Assembly: GCA_903886275.1 (NCBI GenBank)
Contig: CAISLN010000063.1
Coordinates: 1-64,000 of the forward strand
DNA: 64,000 bases
Direction: 5' to 3'
Source: an uncultured beta proteobacterium
GTDB taxonomy: Bacteria > Pseudomonadota > Gammaproteobacteria > Burkholderiales > Burkholderiaceae_C
Every line of letters begins with the position of its first letter. Position 1 is the stretch's first letter. The position numbers and the translations under genes are program-made. This document shows positions 1 to 64,000 of the stretch, piece after piece. The notes under the pieces were generated by a model that saw nothing but the letters and a program-made list of their open reading frames with translations, did no database searches and was not told the DNA's origin.

Positions 1-2865
1 TCCGTCCGAGACCGGCCCACAAACCTCTGGATGCATGCGGTAGGTGAGGCCCAAAAAGATGCCTTTGTTGGGCGGTACGGTCGCATGACCTTGCATCAGG
101 TAGTCCAGCACCGACAAGCCGCTGTCGCCGGGATGAACGCCCTGGGTGGGTTGCGGGAGTTGCATCTGGTCACCCAGCAAAACGATGTTGCGCGCGCCGC
201 AGCCCGCAGCGACCACATCGGCCAGTGAGACCTGGCTGGCCTCATCGACAAATAGATAGTCCCATTTTTTCTCCTGCTCATATCTACAGAACAGCCAAGC
301 CGTGCCACCCACAAGTTTGTGGTGGGCAGAGTCCACGTCTCTGCTATCGATAACTTGAACGCCTTCGGGCAGACCGTCTGCAGGTTGAACGACTGTCGCT
401 TGAACTTGGGTACCGCAAGCCAATGCGACTCTGTGCGCTGCCACCAGCAGATGATTGATGACGGCATGGCTATTGGATGTGATGCCGACGGATTTGCCGT
501 CTGCCAGCAAGGCAGCGATCACTTGGGCGGCCAGGGTTGTCTTGCCGGTGCCCGGAGGCCCCTGAATGACGAGATAGCTGCTGTCCATTTGGCGGACCGC
601 CGCAGTCACCGCCTCCGGTGTGACCTCGCTGACAAGGTCAGAGCCGGCTGGCATTTGCAGTAAACGCGGGGAAGTGCGGAACAACAAATCCAACAGCGCC
701 GCCGTACTGGCATCCCCCTTTGTCAATTGGTGGATGAAGCGATAGATGGCTTCCAGCTTTGGTGCGTGTTCAATTTTCTCGGACGCACACAGCGTGATTA
801 CTGGCGGGGGTGCAGGCCGATTGGCAGCTCGCGTAAAGGTGACCAGACCGGCGTCTGCATCATATTGAAAGTTGGATGCAGGCAACTCATCGGTCAGGCA
901 GGCGACGCTGGCCTTGCTATACAGCTTTGTCTCCTGGTCCGGCACAAGGTATTGGTAACGGACACTTCTGTTCACCGGCTCTGCGTGTCCTGTGAATTCA
1001 AGCAGCGCCAGGCAGTCCTGGTCGTCGAGCAGGTCCGCCTCGTCAGCCTGTTCCCGCTGGTATTTGAGCCACAGTTTGGGCAGGTCGCAACGCCAATAGA
1101 AGCCAAGCAAGTGACCCAGCAAATCTGCCACTGCCAAGCTAGATGCCTTCTTCGCCAGTGACGGCACCTCAACCCACTGACTCAGTGCCTGCCGCGCAAG
1201 TGCCTCTCTGGCCTCGCGCTCGGCACGGTTTACACTGCGCTGGGCCTCTTCTTCAGCATCAGGTCGCGCGGCCACAAAGCGCTTCGCCTGCGGCGGACGT
1301 ATGTTTTCGAGCCACAGGTGCAATAGCCGGGTTGACTCCACATCATCAAAGTTATATCGCTCGATATCGTCTAGTAACTTGCTTTTGGTAGCGTCATCCT
1401 CCGCCACGCGGTAGGCCTCATACTGAACGATGCTGTCGCCTGCATTGGCTACTTCGCCCTCGCGCTTTCCCCGGTAGTAAGCCTCCACTTTCTTAATTGA
1501 ATAGCTAGGCAGAGCCAACTGCAAGCCGCTCACTACCACGCGGTAGAGATCAACCAGACGCCCTTCGCGCAACAGCCTGTCGCGCTGCTCGGTGCGCGTG
1601 TTGTGAACGCCAGACAGCTTCTGGATGGCCGTCTTTTCATAGGGGGCGTAGTGATAGATATGGGCCGCTGGATAGGTGACAAGCCTGGCCTCTACAAAGT
1701 CCATGAAGGCTTCAAACGCAATCTTCTCTTCGTCCCGGTTGTGTGCCCAGAAAGCCTGAAATTTGAATTTGGTGGGGTCGCCACCTTCCAGATAGCCAAG
1801 GCCAAACAGATATTCCAGTCCGCCTACCACATGCGGGAAGCCTTCCATATCGAAGTACATATCGCCGGGGTCGGGCTCGGGCAGTAGCGCAAAGCCGGTT
1901 GGCTTTGGTATGGCGCCGGCGCGTGGAATGGGCGACAAATAGGCAATGCGCAGCTGCCCTTGGGCGTCGGTAGGATGCCGTTGAAGTTGGGCCTGCTGCT
2001 GGAGCTTGGCAAAGCTGCCCATTCCTTCAACCGCCTTTGTGCTACCAGCCAATGCCGCCATGGTCGTGATGCCAGCGGCCTCCAGCTTGGCAACCTGGTT
2101 GCCACGGATATTGGCCACCTGAGAGAGATGATCGACCTGCTCCCAGTGCGCGCTGCAGTGATCTTTCCAGCCGCACAGCGCGCAGCTGCCGACTGGCAAC
2201 GGGGCTGTTGCCGCAGGGGCAGACACAAAGCCCAGAAAGTTTGCCTTGGCCAAACGCACATAGTGGATGTAGTCCTGCGTTCTGAGCCTTGCCACGTTCG
2301 GCGCGCCTGGTGCAAGCCCATGCTTTTGCCGACCCCGTTCGTCGAGTGCGCCCAACACCACATGCAGGTGCTCAGGCAAAACGCCCTGTTCGGCCGCCAC
2401 CAGATCGGCGTAAAGACACAACTGAACCATGAACTTGGCCCGGTTGGATTGGGCAAGCTTGGTATCCGCCACCTCATAGTGATAGTCGCCAAGCTTCGAT
2501 TGCCCTGGTACGCGCAGCAAAAAGTCTGCATATCCAAGAAACGGCTTGTGCAGCAAGGCGGCCTGAAAAATAACTTCTGCACCGGCTTGCATCGCCGCTT
2601 GGGTGGCCTTGATTTGAGAAGGCAAGTCCTGCTTTTCCTTGTCGATTTCTACAACCTTCAGCCCGGACGCTTTGAGTTCTGCCAGATAGGCAAGCTCGTG
2701 GCGGTTGCCGTAGTCTTGCACCAGTTGTGCAGCAGCATCCATTGCTGCGCGCGGCTCATCCCAGCCACTCAGTTTTTTCAGATCGAGTGTCGTGCGATGC
2801 CTGCAGCCCAAGAACGCCACCAGATCGGATGCGGAATAAAGTGTATTTCCCCCTACTGTCTGCAT
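1..2865 (-). CDS. RecB-like nuclease fused to SF1 DNA/RNA helicase (TM0106-like), truncated by window edge
   Basis: The reading frame is open for 955 codons from an ATG at 2865 to base 1, so the C-terminus lies outside the window. GGAGAAG just upstream supports this start. The N-terminus is a RecB/Cas4-type nuclease: Asp114, the EVADTKLA motif (D134, K136) and QLCLY (Q148, Y152). C21 plus C228-x2-C231-x5-C237 fit a 4Fe-4S cluster as in Cas4/AddB. A middle RNase H-like segment contains DMYFDMEG. The C-terminal half is an Upf1/Dna2-like SF1 helicase: Walker A GPPGTGKT (K775), motif II VDEAS, motif III LLGDQMQLPQP and motif IV LTYRMHP at the edge. The predicted role is ATP-dependent nucleic-acid processing. 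It is the distal gene of a leftward cluster containing WYL, AAA and propeller-like genes, which hints at defence or repair. The family call is firm; the biological role is not. Confidence 0.85.
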   Translation of the reverse strand, partial: MQTVGGNTLYSASDLVAFLGCRHRTTLDLKKLSGWDEPRAAMDAAAQLVQDYGNRHELAYLAELKASGLKVVEIDKEKQDLPSQIKATQAAMQAGAEVIFQAALLHKPFLGYADFLLRVPGQSKLGDYHYEVADTKLAQSNRAKFMVQLCLYADLVAAEQGVLPEHLHVVLGALDERGRQKHGLAPGAPNVARLRTQDYIHYVRLAKANFLGFVSAPAATAPLPVGSCALCGWKDHCSAHWEQVDHLSQVANIRGNQVAKLEAAGITTMAALAGSTKAVEGMGSFAKLQQQAQLQRHPTDAQGQLRIAYLSPIPRAGAIPKPTGFALLPEPDPGDMYFDMEGFPHVVGGLEYLFGLGYLEGGDPTKFKFQAFWAHNRDEEKIAFEAFMDFVEARLVTYPAAHIYHYAPYEKTAIQKLSGVHNTRTEQRDRLLREGRLVDLYRVVVSGLQLALPSYSIKKVEAYYRGKREGEVANAGDSIVQYEAYRVAEDDATKSKLLDDIERYNFDDVESTRLLHLWLENIRPPQAKRFVAARPDAEEEAQRSVNRAEREAREALARQALSQWVEVPSLAKKASSLAVADLLGHLLGFYWRCDLPKLWLKYQREQADEADLLDDQDCLALLEFTGHAEPVNRSVRYQYLVPDQETKLYSKASVACLTDELPASNFQYDADAGLVTFTRAANRPAPPPVITLCASEKIEHAPKLEAIYRFIHQLTKGDASTAALLDLLFRTSPRLLQMPAGSDLVSEVTPEAVTAAVRQMDSSYLVIQGPPGTGKTTLAAQVIAALLADGKSVGITSNSHAVINHLLVAAHRVALACGTQVQATVVQPADGLPEGVQVIDSRDVDSAHHKLVGGTAWLFCRYEQEKKWDYLFVDEASQVSLADVVAAGCGARNIVLLGDQMQLPQPTQGVHPGDSGLSVLDYLMQGHATVPPNKGIFLGLTYRMHPEVCGPVSDG

Positions 2866-3038
2866 GTCTGCTTCTCCGTCACATGGATTTGAATACTTTT
2901 AATTTTCGGACAGAGGTGGCCTGTTTGGCCCCAACTGCACTCAGACAAGAGAGCTATCATGCTCCTCAATTGTGAGCTTTTGAATACTATTTTTCTGAAA
3001 TAGCTGGCTGCGATAGCTCCGCACTACCAGGTCTTCTT

Positions 3039-3737
3039 CTAAAAAGTCTTCAGCTGCTTGTGCGTAAAAACCACCTCTGTATAGCAAGCCGCAACGACAT
3101 GTGGAAGCGGGTACATGATGTGCAGTCCATCCTTGCCAAGAACCACATTGGTTTCGCCCAGTACAGAGCTCCCCGCTTCGGTCAGTATCGCTCTGCAGTC
3201 CTGTGCAATCCGGGATTTTTTATTTGCCAGCATTGCGTGCTTCAGCATGTCCTGCGCGGCGGGATTGAGCACATAGCCATGTTCGAGCTTTGTTGCGATT
3301 GCGAACATTTGGAACGGATTCAATCGCTGCCCGGACCGGGGATCGAACATCAGGCCACTGTGCGAGTCACTCGGGTAGGGTCCGCCACAGTAGATAGTGG
3401 AATCCACTTTTACAGAAAAGATCGTTGGCGTATCCAGCAAGACCTTGTAGTGGATGTCATAGAGTCCCTTGAAATAGGGCACCTCACGGGCCTCAGCCAT
3501 GAATTTATCGCATTGCCGAGCCTCCACCTTTTGCTCGCGGTCCAAGGCCGCAAGCGTCACCTCCAACGCGCGGGTTCGGTGAATCTGTGCCGGGCGCGGT
3601 ATTTTATGGATACCGCTGATGGGTGCTGCGGCAAGTGAGGCGCTGCTCAGGATGGATAGCAGTGCCATCAGGTACGCCGACTTGCAGTGTAGGAATCCAG
3701 GCGATCTGGTGCCTGTCAATGGGGATTTATTGGTCAT
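3039..3737 (-). CDS. Exported DUF3298-like protein
   Basis: A 232-residue protein with an N-terminal export signal (hydrophobic AYLMALLSILSSASLAAA, about residues 22-39, then a likely cleavage site). The mature part carries a segment of the RsiV/DUF3298 kind, with a YCGGPYPS turn followed by FDPRSGQRLNP, where family members usually have a GGAH-type motif followed by a strand and a T/SGK/RxL turn. Four cysteines remain in the mature part, so disulfides are possible. No catalytic residues can be assigned. It lies between the RecB-helicase and the double-AAA ATPase on the same strand. The start codon is preceded by ATTATTTTTAGCC, with no clear Shine-Dalgarno, and then by a long GA/CT microsatellite, so expression may depend on that tract. 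Placement in DUF3298 is by eye and moderate. Confidence 0.65.
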   Translation of the reverse strand: MTNKSPLTGTRSPGFLHCKSAYLMALLSILSSASLAAAPISGIHKIPRPAQIHRTRALEVTLAALDREQKVEARQCDKFMAEAREVPYFKGLYDIHYKVLLDTPTIFSVKVDSTIYCGGPYPSDSHSGLMFDPRSGQRLNPFQMFAIATKLEHGYVLNPAAQDMLKHAMLANKKSRIAQDCRAILTEAGSSVLGETNVVLGKDGLHIMYPLPHVVAACYTEVVFTHKQLKTF

Positions 3738-3747
3738 GGCTAAAAAT

Positions 3748-3795
<48 letters not shown>

Positions 3796-3822
3796 CAGGA
3801 TCATGGGTTTAGTGGGCTGTTA

Positions 3823-6090
3823 TCAAAGGAACCCAGCGCGTTGCTTGGCATGGGGTTCCCGCATGGCGTGTTCGCGTTCGAGTTCGCTGATCCAGGTGCT
3901 CACGTCGAAGTGCTCGTTCAAAACCGACTCTTGCCGGCGAATGGTTGCGAAGTCACCCGGCGCGAGTTGATCCAGCTTTGCGAGTCGCTGTGCAATGTCT
4001 GTTTGAACTTCTGCAATGGGATTGCCCATGGCGAAGCGGGCAAACATTCGGGTGCGCTTCGGGAAGTCCAGGGGCAAAAACCGGATCTTGAAGGTAAAGC
4101 GCCGCAAAGCGGCCGCATCAATGTCTTCCATCAAATTGGTCGCGCAGATGAAAACGCCCTTGTAGGACTCCATTTGCTGCAGCATTTCATTGACCTGGGT
4201 GACTTCCCAGGAAGCCCTTGCCAGCCTTCTGTCCCGCAAGAAGCTGTCACCTTCGTCCAGCAAAAGCACCGCGTTTTCGTCCTCGCCCTGGCGAAACATG
4301 GCCGCGATGGCTTTTTCCGTCTCGCCTATCCATTTCGAACTCAGTTCACTGACCCGCTTGGCCAGCAAGGGACGATTCAGGGTTTGCGAAATATGCCTGG
4401 CCAGTGATGTCTTTCCCGTGCCGGGGACACCGTGAAAAGCCAGCGTTGCGCCCTGCGTATGCTGTAGCGCAAGCAATATTTTTGGCAAGGGCGCACTGGC
4501 TTCGAGGCAAAGGGCATTGATATCCCAGCCCACAGATTCCTCGTAACTTGGAACACGGAACTCGCCCATGGCGCGCTGTCTGGCACGCAGGGCCGAATGG
4601 AGTGGGCCTTCGGGGGAATCGGTGGCGCCATCACAGCAGAGCTTGGCAAATTTTGCCGCCATGCGAATTTGTGCTGGCGAGTTGGATGTACCGTTGGCGA
4701 TGCTGTATAGAAGTCCCGCGTCCGGGCCTACCGGCTCCAGCAGCTTCTCAACCATCCGCATCCGTGCATGGGCCCGTGGTGCCTTCAGTTCGAGGTGGTA
4801 TACAAAGCGGTTCAATACCGACGCACTCAAACCTTGCGTGGTGTTGCCTATCCAAATAGTGGGGATTCGCACCCGTTCTAGCGCCTCGATCAGCAATTGC
4901 AGGTCATCTAAGGCAACTTCCTCAAGGTGCTCAACAACCAATGCGGATGGGCCGTGGGTCTTGAGCAGTGCCTCGGCCCTGTAGATGTTTCTGATGCGCT
5001 CGTCGAAATCAATAGTGGCTAGACCTGAGCGTACGAGGTTCTGGACTTGGAAGCCCTTCAGCCCCGCCTCTTGGAGCAATAGTTTGGCCAGCTCTGTTTT
5101 CCCAGAACCACTGGGGCCGTGAATCAGAATGTGAACCCCGCCTTCTGACGCTTCATGCGCCTTTCCAAGGCAATGAACCGTCCAAGCGATCTCCTGTTGC
5201 AGCTGCGAAAAATCACCTGGGTCGAGCGTTGCGCCAGCCAGCGGGACCAGCATGCGTTCGCGCAGTTCCTCTAGGGAGTCAGCCTTCGAATGGAAAAATT
5301 GGTTTCCAACCGCTCCGAGCTGAACCAGCTCATCCTGGCTGCTGGGCAATAGCTTCAGCTGCACCAGGCCGCTCTTGACCAGCGTCGCACCAGGAGCCAG
5401 CGCCGCTTGAAGTTCTCTAATGGTGCTGCAGGTCATGGCGGCCAGTATGTCCCACATTGCCTGCGAACTAGGACTGGATAAGTGCCGGAGAAAGTAATTG
5501 AAGTCCAACCGGGTGCCCGACAGGGCTGCCACCTCCAGAATCCTCAGCTCTGTGCGGTCCAGCGCATAGAGCTTGCGGACATATTCCAGGTTCTCCGGCT
5601 GCCCCTTTGTAGCGAGCTCTGGCAGCTCTAGCGCGGCAAGGGACAGCTCCAACACGCGCCGCATGATTGCGGGCTGCTGATACCAATGCATGAGGGCCTG
5701 GTCGCGGCAGACGTTCTGCGCTGCTCCATGCCCCTGGGCACACAGGTCCAACAGAGTCGGCAAGTCGCAGCGTGGGGGCACAGGGTCCCCGGGGTAACAG
5801 CGGTAAATCTCTGCCCAGATTGCATTGCGCATCACCGCTGGCCAGAATATCCCACAGGTAATCAAGCAAAAGATCCTGTGGTCTTCCTTGATGACCTGTC
5901 CCAAAATGAAATCGGAGCTAAGGCAAGCGCGAATCGCCAGACGCAGAGCCGCAATGCTCACTATTTTTGACTGGGCAAAGTGGGATAGAAGTTGTTCTGA
6001 CTCGTTCACTATGGCCTCGATGGGTAAGTTCTGAATGATGCGAGCGTAAGCACGCGTAGCGACAATAGGTATCGCTAGGAATAAATCCAT
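3823..6090 (-). CDS. Tandem AAA+ ATPase, first module degenerate
   Basis: A 755-residue protein with two AAA+ modules after a helical N-terminal region of about 300 residues with no recognised domain. Module 1 has Walker A GPSGSGKT (325-332), but its Walker B position reads ALVVEHLEE without the expected Asp-Glu pair, suggesting nucleotide binding without hydrolysis. Module 2 is canonical: Walker A GVPGTGKT (554-561), Walker B LLLDE (609-613), sensor-1 Asn at 652 and an arginine-finger-like ALRRF (661-665). The SSKWIGETEK segment resembles the substrate-pore region of classic AAA unfoldases (katanin/Vps4/FtsH-like). It probably works as a ring-forming remodeller. It sits downstream of the WYL-regulator gene (88-bp gap) and upstream of the exported protein and nuclease-helicase genes. 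The partner and substrate cannot be told from sequence. Confidence 0.85.
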   Translation of the reverse strand: MDLFLAIPIVATRAYARIIQNLPIEAIVNESEQLLSHFAQSKIVSIAALRLAIRACLSSDFILGQVIKEDHRIFCLITCGIFWPAVMRNAIWAEIYRCYPGDPVPPRCDLPTLLDLCAQGHGAAQNVCRDQALMHWYQQPAIMRRVLELSLAALELPELATKGQPENLEYVRKLYALDRTELRILEVAALSGTRLDFNYFLRHLSSPSSQAMWDILAAMTCSTIRELQAALAPGATLVKSGLVQLKLLPSSQDELVQLGAVGNQFFHSKADSLEELRERMLVPLAGATLDPGDFSQLQQEIAWTVHCLGKAHEASEGGVHILIHGPSGSGKTELAKLLLQEAGLKGFQVQNLVRSGLATIDFDERIRNIYRAEALLKTHGPSALVVEHLEEVALDDLQLLIEALERVRIPTIWIGNTTQGLSASVLNRFVYHLELKAPRAHARMRMVEKLLEPVGPDAGLLYSIANGTSNSPAQIRMAAKFAKLCCDGATDSPEGPLHSALRARQRAMGEFRVPSYEESVGWDINALCLEASAPLPKILLALQHTQGATLAFHGVPGTGKTSLARHISQTLNRPLLAKRVSELSSKWIGETEKAIAAMFRQGEDENAVLLLDEGDSFLRDRRLARASWEVTQVNEMLQQMESYKGVFICATNLMEDIDAAALRRFTFKIRFLPLDFPKRTRMFARFAMGNPIAEVQTDIAQRLAKLDQLAPGDFATIRRQESVLNEHFDVSTWISELEREHAMREPHAKQRAGFL

Positions 6091-6178
6091 TGCGATCTAT
6101 TGGATGCAGCTTTGCGAGCAGATTGAGCCCAGCGCCCTTCGCTCAGCCGCCGCCCCGATCCGCGTTCCCAGCGACCGA

Positions 6179-7285
6179 TCAGGTACTTGCGGCCGTGGCA
6201 GGTGAAATGTCTTTTCGATAGTGTGCAGCGGCGGCCAGCAGATGCTCGCCAACGAACTTGCGCAGGCTGGGCGGGCTGACGACCTCGACCCAACCGGCAT
6301 GGCTCCAAAGAAACGGAGGCAACTGCACAGTGTACGGAACGGTTACCTTCAGGGTATGGCGTCCGTCGCCATCCGGCTCTTCAGAAATTACCTGAACGGA
6401 ACCGTTCACGCCGCAAATTGGCCGCTCGTTAAAGTGAAACAAGGCTTCCTTGCTGACTTTGAGCACCATCTCTATCGGGCTTTCCTCTTCTTGCTTGACG
6501 TGCGCCAACTGGTGCTGGCTCTCAATGTACTGGTCGAGCTGGATATCGGGGCGCGCGAAGGTTCGCAATCCAACTTCAGTCGCCGACTTCACGCGGTGCA
6601 AGGGAATGTGGGTCGGCACATCGCTGAAGCCCTTGCAGTTGATCATATAAAGGGTCCCGTCTTTGGCCACCAAACCCAGCACGGCCCGCTCGGTGCCAGC
6701 CGGACCGTCAGCAACGGGCACTCCTTGTCGGGTTTTGTAGGTCAGCGCCACCTTGTGCCCGCTTTCAATAGCCGAGAGAACAGCAGCCAGCACATTGGAA
6801 TCGATGGTCGCGTGTTTGCGGGCGATGCCATCGGGAACAATCCGTACGCACGACTTCAAAGCTTCTTCACCCTTGTTCAAAAGCGCATGGAGTGCGGCAT
6901 CGTCCACGTTATTTGCGTCATAGGCCTGTCCCAAACCCTGCATGACGTTCTTGGACCAAAGCAGGTTCAAAGCGATCTTGCTGTCCATGAAATACTTCAG
7001 CAGCTGGTTTTCCAGCAAATAATATTTGTCGTAGCGTGGAGAGGGGTCCGTCGCCTCCTTACCGGCAACCGCTTGGGGCGTTTTGTAGTATACGGTTCCC
7101 AAAATTCCCAGTTCCTGCAAATCCTCAATCTGTTTACGAATGTGCTTGTTTTTCGAAGCGTCACCCAGCGCAACATGGTTCGATGGATCCAAATAGTATT
7201 TGTCGCGGATCTTGGTGCTTGCAAGGGCTTGATCCATCGACTTTGGAAGAATCTTGATCATCTTGATCAGCGTATCGACTTTCAT
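6179..7285 (-). CDS. WYL-domain transcriptional regulator
   Basis: A 368-residue protein. Residues about 20-70 look like a winged helix (the segment ending in HIRKQIEDLQELGIL resembles the recognition region of DeoR/WYL regulators). Residues about 175-255 form a WYL domain: VALTYKTRQG, then GTLYMINC and IPLHRVKSA, the usual Sm-like fold with the conserved central motif and basic HR pair. The rest fits a WCX-type C-terminal extension. WYL proteins commonly sense nucleotides or nucleic acid and often regulate defence loci. The ATG at 7285 has AAGGGA seven bases upstream. It lies between the propeller-like gene and the AAA ATPase gene on the same strand, so it is a good candidate regulator of this cluster. 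Confidence 0.85.
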   Translation of the reverse strand: MKVDTLIKMIKILPKSMDQALASTKIRDKYYLDPSNHVALGDASKNKHIRKQIEDLQELGILGTVYYKTPQAVAGKEATDPSPRYDKYYLLENQLLKYFMDSKIALNLLWSKNVMQGLGQAYDANNVDDAALHALLNKGEEALKSCVRIVPDGIARKHATIDSNVLAAVLSAIESGHKVALTYKTRQGVPVADGPAGTERAVLGLVAKDGTLYMINCKGFSDVPTHIPLHRVKSATEVGLRTFARPDIQLDQYIESQHQLAHVKQEEESPIEMVLKVSKEALFHFNERPICGVNGSVQVISEEPDGDGRHTLKVTVPYTVQLPPFLWSHAGWVEVVSPPSLRKFVGEHLLAAAAHYRKDISPATAAST

Positions 7286-7348
7286 ATGGCGTCCCTTTTG
7301 TTGGATAACTTGTTCTACGTTCTGTCTGTCCCTGCTGCATAGGTGCCG

Positions 7349-8515
7349 TCATTCACGGCGCAGCGGCATCCCGGCCTGTGCGTCACGCAGCCTGTCGGCA
7401 GCAATCCATTCGTAGGCGCTGCGCCCATTGCAGTCGGTACCGATGGCGTATAGGCCCGAAACTTCACCGCCTACGCAATACAAGGCATTGACCGCTGTCA
7501 GGGATTGCAGAGCCACCTGGCGAAAGGGATCGGAATATGGATCAGCTCCTTCGCTAGAGCGCGCCTTGGCAGGGATAGGGGCGCTCACAGCCATGCCCTT
7601 GGTGCCCAGTGCCAATACCAAAAAGCTGTCGCAAAACACCATGCCGGTGATGGCCGCCAATACCTTCCCATGCTTGTTTGGGTTGCGGCGCTGCCGCTTG
7701 GACCACTCTTGGAGTGTGGCAGTCACCAGTTGCAGTTCGCTGGGTTCGCCGGATTCACCTTCTACATCGCTGACGAGAAAGTCATCGCCCAACATGAGAT
7801 GGCAATACACATCGTCCACCAAATCCTGTGTGCTCGGCTCCCGAATGCCACCCCAGCAGCCGATCTCTCGCAAATCGTCTTTACCGACGAGGGATAGAAA
7901 GCACGACGTGATGTCGTGGTTGTATCCCTGGGAAAGTAGCGCATAGACCCCCGGGCCCTCAGCTGCGCGCCGTATGGTTTCGTAGGTGGTGTGGCTTGCT
8001 AGCGGGAACTTTTGTACGCCGGCCGCATCCAAAGCAGGCTCCAGCGGATAGACCAAAATCCACTTGGGCTGCAAGATGTTGTCAATCGCCACGAGTTCGC
8101 GACCGCGCACATACAGGGCATCAATCGCTTTGCCCCGCCGCCCCAAACCTGGCGGTAGCGCCACAGGAAGCCAGTCCGGTTGGCGGCCCGGTTGCCGCAA
8201 CCAAAGCGCCTCCCCATGTTCACTATGACCGCCGGCCAACAGCATGCCTCGGTGTACCAGCACGGCATGTGCCATACAGCCTTTGGGCAAGGTCGCAGGT
8301 GGTCTTGCAGGTTCGAACCAGGGCGCGTCGGGAAGCAGACGGTAATGCCCGATTCGCTTGCCTTGTTGGTCCAACACCGCAAATTCACTGCCATCCGTGG
8401 AAAACCACCGCCTGGCGTGACTCGCCCCTGGTGCCAGCGCAAGCGCCACCACCGCGTTGCCGGCAACGCGGCAAAGCCAATCCAAGCCATCCACTGGCAA
8501 AAACGCATACCCCAT
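7349..8515 (-). CDS. Predicted beta-propeller-like protein, function unknown
   Basis: The frame is open from 8632, but the ATG at 8515 (MGYAFLPVDGL) is preferred because the upstream 39 residues look like untranslated leader. This gives 388 residues. The protein is strand-rich, with recurring blocks such as VLDQQGKRIGHYRLLP, VLVHRGMLLAGG and ALYVRGRELVAIDN, spaced like blades of a WD/Kelch-type propeller. There is no signal peptide, transmembrane segment or catalytic motif, so it is probably cytosolic. It is the first gene of the leftward group that includes WYL and AAA genes. AAA proteins paired with beta-propellers occur in some bacterial NTP-dependent conflict systems, which makes the pairing notable. 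The fold call rests on visual periodicity only; I do not recognise the family. Confidence 0.6.
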   Translation of the reverse strand: MGYAFLPVDGLDWLCRVAGNAVVALALAPGASHARRWFSTDGSEFAVLDQQGKRIGHYRLLPDAPWFEPARPPATLPKGCMAHAVLVHRGMLLAGGHSEHGEALWLRQPGRQPDWLPVALPPGLGRRGKAIDALYVRGRELVAIDNILQPKWILVYPLEPALDAAGVQKFPLASHTTYETIRRAAEGPGVYALLSQGYNHDITSCFLSLVGKDDLREIGCWGGIREPSTQDLVDDVYCHLMLGDDFLVSDVEGESGEPSELQLVTATLQEWSKRQRRNPNKHGKVLAAITGMVFCDSFLVLALGTKGMAVSAPIPAKARSSEGADPYSDPFRQVALQSLTAVNALYCVGGEVSGLYAIGTDCNGRSAYEWIAADRLRDAQAGMPLRRE

Positions 8516-8946
8516 AGCCAAACCCCCAGAACTTGTTCTCAAACGAATGCCGACCCAGGGTGCCGCAGCATTCACTGCGCATGGGCTATGGCGGTTTACA
8601 AATTTATAGGAATAGGGGCATTCACACCCCATTGCAGCGTCATCGGCTACGCAATCGACGCGTTATTCAACTATCCAAAGAGTGTCTAGACATCAAGCGA
8701 CAAAACCGATCCTTAGCTGGAGAGCCTTGCCCCATTGCTGCAAGCCAGCGGCCAGTCTGTGAGGATTCCGGGGCATCTTACTCTTGTATTCAATAGCTTT
8801 TGGAGAACCAAGCTGGCGCACACAGCAATAGATACAAGCTTCTACCAAGGCGAATGCTCTGAACACCGGTTTTATCGCTTGCGCAGGTCAAGATAGGCGA
8901 AAGCAAGTCAGAACATGCCCCAATCACCAAAAAAGGAAGGCAACCC
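8516..8946. promoter_or_regulatory. Divergent intergenic region between the propeller-like operon and the membrane/DnaQ-like pair
   Basis: About 430 bp without a credible gene. It must hold the promoters for the leftward propeller-WYL-AAA group and for the rightward 8947-11183 pair. One copy of the dispersed octamer CTATCCAA is at 8671-8678. A good ribosome-binding site (AAGGAAGG) lies just before 8947. I see no convincing -35/-10 pair or strong inverted repeat. Confidence 0.6.
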
Positions 8947-9702
8947 ATGCGCCCGGATATTGAAGGCTACACCCGCTTTAAAAATATGTGGACAGGTCGC
9001 ACCACCTACTACCGTGGCGGCAGTGGAAATCCCAACGCCGATGCCTTGGCAGCGTTGTTCACACTGGATACCGCGAGTGGTCGGCTGGTCTCCATGGTCA
9101 TCCTGACCCCCTTCGTTACGATCTTCTCGGCTCTGTGGGGTTCAGACCTCATGGGCTCTCGGGGTGGCGTCATTTTTGGCGTGCTGGGCCTTGTCGCCGG
9201 CCTGCTGCTCGGCTATGTTCTGGCACAACGCTTCACCCAGTTCTTGGGCCTTGCCATTGTCGGGTCGATTGTTTGGCTTGTGGTGGTCGTAGTCTGGTCT
9301 ATGCTGGTTCAATTCTGGTATGCCGACGATCCCACCTACCCTTCTGCCAAACTGATACGCCAAGATGTCATGGGCGAGGTGCTGAATTGCAACAAGGTTC
9401 AGTCAGATTGGAAGGGCATGCGCCTTTTCGAACTCAACCACGACCGTCTGGATACCCTGCATTACATCTGCCAACAGCCCAACTTGGTGCGGCTGGAACA
9501 GCAGTTGAATGCTGCCTTTGCAGGCTTGGACCAGGTAGACAAGAAGAAACGCGAAGGCGTGCAAAGCACACTCAATACCTTTAGACCTGACCTCTTCCAT
9601 TGCAAGTCGCCAACAGACAAAGAGCGGTGCATTCGGGAGGCGTATGTCTCGTTGTTCGAGATCATCCACACCGCGGATCCGGCCTGGCAAACACACCGAT
9701 AG
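8947..9702 (+). CDS. Three-helix membrane protein of unknown function
   Basis: A 251-residue protein preceded by AAGGAAGG. Three hydrophobic helices can be read: about residues 46-64 (VSMVILTPFVTIFSALWG), 73-95 (a Gly-rich GVLGLVAGLLLGYVL helix) and 98-125 (GLAIVGSIVWLVVVVVWSML). The soluble C-terminal half of about 125 residues is charged and has four cysteines (in LNCNK, HYICQQ, FHCKS and RCIRE). No known domain is recognised. The stop is 11 bp before the start of the DnaQ-like gene, so the two are almost certainly cotranscribed. It diverges from the propeller/WYL/AAA group. A membrane protein paired with a nuclease-like protein is a common theme in conflict systems, but here that is inference. 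Confidence 0.75.
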   Translation: MRPDIEGYTRFKNMWTGRTTYYRGGSGNPNADALAALFTLDTASGRLVSMVILTPFVTIFSALWGSDLMGSRGGVIFGVLGLVAGLLLGYVLAQRFTQFLGLAIVGSIVWLVVVVVWSMLVQFWYADDPTYPSAKLIRQDVMGEVLNCNKVQSDWKGMRLFELNHDRLDTLHYICQQPNLVRLEQQLNAAFAGLDQVDKKKREGVQSTLNTFRPDLFHCKSPTDKERCIREAYVSLFEIIHTADPAWQTHR

Positions 9703-9713
9703 GAACAAGCGAC

Positions 9714-11183
9714 ATGGACAACAATTGGATAGCCGCGCCATCAAACAGCGCCTCTGAGAGCGATCTCTTCCTGCGCTTTCAGGCAGAGTGGTCCGCTATG
9801 GATAAACCCTATGCGGTACTGGATCTGGAAGTGACAGATCGGTTTGATGACCAAGATGAAATCACGGCCGTGCACGCCTTGCAAGTCACACCCGATGGCG
9901 ACATCGTGGCGCAACTCGATATCCTGGTAAGGACCAGGAGGTCCCCACCGCCATGGCCAGAGCAGGAGGAGCGCACTGACGCGCCGGTTCAAGCCCAAAA
10001 GCCCGTCTGGGTTGCGCTGGCACTGCTCCGACTAAGGGTATTCCTGGGAGACCGCGATGTCTTCATCCACAACGCCTCACGTGATATGCCATTCATAGAG
10101 CAGATTGCAACGCGATTCAAATTGAAATTTTCCAACCGCGTGTTCGATATACGGCCCATGGCCCAAATGACCTGGCCCGGCCAACTTTACGCCCAAAGAA
10201 TACTGGGGGACTACCTCGAACTCAGCCGCGAAGGCCAATACCAGGGAACGGCGGATGACGTAAAGGCAAGTTTGGATATTTTGCTGACCGTGCGCCAATT
10301 GGCACAAACCCGCCATGCACAACGTATAGAGTCGGCGCTCAGCGACCAAGCCAAAGCCAAATGGAATGCACCCCGGTTCACACCGGCCCTATGCCCGATC
10401 TGCCAAACGCTGCATGCCTTCTATCCAAGCATACCTTTTGTGAGTGAAGTGCTGGAGTTGGACGAGGATGGCGTTGAAATGCCTGAATTAATTTTCTTTG
10501 ATGACCACGTTGAAATAGATTGCTTTTTACTTTGCGCAAAGGACTGGGCAGCGATGAGTGGCGGCTTCACCGTCGTACACGTGGATGTCACCGACGGTCT
10601 CGATCCAAACGCGCAGATACTGGCTATCACCGCGCTGTCGGTCAATGGGGTCGGACAGGTGATCGAAAAATTCGAGGCGCTCGTAACATCCGCTACCCTT
10701 GCTCCACAGTGGCTGTTAGACAAATACAAACTGAGCCAAGCGGCCTTCAGGGAACGCTCCTTGGATTTGAAGCAGGCGTTGGAAGCGATCCTGGCATTTG
10801 CGGGTGAAAGCACTGCATTCATCTACAACGAGCCCCAGCATCTCACCTTCGTCGAAGAAGCATTGATGGATTGCAGTATCGCAAGTTCCATGCAATGGAT
10901 AAACGTCTCAGGGATTGCGCAGTTTATATTTCCTGGTGAGCTGACATGGGGCCTTCAAACCTTGGTCGGCTACTTAGGCATTCAGCATCCAGAAGCGGCC
11001 TTGTCACTCGACGCGCTACTGACGCTCAAGATACTGCTTGCGACCCGAGACGAAGCCAGGGGATATCACTATCGACGCATCACAACGACCGCACCGCGTT
11101 TAGAGAACGGCAGCCTCAAAGAGGTCCGGAACGGCCAAGTCTTTTGTCGCTTTTGCCAGAGGCACCATCCAATCGTCATTTGA
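9714..11183 (+). CDS. Double DnaQ-like (DEDD) exonuclease-fold protein with two CxxCQxxH motifs
   Basis: The ATG at 9714 follows AGGAA by eight bases and yields 489 residues; the longer frame from 9600 overlaps the previous gene and is not used. Residues about 30-200 look like a DEDD 3'-5' exonuclease: DLE (D37, E39), IHNASRDMPF (N120, D124) and GTADDVKASL (D182). The usual His of HxAxxD is Gln177. Residues about 285-445 repeat the fold: HVDVTD (D291 but Thr293), IYNEPQHLTF (His376 where Asp is expected) and HPEAALSLDA. Each copy is followed by a cysteine motif: CPICQTLH (227-234) and CRFCQRHH (478-485). The second copy is probably inactive and the first altered. Possible roles are nucleic-acid binding or trimming. 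It forms a pair with the membrane protein at 8947. Confidence 0.7.
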   Translation: MDNNWIAAPSNSASESDLFLRFQAEWSAMDKPYAVLDLEVTDRFDDQDEITAVHALQVTPDGDIVAQLDILVRTRRSPPPWPEQEERTDAPVQAQKPVWVALALLRLRVFLGDRDVFIHNASRDMPFIEQIATRFKLKFSNRVFDIRPMAQMTWPGQLYAQRILGDYLELSREGQYQGTADDVKASLDILLTVRQLAQTRHAQRIESALSDQAKAKWNAPRFTPALCPICQTLHAFYPSIPFVSEVLELDEDGVEMPELIFFDDHVEIDCFLLCAKDWAAMSGGFTVVHVDVTDGLDPNAQILAITALSVNGVGQVIEKFEALVTSATLAPQWLLDKYKLSQAAFRERSLDLKQALEAILAFAGESTAFIYNEPQHLTFVEEALMDCSIASSMQWINVSGIAQFIFPGELTWGLQTLVGYLGIQHPEAALSLDALLTLKILLATRDEARGYHYRRITTTAPRLENGSLKEVRNGQVFCRFCQRHHPIVI

Positions 11184-11264
11184 TTTTTCCACAAACTACT
11201 TTTGGCTGAAGTTGAACGGACCCCCCAGATACCGGACTGTCATCTGCGCCCCGAGCATGCCGCC

Positions 11265-12032
11265 CTATTTCAAGAGCAGCGGCTTCAAGAGCATCCATAG
11301 GGCCGTACAAAGAACCATCCACGCAAACGCAACGCGCATGCGCTTTTCCGGCAGGCGATGGGCAAGGGCAACGCCAGCGGACACCGTCAACAGGCCACCC
11401 AAGGCCATGGGAAGTCCCAGGCTCCAATCGACCCGTTGCGCACTGCTGTAGGTCATCAAGGCGATGATGGAACTCGGCGCCACCAGCGCCAGCGAAAGAC
11501 TTTGCGCCACGGTCTGGCGTTGTCCGAACCAGGCGCCAAAGAGCGGCGTGGCCACCAGTCCACCGCCCACGCCCAGCAGACCCATGCTGGCACCGCCCAG
11601 CACGCCGACCAGCGGCATACAGCGCAGGTCCATTGGCTTGCGTGCGGAGCTGTCGCCCGGTCTGTGCACCAGCATGCGAAGCGACAAGACCAACAGGAAG
11701 AGGCTAAACAGCATGCGCATCAGGTCAGGGGCCAGCCGCGTGGCCACCTGCGCCACCAGCCAGGTCGTGCTGCAGGCCAGTGCGCCAATCTGCAGCGCGG
11801 TCTTCCAGCCCACCGGATGGCGTTGGTTGTAGCGCCACCAGGCGATCAGCAAATTGGGCACCATCATGACCAGGGCCGTTCCTTGGGCCACGGCCTGGTC
11901 CAGACTGAAACCCAGGACCAGCAAAGGGATGGCGATGATGCCACCCCCAATGCCAAACAGCCCACCCAAAAACCCCAGACCGGCCCCCAGAATGAGCAGC
12001 TCTAAAAGTTCGGGAAGGTTAAAAAAAGACAT
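11265..12032 (-). CDS. TSUP-family membrane transporter (TauE/SafE-like)
   Basis: The ATG at 12032 starts MSFFNLPELLEL; the longer frame to 12188 runs back into etfA and is rejected. The 255-residue product is almost entirely hydrophobic, with two related halves. Each half begins with a glycine-rich signature: FLGGLFGIGGGIIAIPLL near residue 20, and GASMGLLGVGGGLVATPLF in the second half. This is typical of the sulfite/sulfonate/organosulfur exporter family TSUP (about eight helices). Substrate cannot be assigned. It is 49 bp downstream of etfA on the same strand and may be read through from that operon, though a functional link is not obvious. The stop is 81 bp from the convergent DnaQ-like gene. 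Confidence 0.85.
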   Translation of the reverse strand: MSFFNLPELLELLILGAGLGFLGGLFGIGGGIIAIPLLVLGFSLDQAVAQGTALVMMVPNLLIAWWRYNQRHPVGWKTALQIGALACSTTWLVAQVATRLAPDLMRMLFSLFLLVLSLRMLVHRPGDSSARKPMDLRCMPLVGVLGGASMGLLGVGGGLVATPLFGAWFGQRQTVAQSLSLALVAPSSIIALMTYSSAQRVDWSLGLPMALGGLLTVSAGVALAHRLPEKRMRVAFAWMVLCTALWMLLKPLLLK

Positions 12033-12081
12033 GGGCAAGCGGCAGTGCAAAGGCGTCGAGTGTACGCAAGCCAGCCAGCCC

Positions 12082-13011
12082 TTAAAGCGCCGCCACCAAC
12101 TCCGGCACGGCGGTGAACAGGTCGGCCACCAGGCCGTAATCGGCCACGCTGAAAATCGGCGCTTCGGCATCCTTGTTGATCGCCACAATGACCTTGGAGT
12201 CCTTCATGCCCGCCAGATGCTGGATGGCTCCACTGATGCCGGCCGCGATATAGAGCTGGGGCGCCACGATCTTGCCGGTCTGTCCCACCTGCAGGTCATT
12301 GGCGGCATAGCCCGCATCCACCGCCGCACGGCTGGCACCTATGGCCGCACCGAGCTTGTCGGCCAGCGGCGTCAGCAACTCGGTGAACTTCTCTTGCGAA
12401 CCCAGGGCGCGGCCACCGCTGACGATGATTTTGGCGGCGGTGAGTTCGGGCCTGTCGTTGCGTGCGATCTCGCTGCCGATATAGCGGGTGGTACCCGGCA
12501 CGGGCAAAACCTCCACGGCTTCAATGGCGACCGGCGCTTGCAGGGCCGGCGCATCAAAGCCCGTGCTGCGCACGGTGAGCACCTTGATGGGGTCGCTGCT
12601 TTGCACCGTGGCAATGGCGTTGCCCGCGTAGATGGGGCGCTCAAAGGTATCGGCACTGAGCACTTTGGTGACGTCCGATACCTGCGCCACATCGAGCAGG
12701 GCGGCAAGGCGGGGGGCGACATTCTTGCCCGTGGCGGTTGCGGCAAACAAGATATGGCTGTAGCGAGCGGCGATGGCCACGATCTGGACGCTCAGGTTCT
12801 CCGCAATGCCGTGGGCCAGGGTGTCGGAATCGAGCAGCAGCACCCTCGCCACACCGGCAACCACGGCGGCCGCTGCGGCTGCGGGCGCGGCGTTGTGACC
12901 GGCCACCAGCACATGGATATCGGCACCGCATTGAAGGGCGGCGGTAACGGTGTTCAGGGTTGCCGGCTTGAGGCTGGCGTTGTCGTGTTCCGCAATGACA
13001 AGAATGGTCAT
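12082..13011 (-). CDS. etfA: Electron transfer flavoprotein subunit alpha
   Basis: A 309-residue protein, the usual size for EtfA. The C-terminal FAD-binding domain has [33 protein letters not shown] and [20 protein letters not shown], all standard. With EtfB it forms the FAD/AMP heterodimer that takes electrons from acyl-CoA dehydrogenases and passes them to ETF:ubiquinone oxidoreductase. It lies 24 bp downstream of etfB and after an acyl-CoA dehydrogenase gene, so the context matches the function directly. Confidence 0.96.
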
Positions 13012-13035
13012 GGTGTGTGTCTCCTGTGCTTGTTC

Positions 13036-13785
13036 TTAGATGACTTTGGCTTGCGTGCGCAACTTGGCCACCAGGGTGGCGACATCGGGCACCAACATGC
13101 CGGCGCTGCGCACCGGTGGCTCGCTGACCCGCAGGGTCTTCAAGCGCGGTGTCACATCCACGCCCAGATCGGCTGGCTTGAGGATTTCAAGCGGCTTTTT
13201 CTTGGCCTTCATGATGTTGGGCAGGGTCACATAGCGCGGCTCGTTCAGGCGCAGGTCGGCTGTCACCACGGCGGGCAGCGTGACCTGCAGGGTTTCGCTG
13301 CCGCCGTCCACCTCGCGCGACACCGTGGCCATGCCGTCGGCAATGTCGAGCTTGCTGGCAAAGGTGACCTGGGGCAGATTCGCCAGGGCGGCGAGCATCT
13401 GGCCGGTCTGGTTGCAGTCGTCATCAATGGCCTGCTTGCCCAGGATGATCAAGCCGGGTTGCTCGCGCGCCACCAAGGCCTTGAGCAGCTTGGCCACTGC
13501 GAGGGGTTGCAGCAATTCGCTGCATTCGACCAGGATGGCGCGATCGGCGCCAATGGCCAGGGCGGTGCGCAGGGTTTCCTGGCATTGGGCCACGCCGCAA
13601 GACACCGCAATGATCTCGCTGGCCACGCCTTTTTCTTTGAGCCGCACAGCCTCTTCGATGGCAATTTCATCAAAGGGGTTCATGCTCATTTTGATGTTGG
13701 CGGTCTCCACGCCGCTGTGGTCCGACTTGACTCGGACCTTGACGTTGTAGTCCACCACCCGCTTGACTGCGACAATAATTTTCAT
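13036..13785 (-). CDS. etfB: Electron transfer flavoprotein subunit beta
   Basis: A 249-residue protein, standard EtfB length. It starts [20 protein letters not shown] and includes the family stretch [19 protein letters not shown] and the AMP-binding/recognition-loop region [18 protein letters not shown]. It is the partner of EtfA in electron transfer from acyl-CoA dehydrogenase. It is encoded 32 bp after the acyl-CoA dehydrogenase and 24 bp before etfA, consistent with a single transcript. Confidence 0.96.
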
Positions 13786-13817
13786 GGCTCAAGGCTCCTG
13801 CTTGTAAGTGCTATCGA

Positions 13818-15629
13818 TCAGAACAACTCAACCGGCATGCGCTCGGTGCTGGCGCCGGCTTGGCGAATGGTTTGGGCAAGTGCCGCAGCCTGCGGCAGCA
13901 CGGCGTCGGCGTAAAAGCGCGCGGTGATCAGCTTGGCCTTGTAGAACACCGGATCGCTTTCCATCTGCTCGTGGGCCACCATCATGGCGCGGGCCATTTG
14001 CCAGCCGCACAGCACCACACCGGCGAGCTGGAGGTAGTTCACCGCGCCGGCATATACCGCCTTGGTGTCGCTCTTGCCATGGACCAGAATGAATTCAATC
14101 GCGTCCTGCAGCGCGGTGCGGCCCTGGCTCAGCGCTTCGCGCATGGCGCTGCAATCCGCATCAAGGTGTGCGCTCAGGTCCTGCTCGGTCAAGGCGATGC
14201 GGGCGCACAGGGCCTTGGCCACGGCGCCCTTGTCGCGCAGGGTCTTGCGCCCGACCAGGTCATTGGCCTGGATGGCGGTGGTGCCTTCGTAAATGGTGAG
14301 GATGCGGGCGTCGCGGTAATGCTGGGCCGCACCGGTCTCTTCAATAAAGCCCATGCCGCCATGGATCTGCACGCCCAGGCTGGCCATCTCGACCGACATC
14401 TCGGTCGAAAAGCCCTTGATCACCGGCACCATAAATTCATACAGCGCCTGGCTGTGGGCGCGCTCGGCGGCGTGCGCACTGTGGTGTGCCACATCGCTGA
14501 TGCCGGCGGCCACATAGGCCAGGGCGCGGGCGCCCTCCACATGGCAGCGCATGGTCAAGAGCATGCGCTTGACATCCGGGTGGTGGATGATGGCCACAGG
14601 GCCGCAGGAGCCGGCCAGGTCGCGGCTTTGCAGACGGTCGCGCGCAAAACGCACGGCCTTTTGATAGGCGCGGTCGGCCACCGCAATGCCCTGCATGCCC
14701 ACGGCAAAACGCGCGGCGTTCATCATGATGAACATGTACTCCAGGCCGCGGTTTTCCTCGCCCACCAAATAGCCCACTGCGCCGGGTCCAGCGCTGTCGG
14801 CAATGGTGCCCGCCATGCCGTCGCCAAACTGCAGCACCGCCGTGGGGCTGGCCTTGATGCCCAGCTTGTGTTCGATCGACACACACCAGGCGTCATTGCG
14901 CGCACCCAGACTGGCGTCGTCATTCACCATGAATTTGGGCACCACAAACAGGCTGATGCCCTTGACGCCTTCGGGCGCGCCCGGCACCCTTGCCAGCACC
15001 AGGTGCACGATGTTCTCGGTCATGTCGTGCTCACCATAGGTGATAAAAATCTTGGTGCCAAACACCTTGTACGTGCCATCCATTTGCGGCTCGGCGCGCG
15101 TGCGCACCGCGGCCAGATCGGAGCCGGCCTGCGGCTCGGTCAGGTTCATGGTGCCGGTCCACTCGCCGCTGATGAGCTTGGCGGCAAACTTGGCCTTGAG
15201 TGCATCGCTACCGGCCACCAGCAGCGCTTCAATCGCACCGTCGGTCAGCATGGGGCACAGGGCAAACGACAGGCTGGCGGCGTGCAGCATTTCGGCACAG
15301 GGGGTGGCCACCAGTTTGGGAAAACCCTGGCCGCCGAATGCGGTGGGGTGGATCACGCCCTGCCAGCCGCCTTGCGCAAACTGGGCAAATGCCTGCTTGA
15401 AGCCGGGCGTGGTGGTGACGACACCGTCCTTCCAGCTGCTGGGGTTTTTGTCGCCCTCCCAGTTCAGCGGTGCGACCACGCCTTCGCAAAATTTGGCCGA
15501 CTCTTGCAGCACCGCATGCGCGGTGTCGAGTCCGTAATCTTCCATACCCGCCAGAGCGGTAACGGTGTTCAGACCGGCCAGCTCCTGCATGGCAAACAAC
15601 ATGTCTTTGAGGGGGGCTTGGTAGCTCAT
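13818..15629 (-). CDS. Acyl-CoA dehydrogenase (large, C-terminally extended type)
   Basis: A 603-residue flavoprotein starting MSYQAPLKDMLFAMQEL. The FAD-binding segments MNLTEPQAGSDLAAVRT and ITYGEHDMTENIVHLVLAR are visible. IYEGTTAIQANDLVGRK contains the active-site Glu (YEGT). The length and extra C-terminal domain of about 120 residues match the long acyl-CoA dehydrogenases common in proteobacterial beta-oxidation; the closest family is AcdA/DUF-extended ACAD rather than E. coli FadE. It oxidises acyl-CoA to enoyl-CoA and should deliver electrons to EtfAB, encoded immediately downstream. A MaoC-like hydratase gene lies 25 bp upstream. Confidence 0.93.
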   Translation of the reverse strand: MSYQAPLKDMLFAMQELAGLNTVTALAGMEDYGLDTAHAVLQESAKFCEGVVAPLNWEGDKNPSSWKDGVVTTTPGFKQAFAQFAQGGWQGVIHPTAFGGQGFPKLVATPCAEMLHAASLSFALCPMLTDGAIEALLVAGSDALKAKFAAKLISGEWTGTMNLTEPQAGSDLAAVRTRAEPQMDGTYKVFGTKIFITYGEHDMTENIVHLVLARVPGAPEGVKGISLFVVPKFMVNDDASLGARNDAWCVSIEHKLGIKASPTAVLQFGDGMAGTIADSAGPGAVGYLVGEENRGLEYMFIMMNAARFAVGMQGIAVADRAYQKAVRFARDRLQSRDLAGSCGPVAIIHHPDVKRMLLTMRCHVEGARALAYVAAGISDVAHHSAHAAERAHSQALYEFMVPVIKGFSTEMSVEMASLGVQIHGGMGFIEETGAAQHYRDARILTIYEGTTAIQANDLVGRKTLRDKGAVAKALCARIALTEQDLSAHLDADCSAMREALSQGRTALQDAIEFILVHGKSDTKAVYAGAVNYLQLAGVVLCGWQMARAMMVAHEQMESDPVFYKAKLITARFYADAVLPQAAALAQTIRQAGASTERMPVELF

Positions 15630-15654
15630 GCTTTACTTTCGAAGGGATTGGGTT

Positions 15655-16128
15655 TCAGGCTGCGGCCTGCAGGGAAGCAGCGGCCGCTTTGGCGGCGCGG
15701 CGCACCGAAGAATCCACCTTGATCAGGGCTTCGCCGTCAATCACCGTCACACCGCGCACCGTGCAGCTGGTCTGCAGCACCACGCGGCCCCGCTCGGCCA
15801 CCAATTCACGCACCGTCACGGTGGCATGCACGGTGTCGCCTGGGCGCACGGGCGCCAGAAACTTCAGGTGCTGGTCCATATAAATAGAGCCCGGTCCGGG
15901 CAGGCGCGTGGCCACTGCGGCCGAGATCACGCTGGCCGACAAAAAGCCATGCGCAATGCGGCCCTTGAAGGCCGTGGTGGCGGCATATTCCTCGTTGATA
16001 TGGATCGCGTTGGTGTCGCCCGACACACCGGCAAACAGCACGATATCTGCCTCGGTAATGGTCTTGGAAAAAGTGGCGCTCATGTCCACGCGCAGGTCTT
16101 CGATGTCGTAGCCGTTCATTTCATTCAT
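15655..16128 (-). CDS. MaoC-like (R)-enoyl-CoA hydratase
   Basis: The ATG at 16128 (MNEMNGYDIEDL) is chosen because GGAGA precedes it at good spacing; the frame continues to 16713 only by overlapping the DUF485 gene. The 157-residue hot-dog protein has the hydratase 2 motif AGVSGDTNAIHINEEYA (catalytic Asp and His) and GRIAHGFLSASVISA. Single-domain MaoC proteins of this length hydrate trans-2-enoyl-CoA to (R)-3-hydroxyacyl-CoA, linking beta-oxidation to PHA or other metabolism. It is first in the leftward operon with the acyl-CoA dehydrogenase and etfBA. The C-terminus is alanine-rich. Confidence 0.9.
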   Translation of the reverse strand: MNEMNGYDIEDLRVDMSATFSKTITEADIVLFAGVSGDTNAIHINEEYAATTAFKGRIAHGFLSASVISAAVATRLPGPGSIYMDQHLKFLAPVRPGDTVHATVTVRELVAERGRVVLQTSCTVRGVTVIDGEALIKVDSSVRRAAKAAAASLQAAA

Positions 16129-16323
16129 GGCAATGTCTCCTTTTTTAGCTTTTAACAGGCCTGAAATACCTGTACAGCACATTTGTATAGGTAACGATAG
16201 CAGCGGATTGTTCGAAGTTATCGAAGCAAATGTATCGAATGATTGCATCTCTATCGCAGCGTCCCACGAACACCCAGAATCCGCATCTTCCATTACCAAG
16301 ACCACCCCAGAGGAGAGCCTTTC
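16129..16323. promoter_or_regulatory. Divergent promoter region, maoC / DUF485-actP
   Basis: This 195-bp region separates the fatty-acid operon from the acetate-permease operon. It contains three TCGAA motifs, at 16212, 16221 and 16235, the last two preceded by TA or GTA. They are irregular direct repeats that could be an operator. A ribosome-binding site GGAGAG lies just before 16324. The regulatory role is inferred. Confidence 0.45.
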
Positions 16324-16635
16324 ATGTCCAGCAACGAGGTCGTTGAGCGCATCGTCGCCCACCCGAAATTCCAGCAACTGGTGCGCACGCGCAGCCGCAT
16401 TTCCTGGAGCATGTTCTTTATCGTCGTCACCCTCTACTACCTGTTGATGGGCACGGTGGCCTTCTTTCCTGAAGCCTTGCGCACCCGCATCAGCGAAGAC
16501 TCCGTGGTGACCATAGGCTGGCCCCTGGGCGCTGCCGTGATCGTCATTTCCTGGCTGCTCACGGGCCTCTATATCCACAAGGCCAACACCGAACTCGAAC
16601 CCTTGAATGAAGCTGTCCTGAAAGACCTGAAGTAA
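16324..16635 (+). CDS. DUF485 inner-membrane protein (YjcH-like)
   Basis: A 103-residue protein ([16 protein letters not shown]) preceded by GGAGAG; the longer frame from 16243 lacks a start with comparable support. It has two membrane helices: [22 protein letters not shown] and [20 protein letters not shown], followed by [12 protein letters not shown]. This is the DUF485/YjcH family that always accompanies ActP-type acetate symporters. The stop codon overlaps the actP start (TAATG), so translation is probably coupled. Confidence 0.93.
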
Positions 16636-18314
16636 TGAAGCACGCAACCCTTTCCCCAGCTCGTGTGGCAATGCTGGCAATGCTGGCGCTGCCCCTGTGC
16701 GCACAGGCCACACCCGCGATGGAGGCTGGCACCAAACAGCCCCTCAACATGACGGCCATCGCCATGTTTTTTGTGTTCGTCGTGAGCACGCTGGTCATCA
16801 CCTACTGGGCGGCACGCCGTTCGCGTTCGGCCAGTTCCTTCTACACCGCCGGTGGCGGCATCACCGGTTTCCAAAATGGTCTGGCCGTGGCCGGTGACTA
16901 CATGTCCGCCGCCACCCTGCTGGGCATTACGAGTCTGGTGTATGTGCGCGGCTACGACGGCTTTCTGTACGCCATCAGCTTCTTCCTGGGCTGGCCTATC
17001 TTGCTGTTCCTGATGGCCGAGCGCCTGCGCAACCTGGGGCGCTTCACCTTTGCCGACATCATTTCCTACCGCCTGGACCCGACGCTGATGCGCAGCATGG
17101 CCGCCGTGGGGGGCCTGATGGTGGTGTTCTTCTACCTGATCGTGCAAATGGTGGGTGCCGGCGAGCTGATCCAGTTGCTGTTCGGTCTGGAATACAACGT
17201 GGCCGTGGTGGTGGTGGGCGTGTTGATGATGGTGTATGTCACCTTCGGCGGCATGATTGCCACCACCTGGGTGCAGATCATCAAGGCCTCGCTGCTCTTG
17301 CTGGGCGGCACCATCGTGGCCTTTCTGACCCTGTCGCACTTTGACTTCAACTTTGGCACGCTGGCGGCTTCGGCCGTGGCGGTGCACAAGTCGGGCGCCA
17401 AAATCATGGGCCCTGGCACGCTGTTCGCCGATCCCATCTCCACGCTGTCGCTGTCGCTGGGCGCCGTGTTCGGCCTGCTCGGTCTGCCCCACATCCTGAT
17501 GCGCTTCTTCACCGTGCCCAATGCCAAGGCAGCCCGCACCAGCGTGTTTGTGGCGAGTGGCTTTGTCGGCTACTTCTTCCTGCTGATCTGCATCCTGGGT
17601 CTGGGTGGCGTTGCCCTGCTCGGCACCGATCCCCAGTACTTTGTGGACGGCCAATTGGGCGGCAAGCTCATTGGCGGCAACAACATGGTGGCCCTGCACC
17701 TGGCCAAGGCCACGGGCGGCAATTTGCTGCTGGGCTTTTTGTCGGCGGTCGCCTTTGCCACCATTTTGGCGGTGGTGTCGGGTCTGGCGCTGGCCGGTGC
17801 TGCAGCCGTCTCGCATGACCTGTATGCCAATGTCTGGCGCAAGGGCCGCACCACGGAGAAGTCCGAAATGCGCGTCTCCAAAATTGCCACCCTGTGCATT
17901 GGTGCCGTGGCCATAGGCCTGGGCATTTTGTTCAAGGGCCAGAACATAGCCTTCCTGGTGGCGCTGGCCTTTGGCATTGCCGCCTCGTCCAACTTCCCCA
18001 TCCTGCTGCTGTCCATGTACTGGCGCGGCCTGACCACCCGTGGCGCCCTCACCGGCGGCTTGGCCGGTCTGGTGTCGTCGGTGGGCCTGGTGATCTTGTC
18101 GCCAGCGGTCTGGAAAATGGTGCTGGGCAACCCGGTGGCCATCTTCCCGTATGACCACCCTGCCCTGTTCTCCATGCCCTGCGCCTTCTTGTTTGCCTTC
18201 ATCTTTTCGAAGCTCGACAACAGTGCGCGTGGCAACGCCGAGCGCGCCAAGTTCGACGCCCAGTTTGTGCGTTCCCAAACCGGTCTGGGCGCAGCGCAAG
18301 CCAGCGACCACTAA
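16635..18314 (+). CDS. actP: Acetate/monocarboxylate:cation symporter ActP (SSS family)
   Basis: A 559-residue protein with an N-terminal signal-like segment ending in CAQATPAME, then 13 or so membrane helices. Characteristic sodium:solute symporter stretches include [38 protein letters not shown] and [20 protein letters not shown]. These match ActP of E. coli and the MctP-type carriers. It imports acetate, propionate or related short acids with Na+ or H+. It overlaps the DUF485 gene by one base, and a two-component system follows 160 bp downstream, consistent with acetate-responsive control as seen for CrbSR or MctSR. Confidence 0.93.
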
Positions 18315-18331
18315 GTCCTTGCCTTGCTTCG

Positions 18332-18363
18332 GGCCCCTGTCACTTGTGCGAGTGGCGGGGGCC
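18332..18363 (+). terminator. Strong stem-loop after actP
   Basis: GGCCCCTGTCACT and AGTGGCGGGGGCC pair over 13 positions (two G-T wobbles) around a six-base loop, 17 bp past the actP stop. There is no T-run after it, so it may attenuate transcription or protect the actP mRNA 3' end rather than act as a full intrinsic terminator. Confidence 0.55.
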
Positions 18364-18476
18364 TGTGTCCTTGCGGCGCTGAGTGCCATGGCGGCCTCGG
18401 CTCTAGGTGAGCTATGCGCCGTGCACCCCCAGAAGGAACCTAGAATGACCTCCACACCAGCCTCTGCGACCCTCTC

Positions 18477-20504
18477 ATGACACTTGCATCCGACAACAGC
18501 GCAGCGTCATTGAACAAACGCCTGGATTCGCTACATGCGGGGCTGGACCTGATCGACCAGGGCTTCACCCTGATCGACGAGAAGCTGCACATCATGGCCT
18601 GGAACCAGCCCTTTTTGGACCTGCTGGAATTTCCCGCGGCCATGGCTTATGTGGGAGCACCGTTTGAGAACTTCATGCGCTTTAATGCCGAGCGTGGTGA
18701 ATACGGCGAGGGCGAGGTCGATGACCTGATCCGCGAACGCATGGCCATGGCGCGCGCCTTCACACCGCATGACTTCGAGCGCACCCGCCCCAATGGCAGG
18801 GTGTTGCGCGTGTACGGCGTGCCGGTTCCCGGCCATGGCTTTGTGACGCTGTACTCGGACACCACCGAGCTGCGCCGCCAACAGGGCCTGCTGCACGACC
18901 AGACCCTGATGCTGGAGGCGCGCGTGCACGAGCGCACCCTGGCCTTGAGCGCTAGCAACCTGGAGCTGCGCCAAACCCTGAAGGACAAGGAATCCATGGC
19001 CCGTTCGCTGCTCCAGAGCGACGCCCGCATGCGCCTGATCTCCGACTCTATTCCCGCACTGATCGCCTACTTCGACATAGACCGCAACTACCACTACGTC
19101 AACCGGGGCTACCACGACTGGTTCGGCCTGGACACCCGCCAGCCCGAGTGCATCAGCGCCAAGGAGTTTCTCGGCAGCGCCACCTATGCGCAGATCAAAC
19201 CCAATATTGGCAAGGCACTGGCCGGCAATGCAGTGACCTTTGAATACGATGTGCGCGCCATCGACGGCAGCACCAAGGTCGCCCGCACCACACTCATCCC
19301 GGAGTTGCACCCCGATGGCCAGGTCATGGGCTGCTTTGAGCTCACCTTTGATATCAGCGACGAGCGCCGCTCGCACCAGTTGCTGGCCCAAGCCCAGAAG
19401 ATGGAAGCGGTGGGTCAGCTCACCAGCGGACTGGCCCACGACTTCAACAATATTCTCACCGTCATCCTGGGCAATCTGACGGCGCTGTCCGAGCAGGCCA
19501 GCGTTCTGCCCCTGTTTGACGAATACATTGCGCCCGCCATGGACGCGGCCCGACGCGGCTCCGAGCTCATCAACGGCCTGCTGGGCTTTTCCCGCAAGCA
19601 GCCAATCGAGCCGCAGGTGGTGGACGTCAACACCCAGCTCCAGCATGTGCAGCGGCTGGTGTGCAGAACCTTGCCCAGCACGCTGAGCCTGGAGCTTCAG
19701 ACCGTGGCGACGCCGCTGATGGTGCGCATGAACCCCAACCAGTTCCAGAACGCGATGCTCAACCTCATCCTCAATGCGCGCGATGCCAGCCATGCCAAGG
19801 GCCGCATTGTGGTGGACTGCAAGGCGCAGGCCTTGACCCTGGCCGAGGCAATGCCTTGGCATTTGCCGGGCGGCAACTATGTGCGGGTGCAGGTGCGCGA
19901 TTTCGGCAGTGGCATGGACGAGACCACACGCTTGCGCGCCTTCGAGCCGTTCTTCACCACCAAGCCCGTGGGTCAGGGCAGCGGCCTGGGGCTGTCCATG
20001 GTGTATGGCTTTGTGCGCCAGTCGGGCGGCGCCATCGACATCGACAGTGCCCCTTTGCAGGGCAGCTGCTTTAGCATGCTGCTGCCCGCCCTCGACACGC
20101 TTGCGCTGCAGCTGCCCACAGCCGAAAGTCTGGCCAACCGGGCACCGGCCAACCGGGGCCTGTGCCTGCTGGTGGAGGACGACGCGGGCGTGCGCCAACT
20201 GGTGCGCCGCCACCTGCTGGAACTGGGCTATTCGGTGATCGAGGCCGAAAACGGTGTGGAGGCACTGGACCTGCTGCAACGGGTGCCCGACCTGAGCGCC
20301 CTGGTGTCCGACCTGGCCATGCCAGGCGGCGTCGATGGCAGCGAAGTGGCACGCCAGGCCCTGCAGCGCGGCGACATACCGCAAATCGTTTTGATGAGTG
20401 GCTTGGCACCGGAAGCCGGCGTGCAGCTGCCCGTCCCCCTGCTGGCCAAGCCCTTTACCAAGGCCGAACTGACCGCCGCATTGCAGCCGCCGGAGCAGGG
20501 CTGA
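18477..20504 (+). CDS. Hybrid sensor histidine kinase with two PAS domains and a receiver
   Basis: A 675-residue cytosolic kinase with no clear transmembrane helix. Domain order: PAS (about 15-130, LDLIDQGFTLIDEKLHIMAWN), coiled coil (about 135-180), second PAS (about 185-300), HisKA (H-box GLAHDFNNILTVILGN, His about 320), HATPase (FGSGMD, GSGLGLSMVYGF) and a C-terminal receiver (LLVEDDAG, phospho-Asp in VSDLAMPGG, Lys in LLAKPFT). The PAS-7/PAS-4 plus HATPase pattern resembles the cytosolic half of CrbS-type acetate sensors, here not fused to the transporter. It lies downstream of actP, and its TGA overlaps the ATG of the response regulator. The ligand is unknown; acetate flux via ActP is an inference from context. 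Confidence 0.9.
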   Translation: MTLASDNSAASLNKRLDSLHAGLDLIDQGFTLIDEKLHIMAWNQPFLDLLEFPAAMAYVGAPFENFMRFNAERGEYGEGEVDDLIRERMAMARAFTPHDFERTRPNGRVLRVYGVPVPGHGFVTLYSDTTELRRQQGLLHDQTLMLEARVHERTLALSASNLELRQTLKDKESMARSLLQSDARMRLISDSIPALIAYFDIDRNYHYVNRGYHDWFGLDTRQPECISAKEFLGSATYAQIKPNIGKALAGNAVTFEYDVRAIDGSTKVARTTLIPELHPDGQVMGCFELTFDISDERRSHQLLAQAQKMEAVGQLTSGLAHDFNNILTVILGNLTALSEQASVLPLFDEYIAPAMDAARRGSELINGLLGFSRKQPIEPQVVDVNTQLQHVQRLVCRTLPSTLSLELQTVATPLMVRMNPNQFQNAMLNLILNARDASHAKGRIVVDCKAQALTLAEAMPWHLPGGNYVRVQVRDFGSGMDETTRLRAFEPFFTTKPVGQGSGLGLSMVYGFVRQSGGAIDIDSAPLQGSCFSMLLPALDTLALQLPTAESLANRAPANRGLCLLVEDDAGVRQLVRRHLLELGYSVIEAENGVEALDLLQRVPDLSALVSDLAMPGGVDGSEVARQALQRGDIPQIVLMSGLAPEAGVQLPVPLLAKPFTKAELTAALQPPEQG

Positions 20505-21238
20505 TGGCGGGCTCTTGCTGCGCACGCAGCGCGCAAAAACCGCTGATCTATGTCGTAGAAGACGATGTCGGTGTCGCGCAGATACTGCGGCGCACGCTCC
20601 ACGAGTTCGACTTCCATGTGGAGGTTTTCAGCACGGCGGCGGCCATCATCCGGCGCCTGCAAAGCGAGCGACCGGACTTGTGCATCGTCGATCTGGGGCT
20701 GCCCGATATGGATGGCATCGAGCTGATGTCGCACATCGGACGCCTGAGCAGTTGCGGCTTGTTGGTGGTGACCGGGCGCGGCCACACCATAGACCGCATC
20801 ATGGGCCTGGAACTCGGTGCAGATGACTATGTCGTCAAGCCCTTCGATCCGCGCGAATTGGTGGCCCGTGTGCGCAGCATTTTGCGACGCCGGGCTGCAA
20901 CGGGCGGGGGCGGCGCGGCCAAGCAGCATCGCCTGGCCCACTTTCTGGGCTGGACCTTGGATTGCGGTGGCAACCAGTTGCGCGCGCCAGACGGAGAAGA
21001 CCACCTGCTCGGTGCCGCCGAGGCCCAGGTCCTGCGCGCCTTTCTGGAGCGGCCCAATCAGATCCTGACGCGCGAACAGCTGTTCGGCCAGCGCGACATC
21101 TCGCCGCTGGACCGCAGCATTGATGTGCGTATTTCGCGCCTGCGGCGAAAGCTAGAGCCCGACCCGCAGCAACCCAAAATCATCAAGACCGTCTACGGAT
21201 CGGGCTATATGCTGTCGGCCACGGTCGAGTGGTCCTGA
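20504..21238 (+). CDS. OmpR-family response regulator
   Basis: The ATG at 20504 overlaps the kinase stop (TGATG), giving 244 residues; the longer frame from 20162 lies inside the kinase gene. The receiver has YVVEDDVG (acidic pocket), CIVDLGLPDMDG (phospho-Asp) and DDYVVKPFDPRELVARV (Lys). The C-terminal winged helix ends ILTREQLFGQ, SIDVRISRLRRKLEPDP and IIKTVYGSGYML, the standard OmpR/PhoB signature. It is the output partner of the hybrid kinase, with probable targets in the adjacent acetate-transport genes. Its stop lies 8 bp from the convergent P-type ATPase stop. Confidence 0.93.
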   Translation: MAGSCCARSAQKPLIYVVEDDVGVAQILRRTLHEFDFHVEVFSTAAAIIRRLQSERPDLCIVDLGLPDMDGIELMSHIGRLSSCGLLVVTGRGHTIDRIMGLELGADDYVVKPFDPRELVARVRSILRRRAATGGGGAAKQHRLAHFLGWTLDCGGNQLRAPDGEDHLLGAAEAQVLRAFLERPNQILTREQLFGQRDISPLDRSIDVRISRLRRKLEPDPQQPKIIKTVYGSGYMLSATVEWS

Positions 21239-21246
21239 GCGCCCCT

Positions 21247-23988
21247 CTACCTCCAGCGTGCACTTTGTAGGCGCAACCAGCACCCCGCGCGCCAGCCCCA
21301 TTTGCGCGCTTCTTCGAGCAGCAAGACCGAGGACGCCACGCCAAGCGCCAGGCCCCAATCGGACCAGGCCATACCGGTGGTGCCAAAGAGCGCGCAGGCC
21401 GGTGCCCAATGCACGGCCACCGCCTGCAAGGCCAGCGTGCCGATCAGCGCGGTCCACAACATGCGGTTGCCAAAAAAGTCGGCCAAAAAGGCAGAGCCCG
21501 ATTCGCTGCGCGCATTGAATACATTGAAGAACTGGAACAGCACGAAGGTGGTGAAGGCCAGCGTCAAGGCACGGTCTTGGGCGCCGGTCTGCAGCGCGTA
21601 GTGCAACACCGCCAGCGTGCCCACCATCATCGTGAGGCCATAGGCGCCAATGCGCAGCAGGCGCAGCAGCGGCAACACCGACTCGGTGCGTGGGCGTGGC
21701 GCCTCGCCCATGATGCCCGGGCGTGCGCCGTCCAGCGCCAGCGACACCGCCAAGGGCCCATCCATGATGATCGCCACCCACAGAATCTGCAGTGCCGTAA
21801 ACGGCTCTGGCAGGCCCACAAGCGGCGCACAAAATACCGTCAAGATCGCGCCCAGGGTGGTGGAGAGCTGGAAGCGCACAAACTTGAGAATGTTGTCGTA
21901 CAGCGTGCGCCCTTCGCGCACGGCGCTGACGATGGTGGCGAAGTTGTCATCGGCAAGCACCATGCTGGCAGCCTCCTTGGCCACCGCCGTCCCGCTGATG
22001 CCCATGGCCACGCCGATGTCGGCCTGCTTGAGCGCGGGGGCATCGTTGACGCCGTCGCCGGTCATCGCCACCACATGGCCCTTGGCCTGCAGTGCCCGCA
22101 CGATCTTCACCTTGTGCGCCGGCGTCACCCGCGCGAACACCGCAATGGTGTCGATGGCCGCTGCCAACTGCGCGCCATCCATGCCATCGAGATCGTTGCC
22201 TGAAACCGTGCGCCCCTGAAAACCCAACTCCGACGCAATCGCGGCTGCGGTGCCTGGGTGGTCGCCCGTGAGCATCTTGACCGCAATGCCGGCCCTCTTG
22301 CACTCGGCAATGGCTTGCCGGGCCTGTGCGCGGGGCGGGTCCATCAAACCGATCAGCCCCACAAAGGTCAGCTCGCAAACCCAGTCAGAGAGTTCGCCCT
22401 TGCCCTCCAGGGCGTTCGCTGGCAGGGTGCGCGACGCAATCAGCAGCCCGCGCAAACCGCGCTCTGCCAGCCACTGGTACTCGGCGTCTATGGCCTCTAT
22501 TCGCAGGGCGTCGAGTGGCAATCGCGAACCTGCCGAATACCACTGCGTACAGCGCCCCAGCAGCAGCTCAGGCGCACCTTTGACAAACAGCTGGACCCCA
22601 TCGTCCGCGCGGTGGAAGGTCGCCATGAATTTGTGCGCCGAGTCGAAAGGCAGTTCGGCCAAGCGCGGCAAGCCCGGTTCGACCTGTTCGCGCAAGATGC
22701 CGGCCTTGGCGGCAAGCACCAACAGGGCCGCCTCCATCGGGTCGCCAACCACCTTGCCAGCGCCGACATGGCTGTCGTTGCAGGCGACCAGGGGCCGCAT
22801 CAGGGCCGCAAAATCCGGCGGCGCGGCGCCATCCGCTGCGGTGATGCGCCCCTGCGTCCCATAGCCCTCGCCGCTCACCTGGAAGCGTGCGCCCGAATAA
22901 AAGAAACTGCGTGCCGTCATCTGGTTGAGCGTCAAGGTGCCGGTCTTGTCCGAGCAGATCACCGTCGTACAGCCCAGGGTCTCCACGCTGGCCAGGCGTT
23001 TGAGAATCGCGTGCTGGCCTGCCATTCGGTGCATGCCCAGTGCCAATGTGACCGTGACGACGACCGGCAGACCCTCGGGAATGGCAGCCACCGACAGCGC
23101 AATCGCCTCAAGCATGATGTGCACCAGACCAACGCCACGCAGGTACTGCAGCAAGGACAGCAGGCCCACCAGCGTCAACGCAATCACGCCCAGGCGCTTG
23201 CCCAGGCGATCGAGCTGGACCTGCAAGGGCGTGGCAACTTCTTCGGTGTTCGCCAGCTCCAGCGACAGACGGCCCATCTCGGTTTGCAGACCGGTTGCCG
23301 TGACCACCAGCTCGGCACGACCGCGGGTGAGCAGCGTGTTCATATAGGCCATGTTGCTGCGCTCGCCCAGCACGGCGACCGGTTCCAGCAGCGCGGTTTG
23401 CTTGCCCACAGGCTGCGACTCACCGGTCAAAGCGGACTCGTCGATCTCCAGCCCCACGGCAAGGCAAAGGCGCCCATCGGCGCCGACGCGGTCACCGGCT
23501 TCGAGCAGCAAGACATCGCCCGGGACCAGTTCGTCTGCGCCAATCAGGCGAGGGAGGCCATCGCGGCGCACCCGCGCCTGCAGGGGCAGCATCGCCTTCA
23601 AGGCATCGAGGCTGCGTTCGGCCCGGTATTCTTGGTAGAAGCCCACCAGCGCATTGATCACCACCACCGTCACAATCACCACGGCGTCCTTGGCGCTGCC
23701 GGCCAGCGCAGCCAATACCGCAGCCCCCAAAAGGGTCAGGATCAGGATGCTCTTGAACTGCCCCAGCAACACCAGCCAGGGCGAGCGCTGCGGCGCAGCT
23801 AACAAGCGATTGCGGCCATGGCGGGCAAGCCGTTCGAGCGCCTGCGAACGGCTGAGCCCACCTTCGATACCGACCTCCATGGCGGCGGCAACAGCCTCCA
23901 CGCCCAGGCTGTGTGCCTCGACCAAGGCCGCAGGAGAAGTCATGGTGCGCGCCGGTTTGCCCGCGCTCAAAGGGTTCAGGGTTTTCAT
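21247..23988 (-). CDS. P2A-type cation-transporting ATPase (calcium-pump-like, altered ion site)
   Basis: An ATG at 23988 (MKTLNPLSAG) gives 913 residues; one at 24042 would add 18 residues with Cys and Gly but has no better ribosome-binding site. All catalytic signatures are present: TGES (188-191), PEGLP in M4 (304-308), phosphorylated Asp347 in SDKTGTLT, and the TGDGVNDAPALKQADIG hinge. This is the SERCA/PMCA-like P2 class. In M5 the segment RFQLSTTLGAI has Thr and Ala at the positions of SERCA Asn768 and Glu771. In M6, WVAIIMDGPLA has Ala at Asn796 but keeps Asp800. Substrate ion is therefore uncertain. CTATCC repeats lie upstream. Confidence 0.88.
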   Translation of the reverse strand: MKTLNPLSAGKPARTMTSPAALVEAHSLGVEAVAAAMEVGIEGGLSRSQALERLARHGRNRLLAAPQRSPWLVLLGQFKSILILTLLGAAVLAALAGSAKDAVVIVTVVVINALVGFYQEYRAERSLDALKAMLPLQARVRRDGLPRLIGADELVPGDVLLLEAGDRVGADGRLCLAVGLEIDESALTGESQPVGKQTALLEPVAVLGERSNMAYMNTLLTRGRAELVVTATGLQTEMGRLSLELANTEEVATPLQVQLDRLGKRLGVIALTLVGLLSLLQYLRGVGLVHIMLEAIALSVAAIPEGLPVVVTVTLALGMHRMAGQHAILKRLASVETLGCTTVICSDKTGTLTLNQMTARSFFYSGARFQVSGEGYGTQGRITAADGAAPPDFAALMRPLVACNDSHVGAGKVVGDPMEAALLVLAAKAGILREQVEPGLPRLAELPFDSAHKFMATFHRADDGVQLFVKGAPELLLGRCTQWYSAGSRLPLDALRIEAIDAEYQWLAERGLRGLLIASRTLPANALEGKGELSDWVCELTFVGLIGLMDPPRAQARQAIAECKRAGIAVKMLTGDHPGTAAAIASELGFQGRTVSGNDLDGMDGAQLAAAIDTIAVFARVTPAHKVKIVRALQAKGHVVAMTGDGVNDAPALKQADIGVAMGISGTAVAKEAASMVLADDNFATIVSAVREGRTLYDNILKFVRFQLSTTLGAILTVFCAPLVGLPEPFTALQILWVAIIMDGPLAVSLALDGARPGIMGEAPRPRTESVLPLLRLLRIGAYGLTMMVGTLAVLHYALQTGAQDRALTLAFTTFVLFQFFNVFNARSESGSAFLADFFGNRMLWTALIGTLALQAVAVHWAPACALFGTTGMAWSDWGLALGVASSVLLLEEARKWGWRAGCWLRLQSARWR

Positions 23989-24028
23989 GGTTTCACCCAA
24001 TTCTGCGCAGCCCCCGCCTGCGGCGCAA

Positions 24029-24100
24029 CTATCCTGCGACATCTGTTGTGTGAGCTATCCGAACTATCCAATCGCGATGTGGGCTATCCGATCTATCCAA
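24029..24100. promoter_or_regulatory. Array of five CTATCC motifs upstream of the P-type ATPase
   Basis: CTATCC starts at 24029, 24055, 24064, 24084 and 24093, all in the same orientation. The last four form two copies of CTATCCGAxCTATCCAA, each pair spaced 9 bp, the pairs 29 bp apart. The array lies 41-112 bp upstream of the ATPase start (23988, minus strand). Direct repeats at near-helical spacing resemble response-regulator operators. The regulator is unknown. Confidence 0.6.
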
Positions 24101-24165
24101 CTCTGCGCAAGTCACCTCTTGGCGCAGCCGGCTTTTTGCCTGGCGATTGGCGATGCTTGCGGTCG

Positions 24166-25089
24166 CTACCGCTTCGCGGTGGGCAGCAGGGTGGTGCGGT
24201 GCTCTGCTTGGAATAAAAACGCGCTGTATTGCTGGGCTACCGTTGAAGGTGCATCGAGCATGGGCAAGTGGCCCACATTGGGCATCAAGTGCCTGCGGCT
24301 ATTGGGATATTTTTTCGCCAATGCACGGGCACCTGCCACATCAAACACCTGGTCGCGTTCGCCCCACAGGATCAGCGTACGCACGGGGCTGGGGTGCATG
24401 GTCTTTAGCACATTGCCGTAGAGGCTTACGATATTCCACACCTGTTGATAGTGGGGGTTGTTGTCAATGTACGGACGCACTGCCGCGCTCTTGCTGGCGT
24501 CTGGCAACTGCGGGGGCTGGTTCAGCAGCAGCGCCAACTCCAGCTCGAACTCTGATTCGTGCACCGGAATGAAGGGGTTGATGCCTTGCAATATCGCCTG
24601 TTTGACGGGGGCAGCCCAGTCACCCATACCCAGGGTTCCACCGACAAAGGCCAGGGACAGGACTTTTTTGGGATATTGATGGGCATACATTGCGGCGATC
24701 GCGCCGCCCATGGAACTGCCCGCAATATGCAAGTGCGCAACGCCGCGCGCCTGCATGAATTTTTCAAGCAGCGCCACCTGCTCTTCCAAAGCGTATGCCG
24801 CCAGTCCGTAGCCCTGGCTCTGTCCATAGCCTGGCAGATCCGGGGCGCTGGCATGGTAGCCCGCCTGCGCCAGCGCACAAAGCACCTCGTCCCATTGTTC
24901 CTTTTGGGCAAACAGGCCGTGCAGCAACAGCACCTCGGAGCCCGAGCCAGCCGATCGATAGGGGATGCTGCCCTGCTCCACCGCCTGCGTGGACGACTCA
25001 ATGGCGCATGGCGCTGCCTGCGCCGCATAGGATGCGCCAAGCAGCGTCAGCATCAAGGCCCACAGCTTCCGAGAAGTCAATAAGGTCAT
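24166..25089 (-). CDS. Exported alpha/beta-hydrolase
   Basis: The ATG at 25089 (MTLLTSRKLWALMLTL) follows AAGGAAAC and begins a signal peptide ending AAQAAPC; the longer frame to 25233 overlaps the next gene. The 307-residue product has the alpha/beta-hydrolase triad: nucleophile elbow GSSMGG, acid in LWGERDQVFD and His in NVGHLPM, plus the oxyanion strand VLLLHGLFAQKEQWD. The substrate is unknown; esterase/lipase-like or C-C hydrolase-like folds are all possible. It is the last gene, 10 bp after the propeller lipoprotein, in an operon of exported proteins. Confidence 0.88.
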   Translation of the reverse strand: MTLLTSRKLWALMLTLLGASYAAQAAPCAIESSTQAVEQGSIPYRSAGSGSEVLLLHGLFAQKEQWDEVLCALAQAGYHASAPDLPGYGQSQGYGLAAYALEEQVALLEKFMQARGVAHLHIAGSSMGGAIAAMYAHQYPKKVLSLAFVGGTLGMGDWAAPVKQAILQGINPFIPVHESEFELELALLLNQPPQLPDASKSAAVRPYIDNNPHYQQVWNIVSLYGNVLKTMHPSPVRTLILWGERDQVFDVAGARALAKKYPNSRRHLMPNVGHLPMLDAPSTVAQQYSAFLFQAEHRTTLLPTAKR

Positions 25090-25099
25090 GGTGTTTCCT

Positions 25100-27175
25100 T
25101 TAACGGGGTTTGCGCAGGAGGTAAGACGGTGCGCTTGACGAGAGCCAACCCGTGGCAGCATGCAAAGCCGCTCCACGCGATGTCTGCACAGTCGGCGCGT
25201 TGGAAGCAGCCGATCCAGGCAACAGCCTGACACCTTTGAGGATCATGCCGCTGTCGCCCGCCAAAAACAGGCCGGAGTCGCCATAGCCGCTGATGGCCAG
25301 CACCCGGTTGACACTGACGGGCGTGGTCGAGGTGATCTTGTTGCCATCAAAGGTGTAGAGCAACTGCACATCCGAGAATAGACCGTTGGTACCTATCAGA
25401 TACACATAGCCCGATGGCTGGTACCAGATGCCCGAGATGTACTGCGTGGGTGGCAACTCGAAGCGGGTGAAGCCGGTGCCGTTGTACTTGAGCAGCACGT
25501 CATCACCGCCAATATAGAAGTCATTGGAGGCCACGCCATAGAGTGCCCGCAGCGGTTTCAGGGTGCCTGCTGTGGTGTCGCGTTGCCAGCGTGTGCCATC
25601 AAAATAAAGGAGGATTCCTTCCCTGCTGCTGTTGTTGTTGGCGATGGCCCATAGCTTGTCGGGCGCAAAGCCCAGCAGGGTCGTTGCGTTTGTGCTTGCG
25701 CCATTCCAAGCGAAGTCCATGGTGTCGGTGCTCATCTGGCCGTCCTTGATGTGCAACATCAGCATGCGCACTTGCTGGCGGATGGGTATGCCGTTCTGAT
25801 CGACTGCCGCGCGGGTTTCTTCAATGGCAATATGGAACTCGGTATCGCTGACCACCCAGAAGGCCTTGGGGCTGGACATGTCGTCCACCGCTTGTTTCGC
25901 CAGTGTGGACCAGGAAGAGCCGTCGTATTTCAAGACCGCAACCGATGTCGCCGTCATTTTTTCGCCATCGTATTGATAGGCCAACGCATAGATGGCCTTT
26001 TCAGAGACGAACTTGAATTTCGACAGCATGTAATCGGGGTCACCTGCAATGTCGGTGAACTGCCCCTCCTCAAAGTAGCCCAGCCCCGAGCCGGCGATGT
26101 AGAGCTTGTCGTTGCTGACGGCCCAGGCGCTGGTAATGGTGGGCCGCGGTTGATCGCTGAGCAGCGTCCATTCACCCGCGCTGTCACGCACATAAATCAG
26201 GCCGAGTTCGCCCACCACCCAGACACTGTTGCCGTCTGCGCTGCCCGAGACCCCATAGACCCAGGCCGCTGCATTGACGTTGTTCTCTGCGGTCCAAGTG
26301 CTGCCGTCATAGCGGTAGATTCTGAGACTGGCGCCCACCATGTAGACGTTATTGGCGGCTGTGCCCCACATCTGCGCCGCGCCTTGGTACTCTGGAAGAG
26401 AGTCGTCAATGGCCGTCCAGACAGCGCCATCGAAGTGCCAGGCGCTTTGGGCGGCGGGTTCGTTTTCTTTTATGGCACGGTTGACGCCCACCGCGTACAC
26501 GTCGCTTGCAGACGATGCCCAGATGGCCTTGATTTCAACCCGCGCTTCCAGGTCGGTGCAAACCCTGGACCACGAGGTGCCGTCAAAGTGGAACAGCTCG
26601 CCGTAGGTTCCCGCGTAGATGTTGGTGGCCGAGACGGCAAACACGGCGGTCAGGTTGTCCTCCAGCCCGAGCGACATGCGGCTCCAACTGCTGCCATCGA
26701 AATGGTAGATCTTGCCCCGCTCGCCTGAGATGTATATGTCAGAGGCGCTCTTGGCGTGCATGGCAAAGAGCCTGTCCCCCTCGGCGGCACCTATGTCCAC
26801 CTTGCGCCAAGCGCTGCCATTCCAATTGAATAGCCCCCCATTGCCACCGGCGTAGATGTTGTTTTCGGCACTGCCCCAGATGAAGTCGAGTTGCGAGTTG
26901 GCGCTCCATTGGGTAGCAGCAATGTCCATGTTTTTCCACACCAAGCCATCCCAGTGCAGCACTTGGGACGCCACCCCCACGGCATACACCGAAGTGGGGC
27001 TACTGACCCACACGGCGTTCAGGGTCTCGCCCTGGGGCAAGGGGTTCTGCCAGGACCAGTTGTAGCGCGGTATGGGGTTGGGGTTGGGTGGTGCTGCACC
27101 GCCGCCCCCGCATGCGATCAGCACAGAAGTCAGCAGCATCAGCACCGCATGGAAAAAGCCAGTGAGATTTTTCAT
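25100..27175 (-). CDS. Large beta-propeller-like lipoprotein
   Basis: The ATG at 27175 (MKNLTGFFHAVL) is preferred: GAGGA lies nine bases upstream. The lipobox LIAC directs lipid anchoring, followed by GGGG and a Pro/Asn linker. The remaining 660 residues carry at least ten repeats of about 45-50 residues built on WDGxxW/HFDGSSWSRM followed by SASDVYAVG or ANNIYAGG. These alternate 'object-appearance' blades are typical of seven- or more-bladed propellers of the YCF48/Kelch-like sort. It sits in the outer-membrane or periplasmic exported-protein operon between the DUF6765-like and hydrolase genes. No enzyme motif is seen; surface binding is a plausible role. Confidence 0.75.
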   Translation of the reverse strand: MKNLTGFFHAVLMLLTSVLIACGGGGAAPPNPNPIPRYNWSWQNPLPQGETLNAVWVSSPTSVYAVGVASQVLHWDGLVWKNMDIAATQWSANSQLDFIWGSAENNIYAGGNGGLFNWNGSAWRKVDIGAAEGDRLFAMHAKSASDIYISGERGKIYHFDGSSWSRMSLGLEDNLTAVFAVSATNIYAGTYGELFHFDGTSWSRVCTDLEARVEIKAIWASSASDVYAVGVNRAIKENEPAAQSAWHFDGAVWTAIDDSLPEYQGAAQMWGTAANNVYMVGASLRIYRYDGSTWTAENNVNAAAWVYGVSGSADGNSVWVVGELGLIYVRDSAGEWTLLSDQPRPTITSAWAVSNDKLYIAGSGLGYFEEGQFTDIAGDPDYMLSKFKFVSEKAIYALAYQYDGEKMTATSVAVLKYDGSSWSTLAKQAVDDMSSPKAFWVVSDTEFHIAIEETRAAVDQNGIPIRQQVRMLMLHIKDGQMSTDTMDFAWNGASTNATTLLGFAPDKLWAIANNNSSREGILLYFDGTRWQRDTTAGTLKPLRALYGVASNDFYIGGDDVLLKYNGTGFTRFELPPTQYISGIWYQPSGYVYLIGTNGLFSDVQLLYTFDGNKITSTTPVSVNRVLAISGYGDSGLFLAGDSGMILKGVRLLPGSAASNAPTVQTSRGAALHAATGWLSSSAPSYLLRKPR

Positions 27176-27239
27176 GATTGCCATCCTCACACCCTATTGA
27201 ATAGCCAGCCAACAAATAATTTTTCGATGCTGCGGAGCA

Positions 27240-29045
27240 CTACGGGAGAAAGGTTTGTCCGGTGACGGCCTGCAGGGCATTGCGGATGTCCAGCCCCAGG
27301 TCGGCCAGATCGGCTCTGGCCAGACTGGCCTTCATGGCGTCCACCAGGGGCGTGGGCACCGCATCATGGGTGTCGTAGCTAGACAGCGCAACGGCAGCGG
27401 CCCGAAGCGCCTCTATATCGCCGGCCAGATCGGCCCAGGTCCAGATCGCGCCGAGGGCCGCAAGCCGGCTCGCATCTTTGGCGGAATGGGGGACCTCGCC
27501 GTCAAAGTCTTCGTAGCTGCGGATGATCCAGTAGCGCGCGCCCTTGGCAGCGCTTTGAGCGCCCTGGCCGTTCAAGGCATTGAAGGCGTCCAGCCGGACG
27601 CTGTCGTAGGGACCGTCCTGCGGCAAACGACTGGTGTCCACGCTGGTCAGATAGAGCTTTGCTGCCGCTCCGGTGGCGCTATCGGGGTACTGCAGCATGC
27701 CCCGTAGGATGCCAACAGCGGCCGGGGCGCGCAGGGCGATCTGTTCGGGATCGGTGGGAATCAGGTCCACAAGATAGGCGCGGTCTGCCGCAGAGAGCGG
27801 GCTGTCGGCTGCTGCCTGGTAGGCTGCGCGAAGCTTGATCAACGCGGGATCAGAGAGCGTGGAAGCGGTGCTAAGCAAGGCGGCACTGAGCATGCGGGTC
27901 TTGAAACTCTCCGACCCCAGGCGCAGTTCCAATTGCGATGCGACGTCGATTTGCGTCCAGTTCCAATAGTTGACGATATAGGCAATGAGCGCCGGATTCT
28001 CCGCCAGCTCGGCGCTGTCGAGCAGAGCGCCGAGTGCGGTCTCGTTCGTGAGGCGCGCCTGTATGCTTGCGTCAGAGCCGAGTTGCGCGGCCCGGGTGGC
28101 CAGGCGACGTGCGCCCCACTTGATCGGCATCTCCATTATTCTTGCAAGCTCGGCCGCGTTGGTAACGGGCAGGGTGGCGTCTATGAGCGCAGCGGTCAGC
28201 GGCACAAACTGGCTGTCGTTGCTCTTGGCCCATTGGCTTTTGTCCAAGTCCGCCTCATTGTCGGGCAACGCGTAGGCGCCAACCACTTTGGTGAACTCAT
28301 CGAGAATCGGCTGTGCGGGCTTCTGGTAGACCGGCAGTGCAACGCCTGCAAACTTAATGGCGATTTGCGCCTTCCACCAGTCAAGCCTGGGCTGCAGGTT
28401 GTTCTCGTTGTAGTCCTTCGTGCTGCTTGGCCAGACCCCGGTATGCTCCCTCCACCGGGGCGGCTCGAACTTGGTGGCACTGAGGTAGAAGTCCGCTAGC
28501 AATTGGCGCGTAACGGGCAGCAGTCCGTTGTTCGCGCGGTACTGCTCTAGGATGGTGTAGACCAGATTGGTCATGCCCATGTATGTGTCGGGCCAACGGA
28601 ACGGATAGTCGGGGTGGTGGACCGAGGGAGATGCAAACAAATGGCCAACGACCGGGCCATAGGCCTCGTGGGAGTAGCTGTCCTGGTACACATGGATGGC
28701 GATACCCAGCTTGGTCCGGTTGTTGGCCTTGAGCGCCATGTTGACGTTGTGCTTGGCCCAGGCACTGTGGCGCTCGGTCCAGGCTGCGCTATATGCCGAG
28801 TCGCAGGGGAAGTGGTAGAGGCGCCGCTGCTCGTCGCCTGAGGGCCACCGGATGGCGTCGGTGCGCGTATCCCAGTCGGTGTATTCGACCATCGTTGCAA
28901 TTTCCAGCGCCTCCGCTCGGCTAAATCCACTGTCCATGGCGATCACGTAAACGGTGTAGAAATGGCCGTCTGTGTCGTATGCGAAAGCGCCAGGGACGCA
29001 TAAAAAAATCCCCAAAAGCAGCAATAGTTCAGTCCGCAATTTCAT
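27240..29045 (-). CDS. Exported DUF6765-like protein (possible metal-dependent hydrolase fold)
   Basis: A 601-residue protein with a clear signal peptide (TELLLLLGIFLCVPGAFA, cut before YDTDG). The N-terminal 200 residues have conserved-looking histidines and aspartates: DTDGHFYTVYVIA, EYTDWDTRTDAIRWPS and HVYQDSYSHEAYGPVVGH. This pattern resembles DUF6765 and the helical zinc phospholipase C/S1-P1 nuclease fold, where such His/Asp residues bind zinc. The C-terminal two thirds are helical and alanine-rich with no recognised domain. It lies 64 bp upstream of the propeller lipoprotein gene and 43 bp after the FGE-like lipoprotein gene. Enzyme activity is an inference. Confidence 0.6.
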   Translation of the reverse strand: MKLRTELLLLLGIFLCVPGAFAYDTDGHFYTVYVIAMDSGFSRAEALEIATMVEYTDWDTRTDAIRWPSGDEQRRLYHFPCDSAYSAAWTERHSAWAKHNVNMALKANNRTKLGIAIHVYQDSYSHEAYGPVVGHLFASPSVHHPDYPFRWPDTYMGMTNLVYTILEQYRANNGLLPVTRQLLADFYLSATKFEPPRWREHTGVWPSSTKDYNENNLQPRLDWWKAQIAIKFAGVALPVYQKPAQPILDEFTKVVGAYALPDNEADLDKSQWAKSNDSQFVPLTAALIDATLPVTNAAELARIMEMPIKWGARRLATRAAQLGSDASIQARLTNETALGALLDSAELAENPALIAYIVNYWNWTQIDVASQLELRLGSESFKTRMLSAALLSTASTLSDPALIKLRAAYQAAADSPLSAADRAYLVDLIPTDPEQIALRAPAAVGILRGMLQYPDSATGAAAKLYLTSVDTSRLPQDGPYDSVRLDAFNALNGQGAQSAAKGARYWIIRSYEDFDGEVPHSAKDASRLAALGAIWTWADLAGDIEALRAAAVALSSYDTHDAVPTPLVDAMKASLARADLADLGLDIRNALQAVTGQTFLP

Positions 29046-29088
29046 GACATTCTCTCCAAAGTTGCTTGCACCAAGGTCGGGGCTTAGC

Positions 29089-29937
29089 TCATTGGGCCGA
29101 CGCCAACACCACGCGCAAGCCCAGGATGTTGACGCGACTGTCCGGAGCTATGGCGTCCCTATAGGCCGAGCGGCTGGCGTAGCTGTCGTAGTCCCAGCCG
29201 CCACCCTTGAGCACCTTGTAGGCACCTGTGGCTGGCCCGGTCGGGTCGGTCTGGGCCGCCGCCTCAAAGATGCCATAGCGGTCCTGGCACCACTCGATCA
29301 CATTGCCGGCCATGTCATACAGTCCCCAGGCATTGGGCAGCTTCAGGCCGACCGGATGGCTGGCGCGTGCGCTGCCGGTATCCGAGTTGCCTGCGTACCA
29401 GGCGTAGTTGCCTATGGCCAGGGCGCTCAGGTCGTCGCCCCAGTAAAAGCGCGTGCGGCTGCCGGCGCGGGCTGCATATTCCCACTGCGCTTCGGTGGGC
29501 AGGCGAAAGACTTTTCCGTTGGGACGATGGGCCGCCGTGATGGCATTGAGCTTGTCCAGAAAGCCGCTGCCGCTCTGGTTGATCTGGTCCCAGCTCACCG
29601 TCTCAACCGGCAGGGAAAGGTTGCCGGTAAAGAAACTGGGATTGCTGCCCATCACGGCCTGCCACTGCGCCTGCGTGACTTCATACTTGCCCATGAGGAA
29701 GGCCTGGCTGATGGTCACCTGATGCTGCGGACCTTCGTCGGTCGAGCGCTCTGGCTCGCCCATGGCAGAGCCCATCTGGAAAACGCCTGCGGGAATCTCC
29801 ACCATGTCCAGCGTCACACCCTCGGCCAACACAAAGGACTGCACGGAGTTGGTCTTGCCACTGCATCCGCTCAGACCTGCTGCAAGGCCCAGCAGCAGCA
29901 ACATGGCGCAACTGCCGAAAAATATAGGTCGCTTCAC
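29089..29937 (-). CDS. FGE-sulfatase-fold (SUMF1-like) lipoprotein
   Basis: A 282-residue lipoprotein: signal MKRPIFFGSCAMLLLL and lipobox LSGC. The body is a formylglycine-generating-enzyme-fold domain: VEIPAGVFQMGS, KYEVTQAQWQAVMGSNPS, RLPTEAQWEYAARAGS, GLYDMAGNVIEWCQDRY, VLKGGGWDYD and the closing GLRVVLA. The active-site cysteine pair of true FGE is not evident, as in most bacterial members that act as binding or other modifying proteins (EgtB/PvdO-like). It is 12 bp after the M49-like peptidase gene and probably cotranscribed with the exported proteins downstream. Confidence 0.85.
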   Translation of the reverse strand: MKRPIFFGSCAMLLLLGLAAGLSGCSGKTNSVQSFVLAEGVTLDMVEIPAGVFQMGSAMGEPERSTDEGPQHQVTISQAFLMGKYEVTQAQWQAVMGSNPSFFTGNLSLPVETVSWDQINQSGSGFLDKLNAITAAHRPNGKVFRLPTEAQWEYAARAGSRTRFYWGDDLSALAIGNYAWYAGNSDTGSARASHPVGLKLPNAWGLYDMAGNVIEWCQDRYGIFEAAAQTDPTGPATGAYKVLKGGGWDYDSYASRSAYRDAIAPDSRVNILGLRVVLASAQ

Positions 29938-29949
29938 GGTACACCTCGC

Positions 29950-31617
29950 TTACTGCTGGTTGGCGGGAACAAACTCCAATGGCACGCTGTGCTCTGCGGT
30001 GTCGAGCAGCCTTTGCAGCTCGGGGCGAATGTGGGCGTACTTGGCAATAAATTGCGCCGCAGCCTGCTTGTCGCCATCGCCTTCGAGCTTGATCAAGGTG
30101 ATCAGAAGCTTGCGCACGGCCTCGGTCATCTTGGGCGTGTCCATGGTGAAGCGCTGGCTGGCTGCATCAAAGGACAGGGCGCCTTCGTCCAGAAATACAT
30201 TCCAGGCAGCAGAGCGGATCACGCCATAGGCCGAGCCCATGCCAAAGCGGATCGAGCGCAGCGACTCGGCCATGAAGCCGGCGTAATGCTGCTCCAGCGG
30301 CAGCGTCACCAGGCCCTTGTCGATCAGGTAGGGCAGGTTGTAGAGGCCACCTATGTCGGCCTTGCCCTCTTCAATGGGGGAATAGGTTTCGCCCAGGGCT
30401 TCGCGCGGGCTGATGCTGCGGCCGTCCTTGAGCACCTCGCGTGGCCCCAGGGTGTGGCATACCTCGTGCATCAGCACCCAGGTGAAATAGGCCTCGTGCC
30501 GTATCAGACCTGCCACCTCCGGCGTCAGGATGGCTTGCGCCAAGGGCTCTAGCACCACGGTGCGCCTTGTGTTGAGGTAGTTGCCCAGCATGACCTTTTT
30601 GGAACCCTTGGCATCCCAGACCTTGGGGTCGTTGGGCAGGCTAAAAGCCACCGCCTCCATGATGGCGCGCCCCTGGCCCGCACGGCGTATATCGTCTGCC
30701 AGCAGCAGCGGCATCATGGTGTCGGCCTTGTAGACGGGCTTGTATTGGGCCTCCACAGGCAAGTTGGCCTGCAAGGCCGGTCCGGTGGATTTGTACTTGG
30801 CCAACTGCGCTGCCGCCGCTTGGTCCACGATCAGGACATTGGATTTATAAAACGCTTTTTGCCCCATGAGCTGGTCGTCATAGGTTTCGTGGGGTCCTAT
30901 GCTCAGGTCCAAATTTCCGCTCAGATCGATCCAGGCGATATTGGCGGCGTAGTAGTCGTCCGTCAGCAGGGCCTGGGCCTGCAACTCCAGGTAATGGCTC
31001 AGCGCAGGGCTTTGCGAGAGTGCCGCCGCCTCGCGCAGCACCCTGGCTGCAGGCCGCACAAATTCAGCGTATTCCAGATGGTAGGGAACCGCGACCAATG
31101 CAGTGCCACTGCGTTTGATCACCGTGAAAGGATCGAGCAGGGCCTTGGCCTGCTCGGGGTGGGCCGCCAGATAGGCCTCAAGTTCCGCCTTGCTCAGGTC
31201 GGGCGGGTACACATAGCCGCCTGGGGGGCGGGGCGTCAGCCCCACGATAGGCGCGAAATTCAGGAACCGGTCCCAGCGACCGTAGTTGGCATCGAGCAAG
31301 CTGTACGCAGCCCTGTCTGCCGCCTTGTTAGAGCCGGCCAGGCTTTGCCACAGCAGCTTGCCCTGTGGATCTACCTGGCGCCAAAAAGCGGCGTCCATAG
31401 AGGCCGAGGCTTCCACCATCTTGGCCAATACCGCTTTCTCCCAGCCCTGCAATGGCCCGTACAAGGGGCTTTGCGACATATCCCTTATCGGAAGTTTTGC
31501 AGCGCGCTCGATGATGTCGCTGGGATAGACAAGGTCGGATGGAAGGGGCGCCGTCGCGCCCGTTGGACTGAGCAAAAACAGCGTCGATAGGGCAAAACCC
31601 AGCATCACGGTTTTCAT
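29950..31617 (-). CDS. Exported M49-like (dipeptidyl-peptidase III-type) metallopeptidase
   Basis: The ATG at 31617 (MKTVMLGFALSTLFLL) begins a signal peptide ending GATA; the frame to 31722 adds an unlikely leader. The 555-residue protein has VLMHEVCHTLGP, a HExxH zinc site, and about 50 residues later SPIEEGKADIGGLY, supplying the third zinc-ligand Glu as in peptidase family M49. The classical DPP III has the longer HELLGH motif, so this is the HExxH variant often annotated as a DPP III-family protein. It is the first gene of the exported-protein operon. Substrate and endo/exo mode are not determinable. Confidence 0.8.
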   Translation of the reverse strand: MKTVMLGFALSTLFLLSPTGATAPLPSDLVYPSDIIERAAKLPIRDMSQSPLYGPLQGWEKAVLAKMVEASASMDAAFWRQVDPQGKLLWQSLAGSNKAADRAAYSLLDANYGRWDRFLNFAPIVGLTPRPPGGYVYPPDLSKAELEAYLAAHPEQAKALLDPFTVIKRSGTALVAVPYHLEYAEFVRPAARVLREAAALSQSPALSHYLELQAQALLTDDYYAANIAWIDLSGNLDLSIGPHETYDDQLMGQKAFYKSNVLIVDQAAAAQLAKYKSTGPALQANLPVEAQYKPVYKADTMMPLLLADDIRRAGQGRAIMEAVAFSLPNDPKVWDAKGSKKVMLGNYLNTRRTVVLEPLAQAILTPEVAGLIRHEAYFTWVLMHEVCHTLGPREVLKDGRSISPREALGETYSPIEEGKADIGGLYNLPYLIDKGLVTLPLEQHYAGFMAESLRSIRFGMGSAYGVIRSAAWNVFLDEGALSFDAASQRFTMDTPKMTEAVRKLLITLIKLEGDGDKQAAAQFIAKYAHIRPELQRLLDTAEHSVPLEFVPANQQ

Positions 31618-32064
31618 AGGAACAACCTGTTCGCTACTAGACTTCAGGAAATAGAAATTCCCCGTCTTGGTGGTATCTTGATTATTGATTCCGTACCCAG
31701 GCCGCATGAAAGATAGGCTCATGCCAAGGATGAATGGCGTATTCTTTTTCGAATCAGGTGAAGTCTAGTGACATAAGCGACCCAGAAACCATATTCGAAT
31801 TTCTTTCGATCGGCAGTCACTGGTCGAACTGACTTTTGTCAACCTCTCCTGTCTTGATAGCAAAAAATATCGGAAAAATGGTGCTTGCTGCACCAGACGC
31901 CAGAGACGCCGACCTGCCTGTGCGTTCAGGCAATTGCGAGCAACAATGGGGCGAGCAAGTTCAAATAAACCGCACAGCTTTCGATGCGATTGAGCGCAGG
32001 GGGTGTCTTTTTTTATAAGCTGTACGGAGTCCTTTGAGAACCCATGCCCGCGCGCTTCCATGCA
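31618..32064. other. Intergenic region upstream of the exported-protein operon
   Basis: About 450 bp between the M49-like gene start and the stop of the octapeptide-repeat gene, both on the minus strand. It must hold the promoter of the 31617-24166 operon. It is AT-richer than its neighbours. No RNA gene, strong hairpin or coding region is seen. Confidence 0.5.
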
Positions 32065-35000
32065 TCAGCGACTAAACAGGGTCCCTCCGATGTCGGGATT
32101 CTTTAGGCCCGGTAGCGTGAGTGATTGATTCGTTGACGGTGCCACGGCCATAGACACCGCCGTCTGACTGCCGTGGCTGTCAAACTGTTTCATCACATCG
32201 ACCATTGCGGCTACTGCCGCAAGTGTTGGAATAGTTGGTTGCACTGGATTGGTCGCGGCGTTTATGGTCGGAATGGCCATGGCATTGGACGTGTCGCTTG
32301 GGTAGTTAAAAGCAGTCATGGCTTGCGCCATGCTGCTTACACGGTCGGTCAAATTATTTTTGGCGTCCGCTGAAGTGAGAGTGGTACCTTGCGTCAATAC
32401 GGGCAGAGAAATGGTTTGCAGGGTGGGAGCGCTCTCGGCTGCCATCTGCAGCTCTGGCGCCATGTTGCCATTCAATGCCGCAATGGCGGCGTCAAGCGTT
32501 CCGGCCTGGGCCTGGGCCCCACCCTTGTCGGCCGCAAACCAAACGTCCGCCGCTGCATGGGTGGCACCGGCGGTTGTTTCATAACTCGCCACCAAGCCCA
32601 ACAGGTTTCCATTGTCTTTGTCGGTACCCACTGCCGCATTGAGATTGAGTTTTTTTATACCAAGCGAGTCGAGCGTACGCAGTTCACCCACACCGGTGAG
32701 ACCATCCGAGTTGCCGTCCACCCACACTTTCAGTGTGTCCCAAATCGCATCCGATTTGTCCACCACATTGTCTTGGTTGGTGTCATATGTCCGTAGCACC
32801 GTGTAGCCATCGTGGGCAGCCTGGCCGTTGGCCAATTTGGTTGCAGAACCAAACAACTCGGAGCCGTCATTGACCACGCCATCACTGTTGCGATCCAGCA
32901 CAAGCAAACCATCATCGTGGCTCACCCAGCCGGTGTTGATGTTCTTCCCGTCAGCCAATAAGTCAAACTTCACACCGTCGGCAATGCTCAGGGTTTTCAC
33001 CCCGTCGCCATTCAGATCAAGGACGATGGGAGTCACCATGCTTAGTTTGGGAATGAGCGATGGCGCGACACTGGCCAACTGCTGGGGCGTCAATGCTTTG
33101 ACTTGTGCAGGGACTAGCGACTGGAGCTGCTCACCGGTCAGCGCCCCAATTTGTGCGGGCTTCAATGCGGCGACTTGCTTGGGCGTCAGAGCCGCGATTT
33201 TGTCAACGCTGAGTGCGGCAATCCGGGCGGTGGTCAGGCCCGCCACAGCAGCAGCATTGATCTCCGATAAATGTGTGCTATCCAATGCGGCAATCTGGGC
33301 GTCGGTAAGGGCTGCGATCTGGGTGGACTTGAACGCTGCCATTTGGGCAGGCGACAGCTCTGCCAAATCGGCCACGTCAATCGCCTGCACCTGCGGGGAA
33401 CTCAAGGCACCCAGGGCCGCTGGGCTGAGAGCGCCAATCTGGGTATTGGTGAGTGCGGTGATCCGGCTTGCAGCCAAACCAGGCATCTGCGCGGCAGTCA
33501 ACCCGCTGATCGCAGCGTCAGAAATCAACTGGAGCTGAGGGTCAGTCAGCGCCGCAAATTGTGCGGGCCTCAATGCGCCGACTTGCTTGGGCGTCAAAGC
33601 CGCGATTTTGTCAGCGCCGAGTCCTCCAATCTGGGCCGCAGTCAGGCCCACCACAGCCGCAGCACTGATCGCCGAAAATTGTGCGCTGTCCAGCCCGGCG
33701 ATCTGGGCGTCGGTAAGGGCCGCGATCTGGGTGGACTTGAACGCCGCCATTTGGGTAGGCGACAGCTCTGCCAAATCGGCCACGTCAATCGCCTGCACCT
33801 GCAGGGAACTCAAGGCACCCAGGGCTGCTGTGCTGAGAGCGCCAATCTGGGTATTGGTAAGTGCGGTGATCCGGCTTGCGCCCAAACCAGGCATCTGCGC
33901 GGCAGTCAACCCGCTGATCGCAGCGTCGGAAATCAACCGGAGCTGAGGGTCAGTCAGCAGCGCCAATTGTGCGGGCCTCAATGCGCCGACTTGTTTGGGC
34001 TTCAAAGCCGCGATTTTGTCAGCGCCGAGTCCGGTAATATGGGCCTCGGTCAGGCCCACCATAGCAGCAGCACTGATCGCCGAAAATTGTGTGGGGTCCA
34101 ATGCGGCGATCTGGCCGGCGCTGAGGGCCGCGATCTGGGTGGACTTGAACGCCGCCATTTGGGCAGGCGACAGCTCTGCCAAATCGGCCGCGTCAATTGC
34201 CTTCAGCTGCAAGGAACTCAAGGCACCCAGGGCCGCTGTGCTGAGAGCGCCAATCTGGGTGTTGGTGAGTGCGGTGATCTGGCTTGCAGCCAAACCAGGC
34301 ATCTGCGCTGCAGTCAACCCGCTGATCGCAGTTTCAGAAATCGACTGGAGCTGAATGTCAGTCAGCACCGCCAATTGTGCGGGCCTCAATGCGCTGACTT
34401 GCTTGGGCGTCAAAGCCGCTGTTTTGTCAACGTCGAGTCCGGTAATCTGGGCCGCAGTCAGGCCCACCACAGCAGCAGCACTGATCGCCGAAAATTGTGT
34501 GCTGTCCAATGCGGCAATCTGGGCGTCGCTAAGGGCCGCGATCTGGTTGGCCTTGAAAGCCGCCATTTGGGCAGGCGACAGCTCTGCCAAATCGGCCGCG
34601 TCAATCGCCTGCACCTGCAGGGAACTCAAGGCACCCAGGGCCGCTGTGCTGAGAGCGCCAATCTGGGTATTGGTAAGTGCGGTGATCCGGCTTGCGCCCA
34701 AACCAGGCATCTGCGCGGCAGTCAACCCGCTGATCGCAGTTTCAGAAATCAACCGGAGCTGAGGGTCAGTCAGCGCCGCAAATTGTGCAGGACTCAATGC
34801 GCCGACTTGCTTGGGCTTCAAAGCCGCGATTTTGTCAGCGCCGAGTCCCGCAATCTGGGCCGCAGTCAGGCCCACCACAGCAGCAGCACTGATCGCCGAA
34901 AATTGTGTGGGGTCCAATGCGGCGATCTGGCTGGCGCTAAGGGCCGCGATCTGGGTGGCCTTGAACGCCGCCATTTGGGCAGGCGACAGCTCTGCCAAGT

Positions 35001-35469
35001 AGGTCGCGTCAATCGCCTGCACCTGCAGGGCACTCAAGGCACCCAGGGCCGCTGGGCTGAGGGCGCCAATCTGGGAGTTGGTGAGTACGGTGATCTGGCT
35101 TGCAGCCAAACCAGGCATCTGCGCGGCAGTCAACCCGCTGATCGCAGCGTCGGAAATCGACTGGAGCTGGGTCTCAGTCAGCAGCGCCAATTGTGCAGGC
35201 TTCAATGCGCCGACTTGTTTGGGCGTCAAAGCCGCTGTTTTGTCAACGCCGAGTCCGGTAATCTGGGCCGCAGTCAGGCCCACCACAGCAGCAGCGCTGA
35301 TCGCCGAAAATTGTGTGCTGTCCAATGCGGCAATCTGGGCGTCGGTAAGGGCCGCGATCTGGGTGGCCTTGAACGCCGCCATTTGGGCAGGCACCAATGC
35401 GGCGAGCTGATCGAGGGTCAAAGCCGCAATTTGCGCTGGCGAAAGTGAGTTAATGATCAATGTCGGCAA
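32065..35469 (-). CDS. Giant octapeptide-repeat protein with calcium-binding C-terminus
   Basis: A 1134-residue protein. The start is TTG at 35469, with GGGAG eight bases upstream; no earlier ATG fits. Residues about 9-800 consist almost wholly of an 8-residue repeat, consensus IAALTxxQ. These are organised into five near-identical 136-residue super-repeats of 17 octads plus a partial sixth. Residues about 830-1000 carry VLDLNGDGVKTL, LLVLDRNSDGVVNDGSELFG, TYDTNQDNVVDKSD and VWVDGNSDGLTG, EF-hand/RTX-like calcium loops typical of type I-secreted surface proteins. There is no N-terminal signal peptide, consistent with type I export, but no transporter gene is nearby. It is a probable surface adhesin or matrix protein. 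Confidence 0.8.
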   Translation of the reverse strand: MPTLIINSLSPAQIAALTLDQLAALVPAQMAAFKATQIAALTDAQIAALDSTQFSAISAAAVVGLTAAQITGLGVDKTAALTPKQVGALKPAQLALLTETQLQSISDAAISGLTAAQMPGLAASQITVLTNSQIGALSPAALGALSALQVQAIDATYLAELSPAQMAAFKATQIAALSASQIAALDPTQFSAISAAAVVGLTAAQIAGLGADKIAALKPKQVGALSPAQFAALTDPQLRLISETAISGLTAAQMPGLGASRITALTNTQIGALSTAALGALSSLQVQAIDAADLAELSPAQMAAFKANQIAALSDAQIAALDSTQFSAISAAAVVGLTAAQITGLDVDKTAALTPKQVSALRPAQLAVLTDIQLQSISETAISGLTAAQMPGLAASQITALTNTQIGALSTAALGALSSLQLKAIDAADLAELSPAQMAAFKSTQIAALSAGQIAALDPTQFSAISAAAMVGLTEAHITGLGADKIAALKPKQVGALRPAQLALLTDPQLRLISDAAISGLTAAQMPGLGASRITALTNTQIGALSTAALGALSSLQVQAIDVADLAELSPTQMAAFKSTQIAALTDAQIAGLDSAQFSAISAAAVVGLTAAQIGGLGADKIAALTPKQVGALRPAQFAALTDPQLQLISDAAISGLTAAQMPGLAASRITALTNTQIGALSPAALGALSSPQVQAIDVADLAELSPAQMAAFKSTQIAALTDAQIAALDSTHLSEINAAAVAGLTTARIAALSVDKIAALTPKQVAALKPAQIGALTGEQLQSLVPAQVKALTPQQLASVAPSLIPKLSMVTPIVLDLNGDGVKTLSIADGVKFDLLADGKNINTGWVSHDDGLLVLDRNSDGVVNDGSELFGSATKLANGQAAHDGYTVLRTYDTNQDNVVDKSDAIWDTLKVWVDGNSDGLTGVGELRTLDSLGIKKLNLNAAVGTDKDNGNLLGLVASYETTAGATHAAADVWFAADKGGAQAQAGTLDAAIAALNGNMAPELQMAAESAPTLQTISLPVLTQGTTLTSADAKNNLTDRVSSMAQAMTAFNYPSDTSNAMAIPTINAATNPVQPTIPTLAAVAAMVDVMKQFDSHGSQTAVSMAVAPSTNQSLTLPGLKNPDIGGTLFSR
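33070..35382 (-). repeat. Tandem 408-bp super-repeats (5 full plus a partial)
   Basis: The codon for the MAAFK motif recurs at 35382, 34974, 34566, 34158, 33750 and 33342, exactly 408 bp apart, each unit encoding 17 octapeptides. Copies are highly similar at the DNA level, pointing to recent amplification or homogenisation by recombination. The sixth unit decays after about 270 bp. Confidence 0.93.
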
Positions 35470-36185
35470 TTTCTACTCCCAAAAATATGCACCCAAATCC
35501 GTGACAGCAAGGCCTAGCGACAAGACTGAGGGCAACAAAAAACACTCCAGCCATTCGAAATCACTTGGCCGCATCGCTTGGCGGGAAGTGTCACACCCAA
35601 ATATTTGTCCCACCCATACAAATGGCGCAGGGTCATACGCACATCTATCGGTCGGCTATTGGAAAAGCAAGTGTTCGGCTCACAGATTCAGTACGCAGTC
35701 ATGAACAAGCCAATTTATATATCGGCGTCCAAGAACATCTCATCTGTTGCGGATAGAGAGCAGCCCAACCACCCTTCCTCTTGCGAGGGATGGGGTTTGA
35801 AGCTTTGCGTGCAAGGATTCCTCCTCGGTTGCCGATGCTTGGATCTTACGTCCGATGCAAGTACCTATAAAAATATAAAAAACATATTTTTATATTTTTT
35901 CACTGTGTTAAAGTAGGCCTCCTTTTTTTGAGGAATCGCGTTGCCCGGAAGAAAAATAGCTATCCAAAAACAACGCAACCTACAGTAGATGCAGACACTA
36001 TTGGATAGTCATGCTGCTTCTGTGCGTTATCAAAGACAGTCCGAGGCGCAACTGATACAGAAGCTCAGTTCCAACGCGCATTTGGAACTGCATCAAGAAC
36101 CGTACCCAGCAATTCACGCCTGCGGACCGACCCCTAGCGTCTCTCGATGCGCCCGTCGCGCAACTCGCCTTGTCCGGGCTGCCCC
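35470..36185. other. Non-coding region upstream of the repeat-protein gene
   Basis: About 700 bp with no credible gene. It contains an AT-rich palindrome (35869-35899), a CTATCCAA copy at 35960 facing an inverted copy at 36001, and the decayed region leading into the K+-channel remnant. Base composition around 35860-35940 is strikingly AT-rich compared with the rest, suggesting a foreign segment or a regulatory island. Confidence 0.5.
35869..35899. repeat. AT-rich 13-bp perfect inverted repeat
   Basis: AAAAATATAAAAA and TTTTTATATTTTT form a perfect 13-bp stem with a 5-base loop (ACATA), followed by one more T and CAC. It lies 400 bp upstream of the TTG start of the repeat protein. It could be a weak bidirectional terminator, an H-NS-type silencer target or a recombination scar. 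Confidence 0.7.
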
Positions 36186-36326
36186 ACCCCTCAAACCGCC
36201 TTGGTTTTGAAGCTGCGCTGAAAACGCTCCAGGCTATTGCCGCGGACAAACAGGATGTCGTCACCGGCGATAGCGAAGGCAGCATCAAACTCCACGATGC
36301 TGTCGCCGGCGCGCTCCACCGCCACC
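36186..36326 (-). pseudogene. Remnant of a second K+ channel/TrkA gene (C-terminal 45 codons)
   Basis: Read on the minus strand, this encodes VAVERAGDSIVEFD through to SFKTKAV and a stop (at 36191), closely matching the last 47 residues of the channel at 36726-38372 with several substitutions and a two-residue gap. The match ends abruptly at 36326, 21 bp from the antitoxin stop. There is no start and no rest of the gene. It is a direct-orientation duplicate, old enough to have diverged. Confidence 0.88.
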
Positions 36327-36347
36327 TAGCCTGATGGGCAACTCGCC

Positions 36348-36669
36348 TCAGGCTGCCACCGAATGCGCCGACAGGCTGACGTGAAGCCTTTGCCGCACTG
36401 CCAGAAAAATGGCAGCGAGGTTGTCCATGCTGGGGTTACCAGTGGGCGACAACATCCTATGCAGGCTTTTGCGGGGCTTGGCGGTAAGTGCCGCAAGTTG
36501 CTCGAAGCCGATGGTAGCGTTGACCAAGTCACGCAGGATCAGACGGGCGGTCCCGGGTTCGCCGTTGAGAAACAGAGTGGCGGCCTCATCTAGGATGAGC
36601 CTGCGCAAAAGAGGAATCGCTCTGTACGCGCTGAAGGACCGTCTCTTTGAAATCTCTGGTCAGTGCCAT
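36348..36669 (-). pseudogene. Frameshifted orphan antitoxin (HTH, HigA-like addiction-module family)
   Basis: From an ATG at 36669 with GGGGTAA upstream, the frame reads MALTRDFKETVLQRVQSD and stops after SSFAQAHPR. The next frame carries LILDEAATLFLNGEPG through the HTH part (SLHRMLSPTGNPSMDNLAAIF) to the stop at 36348. The two halves join into a familiar antitoxin of about 105 residues if one base is added or removed near 36600. These antitoxins normally follow a RelE/HigB toxin gene. None is present: the channel gene ends 57 bp upstream. The module therefore seems dead, unless expression starts at a TTG at 36608. Confidence 0.82.
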
Positions 36670-36720
36670 TTATTTACCCCTTGTGGTTTGTCTTTGAGGC
36701 CATCGCCTTTTTCCTTTCAG

Positions 36721-36867
36721 ACCCCTCACACCGCCATTGTTTTGAAGCTGCGCTGGAAGCGCTCCAGGCTATTGAAGGAGCCGCAGACAAACAGGATGTC
36801 GTCGCCGGCGATAGTGAAAGCATCGTCAAACTCCACGAGGATGTCGCCGGCGCGCTCCACCGCCACC
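36721..36867. repeat. Direct-repeat partner of the channel remnant
   Basis: This stretch at the 3' end of the intact channel gene is the counterpart of 36186-36326, in the same orientation. Together they bracket a 394-bp block holding only the broken antitoxin. A homologous exchange between them would delete that block. Confidence 0.8.
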
Positions 36868-38372
36868 ACCTTGGCGCCGGTGCGGTCCATTTCCTCGCTG
36901 CGCCAGGGGTGCGCGCCCACCAGGGTGCCACTGGACTGGCGTATGAATTTGATGCGGTTCTCCACCTGCACCATTTGCTCCCCCAGCAATTGGAAGGCTA
37001 GAATTTGCCCGGCCACCTGCCCTACCGATATCGCAAAGTCGGCGCCCGAGCGGTACAGGCGTGCGGTATTGCGAGTGCGCTGCACGCGCACCACCAGTGG
37101 CACCTCGGGCGCATAGGCGCGCACCACGGCGGTGGCAAACACCGACTCGCTGTCATCGCTCAGCGCCAGCACCACGGCGCTGGCCTCGCGCAGCTTGGCG
37201 CGTTCGAGCATGCTGGGCTCCAGCACACTGCCCACCAGGTCCACCCCGGGGGCTGCCACCCGGTCAATCACGATGCAGGTTTCACCGGCGTCCTGCAGCA
37301 TCTCCACCACCTTCTGTCCCACAGCGCCAAAACCGGCCAGCACAATCGGGCCGGCCCGGCGTATCGGCATGGCCATGCGCTCGACCCGTTCGAGGTTGGC
37401 ATGCGCGCCCACCGCCACCAAAATCGCACCCGCCTCCACCCTTGTCTGCGGCCCCTTGGTGGTGGTGAACACGCCACCCAGCCACTGCCCTATCAGCGAC
37501 ACGCCATGGCGCTCGCGCAGGCGCAACTCGCCCAAGGTCTTGCCGGCCAGAGAGCTTTCTGCCCGCACCCGGAACTCGGCCATGCCGATCTTGGTGCCCA
37601 GCAAATGCATGCCCTCGGCCGGCGGGCTGATGCGAATGCTGGCCTGCGAGGCCAGCGCCGCGCCCAGCACATGCGCCGGGGTAAACACCTCGGTGGCGCC
37701 GATCTGAATCATGGGGTAGCGGTACAGCGGGTCATCGGCCAGCGCATAGATGGGGCCGGTGTAGCCGCCTTCGCGCACGACCATGGTGAAGGTAGCGTTG
37801 TCATGGTCGTTGCCATTGGCCACCACCGCCTGCGCCTGCGCCACGTTAGCCAGCACGCCGGGGTCGTCGGCCATCTTGCCAAACACCACGTTGTAACCAC
37901 GGTCGCGCAGGTTGCGCGCCAACTGCATGTCTTCCTCCAGAATGACAAAGGGCGTGCCCTTGCTCTTGAACTCCACCAGCAGCGAGTCCAGGGCCGGGCC
38001 GTAGCGGTAAAAAAGTACCTTCCCATTCATGGGCGGCAACTGGTGCTGCAGCCGCACCTCGAACTGCTCCTCAAAGTAGGGCAGGATGACCATCGGAAAG
38101 GCCAGGAAGATCAGGAACTGCCCGGCAAACTGCACCACCATCACATAGAGGGCCATCAGCGGATGGGTCCAGCTGCTGTCGGCCCCATAGCCGGTGGTGG
38201 TGATGGTCTCGCTGGCCCAGAGCAGGCTTTGCAAATAGGTGCGCGAGCGCCCTTCCAGATGGTCCATGCCCAGCATGTAGAGCAGGGCGAGCAGCAGCAC
38301 GATGACGGGCAGCAGCGCCAGTATGGTCAGGAAGCGTCGGCTGGAACGTTTGAGATTGAGCTTGATTTGCAT
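36726..38372 (-). CDS. K+ channel-like protein with two RCK/TrkA-N domains (Castor/Pollux type)
   Basis: The ATG at 38372 (MQIKLNLKRSSRR) begins a 548-residue protein; the longer frame to 38504 would overlap the divergent DUF2252 start. There is a helix at about residues 14-34, a K+ selectivity filter TTTGYG (58-63) and a second helix (about 75-99), then two Rossmann-type RCK units. The second RCK unit begins IVLAGFGAVGQKVVEML and is followed by VIDRVAAPGVDLVGS. The architecture matches bacterial Castor/Pollux-like or MthK-like channels that gate by ligand binding to RCK domains. The gene is divergent from DUF2252. A C-terminal remnant of a paralogue lies 0.5 kb downstream. Confidence 0.9.
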   Translation of the reverse strand: MQIKLNLKRSSRRFLTILALLPVIVLLLALLYMLGMDHLEGRSRTYLQSLLWASETITTTGYGADSSWTHPLMALYVMVVQFAGQFLIFLAFPMVILPYFEEQFEVRLQHQLPPMNGKVLFYRYGPALDSLLVEFKSKGTPFVILEEDMQLARNLRDRGYNVVFGKMADDPGVLANVAQAQAVVANGNDHDNATFTMVVREGGYTGPIYALADDPLYRYPMIQIGATEVFTPAHVLGAALASQASIRISPPAEGMHLLGTKIGMAEFRVRAESSLAGKTLGELRLRERHGVSLIGQWLGGVFTTTKGPQTRVEAGAILVAVGAHANLERVERMAMPIRRAGPIVLAGFGAVGQKVVEMLQDAGETCIVIDRVAAPGVDLVGSVLEPSMLERAKLREASAVVLALSDDSESVFATAVVRAYAPEVPLVVRVQRTRNTARLYRSGADFAISVGQVAGQILAFQLLGEQMVQVENRIKFIRQSSGTLVGAHPWRSEEMDRTGAKVVAVERAGDILVEFDDAFTIAGDDILFVCGSFNSLERFQRSFKTMAV

Positions 38373-38502
38373 GAAAAGGAAGGCTTGGTGTTTATGTATA
38401 TTGTGCGATCTTGAAACCGCATCCTGGCCTGATGGCGGTGTTTGTTGCGCACCGCGCTTGTATTTTCCACTGTGGCGCACTCGCTTAAGCAAAGGTCTCC
38501 CC

Positions 38503-39888
38503 ATGGCAAAACCGCTAGAACACCCGCAAAAGCCGGCGCAGCTGCGCAGCCGCCTGGAGCGTTACCAGGCCGGCAAGGCCTTGCGCGCAGCCTGCCCGCG
38601 CGAGTCGCAGGCGAGGCTGGACTTGGCGCCCAACAGGCCCGATCCGGTGGACCTGTTGATCGCCTCCAGCGCAGGGCGCATTGAAGAATTGCTGCCCCTG
38701 CGCTATGGGCGCATGCTGGCCTCGCCCTTTGCATTTTTTCGCGGCGCGGCCTCCATCATGGCGTCGGACCTGTCCCACACGCCCGACTCCGGCATCACCG
38801 TGCAGGCCTGTGGCGACTGCCACCTGCTGAACTTCGGCGTCTTTGCCACACCCGAGCGGCGCCTTGTTTTTGACATCAATGACTTTGACGAGACCCACCC
38901 CGCCCCTTGGGAATGGGACCTCAAGCGCCTGGCCACCAGCTTTGTCATCGCCAGCCAACACAACGGCCACCGCGCGCCAGACTGCAGGGCTGCTGCGACT
39001 GCGGTGGCGCATCACTACCGGGAAAAGCTGCAGGAGCTGGCCCAACAGCCCACGCTGGAGGCCTGGCATTCCTTCCTAGACTATGAAAAGCTGATTGCCA
39101 TGACCGACGACACGGCGCTCAGACAGCGTCGCAAGCGGGTGCTGCAAAAGGCGCTGGCCCACGACGCCATGGCCTGTCTGGTGAAGCTGACCGACGGCAG
39201 CACAGCGCGCATCAAGGATGTGCCGCCCCTGATCTTCCACCCGGATGCCTGGCACGACCCGAGCTTTGCCGAGGTGGTGACCCACAACCTGGCGCGCTAC
39301 CGCGAGTCGCTGGCCCCCGAGCGCCGCGTGCTGCTGGACCGCTACACCCTGGCCGACCTGGCCATCAAGGTGGTGGGCGTGGGCAGCGTGGGCCTGCTGT
39401 GCGCCGTGGCCCTGCTGTTTGCATCGGAAGACGACCCTCTGTTTCTGCAGGTCAAAGAGGCGCGCGACTCGGTGCTGGCGCCCTACGTCAAGGCGCAGGC
39501 TTTTGCCACCCACGGCGCGCGCGTGGTGTACGGTCAGCGCCTGATGCAGGCCGCGTCGGATGTGTTTCTGGGCCACACGGTGAGCGCCCAGGGCATGCAC
39601 TTTTATGTGCGCCAACTGCGCGACGTCAAGGTCAAACCGCTTATTGAGACTTTTACGCCGCAAGCCATGCGCGACTACGCCCGCAGCACGGGCTGGGCCT
39701 TGGCGCGCGCCCATGCCCGCTCGGGCGATGCGGCCCTGATGGCCGGCTACATCGGACGCAGCGCGGCCTTTACCAAGGCCATTGCCAACTTTGCGGTACG
39801 CTATGGCGCGCAAAACGAACGCGACCATAAGGCACTGCTGCAAGCCGTGCGCCTTGGTCGCGTGCAAGCCCATACCGAGGACCCATGA
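38503..39888 (+). CDS. DUF2252 protein
   Basis: The ATG at 38503 (MAKPLEHPQKPAQLRSR) gives 461 residues; upstream sequence belongs to the channel gene. It shows the whole DUF2252 pattern: LRYGRMLASPFAFFRGAA, VQACGDCHLLNFGVFATPER, FDINDFDETHPAPWEWDLKR and KVVGVGSVGL. The HLxNFG and DxNDFDE motifs resemble a kinase-like (aminoglycoside phosphotransferase-type) active site, but no substrate is established for the family. It lies divergent to the channel and 3 bp before the META lipoprotein gene. Confidence 0.9.
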   Translation: MAKPLEHPQKPAQLRSRLERYQAGKALRAACPRESQARLDLAPNRPDPVDLLIASSAGRIEELLPLRYGRMLASPFAFFRGAASIMASDLSHTPDSGITVQACGDCHLLNFGVFATPERRLVFDINDFDETHPAPWEWDLKRLATSFVIASQHNGHRAPDCRAAATAVAHHYREKLQELAQQPTLEAWHSFLDYEKLIAMTDDTALRQRRKRVLQKALAHDAMACLVKLTDGSTARIKDVPPLIFHPDAWHDPSFAEVVTHNLARYRESLAPERRVLLDRYTLADLAIKVVGVGSVGLLCAVALLFASEDDPLFLQVKEARDSVLAPYVKAQAFATHGARVVYGQRLMQAASDVFLGHTVSAQGMHFYVRQLRDVKVKPLIETFTPQAMRDYARSTGWALARAHARSGDAALMAGYIGRSAAFTKAIANFAVRYGAQNERDHKALLQAVRLGRVQAHTEDP

Positions 39889-39891
39889 ACC

Positions 39892-40377
39892 ATGAGCCAT
39901 CTACCCACCCTCACCGCGCTGATAGGCATCGCCCTGCTCAGCGCCTGCACCCTGCCACGCACCAGCCCCGCTGGGGGAGCTGCTGCTTCCAGCGCATTGC
40001 CCGCCCCGGCCACCGCACCACGCGCCACGCTCACCGGTGCCGAGTGGGTGGTGGAAGACATTGACGGCGCCGGCGTGATCGACAGCTCCCGCGCCACGCT
40101 GAACTTTGCGCCAGACGGACGCCTGTATGGCCGCTCCTCCTGCAACAACTACAGTGGCCACTACCAGGTCACGGGCGACGGGATCAGCGTGTCGCAACTG
40201 GCCGGCACCCGCATGGCCTGTGCTGCGAGCCTGATGCAGCAGGAGCAACGCTTCACCACGGCCCTGACCCAAGCGCAGCGCTTTGCCTTTGATAGCGACG
40301 GCGCCCTGCTCCTGTTCACCGGCGAGCAGCGCCGAATTCTGGCGCGCCGCCCAAGCGCAGAAGCCAGCACGCAGTGA
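39892..40377 (+). CDS. META-domain (HslJ-like) lipoprotein
   Basis: A 161-residue lipoprotein: signal MSHLPTLTALIGIALL with lipobox LSAC, an Ala/Pro linker, then a META domain (AEWVVEDIDG, LNFAPDGRLYGRSSCNNYSG, GTRMACAASLMQQEQRF). META/HslJ proteins are surface or periplasmic and often linked to heat or drug stress. The start follows the DUF2252 stop by 3 bp, so the two are likely cotranscribed. Confidence 0.9.
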   Translation: MSHLPTLTALIGIALLSACTLPRTSPAGGAAASSALPAPATAPRATLTGAEWVVEDIDGAGVIDSSRATLNFAPDGRLYGRSSCNNYSGHYQVTGDGISVSQLAGTRMACAASLMQQEQRFTTALTQAQRFAFDSDGALLLFTGEQRRILARRPSAEASTQ

Positions 40378-40631
40378 AACAAGGCGCGTTCACCTGGCCT
40401 TGCTGGGTCTGCTGGAATTGGCGGCGCACGCTGCAAGCGATAGCGTGATCTGCCGCGCCGCCCATCACAAAGCCGCCGTTCGATAGGTGAGATAGCGCCC
40501 GATATCTATCCAAGCCAGCGCTGCGTTCTGGCGAAAGTAGCGTAAATCGGCGCGACACCAGACAATGCATTTCAAGAAGTTGCGCCGACCCTAGCGGCAA
40601 GACCTTGGCCCTTTGCGATGGAGCGTAGGAC

Positions 40632-40907
40632 ATGCAAGACGACAACAACAATACCAAGCTGGTACGGGCCCTCTTGGGACAGCGTGTACGGGCGCTGCGC
40701 AAGCAGGCCGGTCTGACGCAGGAACGGTTGGCGCAGTATTGCGGCCTGTTCAGGCCCTATCTGTCACGCATAGAAAGCGGCACCGCCAACCCCAGCCTGC
40801 AGGTATTGACCGCGATCGCCACAGCGCTGCATGTCACGGTCTATGCGCTGCTTGCCGCTGGCAATGGCCACATGAATGGGCATGCCACCCATGGGACAGA
40901 TGCATAA
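40632..40907 (+). CDS. XRE-family helix-turn-helix regulator
   Basis: A 91-residue protein with a single HTH: LGQRVRALRKQAGLTQERLA then LSRIESGTANPSLQVLTAIA, the classic Cro/C1-type fold. The ribosome-binding site (GGAGCGTAGGAC) is good. It stands alone, with 254 bp upstream and 144 bp downstream free of genes. No partner is visible, and its target is unknown. Confidence 0.88.
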   Translation: MQDDNNNTKLVRALLGQRVRALRKQAGLTQERLAQYCGLFRPYLSRIESGTANPSLQVLTAIATALHVTVYALLAAGNGHMNGHATHGTDA

Positions 40908-41051
40908 GCATGCGCCCTGTGCACCAAACGCCCCACTTCGGCACAGCCGCGCAAGACGGCCAAAACTGGAATTATTTTCAGGGCCCGCTAAACTGCTCAG
41001 TGCCCTTTCGCCCTCAGGCAATGCGTACCAAGCCCACATGATTGGAGCCCT

Positions 41052-41615
41052 ATGTTGATCACCAAAAGGACGGTCGCCTTCATCCAAAGCGCCGGTCAGG
41101 CTATTGACAGCGCATCGGCAGCCCTCTCAGAAAACATGCGCGCCGCAGCCGAGGACATGCTGTCACAGGTGACGCTCAGCCCCTTCGGCTCGGCCTCCAC
41201 GCAAGCCCTTGAAGAGTTCAGACGGGTGGCCCGACTGGGTCAGGACCTGATTGCCATGGAGCAGGAGCTCAGGCGGATTTATACGGCCGCCACCGAGCTT
41301 GCCGGCGCGCCAAGCGCGTTGACGGCGCAGGCGAGTCAAGGGCCGCCGAGCTCCGGTCAACCCGCCAAGAAGAGCTTTCCCAAGACCAGCGAGCCGGGCG
41401 CAGACCCCTTGTCTGCGCTGTCCGACAACGACCGCAAGCTGATGCACTACCTGGAAGCGTCACTTCAAAAAGGCGAGTGGACCCGGTTGAACGGCCAAAC
41501 CGTGGTGCGCGGTTCGGGCCTGCCAAGCGGCTCCGTGGGCGTTTCCATGCGGCGGTTATTGGCAGCGGGCAAGGTGCAAAAGGGCAATCGCGGCATGTAC
41601 CGGCTCGCCGACTGA
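41052..41615 (+). CDS. Hypothetical protein with winged-helix-like C-terminus
   Basis: A 187-residue protein starting MLITKRTVAFIQSAGQ with GGAG just upstream. The first 85 residues are helical and charged, resembling a coiled coil; the middle is Ala/Pro/Ser-rich. The last 60 residues (LMHYLEASLQKGEWTRLNG, then SVGVSMRRLLAAGKVQKGNR) read like a winged helix with a basic recognition element. I do not recognise the family; DNA binding is only suggested. It follows the XRE gene on the same strand and converges on the DnaJ-like gene. Confidence 0.65.
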   Translation: MLITKRTVAFIQSAGQAIDSASAALSENMRAAAEDMLSQVTLSPFGSASTQALEEFRRVARLGQDLIAMEQELRRIYTAATELAGAPSALTAQASQGPPSSGQPAKKSFPKTSEPGADPLSALSDNDRKLMHYLEASLQKGEWTRLNGQTVVRGSGLPSGSVGVSMRRLLAAGKVQKGNRGMYRLAD

Positions 41616-41638
41616 GGCGGTGTGCCGCCGCGCTTGGT

Positions 41639-42673
41639 TCAGGAGCGTGTCGGCTTGGTACTGCTCCAGCGCTTCATGTTGCGCTGCCATTGGCCCAGCG
41701 GCTGCTTGTGGTCGGATGCGGCAGCCTGGTTGGTGCTTTCAATCAACTGGTCCAGCAGGGCCTCTTGTTGCGCATCGGGCTGGGACGCAAACACCGGCAC
41801 CACCTTCACCAAGTAGTCGCCGCGCGGGCCGCGCAAGGCGCCAGGAAAACCCTGGCCACGCAGGCGGTAAACCAGGGCATCGCGGCTCAGGCGCATTTGC
41901 TGCAGCCCACCCGGGGTGGGCACATCGACCCAGCGCCCGGCCATCCAGGCGTAACCATTCACCGGCATTTCACAGCGCAACACACCCTCGTCATCGAGCG
42001 TAAAAAGCGCATGCGGCTCAATCTCCACTTGCAGCTCCAGGCCCATCTCGGTGTCCCCCTGGGGCGAGGGCGGCACGCTGAGCACATGGCCGGTGCGCAC
42101 ACCGGCCGGAAAACGGACCTGGCGCCGGTAAGCCTGCGAGCGCTCGCCGCTGCCCGCACAGGGCTCGCAGGGCGATCGGTGGCGCCCGTCGCCACCGCAG
42201 ACTCCACAGGCCTCCTCGCTCCACAACCAACCAAACAGCGCCGGCTTGCGCACCGCGCCGCTGCCACGGCAACTGCTGCAGGCCTTGGCCAACACCCGCT
42301 GGCCCTTGCCAACACAGGCCTCGCAGCTGTGGCTGAAGTGCCCGCTCAGGGTGCGTGTGCAACCCAGAATCGCCTCTTCCAGCGTCAGGCGCACTTGGCG
42401 CAGGTACATTTTTTCGGTGGCCTGCGGCTGCGACGCGGCAGCCGGCTGCTCGGCCTCGCGCTCAGCGTCCGCGGCGCCTTCTTCGCCACCATCGCGCAGT
42501 TGGCGAATGTGCTGGTAGGCCTTGTTGATGCGCTGCATGCGGCGGCCCGCGTCCGCCGCCGCGTTGCGATCCGGGTGCCAGGCGGCTACTAGGCGGCGCC
42601 AACTGGCCTTGATCTGTGCATTGCTAGAGCTCGGGTCCAAGCCCAATTCTGCGTAGGCCTGCTGGGTTTCCAT
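41639..42673 (-). CDS. DnaJ-like co-chaperone with zinc-finger domain, lacking a G/F region
   Basis: The ATG at 42673 (METQQAYAELGLDPSSS) gives 344 residues with AGGAAAC upstream. The J-domain contains the HPD motif (AAWHPDRN). Four CxxC-type pairs follow: CEACVGKG, CSSCRGSG, CGVCGGDG and CEPCAGSG, the DnaJ zinc-binding region. Substrate-binding beta domains come after. The Gly/Phe-rich linker of true DnaJ is absent; a short charged, Ala-rich stretch stands instead. It should stimulate a DnaK ATPase, perhaps for a particular client. It is divergent from the ParA-like gene. Confidence 0.88.
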   Translation of the reverse strand: METQQAYAELGLDPSSSNAQIKASWRRLVAAWHPDRNAAADAGRRMQRINKAYQHIRQLRDGGEEGAADAEREAEQPAAASQPQATEKMYLRQVRLTLEEAILGCTRTLSGHFSHSCEACVGKGQRVLAKACSSCRGSGAVRKPALFGWLWSEEACGVCGGDGRHRSPCEPCAGSGERSQAYRRQVRFPAGVRTGHVLSVPPSPQGDTEMGLELQVEIEPHALFTLDDEGVLRCEMPVNGYAWMAGRWVDVPTPGGLQQMRLSRDALVYRLRGQGFPGALRGPRGDYLVKVVPVFASQPDAQQEALLDQLIESTNQAAASDHKQPLGQWQRNMKRWSSTKPTRS

Positions 42674-42871
42674 GGGGGCTGTTTCCTGCGGTTGCGGTCT
42701 GGAAGGCCGCGCTAGGCGTGGCAAGACCAAGTGCATCGTAGCAAAACCGCAGGTCCGAGGCCATGCGGATGACCCACAGGGCCGCGCTGGAGGCTATCAA
42801 TAGCGGTTAACCTTGCATGGTCCTTGCTTGGACTCTTCAGGCAAACCCGCACATTTCCTTCAGGATCACAT

Positions 42872-43579
42872 ATGCCTTCTCTTAATTTCATCGGCGGCGA
42901 AAAAGGTGGCGTCGGCAAATCGGTGGCCTCGCGCCTGCTGGCCCAGTACTTTATTGACAAGGGACAGCCCTTTACCGGCTTTGACACCGACCGCTCGCAC
43001 ACATCCTTCAAGCGCTTCTATGCCGACTACGCCTCGCCCGTGGTGGTGGACAGCTTTGAGGGCCTGGACCTGATTGCCACCGAATTTGAAACCCAGCGCG
43101 CGGACGGCCGCACGCCCAGCGTCATCGTCGATCTGGCGGCACAAACCGCCGCACCGCTGTCGCGCTGGATCCGCGAATCCGAGCTGATTCCCCTGATGGC
43201 CGAGATGGGTATCACCGTCAACTTCTGGCACCTGGCCGATGCCGGCAAAGACACGGTGGACCTGCTGGAGCGCCTGCTCAGCACCTATGGCGTCGGCCCC
43301 AATTACATCGTCGTCAAAAACCTCGGGCGCGGCAGCGACTTCTCGCAGCTCGAAGAGTCTGGCGCCCTTAAAAAAGCCCGGGCAATGGGAGCCAGGGTGA
43401 TCACCTTGGCCCAGCTGCACGAGGCCAGCATGCGCAAAATGGACCGGCAAAACGCCAGCTTCTGGTCCGCCATCAACCGCCGCGAGGGCGAAGATGCGCT
43501 GGGCATGCTGGAGCGCCAACGCGTCAAGAGCTGGCTCAAGGGCACCTACACCCTGTTCGACACTTTGCCCCTGGAATAG
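42872..43579 (+). CDS. ParA/MinD-like P-loop ATPase
   Basis: The ATG at 42872 follows AGGATCAC; it starts MPSLNFIGGEKGGVGKS with the deviant Walker A GGEKGGVGKS (Lys and the signature second Lys present). The 235-residue product has DTDRSHTSFKRFY near switch I and VIVDLAAQTAAPL at switch II, but lacks a recognisable ParB or MinE-type partner. It is likely an orphan ParA-like localisation or export-linked ATPase. The N-terminal start is well supported, and it is divergent from the DnaJ-like gene. Confidence 0.85.
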   Translation: MPSLNFIGGEKGGVGKSVASRLLAQYFIDKGQPFTGFDTDRSHTSFKRFYADYASPVVVDSFEGLDLIATEFETQRADGRTPSVIVDLAAQTAAPLSRWIRESELIPLMAEMGITVNFWHLADAGKDTVDLLERLLSTYGVGPNYIVVKNLGRGSDFSQLEESGALKKARAMGARVITLAQLHEASMRKMDRQNASFWSAINRREGEDALGMLERQRVKSWLKGTYTLFDTLPLE

Positions 43580-43615
43580 CCAAAACACAGCAGGTCCGCT
43601 GGCATACTCTAAGGC

Positions 43616-46261
43616 TTGAACGCCTTGACTGAACCCACCTCCAAACCACCGGCTGGCGCCCCCTGGGACATGCCCACGCGGGCGCTGGACTGCACGGCCG
43701 ACGCCGGACATTTTGACGAGCTGCGCGGCCAACTCGCGCCAGCCGAGGCCGCCACTGCGCTGTGCAAGCACTGGCAGCAGTTCTTCGGCCAGTCCGAAGC
43801 GCAGACCCCTGCCGACATGGACCAGCGCTATGCCAGCCTGCAGCGCCAGATCCGCGACAACGGCGTCACCTACAACGTCTACGCCGACCAGGAGGGCCCG
43901 CAGCGGCCCTGGTCGCTGGACCTGTTCCCCCTGATTGTGGATGCGGCCAACTGGGCCCATATCGAGGCCGGCGTGCTGCAGCGGGTGCGCCTGCTGGAGG
44001 CCGTGCTGGCCGACGTCTATGGTCCGCAGGAATTTTTGAAGCAGGGCCTGTTGCCCGGCGCCCTGGTGCATGGCCACCCGGGCTACCTGCGCAGCATGCA
44101 CGGCGTGGTGCCGGCCGGCGGCGTGCACCTGCATGTGGCGGCCTTTGACATGTCGCGCGGGCCCGACGGCAGCTGGTGGCTGGTGGGCCAGCGCACCCAG
44201 GCGCCCTCGGGCCTGGGCTACCTGCTGGAGAACCGGCTCACCGTGTCGCGCCAGTTTCCACAGGCCTTCCAGGCCATGCCGGTGCAGCGCCTGGCCGCCA
44301 CCTACCGCGCCCTGGTGGACAGCCTCAAGGCCCTGAGCCCGGCCGGAGCGGACGCCCACATCGCGCTGATGACGCCCGGCCCCTACAACGAAACCTATTT
44401 TGAGCATGCCTATCTGGCGCGCTACCTGGGCCTGACCCTGGTCGAGGGCAGCGACCTGATCGTGCGCGACGAGCACCTGTTCCTCAAGACCCTGCAGGGC
44501 CTGGTGCCCATCCACGGCCTGCTCAAGCGGGTGGACGACCAGTACATGGACCCGCTGGAACTGCGCGCCGACTCCACCCTGGGCGTGCCCGGGCTGCTGC
44601 AGGTGATACGCGCTGGCAATGTGCTGGTGGCCAATGCGCCGGGTTCGGCCTTTGTCGAGTCGCCCGCCCTGCTGGGCTTTTTGCCGGCGCTGGCGCGCCA
44701 TGTGCTGGGCGAGGAGCTGATGCTGCCGGCCCTGGCCACTTGGTGGTGCGGCGAGCACAGCGCCATGGAGGAGATGCTGCCCTCGATGGCACAGCACACC
44801 ATCAAGCCCACCTATCCGGGCTCCAGCATCCACACCTCCTTTGGCTCGGTGATTGCGCGCCACCTCAGCCGCATGGAGCTCGACGCCTGGGCCGGGCGCA
44901 TTCTGCGCCAGGGCGAGGAGCACACCGTGCAGGCCTATTTGCCGCTTTCGCAAATGCCCACCTGGCAGCCCGGCAACACGGCCCAACCTGGCCACATGGC
45001 GCCGCGCTCGGTCCTGCTGCGCGTGTTTGCCGTCTCCGACGGTCTGGGGCCGGACGGCAAGCCGCGCTGGCGCGTACTGCCCGGTGGCCTGGCCCGCGTG
45101 GCAGGCAACAGCGTGGACATTGCCTCCATGCAAAGCGGCGGCAGCAGCGCCGATGTCTGGGCCCTGACCGATGAGGCGGTGGACACCAGCGCACTGCAAA
45201 CGGTGGCCCAACCGTCGCACCAATCCCACCAGCCGCACCAGGCAGGCCAGCCAAGCCGACGCCGGCGCCTGGTCACCAGCCGCGCCGCCGAGCACCTGTA
45301 CTGGCTAGGCCGCTACACCGAGCGGGCCGAAAACTCGGTGCGCCTGGCGCGCCTGACGCTGGACTGCCTGGGTGGTGAGCACCAGACCTCGGTGCCGCTG
45401 CAGCAATGGCTGACGCAGATGGCCATAGGCAACACCCTGGTGCTGCCCGGCGTACCCTCGGCGGTACAGGCCAGGCGCGTGTTCGAGCGCTCGCTGATTG
45501 CCAGCCTGGGCGCCACCGACGGCGCCACCAGCGTGGGCTACAGCCTGCGCGCCCTGAAGTTGGCCGCCTCCACCGTGCGCGAGCGCCTGTCACAAGAGCA
45601 CTGGAGCATGATCGTGCGCTGCGAGGATGAGCTGTTTTCCCGCTGCCGCGCGCACACCGACAAGGGCGACTTTTCGGCCGCCGCTGCGCTGCGCGTACTC
45701 AAAGACAGCAGCGACTACCTGGCCGCCATCACCGGCGCGCAGACCGACCGCATGACGCGCGACGACGGCTGGCGCCTGCTCAGCATTGGGCGCCATGTGG
45801 AGCGCCTGGCCTTTTTGGCCAGTGCCCTGGAGCGCGCCCTCGAACTCGGCACACTCGACACCGACGGCGGCTTTGAGGCCATGCTGGAGCTGTTTGACAG
45901 CACCATCACCTTTCGCGCCCAGTACCAACAAAGCCGCGACATCGCGGCGCTGACCGACCTGCTGGTACTGGACCTGGACAACCCGCGCTCGCTGGCCTGG
46001 GTGGCGCACACCCTGCGCGGTCGCCTGGCCAAGTTGGCCGGTAGCCCGGCCGGTGTCCTCTCACCGCTCTCGCTCAAGGTGCCCGCGCCCGAGGACTGGG
46101 ATTTTTCCAGCGACTGGGAAGACCGCAGTGAACTGCTGGAGCCCATCAGCCTGCTGGAGCTGCTGCGCACGCTGCGCGCCAGCGCCTTCTTGGTGTCCGA
46201 AGAAATCAGCACCACCTACTTCACCCACTCCGGTGAAACCAAGCAAAGCCTGGGCTCCTGA
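43616..46261 (+). CDS. Circularly permuted ATP-grasp / alpha-E fusion protein
   Basis: An 881-residue protein with a TTG start at 43616 (the frame is open 5' of other candidates and no ATG is better placed). The first 470 residues are the circularly permuted type 2 ATP-grasp domain (VDAANWAHIEAGVLQRVRLL, GVVPAGGVHLHVAAFDMSRG, VIRAGNVLVANAPGSAFVES). Residues about 555-870 are the alpha-E domain (RAAEHLYWLGRYTERAENSV, HWSMIVRCEDELFSRCRAHT). Such fusions accompany transglutaminase-like genes and are thought to take part in peptide or amide ligation of unknown product. The stop overlaps the next ATG (TGATG), so coupling to the transglutaminase is expected. Confidence 0.9.
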   Translation: MNALTEPTSKPPAGAPWDMPTRALDCTADAGHFDELRGQLAPAEAATALCKHWQQFFGQSEAQTPADMDQRYASLQRQIRDNGVTYNVYADQEGPQRPWSLDLFPLIVDAANWAHIEAGVLQRVRLLEAVLADVYGPQEFLKQGLLPGALVHGHPGYLRSMHGVVPAGGVHLHVAAFDMSRGPDGSWWLVGQRTQAPSGLGYLLENRLTVSRQFPQAFQAMPVQRLAATYRALVDSLKALSPAGADAHIALMTPGPYNETYFEHAYLARYLGLTLVEGSDLIVRDEHLFLKTLQGLVPIHGLLKRVDDQYMDPLELRADSTLGVPGLLQVIRAGNVLVANAPGSAFVESPALLGFLPALARHVLGEELMLPALATWWCGEHSAMEEMLPSMAQHTIKPTYPGSSIHTSFGSVIARHLSRMELDAWAGRILRQGEEHTVQAYLPLSQMPTWQPGNTAQPGHMAPRSVLLRVFAVSDGLGPDGKPRWRVLPGGLARVAGNSVDIASMQSGGSSADVWALTDEAVDTSALQTVAQPSHQSHQPHQAGQPSRRRRLVTSRAAEHLYWLGRYTERAENSVRLARLTLDCLGGEHQTSVPLQQWLTQMAIGNTLVLPGVPSAVQARRVFERSLIASLGATDGATSVGYSLRALKLAASTVRERLSQEHWSMIVRCEDELFSRCRAHTDKGDFSAAAALRVLKDSSDYLAAITGAQTDRMTRDDGWRLLSIGRHVERLAFLASALERALELGTLDTDGGFEAMLELFDSTITFRAQYQQSRDIAALTDLLVLDLDNPRSLAWVAHTLRGRLAKLAGSPAGVLSPLSLKVPAPEDWDFSSDWEDRSELLEPISLLELLRTLRASAFLVSEEISTTYFTHSGETKQSLGS

Positions 46262-47241
46262 TGCTGCTGCAAGTCACCCACGAAACCCGCTACCGCTACA
46301 TGCCCGCCGTGGAGACCGCGCAACACATGGCCTATATGGCGCCGCGCGAGCACGCCGCGCAGCAACTGCTGACGCATACGCTGCAGGTCAGCCCGGCGCC
46401 GGCCCAGATGCGCAACTCGCCCGATGTGTTTGGCAACCAGCGCTGCTTTTTTTCGCTGCAGGTTCCCCACGCCGTGCTGGAGGTGGTGGCCTACAGCCTG
46501 GTGGCCACCCAGGCCAGCCCGCTGGTCAGCAACTCGCAGCCCTGGGAGAAGGTGCGCGAGCGGTTTCGCTACCAGGCCGGCAACCGTTTCGACGCCGCCT
46601 CGGAGTTTGTCTATCCCTCACCCTTTGTGCCGCGCCATGGCGAGTTTGCGGCCTTTGCCAGGCCCAGCTTCAGAGCTGGCGCCGCACTGCTAGACGCCTG
46701 CATAGACCTGACCCGGCGCATCCACAACGAGTTCAGCTACGAGAGCCAAAGCACCCAGATCAATACCCCGGCACTGCAGGCGCTGGCCGAGCGCCGTGGC
46801 GTGTGCCAAGACTTCTCGCACATCATGATTGCCTGCCTGCGCACCCTGGGCCTGCCCGCGCGCTATGTCAGCGGCTACATGCTGACCCACCCGAGCGAGG
46901 GCCAGCCGCGCCTGGTCGGCAGCGATGCCTCGCACGCCTGGGTCAGCGTCTACCTGCCCGAGCTGCCAGAAGGATCGCGCTGGGTGGACTTTGACCCGAC
47001 CAACAACCGCTGGGGATGGCATGCGCCGGGCCAGGACTATGTGAGCGTGGCCTTTGGTCGCGACTTCGGCGATGTCTCGCCGTTGCGCGGCGTGATCCAC
47101 GGCGGCGCCAGCCACACGCTGACGGTGGGCGTGACGGTGGCACCGGCGCAAGAGCTGCCAGCCACACAGGGCCGCTCGCAAACCCAGACGCAGAGCCAGG
47201 GCGGCGCGCCATCCCAAAGCCAATCCCAATCCCAAAACTAA
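46261..47241 (+). CDS. Transglutaminase-like cysteine protease/ligase
   Basis: A 326-residue protein of the bacterial transglutaminase-like family: GVCQDFSHIMIACLRTLGL (catalytic Cys), SHAWVSVYLP (His) and WVDFDPTNN (Asp). It starts within the stop of the ATP-grasp/alpha-E gene. The C-terminus ends in a Gln/Ser-rich tail of about 25 residues (QTQTQSQGG, SQSQSQSQN), repetitive at DNA level and possibly variable in length. The pair probably makes or trims an amide-linked product; the product is unknown. A RidA-family gene follows 16 bp downstream. Confidence 0.9.
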   Translation: MLLQVTHETRYRYMPAVETAQHMAYMAPREHAAQQLLTHTLQVSPAPAQMRNSPDVFGNQRCFFSLQVPHAVLEVVAYSLVATQASPLVSNSQPWEKVRERFRYQAGNRFDAASEFVYPSPFVPRHGEFAAFARPSFRAGAALLDACIDLTRRIHNEFSYESQSTQINTPALQALAERRGVCQDFSHIMIACLRTLGLPARYVSGYMLTHPSEGQPRLVGSDASHAWVSVYLPELPEGSRWVDFDPTNNRWGWHAPGQDYVSVAFGRDFGDVSPLRGVIHGGASHTLTVGVTVAPAQELPATQGRSQTQTQSQGGAPSQSQSQSQN

Positions 47242-47257
47242 TTTCTAAGGAAACACC

Positions 47258-47716
47258 ATGAGCGTTTACGACAAGCTGACCGAACTGGGCATCACCCTGC
47301 CCCCCGTGGCCATTCCCGCTGCGGCCTATGTGCCCTTTGTGCAGACCGGCAAGCTGGTCTTCCTGAGCGGCCATGTGGCCAAGAAGGACGGCAAGCCCTG
47401 GGTCGGCCAGTTCGGCAAGAACATAGACACCGAAGAAGGCAAACTGGCCGCGCGCGCCATCGCCATCGACCTGCTGGGCACGCTGCACGCGGCCGTGGGC
47501 GATCTGAACCGCGTCACGCGCATCGTCAAGCTGATGTCCCTGGTCAACTCCACGGGCGACTTCACCGAACAGCACCTGGTCACCAACGGCTGCAGCGAGC
47601 TGATTGGCCAGGTGTTTGGCACAACCGTGGGCGCGCATGCCCGCAGCGCCTTTGGCGTAGCGCAAATCCCCATGGGCTGCTGCGTAGAGATCGAGCTGAT
47701 CGCCGAGGTCGAATAA
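47258..47716 (+). CDS. RidA-family imine deaminase
   Basis: A 152-residue protein with AAGGAAACACC before the ATG. Conserved RidA features include GKLVFLSGHVAKKDGKPWVGQ and VKLMSLVNSTGDFTEQHLV, with VGAHARSAFGVAQIPMGCCVEIE near the end (the active Arg). RidA proteins remove reactive enamine/imine intermediates such as 2-aminoacrylate. The length matches the longer RidA subgroup. It is likely cotranscribed with the transglutaminase gene. Confidence 0.92.
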   Translation: MSVYDKLTELGITLPPVAIPAAAYVPFVQTGKLVFLSGHVAKKDGKPWVGQFGKNIDTEEGKLAARAIAIDLLGTLHAAVGDLNRVTRIVKLMSLVNSTGDFTEQHLVTNGCSELIGQVFGTTVGAHARSAFGVAQIPMGCCVEIELIAEVE

Positions 47717-47735
47717 TTCCAGAGCGAAGGCTGCG

Positions 47736-47764
47736 GCGCGTTGACCAGCGACGGGTCAGCGCGC
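47736..47764. terminator. Stem-loop between convergent RidA and aspartic-protease genes
   Basis: GCGCGTTGACC pairs with GGTCAGCGCGC (11 bp, one wobble) around a 7-base loop, 20 bp after the RidA stop and overlapping the last codons of the converging protease gene. No T-run; a bidirectional terminator is possible. Confidence 0.5.
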
Positions 47765-48349
47765 CCGCAACACCATCTGCTTTTCACGCAGGGTGATATC
47801 GAACTTGGACAGGAAGGACTGGCCCAGCAGCGCATCGAAATCGCCGCCGCTATCCAAACCCACAGCCACTTGGATAGGGCTCACGCTGAGCGGGCCCACC
47901 GCCACACTGACACCTTGCACAATGCGTCCGCGCATGGCGCCATTGGCGGTCTGGAAGGTGGTGCTTGCACCGCCCGTCAACGCCGCTTTTTGGGCAAACG
48001 CCTCGCTCACCGTCACCAGCGAAGCGCCGGTATCGAACAAAAATTTGGCCTCCCTGCCATTGACCGACCCCAGCGCGTAAAAGTGCCCATCACTTGCGCG
48101 CTCAATCACCAGGTCCCCATTGGCCAGCACCTGTGCCTGGCGGGGCTTGAGGTAATGCGTCATCACCGCAAACAGCAGGCCCATGACGGCACACCAAAAA
48201 ATCAACATAGGGATCAGCCCGGTCTTGATGGGCGACACCGCCCGGGCGCCCAAGTGCTGGCGCGAGAACCCTGCAAACTTCGCGCGCGTGGCTTCCAACT
48301 GGCGCTCTTTCTCTAGCTCGCGCTGCGCATCGCGCTCATCTAATCCCAT
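47756..48349 (-). CDS. Membrane-anchored retropepsin-like aspartic protease (TIGR02281 type)
   Basis: A 197-residue protein: charged N-terminus, one membrane helix (MLIFWCAVMGLLFAVM) and a single retropepsin domain with the catalytic FLFDTGASLVTVSE motif and GGDFDALLGQSFLSKF near the end. Bacterial proteins of this kind are periplasmic and act as dimers; targets are unknown. The gene is convergent with the RidA gene and divergent from the mttB-like gene. Confidence 0.88.
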   Translation of the reverse strand: MGLDERDAQRELEKERQLEATRAKFAGFSRQHLGARAVSPIKTGLIPMLIFWCAVMGLLFAVMTHYLKPRQAQVLANGDLVIERASDGHFYALGSVNGREAKFLFDTGASLVTVSEAFAQKAALTGGASTTFQTANGAMRGRIVQGVSVAVGPLSVSPIQVAVGLDSGGDFDALLGQSFLSKFDITLREKQMVLRAR

Positions 48350-48578
48350 GGTTTGTCCTACTGCTATTCAACATAGACCCCCATCATGTCACTTTGCTCG
48401 CGCGGAGTTGATTGCCCTGGCGGGAGGGGATGCGGAAATGACGATGGTGGCGTGGCGTTCAACCTGCTTCGCATTAGCAAAACTCATCCGCTTGCGACAA
48501 AAACATCATGCGAACCGTGCACACCTTTAAACACATAATGTTTTCAGACCTATCCAAACGCCTCTGGAGACAAACCCC

Positions 48579-50138
48579 ATGTCAGAAGAAGTTAGCGCAC
48601 GCAGCACCGCTCCACGCAGACGGGGCGGGCGCGGCAGCGGCACCGTTCGCGCCCCCCTCTCTACCACCCAATACCGGTCGCTTAAGCACCGCTTTCCGCC
48701 CACCCCGGTGGTGTCCGAGGACGAGCTCGAATCCATCCACAACGCGTCGCTCACCGTGCTCGAAGAAATGGGCATCGACTTCATGCATGAAGGGGCGCGC
48801 GCCATCCTCAAGAAGGCCGGTGCCGATGTAAAAGACGGTGTCGAGCGGGTGCGTTTCGATCGCGCCATGGTGATGGAGACTATTCGGACCTGCCCCAGTG
48901 AATTCACCCTGCATGCGCGCAACCCCGAGCGCAACATCCGCATAGGCGGCAAGAACCTGGCCTTTGCGCAGGTGGCGAGCCCGCCCAACTGCTCGGACAT
49001 GCAGGGCGGCAGGCGCGCGGGCAACCAGCAGGACTTTCGCAACCTGGTCAAGCTGGCCCAGCGCTATGACATCATCAGCTGCACCGGCGGCTACCCCGTC
49101 GAACCAGTGGACCTGCATGCCAGCATCCGCCATCTGGACTGCCTGTCCGACATTGCCAAGCTGACCGACAAGCCCTTTCATGCCTATTCCCTGGGCAAGG
49201 AGCGCAACCGCGATGGCATGGAGATTGCCCGCATTGCGCGTGGCATCAGCCACGAGCAGTTTGAGGCCGAGCCTTCGCTGTTCACCATCATCAACAGCAA
49301 CTCGCCGCGCCGCCTCGACACGCCCATGCTCCAAGGCATTATGGAAATGTCGGCGCGCAACCAGATCGTGATGCTGACCCCCTTCACCCTGGCCGGTGCC
49401 ATGGCGCCGGTCACCATTGCCGGTGCCTTGGTGCAGCAAAACGCCGAGGCCCTGGCCGGCATTGCCTTCACGCAACTGGTACGCCCCGGAGCACCGGTGG
49501 TCTATGGCGGCTTCACCAGCAATGTGGACATGAAGACCGGCGCCCCCGCCTTTGGCACGCCCGAGTACATGAAGGCCGTGCTGGCCGGTGGGCAACTCTG
49601 CCGCAAGTACGGCGTGCCCTATCGCACCAGCAATGTGAACGCCGCCAACACGGTGGACGCGCAGGCGGCCTATGAATCGGTGTTCTCGCTGTGGGCGCTC
49701 ACGCAAGGTGGCGGCAACTTCATCATGCACAGCGCGGGCTGGTTAGAGGGGGGACTCACCGCCTCCTTCGAGAAGTTTGTGCTGGACTGCGACCTGCTGC
49801 AAATGGTGGCCGAGTTCTTGACGCCCTTGGACATGAGCGAAGCCGCCTTGGGCCTGGACGCCATCCGCAGCGTGGAGCCCGGTGGCCATTACTTTGGCAC
49901 GGCGCACACGCTGGAGCGCTTTGAGACGGCCTTTTACTCGCCCCTCATTTCCGACTGGCGCAACTTTGAGACCTGGAGCGAGGGCGGCAGCCCTACCGCC
50001 TACCAGAAGGCCAACGCGGTCTGGCAAAAGGAACTGGCGGCCTACGAGCGCCCGGCCATGGACCCTGCCATCGAGGAAGAGCTCGATGCCTTTGTCGCCA
50101 GGCGCAAGGCCGAGGGCGGCGCCCCTACAGACTTTTAA
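48579..50138 (+). CDS. Non-pyrrolysine MttB-family methyltransferase
   Basis: A 519-residue protein with GGAGA before the ATG. The MttB/COG5598 core is present: TPFTLAGAMAPVTIAGALVQ, VRPGAPVVYGGFTSNVDM and NFIMHSAGWLEGGLTASFEK. The frame has no internal TAG, so it is one of the pyrrolysine-free homologues, which demethylate quaternary amines such as glycine betaine, proline betaine or carnitine rather than trimethylamine. It would hand the methyl group to a corrinoid protein, but none is seen in the window. It is first in an operon with a dimethylglycine-dehydrogenase-like gene and soxBDAG. CTATCCAA lies at 48550. Confidence 0.9.
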   Translation: MSEEVSARSTAPRRRGGRGSGTVRAPLSTTQYRSLKHRFPPTPVVSEDELESIHNASLTVLEEMGIDFMHEGARAILKKAGADVKDGVERVRFDRAMVMETIRTCPSEFTLHARNPERNIRIGGKNLAFAQVASPPNCSDMQGGRRAGNQQDFRNLVKLAQRYDIISCTGGYPVEPVDLHASIRHLDCLSDIAKLTDKPFHAYSLGKERNRDGMEIARIARGISHEQFEAEPSLFTIINSNSPRRLDTPMLQGIMEMSARNQIVMLTPFTLAGAMAPVTIAGALVQQNAEALAGIAFTQLVRPGAPVVYGGFTSNVDMKTGAPAFGTPEYMKAVLAGGQLCRKYGVPYRTSNVNAANTVDAQAAYESVFSLWALTQGGGNFIMHSAGWLEGGLTASFEKFVLDCDLLQMVAEFLTPLDMSEAALGLDAIRSVEPGGHYFGTAHTLERFETAFYSPLISDWRNFETWSEGGSPTAYQKANAVWQKELAAYERPAMDPAIEEELDAFVARRKAEGGAPTDF

Positions 50139-50143
50139 TTTTC

Positions 50144-50186
50144 GCTATTGGATACGCCGCTATGGAATGCCCCGCTATCCAATAGC
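50144..50186. repeat. 11-bp inverted repeat with 21-bp spacer between the mttB-like and DMGDH-like genes
   Basis: GCTATTGGATA (50144-50154) and TATCCAATAGC (50176-50186) are exact reverse complements. Further CTAT/GATAG pieces follow to 50202. It contains the dispersed motif CTATCCAA. It may fold in mRNA between the two genes or bind a regulator. Confidence 0.7.
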
Positions 50187-50232
50187 CTGGTATTCGATAG
50201 CCTGACAACAAAACTGACAACAAGGATTTACC

Positions 50233-52662
50233 GTGAAGACAACAGCAAGAGTGGTGGTGATTGGTGGCGGCGTGGTGGGATGCTCGGTGCTCTACCACCT
50301 GACCAAAAAGGGTTGGAGTGACGTGATGCTGCTGGAGCGCGACCAGCTCACCAGCGGCTCCACCTGGCATGCAGCCGGCGGTTTCCATACGCTCAACGGC
50401 GACCCCAATGTGGCGATGCTGCAAAGCTACACCGTGGCCCTGTACGAGGAGTTGGAGCGCATTTCCGGACAGTCGTGCGGCCTGCACAAGTCGCCCGGCA
50501 TCATGCTGGCCGACACGCCCGAGCGCATGGAGTTCTTGAAGATGACGGTGGCGCGTGGCCGCTATCTGGGCATGGAGACCGAAATTATCTCGGTCAAAGA
50601 GGCCCTGAACTACTTTCCCTTTATCGAAGAAAAATACTTTCTGGGCGCCCTGCTAGACCCCAACGAAGGCCATCTGGACCCGAGTGGCACCACCTATGCC
50701 TACGCCAAGGCCGCGCGTCTGGGCGGTGCCACGATTGAGGTGCAGACCAAGGTGGAGTCTTTGGAGCAAAAGCCCGACGGCCACTGGCGCGTCATCACCA
50801 ACAAGGGTGTGATCGAGTGCGAGCATGTGGTCAACGCAGGCGGCCTGTGGGCGCGCGAGGTGGGCCGCATGGTGGGCATAGAGCTGCCGGTGCTGGCCAT
50901 GGAACATATGTATTTGGTCACAGACGACATCCCCGAAGTGGTGGCCTTCAACAAGTCGGCGGGCAAGGAAATCGGCCATGTCATCGACTTCGGTGCCGAG
51001 AGCTATTTGCGCCAAGAGGGCAAGGGCATGGTGCTGGGCGTGTACGAGCAGGCCGGCAAGCCCTGGTCGCCACGCACCACCCCCTGGAGCTTTGGCCAGG
51101 AGTTGCTGCAACCGGACCTGGACCGCATTGCGCCCTCGCTGGAAATCGCCTTCAAGCATTTCCCCACGCTGGAAAACGCCGGCATCAAGCGCGTCATCAA
51201 CGGCCCCTTCACCTTCGCGCCCGACGGCAACCCGCTGGTCGGCCCGGTGCAGGGTCGCACCAATTTCTGGAGCGCCTGTGGCGTGATGGCCGGCTTTAGC
51301 CAGGGCGGCGGCGTGGGCCTGGCGCTGTCCAACTGGATGGTGGACGGCGACCCCGGATTTGACATCTGGGGCATGGACGTGGCGCGCTACGGCAACTGGG
51401 CTACGCGCAACTACACCAATGCCAAGGTGCGCGAAAACTATTCGCGGCGTTTTCGCATCCGCTTCCCCAACGAGGAGCTGCCCGCAGGTCGCCCCCTGCA
51501 GACCACGCCGCTGTATGACAAATTGATCGAACAGGGCGCGGTGATGGGCGACTCCTGGGGCATGGAGACGCCGCTGTGGTTTGCGCCCAAGGGCACCGAG
51601 GCCAAGGACATCGTGTCCTTCCACCGCTCCAACGACTTCGAACCGATCAAGGCCGAATGCAAGGCCGTGCGCAATGGCGTGGGCGTGACCGAAGTGGCCA
51701 ACTTCGCCAAATACGAAATCAAAGGCCCCGGTGCCGAGGCCTGGCTGCAAACGCAGATGACCAACACCCTGCCCAAAAAGGGCCGGCTGCAACTCTGCCC
51801 CATGCTCAACCACAAGGGCAAGATCATTGGCGACTTCACCATTGCCAGGGCCGACGACTCCCGCTTCATGATGTGGGGATCTAGCCAAGCGCAGGTCTAC
51901 CACATGCGCTGGTTTGAGCAGACCCTGCCCACCGATGGCTCGGTCACTATCACGCCCTATGGCATGCAGCTCATTGGCCTGTCGATTGCCGGCCCCAAGT
52001 CGCGCGAACTGCTGCAACGCCTGACCGATGACGATGTGTCGGGTGAGGCCTTCAAGTTCATGGACTACCGCGAGATGCAGGTGGCCACCGTGCAGGCCAA
52101 GGTCAACCGGGTCACCTACACGGGGGACCTGGGCTATGAGATATGGGTCGCGCCCGAGTACCAGCGCCGCCTGTATGAGAGCATCATGGAAGCCGGTGCC
52201 GATTTAGGCATCACCAATTTCGGCATGCGCGCCCTGCTGTGCCTGCGCCTGGAAAAGAACTTCGGCACCTGGTTTCGCGAGTTCCGCCCGATCTACGGCC
52301 CGTTTGAAGCCGGCCTGGACCGCTTCGTCAAACTCGACAAGCACGACTTTATCGGCAAAGCAGCCGCCCTTCAGGAAAAGGCGGATGGTCCCAAGAAGAC
52401 CCGCATCTTTATGGTGGTGGACGCGCTCGATTGCGACGTGATGGGCGACGAGCCGATTTGGGTGGACGGTAAGGTGGTAGGCTGGGTCACTTCCGGCGGC
52501 TATGGGCACTATGTGGACCTGTCGCTGGCACAGGGCTATATCCCGACCGAGCTGGTCAAAGAAGGCATGGAACTGGAAATCGAAATCCTGGGCGAGCGCC
52601 GCAAGGCACGCCTGCAGATGGACCCGCCCTTTGACCCAGAAGCCAAACGCATGAGGATGTAA
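50233..52662 (+). CDS. FAD-dependent dimethylglycine/sarcosine dehydrogenase-like protein with GcvT domain
   Basis: An 809-residue protein. N-terminal DAO fold: VVVIGGGVVGCSVLYHL and SGSTWHAAGGFHTLNGD, where the His is the usual site of covalent FAD in dimethylglycine dehydrogenase. The C-terminal half is a GcvT/aminomethyltransferase-like domain (folate binding: TNFGMRALLCLRLEKNFGTW). Such enzymes oxidise dimethylglycine or sarcosine, transferring the one-carbon unit to tetrahydrofolate. It sits between the MttB homologue and soxB (4-bp gap), as expected for stepwise N-demethylation. Exact substrate is uncertain. Confidence 0.9.
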   Translation: MKTTARVVVIGGGVVGCSVLYHLTKKGWSDVMLLERDQLTSGSTWHAAGGFHTLNGDPNVAMLQSYTVALYEELERISGQSCGLHKSPGIMLADTPERMEFLKMTVARGRYLGMETEIISVKEALNYFPFIEEKYFLGALLDPNEGHLDPSGTTYAYAKAARLGGATIEVQTKVESLEQKPDGHWRVITNKGVIECEHVVNAGGLWAREVGRMVGIELPVLAMEHMYLVTDDIPEVVAFNKSAGKEIGHVIDFGAESYLRQEGKGMVLGVYEQAGKPWSPRTTPWSFGQELLQPDLDRIAPSLEIAFKHFPTLENAGIKRVINGPFTFAPDGNPLVGPVQGRTNFWSACGVMAGFSQGGGVGLALSNWMVDGDPGFDIWGMDVARYGNWATRNYTNAKVRENYSRRFRIRFPNEELPAGRPLQTTPLYDKLIEQGAVMGDSWGMETPLWFAPKGTEAKDIVSFHRSNDFEPIKAECKAVRNGVGVTEVANFAKYEIKGPGAEAWLQTQMTNTLPKKGRLQLCPMLNHKGKIIGDFTIARADDSRFMMWGSSQAQVYHMRWFEQTLPTDGSVTITPYGMQLIGLSIAGPKSRELLQRLTDDDVSGEAFKFMDYREMQVATVQAKVNRVTYTGDLGYEIWVAPEYQRRLYESIMEAGADLGITNFGMRALLCLRLEKNFGTWFREFRPIYGPFEAGLDRFVKLDKHDFIGKAAALQEKADGPKKTRIFMVVDALDCDVMGDEPIWVDGKVVGWVTSGGYGHYVDLSLAQGYIPTELVKEGMELEIEILGERRKARLQMDPPFDPEAKRMRM

Positions 52663-52666
52663 ACCA

Positions 52667-53944
52667 ATGGCAGTGATTGAGAGAAGCGGCGAGAAGTATT
52701 CCATCTGGTCGCTGCTCAAGCACGCGATGGGTGGCCACAAGGGCTGGGAGCGGGCCTGGCGCGATGCCGAGCCCAAGAAGAGCTACGACGTCATCATCGT
52801 GGGTGGTGGCGGCCACGGCCTGGCCACCGCCTACTACCTGGCCAAGAACCATGGCATCAAGAACATTGCCATCGTGGAAAAAGGCTATGTGGGCGGCGGC
52901 AATGTGGGGCGCAACACAACCATAGTGCGCTCCAACTACATGATGCAGGAGAACACCGGCTTCTACGAGCACAGCATGGAGCTGTGGCGCGGCATGTCCG
53001 AAGACCTGAACTACAACGTCATGTTCTCGCCGCGCGGCTACCTGTTCACCGCCTGCTCGCAGGCCGCCCTGGACGGCGTGGTGCGCCGCGCCAACACCAT
53101 GCGACTGAACGGCATCAAGGCCGAAATTTTGACGCGCGAAGAGATGATGAAGGAAGCGCCCTACCTGGACTATTCGGACCAGGCGCGTTTTCCCATTTAT
53201 GGCGGCATGCTGCAGCCCGACGCCGGCACCGCACGCCACGACGCCGTGGCCTGGGGCTATGCCCGCGCGGCCGACCAGATGGGCGTGGACATCATCCAGA
53301 ACTGCGAGGTGCTGGACTATATTTGGGCCGGTGAAAAGATAGTGGGCGTGAAGACCACGCGCGGCAACATTGCTGCGGGCAAGGTCGGCATTGCGGTGGC
53401 CGGCCACACCTCGGTGCTGGCGCAAAAGGCGGGCCTTTCGCTACCGATCGAGAGCCATGTGCTGCAGGCCTTTGTCAGCGAATCCATCAAGCCGGTGGTC
53501 AACCATGTGGTGGTGTGGAGCGCGACCTATTTTTATGTATCGCAATCCGACAAGGGCGGCCTGGTGTTTGGCGGCCATATAGACCGCTACAACTCCTATG
53601 CCCAGCGCGGCAACCTGGCCAACTGGGGCGAGACCATGCAGGGTCTGGTGAGCATGGTGCCCTTTGCTTCGCGTCTGCGCCTGTTGCGCAACTGGGGCGG
53701 CATTATGGATATGACGCCGGATGGCAGCCCTATCATTTCAACGACGCCTGTGCCTGGGCTCTATCTAAATGGCGGCTGGTGTTATGGCGGCTTCAAGGCG
53801 ACGCCGGCTTCGGGCTGGTGTTTTGCGCACACGATAGCCAATGATGCGGCCCATCCCTTGAGTGCGGGGTTCACGATGGATAGGTTTGAGAAGGGGCGCT
53901 ACATCGATGAGGCCGGCTATGGGCCTTACAACCACTTGCAGTAA
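52667..53944 (+). CDS. soxB: Sarcosine oxidase subunit beta
   Basis: A 425-residue FAD protein, typical for heterotetrameric sarcosine oxidase beta: VIIVGGGGHGLATAYYLAKN, GYVGGGNVGRNTTIVRSNY, and the C-terminal GIMDMTPDGSPIISTTPVPG and NGGWCYGGFKATPASG. It carries the sarcosine-oxidising FAD site and the covalent FMN shared with alpha. It is first of soxB-D-A-G, all closely spaced. Confidence 0.95.
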   Translation: MAVIERSGEKYSIWSLLKHAMGGHKGWERAWRDAEPKKSYDVIIVGGGGHGLATAYYLAKNHGIKNIAIVEKGYVGGGNVGRNTTIVRSNYMMQENTGFYEHSMELWRGMSEDLNYNVMFSPRGYLFTACSQAALDGVVRRANTMRLNGIKAEILTREEMMKEAPYLDYSDQARFPIYGGMLQPDAGTARHDAVAWGYARAADQMGVDIIQNCEVLDYIWAGEKIVGVKTTRGNIAAGKVGIAVAGHTSVLAQKAGLSLPIESHVLQAFVSESIKPVVNHVVVWSATYFYVSQSDKGGLVFGGHIDRYNSYAQRGNLANWGETMQGLVSMVPFASRLRLLRNWGGIMDMTPDGSPIISTTPVPGLYLNGGWCYGGFKATPASGWCFAHTIANDAAHPLSAGFTMDRFEKGRYIDEAGYGPYNHLQ

Positions 53945-53952
53945 GGCCAAAC

Positions 53953-54270
53953 ATGCTACGAATAAATTGTCCCTATTGCGGCGTGCGCGACCACGAAGAG
54001 TTCTCCTACTTCGGCGACGCCACCAAGACCTATCCGGGTTTGGAAAAAGAAAACCACGCAGGCTGGGTAGAAGCTGTCTACACCCGCAACAACCCCAAGG
54101 GCGAACACTTTGAATTTTGGCAACACACCCTGGCCTGCCGGCGCTGGCTGGTGGTCAAGCGCAGCACCATCAACCACGACATCTTGGACGTGATGCCGGC
54201 CCGCGATCGCCCCTTGAACGCCACCCAAGCCGCCCCCTACAACGGCCCGGCCAAAGGAGCGAACACATGA
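53953..54270 (+). CDS. soxD: Sarcosine oxidase subunit delta
   Basis: A 105-residue zinc subunit: INCPYCGVRDHEEFSYFGDA (CxxC plus His), then GEHFEFWQHTLACRRWLVV and KRSTINHD. This is the SoxD pattern. It starts 8 bp after soxB, and its TGA overlaps the soxA ATG (ATGA). Confidence 0.95.
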   Translation: MLRINCPYCGVRDHEEFSYFGDATKTYPGLEKENHAGWVEAVYTRNNPKGEHFEFWQHTLACRRWLVVKRSTINHDILDVMPARDRPLNATQAAPYNGPAKGANT

Positions 54271-57269
54271 GCAACACCGGAGCCTTGCGCACCACTCAGG
54301 GCGGGCGCATAGACCGCAGCCAGACGGTAGAAATTTCCTTCGACGGCAAACCGCTCACCGGCTACGCGGGCGACACCGTCGCTGCCACATTGCTCGCCCA
54401 CGGCAAGCATTTGGTGGCGCGCAGCTTCAAATACCACCGCCCGCGCGGCATCATGGCCGCCGGTGTGGAAGAGCCCAATGCCCTGCTGACCTTGGGTACT
54501 GGCGCGCAGACCGAACCGAATATCGCGGCCACCGTGATCGAGTCGCACCAGGGCCTGATCGCTCGCACGCAAAACGCCTGGCCCTCGGTCGCGTTCGACC
54601 TGATGGCGGTGAACAACAAGCTATCCAATATCCTGGTGGCGGGTTTCTATTACAAGACCTTTATGCCCTCGCTCAAGGGCTGGATGTTTTTTGAGCACTT
54701 CATTCGCAAGGCGGCCGGTCTTGGAAGATCCACCGAGCTGCCCGACCCGGATCGCTACGACTGGCACCATGGCTTTGCCGATGTGTTGGTGATTGGCTCG
54801 GGCCCGGCCGGCTTGAGCGCGGCCCTGGGCGCGGCCCGCGCCGGATTGGACGTGACCCTGGTGGAACAGGATTTTGCATTCGGCGGCTCGCTGCTCAACC
54901 ACGCCATTGACAGCCCGGAAGCGGCCTGGGTGCAGACCCAGTTGAGCGCGCTGCAAAGCATGCCCAACGTGACGCTATTGAACCGCGCCACCGGCTTTGG
55001 CCTGTTTGACGGCAACACCGTGGGCGTGGTGGAGCGCAGCGCGCCTGGCGTGGCCGATGCGGCGCGCGGTGTGCCGCGCCAGCGCCTGCACATCCTGCGC
55101 GCCAAGAGCATTGTCATGGCCTGTGGCGCGCTGGAGCGCCCTCTGCTGTTTGCCGGCAATGACAGACCCGGCGTGATGCTGAGCAACGCGGTGGGCACCT
55201 ATGCCAACCGCTACGGCGTGGTGGCGGGCAAGCAGGCGGTGTTTTGCACCAACAACGACGCCGCCTATGCCGATGCCATCGCGCTGGCCCGGGCCGGCGC
55301 CCAAGTGAAGCTGGCCGATTTGCGCAAGCAGACCAACAACGCCCTGATCGAATCGGCCAGGGCGGCCGGCGTGGAGGTGCTGATGGCCACCGCCCTGGTG
55401 CAGGCGCAGGGCAAGGCCCGCGTCAAGCAATGCGCCACCGCTTCCTATGATTTCGCAACCGGCGCTGTGGGTAGCAGCCTGAGCCTGCACAACGCCGACC
55501 TGATCGCCATGTCCGGCGGCTGGACGCCCTCGGTGCACCTCACCTCGCACCGTGGCATGCGCCCGGTCTACAAACCCGAGCTATCGAGCTTTGTGCCCGG
55601 CGGCTTCGACCGCGCGCACTTCGGTGCGGGCAGCATGGTGGGCAGCCAGACCCTGACGGCCGCCATCCAAAGCGGTTGGGAAGCAGCGCGCCAAGCGGCC
55701 CTTGAATGCGGCAAGACCTTGAGCGGCGACGCACCCCGCGCACCCGATTCGCGCGATGCCTATATGGCCTTCACCAGCGTGGGGCCCATCGTCAGCGCAC
55801 ACCCGGTGGACAAGAGCTTTGTCGATTTCCAAAACGATGTGGCCACCAGCGATGTGGAGCTGGCCCATCTGGAGGGCTACCAGTCGGTGGAGCACCTCAA
55901 GCGCTACACCACCCAGGGCATGGGCACGGACCAGGGCAAGACGTCCAACCTCAATGCCCTGTCCATCATGGCTGCCAAGCGCGGTATGGCCCTGGCCGAT
56001 GTGGGCACCACCACCTTTCGCGCGCCCTACACGCCTGCCACCATTGGCACCCTGGCCGGACGCAGCGTGCGCTCTCACTTGGCACCGGTGCGCCGCACGG
56101 CCATGCATGGCTGGCATGTGGCCAACGGCGCCCAGATGATGGAGGCCGGTTACTGGATGCGCCCGCTCTGGTACCAGACCCATGGCGCGAACCTGTCGGA
56201 GGCCTACAAGGCCGAGATGGAGATCGTGCGTGAGCAGGTCGGCATGGCCGATGTGAGCACGCTGGGCAAGATCGACGTGCAGGGTCCGGATGCGGCCGAG
56301 TTTTTGAACCGCGTCTATGTCAACGGCTTTGCCAAGCTGGGCATCGGCAAAGCGCGCTACGGCTTCATGCTGCGCGAAGACGGCATCGTGATGGACGACG
56401 GCACCACCAGCCGTCTGAGCGAAACCGAATTTTTCATGACCACCACCACCGCGCAGGCCGCGCGTGTGATGAGCCATCTGGAATTTTTGCTGCAGGTGGT
56501 GTGGCCCGAGCTGCGCGTGACGGTGGCCTCGGTCTCTGACCAATGGGCCGCCATGAGCGTGGCGGGCCCCAAGGTGCGCGAGGTGCTGCGCGCGGCCTTC
56601 CCCACCATCGCCTTTGACAACGAGGCCTTCCCCTTTATGGGTGTGCTGGATGCCACGCTCGACGGTGCGCTGGCCGGCGTCAAGGTGCGCATCATCCGGC
56701 TGACCTTCTCGGGCGAAATGGCCTTTGAGGTCTACACGCCCACCCACCATGGCCGCGTGGTGTGGGAGCATTTGCTCGAATGTGGCAAGCCCTGCAAGCT
56801 GCGCCCTTACGGCCTGGAAGCCCTGGGCTCGCTGCGCATCGAAAAAGGCCATGTGGTGGGCTCCGAGATGGATGGGCGCACCACGCTAGACGATGTGGGC
56901 GCCGGCAAAATGGCCAGCCAGCTCAAGCCCTTCTGGGGCGACGCCCTGCGCCGCAGCGAACACCTGCAGCGCGATGACCGGCCCACCCTGGTAGGGCTGG
57001 AGGCGGTGGACGCCAAGGAGCCGCCCAATAACGGCGCCATCCTGTTTTTTGCCGATGATGCGATCCAGGGCCATGGCCGTGGCCACATCACCAGCACCAC
57101 CTATAGCAAAGCGATGGGCAAGGCGATTGCGCTGGGCCTGCTGCAAGGGGGCAGCAGCCGCATCGGCCAGACCATCGTGGCGGCCTCGCCGGTGCATGGC
57201 CGACAATACCAACTCAAGGTCGTAGAGCCCTGCTTCCTCGACACCGAAGGGAAACGTTACCGTGCTTAA
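54267..57269 (+). CDS. soxA: Sarcosine oxidase subunit alpha
   Basis: The ATG at 54267 overlaps the soxD stop by four bases (ATGA). The 1000-residue protein has the N-terminal ferredoxin-like part (PLTGYAGDTVAATLLAHGK), a Rossmann/NAD site (VIGSGPAGLSAALGAARAGL), a second nucleotide-binding part and a C-terminal GcvT domain that binds tetrahydrofolate. It makes 5,10-methylene-THF from the demethylation product. It is followed directly by soxG with an 8-base overlap. Confidence 0.95.
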   Translation: MSNTGALRTTQGGRIDRSQTVEISFDGKPLTGYAGDTVAATLLAHGKHLVARSFKYHRPRGIMAAGVEEPNALLTLGTGAQTEPNIAATVIESHQGLIARTQNAWPSVAFDLMAVNNKLSNILVAGFYYKTFMPSLKGWMFFEHFIRKAAGLGRSTELPDPDRYDWHHGFADVLVIGSGPAGLSAALGAARAGLDVTLVEQDFAFGGSLLNHAIDSPEAAWVQTQLSALQSMPNVTLLNRATGFGLFDGNTVGVVERSAPGVADAARGVPRQRLHILRAKSIVMACGALERPLLFAGNDRPGVMLSNAVGTYANRYGVVAGKQAVFCTNNDAAYADAIALARAGAQVKLADLRKQTNNALIESARAAGVEVLMATALVQAQGKARVKQCATASYDFATGAVGSSLSLHNADLIAMSGGWTPSVHLTSHRGMRPVYKPELSSFVPGGFDRAHFGAGSMVGSQTLTAAIQSGWEAARQAALECGKTLSGDAPRAPDSRDAYMAFTSVGPIVSAHPVDKSFVDFQNDVATSDVELAHLEGYQSVEHLKRYTTQGMGTDQGKTSNLNALSIMAAKRGMALADVGTTTFRAPYTPATIGTLAGRSVRSHLAPVRRTAMHGWHVANGAQMMEAGYWMRPLWYQTHGANLSEAYKAEMEIVREQVGMADVSTLGKIDVQGPDAAEFLNRVYVNGFAKLGIGKARYGFMLREDGIVMDDGTTSRLSETEFFMTTTTAQAARVMSHLEFLLQVVWPELRVTVASVSDQWAAMSVAGPKVREVLRAAFPTIAFDNEAFPFMGVLDATLDGALAGVKVRIIRLTFSGEMAFEVYTPTHHGRVVWEHLLECGKPCKLRPYGLEALGSLRIEKGHVVGSEMDGRTTLDDVGAGKMASQLKPFWGDALRRSEHLQRDDRPTLVGLEAVDAKEPPNNGAILFFADDAIQGHGRGHITSTTYSKAMGKAIALGLLQGGSSRIGQTIVAASPVHGRQYQLKVVEPCFLDTEGKRYRA

Positions 57270-57873
57270 TTCAGCAGCCAACGCGCCCATGCGTAGCCCC
57301 TTCGAGGGCCATGCCATTGGCAGTCGCCCCAACGCGGCAGGTCAACTCGGCATACAGGTGACGGCCGCCATGCTGCCCAGCTTCACCTTGATCAGCACCT
57401 GGATCAGCGGCCAAGACGGCCTGCTGGCAGCACTTGCCGAGGTGTTTGGCGCCACCCTGCCCCAGCGCATAGGCCAGACCGCACAGACCGAATTCGGCCT
57501 GTTGGCGCGCACCGGCCCGGAGGAATTTGTGTTGGTGGGCGATGACCACACCGACCGCTGCAGCCTGCTGCGCGCCAGCATCGTTGCAGACATAGGCGCC
57601 GTGACCGACCTCAGCCACGCGCGCTGTCGCCTCCATATCGAAGGCCCGCAGTGCCGCACGGTGCTGAACAAGCTGTTTGCACTGGACCTGCGGGAGCAGT
57701 CCTTTGGCATCGGTGACATCGCCCTCACCGGCACCCACCATGTGCCTTCCATGCTGCACCGCCTGGGCGCAGAGGCGTTTGACCTTTATGTGTTCAGCAC
57801 CTACGCCTTCGACCAGTTGGGCACGCTGCTCGATGCGGCGCAGGAATACGGCGTGGCGCTGCAACCGGGCTAG
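57262..57873 (+). CDS. soxG: Sarcosine oxidase subunit gamma
   Basis: Starts with GTG at 57262, overlapping the end of soxA by 8 bases; 203 residues. It shows the SoxG features VGDDHTDRCSLLRASIV, VTDLSHARCRLHIEGPQCR and VFSTYAFDQLGTLLDAAQEY. A structural subunit of the heterotetramer. It completes the canonical soxBDAG order. Confidence 0.93.
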   Translation: MLNSAANAPMRSPFEGHAIGSRPNAAGQLGIQVTAAMLPSFTLISTWISGQDGLLAALAEVFGATLPQRIGQTAQTEFGLLARTGPEEFVLVGDDHTDRCSLLRASIVADIGAVTDLSHARCRLHIEGPQCRTVLNKLFALDLREQSFGIGDIALTGTHHVPSMLHRLGAEAFDLYVFSTYAFDQLGTLLDAAQEYGVALQPG

Positions 57874-57966
57874 TACTGCAGCCCGAAAGTTGCTTGCAGC
57901 CGCAAGCGCCAATGTCCCCTCAACCGATTCGAAAGGTGACCCCATGACCGGCCTGCACCGTGCCGC

Positions 57967-58887
57967 CTGGGCAGCGGCTTGGGCCTGGCGCTGGTGCGCC
58001 TGCTGCGCGACCGCGGCTAGAAGGCCGTGGGCATGCCGGCCCACGAATGGCCCTGGCTGCTGGGCGCGATTGCGTTTGGCGGGGTGCTGGGGCCGCTGCT
58101 CTTGATGATCGGTCTGTCGCACAGCAGCGCCGCCACGGCCTCCCTGTTTCTGAATCTGGAGGCCGTGCTGACGGCGCTGCTGGCCTGGCTGGTGTTCAAG
58201 GAAGGCACCGATAGGCGCATCGTGCTGGGCATGGTGCTGATTGTGGCGGGCGGCGCCGTGCTGGCCTGGCCTACGGGAGAGGCTTCTGCCTCGGGGATGG
58301 GCCCTGTGGCATTGGCCGGGGCCTGCCTGGCCTGGGCCATAGACAACAACCTCACGCGCAAGGTGTCGGCCTCGGATGCCCTGTTTGTCGCGGGCAGCAA
58401 GGGGCTGGTGGCAGGTTGCGTCAACACCAGCCTGGCCATTGCGCTGGGCGCTGCCTGGCCAGGCTTGCCACTGCTGTCCACGGCGATGCTGATCGGCTTT
58501 CTGGGCTATGGACTGAGTCTGGTGCTGTTTGTGCTGGCACTGCGCGGCTTGGGCACGGCCCGAACCGGCGCTTATTTTTCGACCGCGCCGTTTGTAGGGG
58601 CGGCAGTGGCCTTGTTGGTTTTCTCAGAAACCGCGTCACCGGCCTTCTGGATGGCGGCGCTGCTGATGGCCATCGGTGTGTGGCTGCACCTCACGGAGCA
58701 CCATGCCCATGCGCACCTGCATGAAGCGCTGGAGCACGAACATGGGCATGTCCATGACGCACACCACCAGCACGCGCACAGCCTGCAAGGCGACGCAAGC
58801 GCCAAACACAGCCATCTGCACCGCCATGCACCCACCACGCACAGCCCCCCGCATTACCCCGATATCCACCACCGCCACAGGCATTGA
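57967..58887 (+). pseudogene. Truncated EamA/DMT transporter with internal stop and His-rich tail
   Basis: The frame reads LGSGLGLALVRLLRDRG, then TAG (58018), then KAVGMPAHEWPWLLGAIAF and an otherwise complete EamA/DMT domain. Full-length homologues have Trp at the TAG position and about two more N-terminal helices, which are absent. Translation could start at GTG 58027 or ATG 58033, giving about 285 residues with eight or so helices. The C-terminal 75 residues are very His-rich (HHAHAHLHEALEHEHGHVHD), suggesting metal binding. Sox-operon proximity may be accidental. I call it a pseudogene, though the remaining part is intact. Confidence 0.75.
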
Positions 58888-58910
58888 ATCGGCAGCGGGG
58901 TGAGCGAGCC

Positions 58911-58949
58911 AGACAGAACAATAGGGGGGCAACCATCCCCACTCTGTCT
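58911..58949. terminator. Bidirectional stem-loop between the EamA remnant and the small secreted gene
   Basis: AGACAGA and TCTGTCT form the outer 7-bp stem, with an inner GGGG/CCCC pairing. It lies between two convergent genes (24 bp after the EamA stop, 3 bp from the stop of the leftward small gene). A likely transcription terminator for both strands. Confidence 0.6.
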
Positions 58950-58952
58950 ATT

Positions 58953-59261
58953 TCATATCTTATTGAAGATCCCGAGCGCAATGAGTCCGTCAAGGGATCT
59001 ATCGTCAAGGATATTCAATAGCCAGGGAAATCCTTGTACCTGAATCGTTTTATCTGTCACCTTATAGCGCGCATTGGTAAATTCGTATACGCCAGTTTTC
59101 AGGTGCTTCAGCGTTGCCGTTTTGTCAGGGTGGAAGGTGAGCGCCATGCGTCCCATAGACCCGGGCGTTTCAATGTTTTCGTACTTGCCATCGAGCTGAG
59201 ATCCGGCCAGACAAAAAATGGGAAGCAGCAAAACGAGGAGGAATAAAAAAATCTTTTTCAT
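58953..59261 (-). CDS. Small secreted protein, function unknown
   Basis: The ATG at 59261 begins MKKIFLFLLVLLLPIFC, a signal peptide ending CLAGSQ; 102 residues in total. The mature part has a compact beta-like pattern (KYENIETPGSMGRMALTFHP, TATLKHLKTGVYEF) rather like a lipocalin or DUF4488-type strand set. No domain is recognised. Its start overlaps the stop of the 50-residue peptide gene (ATGA), so the two are translationally coupled. Confidence 0.7.
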   Translation of the reverse strand: MKKIFLFLLVLLLPIFCLAGSQLDGKYENIETPGSMGRMALTFHPDKTATLKHLKTGVYEFTNARYKVTDKTIQVQGFPWLLNILDDRSLDGLIALGIFNKI

Positions 59262-59410
59262 ACGCGGCTTCTTGCTGTGCGGACCGCGCAAAGTGCCCCT
59301 GCCAAGGTTCCGCCTGCCTGTACAACAGCGGCTGTGGTCCACAGGGTTGCCGAACCGCCACAAGCGGCCTCAGCCGCAAATGCCGTTTTGATTGTCGATT
59401 TATTTACCAT
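59258..59410 (-). CDS. Small Gly/Ala-rich peptide, translationally coupled to a secreted protein
   Basis: Fifty codons from ATG 59410 (MVNKSTIKTAFAAEAACG) to TGA 59258, preceded by a perfect AGGAGG, 13 bases from the ATG (a longer spacing than usual). The core is hydrophobic and Gly/Ala-rich (GGSATLWTTAAVVQAGGTLA), ending in a basic RTARSRV. It could be a single-span membrane peptide, a toxin-like peptide or a bacteriocin-type leaderless peptide. The coding call is based on the strong SD and the ATGA overlap; it is not recognised. Confidence 0.55.
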   Translation of the reverse strand: MVNKSTIKTAFAAEAACGGSATLWTTAAVVQAGGTLAGALCAVRTARSRV

Positions 59411-59820
59411 GGCTCTTACATTTCCTCCTTCATTTTCACGCAATCCCTTGCGCGCTCACGCTAGGCAGGTCTGCTTCCTATCCCCGTTAAAAATCATTTC
59501 TAAAAATGAACACACAATCATCCAGCATAGCCTCTCCCCAAGCCCCGGATGCAAAAAACAGTACCCATTAGTAGGTAGTGCGACTACCTATAAACCGGTA
59601 GCAAAAGGCAGAATCAAGGGCCTTTGGCAGGCCGCACGCGAAAAGTAGGCTAGATCATCTGCAGCAACGGCTTGTCCAAAAATCCCTTTCCACGGTAGGG
59701 GAAATCCAGCAACATCGCCTTCACATAGTGGCAGGCGCGACGGCAGCGAACCGAATAAGAGCCAAGCTGAAGTGGCGGCACAAGGGCTGCTGACAGGCTT
59801 TTGAAACCGACGGCACCCCC
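59411..59820. promoter_or_regulatory. Promoter region upstream of the small peptide, with an 8-bp palindrome
   Basis: About 410 bp with no gene. It must hold the promoter of the 59410 peptide operon and the 3' end of the HD-GYP transcript. TAGGTAGT-GCG-ACTACCTA at 59572-59590 is a perfect 8-bp inverted repeat with a 3-base spacer, a plausible operator or hairpin. Confidence 0.5.
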
Positions 59821-62334
59821 TCACAACACAAAGTGCTTTTGGATACGCTCTTTCAGGAGCTGGCGGGCGTCCTCTTCTGTGATATGGGCCAGGCGGTTGT
59901 AGATCTCCAGCGCCATCGTGCGAAACAGGTCCATCACTTCCGGGTCGAAATGGCTGCCGGTATCGCGCTCCAAAATCTGCATTGCCGCGTCGAAGCCCAT
60001 GGCCTCTTTGTAGGGCCGTTTTGAGCACAGCGCATCGAACACATCGGCGACGCAAAAGATGCGCGCCTCCAGCGGGATCTGCTCGCCTTGAAGACCCCGG
60101 GGATAGCCGCTGCCATCCCACTTTTCGTGGTGTCCGGCAACGATGGCGCTGGCCCCGTCTAGCCAGCCCATGCCGCTGACGATTTCTTCGCCCTGGGTCA
60201 CATGGGAGCGCATGGTGATCCACTCGGCTTCATTGAGCTTGCCGGGCTTGAGCAAAATGGCATCTGGAATGCCAATTTTTCCCACGTCGTGCAAGAAGCT
60301 GCCCGCAATCAGCGCCTGCATGGTGATTCCGGTAAAGCCCATGCGCTCGGCAATGCGCGCGGCAATCCAGGCGACTCGGTAGTTGTGCACGCCGGTATCG
60401 GAATCGCGTTTGGCAATGGCCCGCCCCAACGCCTCCATCATCGAAATATGCGACTCCTCGATGCGGCAAAAAGACTGCTGAACGTCGTCTGCCATGTGGT
60501 TAAAGGAGCGCGCCAGGTCGGCCATTTCGTCTTTACCCTGGACCGTCAGGCGGTGTGCCATCTCCCCCCGCTGAAAGCGGCGAATGCCCCGGCTCAGGCC
60601 GGTGATGCGACGGGTGAGGAAGCCCGCCATCAAAAAGGCCACCCAAATAACCAGCACGACCATGATGAGGGTCGATGAAGCAAGGCCGATGGCAGTGCGC
60701 TTGAGGCTCTCGCCGATGGCGCTTTGCAGGCTGGAGCGCTCCAGTGTCATGACGGTGTCGGCATGGGCGATTTGCGCGTCAATGCGCCTACCCGATGCGG
60801 TGGCCGCCTTGTGGAAGTCATCCACATTGGCGCCTATCGTGACGTAGCCAAAGCCGCGTTCACTGGCGCCGTATTGGCCGGTAAAGTAGGGAATCGTCGC
60901 GGCGGTGGTGAGCTTCCACAGGCCCGAGAAAAAGATTGTGAAAGAGCCCGAGCCACCATGCTCGGTCAGCGCGTCCCAGCCGTGGCACTGGGGCGAGAAG
61001 TTGAGGTAGCGGCAGTCCAGGGCGACACTGCCAGACTGGCTGGATTGGGGCGCGGGCTTGCGCTTGAGCGACTGGTCTCTAAAGAGCGCGACCGTGGGCT
61101 GGTAGTCGCTCCAGGACTTGCCGCTGGCCCTCCAATCGTCCCATAACTCGGTGTCCATCCAGGGTGCTGCGGCTTGGCCGGTATCGGGGTCCACGCCCAC
61201 GATGAAATAGTCGCGCGGGTGCGAAATCGCGCGGCTCTTTTGATCCCAGATGAACGCGTAGTTGCCCGAGGCCGGGTCGGCGATGGGGGCAAACCGCTCA
61301 GGCGTTGGGCGCACCCCGTTGCTAAAGGCCATCAGGTGCGCATGGTCGAGCGCCAGCGTCACATAGCCCACGATCCGGCCGCCGCTGAGCACCGGTGTGG
61401 CCCAGCGCACGATGCCCCTGAAATGCTTGCCCACCGGATTCTCCAGCCCTGCATAACCGGACTCTTCGGGCTTGAAGGGTTTACTCAACTCCAGGGCACG
61501 GGCCGGGGTGTAGGGGCCTATCCACTGGGCACGCACATAGGGACCTATCACTTCGGAGACATAGACCTCGCCGGCCTTGAGGCGGGTAAGCGCCGGCCAA
61601 TAGGTTTCGGCCTTGACGAAGGTGTTCTCGCGCAGGCTCACATTGCGCAAACCCGGCTTGAGCAGGTCACCCTGCTGTATCTTCACCTGCTCCATGCCAT
61701 GGGTGTCGATGAAGCTCATTTCGAAGAACAGCGGCCGCAGGATTTTGCTGCCGTAGTTTTCTGCGCTACGGGCGTGAAAATTATTGGCGTTGTCCGCCAG
61801 GGGTGTGCGCACCAGGCTCTGTGCCGGCGGGCTTGTGGGCAGCACCCATTCCTTGCCATCGGCGCTTGGCTGGTATTGGCCGTGAACGTAGAGCTCGCGC
61901 GTTTTGTGCGCAAGAAAGCGGCGGTACACCTGCGCCGAGGGCTCCAGAGTCGCCGCCTGCAGCACATCCTTGTCGCGATCGTAAAGAAAGTCGGCCACCT
62001 GGCGGGCCAGGTCCGTGGTCAAGGATTCGATGGCTTCGCGCGCGCCCACATCCAGCGCCTGCACGGCGTCTTGGTTGGCGGTCTTGCCGGTCTGCTCCTG
62101 CGTCAAGCGCATGCTGTCTATCATTTGCATCGCGCGGTTGGACACAGCAAGGCCCAGGTCCTGCGCCGCTTGCCAGGCAAACCAGGCCAGCAGCACCAGC
62201 GGCACGACCTTGATGGCAACAAAAATAATGATCAGTTTGGAGCGAATCTCCAAGCTCTCAAAAAAATACGCACCCTTGGCTCGCGCAGATCTCCAAAGCT
62301 TGTAAAAGAAATTGGCGTCATCACGGGCGGTCAT
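59821..62334 (-). CDS. Membrane HD-GYP c-di-GMP phosphodiesterase with sensor domain
   Basis: An 837-residue protein: helix 1 (about 34-54), a periplasmic sensor of about 480 residues, helix 2 (about 555-580), HAMP (GIRRFQRGEMAHRLTVQG), then HD-GYP. The catalytic motifs are complete: SFLHDVGKIGIPD, SHVTQGEE, GHHEKWDGSGYPRGL and EARIFCVADVFDALCSKRPY. It should hydrolyse c-di-GMP in response to a periplasmic signal. The periplasmic part has dCache-like segments with several aromatic residues (HGMEQVKIQQGDLL). A dead GGDEF-EAL gene lies upstream. Confidence 0.9.
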   Translation of the reverse strand: MTARDDANFFYKLWRSARAKGAYFFESLEIRSKLIIIFVAIKVVPLVLLAWFAWQAAQDLGLAVSNRAMQMIDSMRLTQEQTGKTANQDAVQALDVGAREAIESLTTDLARQVADFLYDRDKDVLQAATLEPSAQVYRRFLAHKTRELYVHGQYQPSADGKEWVLPTSPPAQSLVRTPLADNANNFHARSAENYGSKILRPLFFEMSFIDTHGMEQVKIQQGDLLKPGLRNVSLRENTFVKAETYWPALTRLKAGEVYVSEVIGPYVRAQWIGPYTPARALELSKPFKPEESGYAGLENPVGKHFRGIVRWATPVLSGGRIVGYVTLALDHAHLMAFSNGVRPTPERFAPIADPASGNYAFIWDQKSRAISHPRDYFIVGVDPDTGQAAAPWMDTELWDDWRASGKSWSDYQPTVALFRDQSLKRKPAPQSSQSGSVALDCRYLNFSPQCHGWDALTEHGGSGSFTIFFSGLWKLTTAATIPYFTGQYGASERGFGYVTIGANVDDFHKAATASGRRIDAQIAHADTVMTLERSSLQSAIGESLKRTAIGLASSTLIMVVLVIWVAFLMAGFLTRRITGLSRGIRRFQRGEMAHRLTVQGKDEMADLARSFNHMADDVQQSFCRIEESHISMMEALGRAIAKRDSDTGVHNYRVAWIAARIAERMGFTGITMQALIAGSFLHDVGKIGIPDAILLKPGKLNEAEWITMRSHVTQGEEIVSGMGWLDGASAIVAGHHEKWDGSGYPRGLQGEQIPLEARIFCVADVFDALCSKRPYKEAMGFDAAMQILERDTGSHFDPEVMDLFRTMALEIYNRLAHITEEDARQLLKERIQKHFVL

Positions 62335-62454
62335 GGCAGCTCCAGCGGCATTTATTTGTCAGCGAACGATAAAACAACCAGATCTTCACCGCAGGGAACG
62401 CGCTTGAAGGGGATCATGAAGGGGCTTTGGCAGCCCCGAAGAATACGCCTGAAA

Positions 62455-62970
62455 TCACCACACCAAGCGCCAACTGGCAGCGAATGACGGCTGTTGTGTC
62501 GAAGGGGGAGCTTGCCCTCCCCCTTTATCCGTAAACGCATCAAACGCCTGCACCGGCAAGGGCCTGCTGAACAAATACCCTTGGTAGGCGTAGCAACGCA
62601 TCTGGGCCAGGCAATGGCGCTGATCCTGTGTCTCTACCCCCTGCGCAATGACGGACAGACCCGGGCGGTGACCCAAGGGCACAACAGCCGGTGCTGAAAT
62701 CGTCCAAAGAGAAGCGCACCCCCACCGATCCTTGTCTTCTTTGCGAACACCTCCTTGCAGGCGTTGCGCCACTTGGGCCAGCAACAGGTCGCCTTTGTGC
62801 CCGCTGCGCGCGCTGCGCATGGGCCGTTGAACTGAACACCATGCGGGCGGTTATGGATAGGTTGTCGGCCTTGCTGTGGGGCGGCACACCGCATGCTTGA
62901 GAGAATGCCGATATTGACGCCAGCGCAAGCGCTACAGAGAATTTTGGCGGTGTTGTAGCAGCCTGCGCAT
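62455..62970 (-). pseudogene. Collapsed GGDEF-EAL gene remnant
   Basis: Fragments in order on the minus strand match a GGDEF-EAL protein: RRLLQHRQNSLALALAS (GGDEF start), then in other frames GHKGDLLLAQVAQRLQGGVR (GGDEF core), then VRFSLDDFSTGCCALG (EAL motif region) and SVIAQGVETQDQRHCLAQM with YAYQGYLFSRPLP (EAL end). Frames shift and hundreds of expected residues between them are missing, so at least two deletions and stops are present. It is a decayed c-di-GMP enzyme. Confidence 0.75.
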
Positions 62971-63047
62971 GGTTTTTACCTGCGCTATGAAAATCTCCAC
63001 ATGGCGGCCTTGCGGTGCAGTCGCCCAGGGTCGATGGCAGCGCACCT

Positions 63048-63932
63048 TCAGGCACTGACCAACAGGTGCGCCTTGAAAATCGACGCGATGGGTGAGAGTT
63101 TCTTGCCCTTGGGGTGCACCACATGCCAATGGGACTCCACCGGAAACCCCACAACATTGAGCACCGACACCCCATGCTCCCTGGCATTGCCGCGCAGGGC
63201 GTGGCTGGAGATCACCGAGAGGCCCAGACCTCCGGCCACCGACTCCTTGATGGCCTCGTTGCTGCCAAGCTCCAGCCGCAGGTCGGGGCGGAACTTCAGC
63301 TTCTTGAAGCAGTGGTCCACCGCCATGCGGGTGCCTGAGCCCTCTTCCCGCAAAATAAAGCGCTGCCCCGCGAGATCGGCCAGGGTCAGCGACTTCTGTT
63401 TGGCCAAGGGGTTGGCGCTGGCGCAGATGACGACCAGGGGGTTGGCCATAAACACCTCATCGACCAGGTCCAAATCCGTGGGCGGGACCGACATCACATA
63501 AAGGTCGTCCAGGTTGTGGCGCAAGCGGGCCACAACCCCGTCACGGTTCAACACTTCCAGCGACACATCGATCTCCGGATAGCGCTTGCAAAAGCTGCCC
63601 AGCAGCCGGGGCACAAAGTATTTGGCGGTGCTCACCAGCGCCACGCGCAGCTTGCCTCTGGTGTAGCCCTTGTGGGCATCGACCCGCTGTGCAAAGCCAT
63701 CCCATTCCGCCGCGATGGTGCGCGCCGTGCGGGCCAGCTCGTTGCCCACCTCGGTCAGGTAGACCCTGCGGCCCACCACTTCAAAAATCGGCAGACCGAT
63801 GGCGTCGGCCACATCCTTCAACTGCATGGAGGCCGTGGGCTGGGTCACATGCACCATGCGTGCGGCCCCGCTCACACTGCCGGTCTCGGCCAGTGCCAGC
63901 ACCAGGCGCAATTGGCGAAAGGATATGTTCAT
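63048..63932 (-). CDS. LysR-family transcriptional regulator (CbbR-like)
   Basis: The ATG at 63932 (MNISFRQLRLVLALAETG) gives 294 residues; six codons upstream to 63950 are possible. The HTH is classic LysR (SGAARMVHVTQPTASMQLKD). The effector domain has KLRVALVSTAKYFVPRLLGS and SNEAIKESVAGGLGLSVISS, matching CbbR-type regulators of Calvin-cycle genes best. A divergent target, if any, lies beyond the right edge. Confidence 0.88.
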   Translation of the reverse strand: MNISFRQLRLVLALAETGSVSGAARMVHVTQPTASMQLKDVADAIGLPIFEVVGRRVYLTEVGNELARTARTIAAEWDGFAQRVDAHKGYTRGKLRVALVSTAKYFVPRLLGSFCKRYPEIDVSLEVLNRDGVVARLRHNLDDLYVMSVPPTDLDLVDEVFMANPLVVICASANPLAKQKSLTLADLAGQRFILREEGSGTRMAVDHCFKKLKFRPDLRLELGSNEAIKESVAGGLGLSVISSHALRGNAREHGVSVLNVVGFPVESHWHVVHPKGKKLSPIASIFKAHLLVSA

Positions 63933-63970
63933 CGATTTTTCTCTATGCAAAAGCCTTCAATAATCGATTT
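63931..63970. promoter_or_regulatory. Direct repeats at the LysR start/promoter
   Basis: ATCGATTTT at 63931 and again at 63963, the second beside TTACAAG. LysR regulators bind imperfect dyads near their own start and the divergent promoter; these repeats are candidates only. The rest of the intergenic region is outside the window. Confidence 0.3.
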
Positions 63971-64000
63971 TACAAGAGGCTCTCCATTGCCTAGCATGGG

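What the first reader, a model, noticed from the sequence alone, without database searches (positions are those of the whole stretch)
1..8515. Candidate undescribed system: propeller-like protein, WYL regulator, tandem AAA, secreted protein, RecB-nuclease/helicase
Five same-strand genes combine a regulator typical of defence loci (WYL), an AAA remodeller with one dead module, a propeller-like protein and a Fe-S nuclease-helicase. AAA plus beta-propeller pairings are described in NTP-dependent conflict systems, but I do not know this five-gene set. Gaps: 63 bp, 88 bp, then 85 bp containing the GA tract, then 173 bp.
Basis: partly seen in the sequence, partly recalled or inferred. Interest (0 to 1): 0.8.

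Follow-up and report, generated by a model that had tools for sequence, protein, structure and literature searches.

The report
WYL–Cdc48-like AAA–nuclease island genes
A stretch of acquired DNA in an unnamed bacterium carries a gene switch, a protein-unfolding motor with one silenced engine and a DNA-cutting helicase; switches and motors of these kinds recur together elsewhere with ever-changing nucleases, which looks like a modular, still unnamed anti-invader arrangement, while two of the five reported genes are probably local extras.

Summary
The five same-strand genes and gaps are real. C is a Cdc48-like tandem AAA whose first module lost its Walker-B glutamate (7 of 7 in its clade); the second is intact. 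A models as a beta-propeller. E is a TIGR03491 Fe-S nuclease with RNase_H_2 and SF1 helicase; the contig edge cuts it, it continues on contig C19, and a sixth, GIY-YIG-type gene follows. The stretch is low in GC and missing from the matching regions of three congeners.
The five are not a conserved set. What recurs is a WYL gene plus a tandem AAA plus a changing nuclease: WYL is annotated within 8 kb of C homologues at 10 of 16 annotated plasmid loci (none in four 50-kb controls). But B's own profile detects only 5 of those 10 WYLs, and no other locus seen joins B, dead-D1 C and E. A (only its own genome of 399) and D (3 of 299, own included) are unlinked. Nine opened copies of C's commoner relatives have no WYL nearby.
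Best reading: a WYL-controlled unfoldase-plus-nuclease conflict module; defence is inferred, not shown. Nine searches of the paper library found no description of it.

The parts
7349..8515 (-). Gene A: beta-propeller protein, 388 aa, no sequence family
6179..7285 (-). Gene B: WYL/WCX-type transcription regulator, 368 aa
   Evidence: WCX 34.8 bits over cut-off 23.9, WYL 17.4 under cut-off 21.8; PADLOC WYL 1.5e-18; PafBC match; 52 other homologues
3823..6090 (-). Gene C: Cdc48-like tandem AAA ATPase; first module lacks the Walker-B glutamate and the first finger arginine, second module intact; likely true start GTG at 6009
3752..3794 (.). (GA)21.5 microsatellite, ends 14 bp upstream of the D start codon
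   Evidence: TRF; only place matching 24 bases of GA repeat in the assembly
3039..3737 (-). Gene D: small protein with a signal-peptide-like N-terminus (by eye); probable passenger
   Evidence: sub-threshold PdaC match; 3 of 299 family genomes, own included; no A, B, C or E homologue in the two other loci opened
1..2865 (-). Gene E: TM0106-family RecB-like Fe-S nuclease + RNase_H_2 + SF1 helicase; 3' part lies on contig C19 (L003:82-1038)
   Evidence: TIGR03491 265.7 bits over cut-off 97.45; RNase_H_2 and AAA_11; AAA_12 on C19; motif residues conserved; 81-bp contig overlap

Best explanation
A horizontally acquired conflict (probably anti-phage or anti-plasmid) island built on a recurring pairing, a WYL regulator (B) plus a Cdc48-like unfoldase (C), to which a nuclease module is attached; here the module is E, a Fe-S RecB-family nuclease, RNase_H_2 nuclease and SF1 helicase in one chain, with a GIY-YIG nuclease-like gene F behind it. 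Proposed mechanism: (1) B keeps the genes low and releases them on binding a nucleotide-like ligand made during infection (inferred from WYL biology, PMC4012209 passages). (2) C forms a stacked hexamer; the D1 ring binds but does not hydrolyse ATP, as an assembly or gating ring, and the D2 ring threads a client protein (module state shown by sequence; hexamer and role inferred). (3) The client is either an invader protein or a complex that keeps the nuclease inactive; A, where present, is an added docking adaptor (inferred). (4) E unwinds and cuts DNA or RNA (motif residues shown; activity inferred). D is most likely a passenger.
For: WYL is annotated within 8 kb at 10 of 16 annotated plasmid loci of C homologues covering 55-78% of C (18 of the 20 listed rows opened, 2 of those unannotated), directly next to it in 7; 0 WYL among 189 features of four 50-kb stretches of four of these plasmids. 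From B: 10 distinct loci of its subfamily hold a tandem AAA in 4, a DUF2779 or AddAB-like nuclease in 5, a GIY-YIG gene in 2; three of the ten are contigs under 7 kb. A TM0106 nuclease (398 aa, no helicase) lies with WYL+AAA in Sphingobium, a full one with AAA in Pseudomonas luteola and with WYL in Haematobacter. D1 loss in 7 of 7 of C's clade, while 37 of 39 others aligned keep the acidic pair; E's nuclease motifs conserved in 6 of 6 homologues, helicase motifs in 5 of 5. No blastn match of 150 bp or more for window 1-12075 or C19 1-3687 in the regions taken from three congeners; GC 0.566 and 0.467 against 0.622 and 0.641. No minus-strand terminator-like site in the four gaps.
Against: B's profile detects the WYL gene in only 5 of the 10 plasmid loci (H6, H7, H8, H9, H17), and all 15 plasmid C homologues aligned lie outside the dead-D1 clade, so the recurrence is at the level of domain types, not of B and C orthologues. 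No locus outside the window was seen with B, dead-D1 C and E together; E was in none of the 10 B-side loci. The nearest genomic relative of C (G233, 43% identity) has no WYL on its 13.4-kb contig. 6 of 16 annotated plasmid loci have no WYL, and 9 of 9 opened copies of commoner relatives of C have none. The A cluster (100% match) spans 27 contigs up to 300,664 bp, longer than any listed for a B homologue (230,091), so A probably occurs without B. Gaps of 63-173 bp, and 1 promoter-like site against 4.4 in shuffles, do not prove one operon. Nothing here tests defence. No relative of B or A was found in viral contigs.
Confidence: 0.45

Rival explanations
1. Defence-island pile-up: B+C are at most a small regulator-chaperone unit, and E, F, A and D are independent genes that landed beside it; there is no joint mechanism.
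For: E stands without annotated WYL or AAA in 3 of 4 opened plasmid loci, A and D are unlinked elsewhere, gaps are up to 173 bp, and the nuclease partner differs between loci.
Against: All six genes run in one direction, and WYL-AAA neighbourhoods stand above the plasmid control, with a TM0106 nuclease among the partners in Sphingobium.
Confidence: 0.33
2. An unfoldase-protease device: C feeds clients to an M41-type zinc peptidase encoded elsewhere; nucleases are side partners.
For: M41-type peptidase genes stand beside WYL genes of B's subfamily in L009 and L024, and a protein with an AAA part and a weak M41 match (24.5 bits, HESGH by eye) lies 2.4 kb from the nearest C relative in G233.
Against: No peptidase family matched the island genes above cut-off; among the 10 B-side loci nuclease genes (5) are commoner than M41 (2).
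Confidence: 0.1
3. A stripped relative of the published ADP-ribosylglycohydrolase (ARG)-centred systems, in which a WYL factor, phosphatases, chaperones and restriction-type nucleases counter phage ADP-ribosylation.
For: WYL+AAA+AddAB-like loci in L022, Fuscovulum and Leisingera carry an ARG gene, and 5'-nucleotidase genes lie near TM0106 genes in Sphingobium and Caballeronia, as the paper describes for its systems (PMC9503650 section 3.8, read).
Against: No ARG or phosphatase family was listed for the window genes tested (best 25 families per protein); the section read names vWA, SseB and TY chaperones, not tandem AAA.
Confidence: 0.1

Closest known systems
TM0106 family RecB-like nuclease (TIGR03491) fused to RNase_H_2 and SF1 helicase
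   Same: E scores far over the family cut-off and shares motifs with six plasmid homologues, five of them full-length
   Different: No paper with TM0106, nuclease and phage was found in the library; the window copy lacks the first Cys of the C-terminal cluster that the six homologues have
Published ARG-centred anti-ADP-ribosylation systems (PMC9503650)
   Same: WYL regulator, chaperone-like component, restriction-type nucleases and helicases as changing parts
   Different: No ARG or phosphatase found here; the chaperone-like part is a tandem AAA
IetAS
   Same: IetA is the best PADLOC and NCBIfam profile for C, over its second module
   Different: C scores 104 against the curated 510; two AAA modules; no protease family matched above cut-off in the island genes
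MoxR-vWA NTP-dependent conflict systems (PMC7159879, passages)
   Same: AAA ATPase and beta-propeller as shared parts
   Different: No MoxR, no vWA; here the propeller is a separate, unlinked gene
BREX with WYL regulator BrxR (PMC9122589, search listing only)
   Same: WYL regulator in a defence locus
   Different: No PglZ or BrxC match listed among the seven window proteins tested
PADLOC candidate PDC-M27
   Same: In Rhodoferax antarcticus a tandem AAA, DUF2779, WYL run stands directly before a PDC-M27A gene
   Different: No PDC-M27 match in the seven window proteins tested

Membership tests
TM0106 family nuclease (TIGR03491) | Score above the curated cut-off | tested here: met
   265.7 against 97.45 bits
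TM0106 family nuclease (TIGR03491) | D...(D/E)xK core, QxxxY, and one N-terminal plus three C-terminal Cys (motif names recalled) | tested here: met
   Shared by E and six homologues
WYL/WCX regulators | WYL (PF13280) and WCX (PF25583) domains above cut-off | tested here: inconclusive
   WCX above, WYL below its cut-off; PADLOC WYL 1.5e-18
Cdc48/p97-type tandem AAA | Two AAA modules of the classical clade | tested here: met
Cdc48/p97-type tandem AAA | Both modules keep the residues for ATP hydrolysis | tested here: not met
   First module lacks the Walker-B glutamate and the first finger arginine in 7 of 7 of the clade
Beta-propeller fold (gene A) | Propeller topology | tested here: met
IetAS | IetA equivalog score | tested here: not met
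   104.3 against 510 bits
MoxR-vWA conflict systems | MoxR ATPase and vWA protein | tested here: not met
   Neither listed in Pfam scans of seven window proteins and the two pieces on C19
ARG-centred systems | ADP-ribosylglycohydrolase domain (PF03747) | tested here: not met
   Not listed in the same scans
BREX | PglZ and BrxC | tested here: not met
   No such profile listed for seven window proteins; gene F and the C19 part of E were not scanned with PADLOC
Mokosh | MkoA-type helicase over its whole length with its partner genes (recalled) | tested here: inconclusive
   E matches MkoA locally, 55 bits, best stretch 672-808 of 955 residues; partners not searched apart

The most novel reading that the evidence does not exclude
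WYL switch plus Cdc48-like unfoldase is a chassis that has not been described as a system: it is reused with interchangeable partners (TM0106 nuclease-helicase, DUF2779, AddAB-like, PLD-SNF2/PDC-M27, Sir2, M41 peptidase, GIY-YIG), the unfoldase licensing the effector, and the window holds a derived branch in which the first ATPase ring has become a fixed nucleotide-bound gate and a propeller has been added as adaptor.
Probability: 0.25. Interest if true: 0.75.

Novelty: new variant of a known kind. Interest (0 to 1): 0.5.

Why it matters
If the WYL+unfoldase pairing really licenses different nucleases, it would be a common control layer for many so far separate bacterial defence genes, and would give a bacterial setting in which to ask what a Cdc48-like motor does for immunity. 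A clade with a dead first ring, beside relatives with two live rings (37 of 39 aligned keep the first module's acidic pair), gives a ready natural comparison.

Tried and rejected
Five-gene system: rejected as a conserved unit; A, D and E do not travel together with B and C. MoxR-vWA, IetAS, BREX: defining parts missing (membership table). PADLOC also gave partial matches of E to MkoA (1.1e-15), PDC-S37 (9.4e-14) and DruK (8.2e-8); not followed. Viral origin: no viral-contig relative of B or A; in phages C matches 43 records, one over residues 215-720 at 29.4% and the other 7 listed rows over 21-30% of C. Plasmid carriage: no match for A, D or F; B has 3 weak ones, 28.6-29.1% over 59-60%. Propeller against the 536-aa protein that stands beside B or C elsewhere: hhalign probability 0.15 on a 0-100 scale, so unrelated as far as seen. 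Island ends by repeats: only 10-base matches, and the shuffle control failed, so nothing is claimed. Promoter-like sites 1 against 4.4 in shuffles, terminator-like sites 17 against 9.0: uninformative. The N-terminal part of C (before residue 289) was barely tested by the fold comparison.

Empty site: not shown. The two flanking core genes lie 17-19 kb apart in G007, G001, G018 and G408 and about 118 kb apart in G033, facing away from each other, the reverse of what the contig join here implies; the other five of ten genomes have them far apart, on different contigs or without a strong match.

Rows dropped or not opened: H19 and H20 (Variovorax, same match as H18) not opened; H11 and H15 unannotated. 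H6's edge-cut plasmid helicase was not counted among nuclease or helicase neighbours. Methylomonas carries one more WYL gene outside both its locus and its control stretch. Five weaker rows (60-87 bits) were left out of the 10 B-side loci; two of them (L025, L026) have a tandem AAA next to the WYL, three (L027-L029) have none. Nine copies of C's wider family were opened, well-scoring ones or on long contigs, out of 220 matching genomes; G078's contig has the length of Diaphorobacter H4. One search used residues 1-500 of C; searches scored only the best 8000 or so candidates. One search scored 2 candidates a genome, so copies are undercounted. One search aligned 40 of 52 other B homologues, 13 of 29 C homologues. 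One search aligned 15 plasmid C homologues of the 18 opened.

Papers: PMC7159879, PMC4012209, PMC12839542 passages only; PMC9503650 passages and section 3.8 whole; PMC9122589 and others search listing only. Searches gave no description of a WYL+tandem-AAA+nuclease system; preprints and most subscription papers are not in that library.
Full report
Observation. One search shows the five minus-strand ORFs as described: A 7349-8515, B 6179-7285, C 3823-6090, D 3039-3737 and E from 2865 to the window edge. The gaps of 63, 88, 85 and 173 bp are right, with the proviso that C's homologues P0063-P0068 begin at the equivalent of a GTG at 6009. Base 1 is the end of contig C63. An identical 81-bp overlap joins it to C19, where E runs on to L003:1038 (AAA_12 helicase half), and a sixth gene with a LEM-3-like GIY-YIG domain follows (L003:1086-2666 from a likely ATG).

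Island. Window 1-12075 and C19 1-3687 have no blastn match of 150 bp or more in the regions taken from three same-genus genomes, whereas the flanks do. GC is 0.566 (window 1-8515) and 0.467 (C19 1-3680) against 0.622 and 0.641 outside. A was in none of 60 relatives. The flanking core genes are differently turned in the relatives, so a rearrangement accompanied the gain, or the contig join is not as inferred; a clean empty site was not shown.

Who travels with whom. From C: the plasmid search listed 20 of 736 records, their matches covering 55-78% of C; I opened 18; 16 are annotated; 10 of the 16 have a WYL gene within 8 kb, directly next to the AAA gene in 7. B's own profile detects 5 of those 10 WYL proteins, so the others are only distantly related WYL regulators. 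Named nuclease or helicase genes lie nearby in 11 of 16 (H5, H8, H9, H10, H12, H13, H14, H16, H17, H18, H21). The control, four 50-kb stretches of four of these plasmids with 189 features, has no WYL gene, though one control stretch does carry nuclease genes, so the nuclease count is the weaker part. From B: 10 distinct loci of its subfamily hold a tandem AAA in 4, a DUF2779 or AddAB-like nuclease in 5 and a GIY-YIG gene in 2; three of these contigs are under 7 kb. From E: of four opened loci one has WYL. A and D: none in the 33 loci; A in 1 of 399 genomes, its own, D in 3 of 299, its own included.

A caution against a simple story: members of C's wider family match in 220 of 399 family genomes, and in 9 of 9 opened copies no WYL gene was detected in the 20-kb stretch. 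So the WYL link belongs to some accessory versions, of which the window's is a derived one. The nearest genomic relative of C (G233) has no WYL on its 13.4-kb contig, but a relative of the 536-aa protein seen beside WYL in Caenimonas, a protein with an AAA part and a weak M41 match, and a DEDDh-type exonuclease.

Mechanism. Shown: module state of C, conserved motif residues of E, modelled fold of A, accessory location, recurrence of WYL+tandem AAA with nucleases. Inferred: repression by B, ring assembly, client threading, licensing of E, any role of A and F, and defence itself. The (GA)21.5 tract, the only match to 24 bases of GA repeat in the assembly, ends 14 bp before D's start codon and may alter D's expression by length change; untested.

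Novelty. Nine paper searches found no description of this WYL+tandem-AAA+nuclease grouping; the closest account is the ARG-centred systems of PMC9503650, with which some related loci overlap. I therefore file it as a new variant of a known kind, WYL-regulated modular conflict islands, not as a new kind.

Noticed in passing
window 9714-11183 (+): Protein with two DEDDh exonuclease-like halves beyond the upstream end of A; a shorter relative (74 bits) lies about 5.5 kb from the nearest genomic relative of C in G233 (L127:3293-4048), so it may belong to the island.
   Followed up: partly
window 33137-35392: 5.5 copies of a 408-bp tandem repeat, 90% matches, inside a 1134-aa minus-strand ORF.
   Followed up: no
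window 3752-3794: The only match to 24 bases of GA repeat in the 5.19-Mb assembly, 14 bp before gene D's start codon: a possible phase-variation tract.
   Followed up: partly
L128-L136: Tandem AAA ATPases of C's wider family match in 220 of 399 family genomes; the one such copy that was aligned (L032, Diaphorobacter, same record length as G078's contig) has two intact modules and 35% identity to C. Their function is not known to me.
   Followed up: partly
L025:11419-14126: Two Cas2-like short ORFs (by eye) near a WYL+tandem AAA pair in G374.
   Followed up: no
L048: A distant tandem AAA relative with a degenerate first module stands directly before contractile phage-tail-type genes on a Rhodococcus plasmid.
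   Followed up: no
L009:8190-9395, L024:1424-2929: M41-type peptidase proteins beside WYL genes of B's subfamily; possible proteolytic partners of the AAA.
   Followed up: partly
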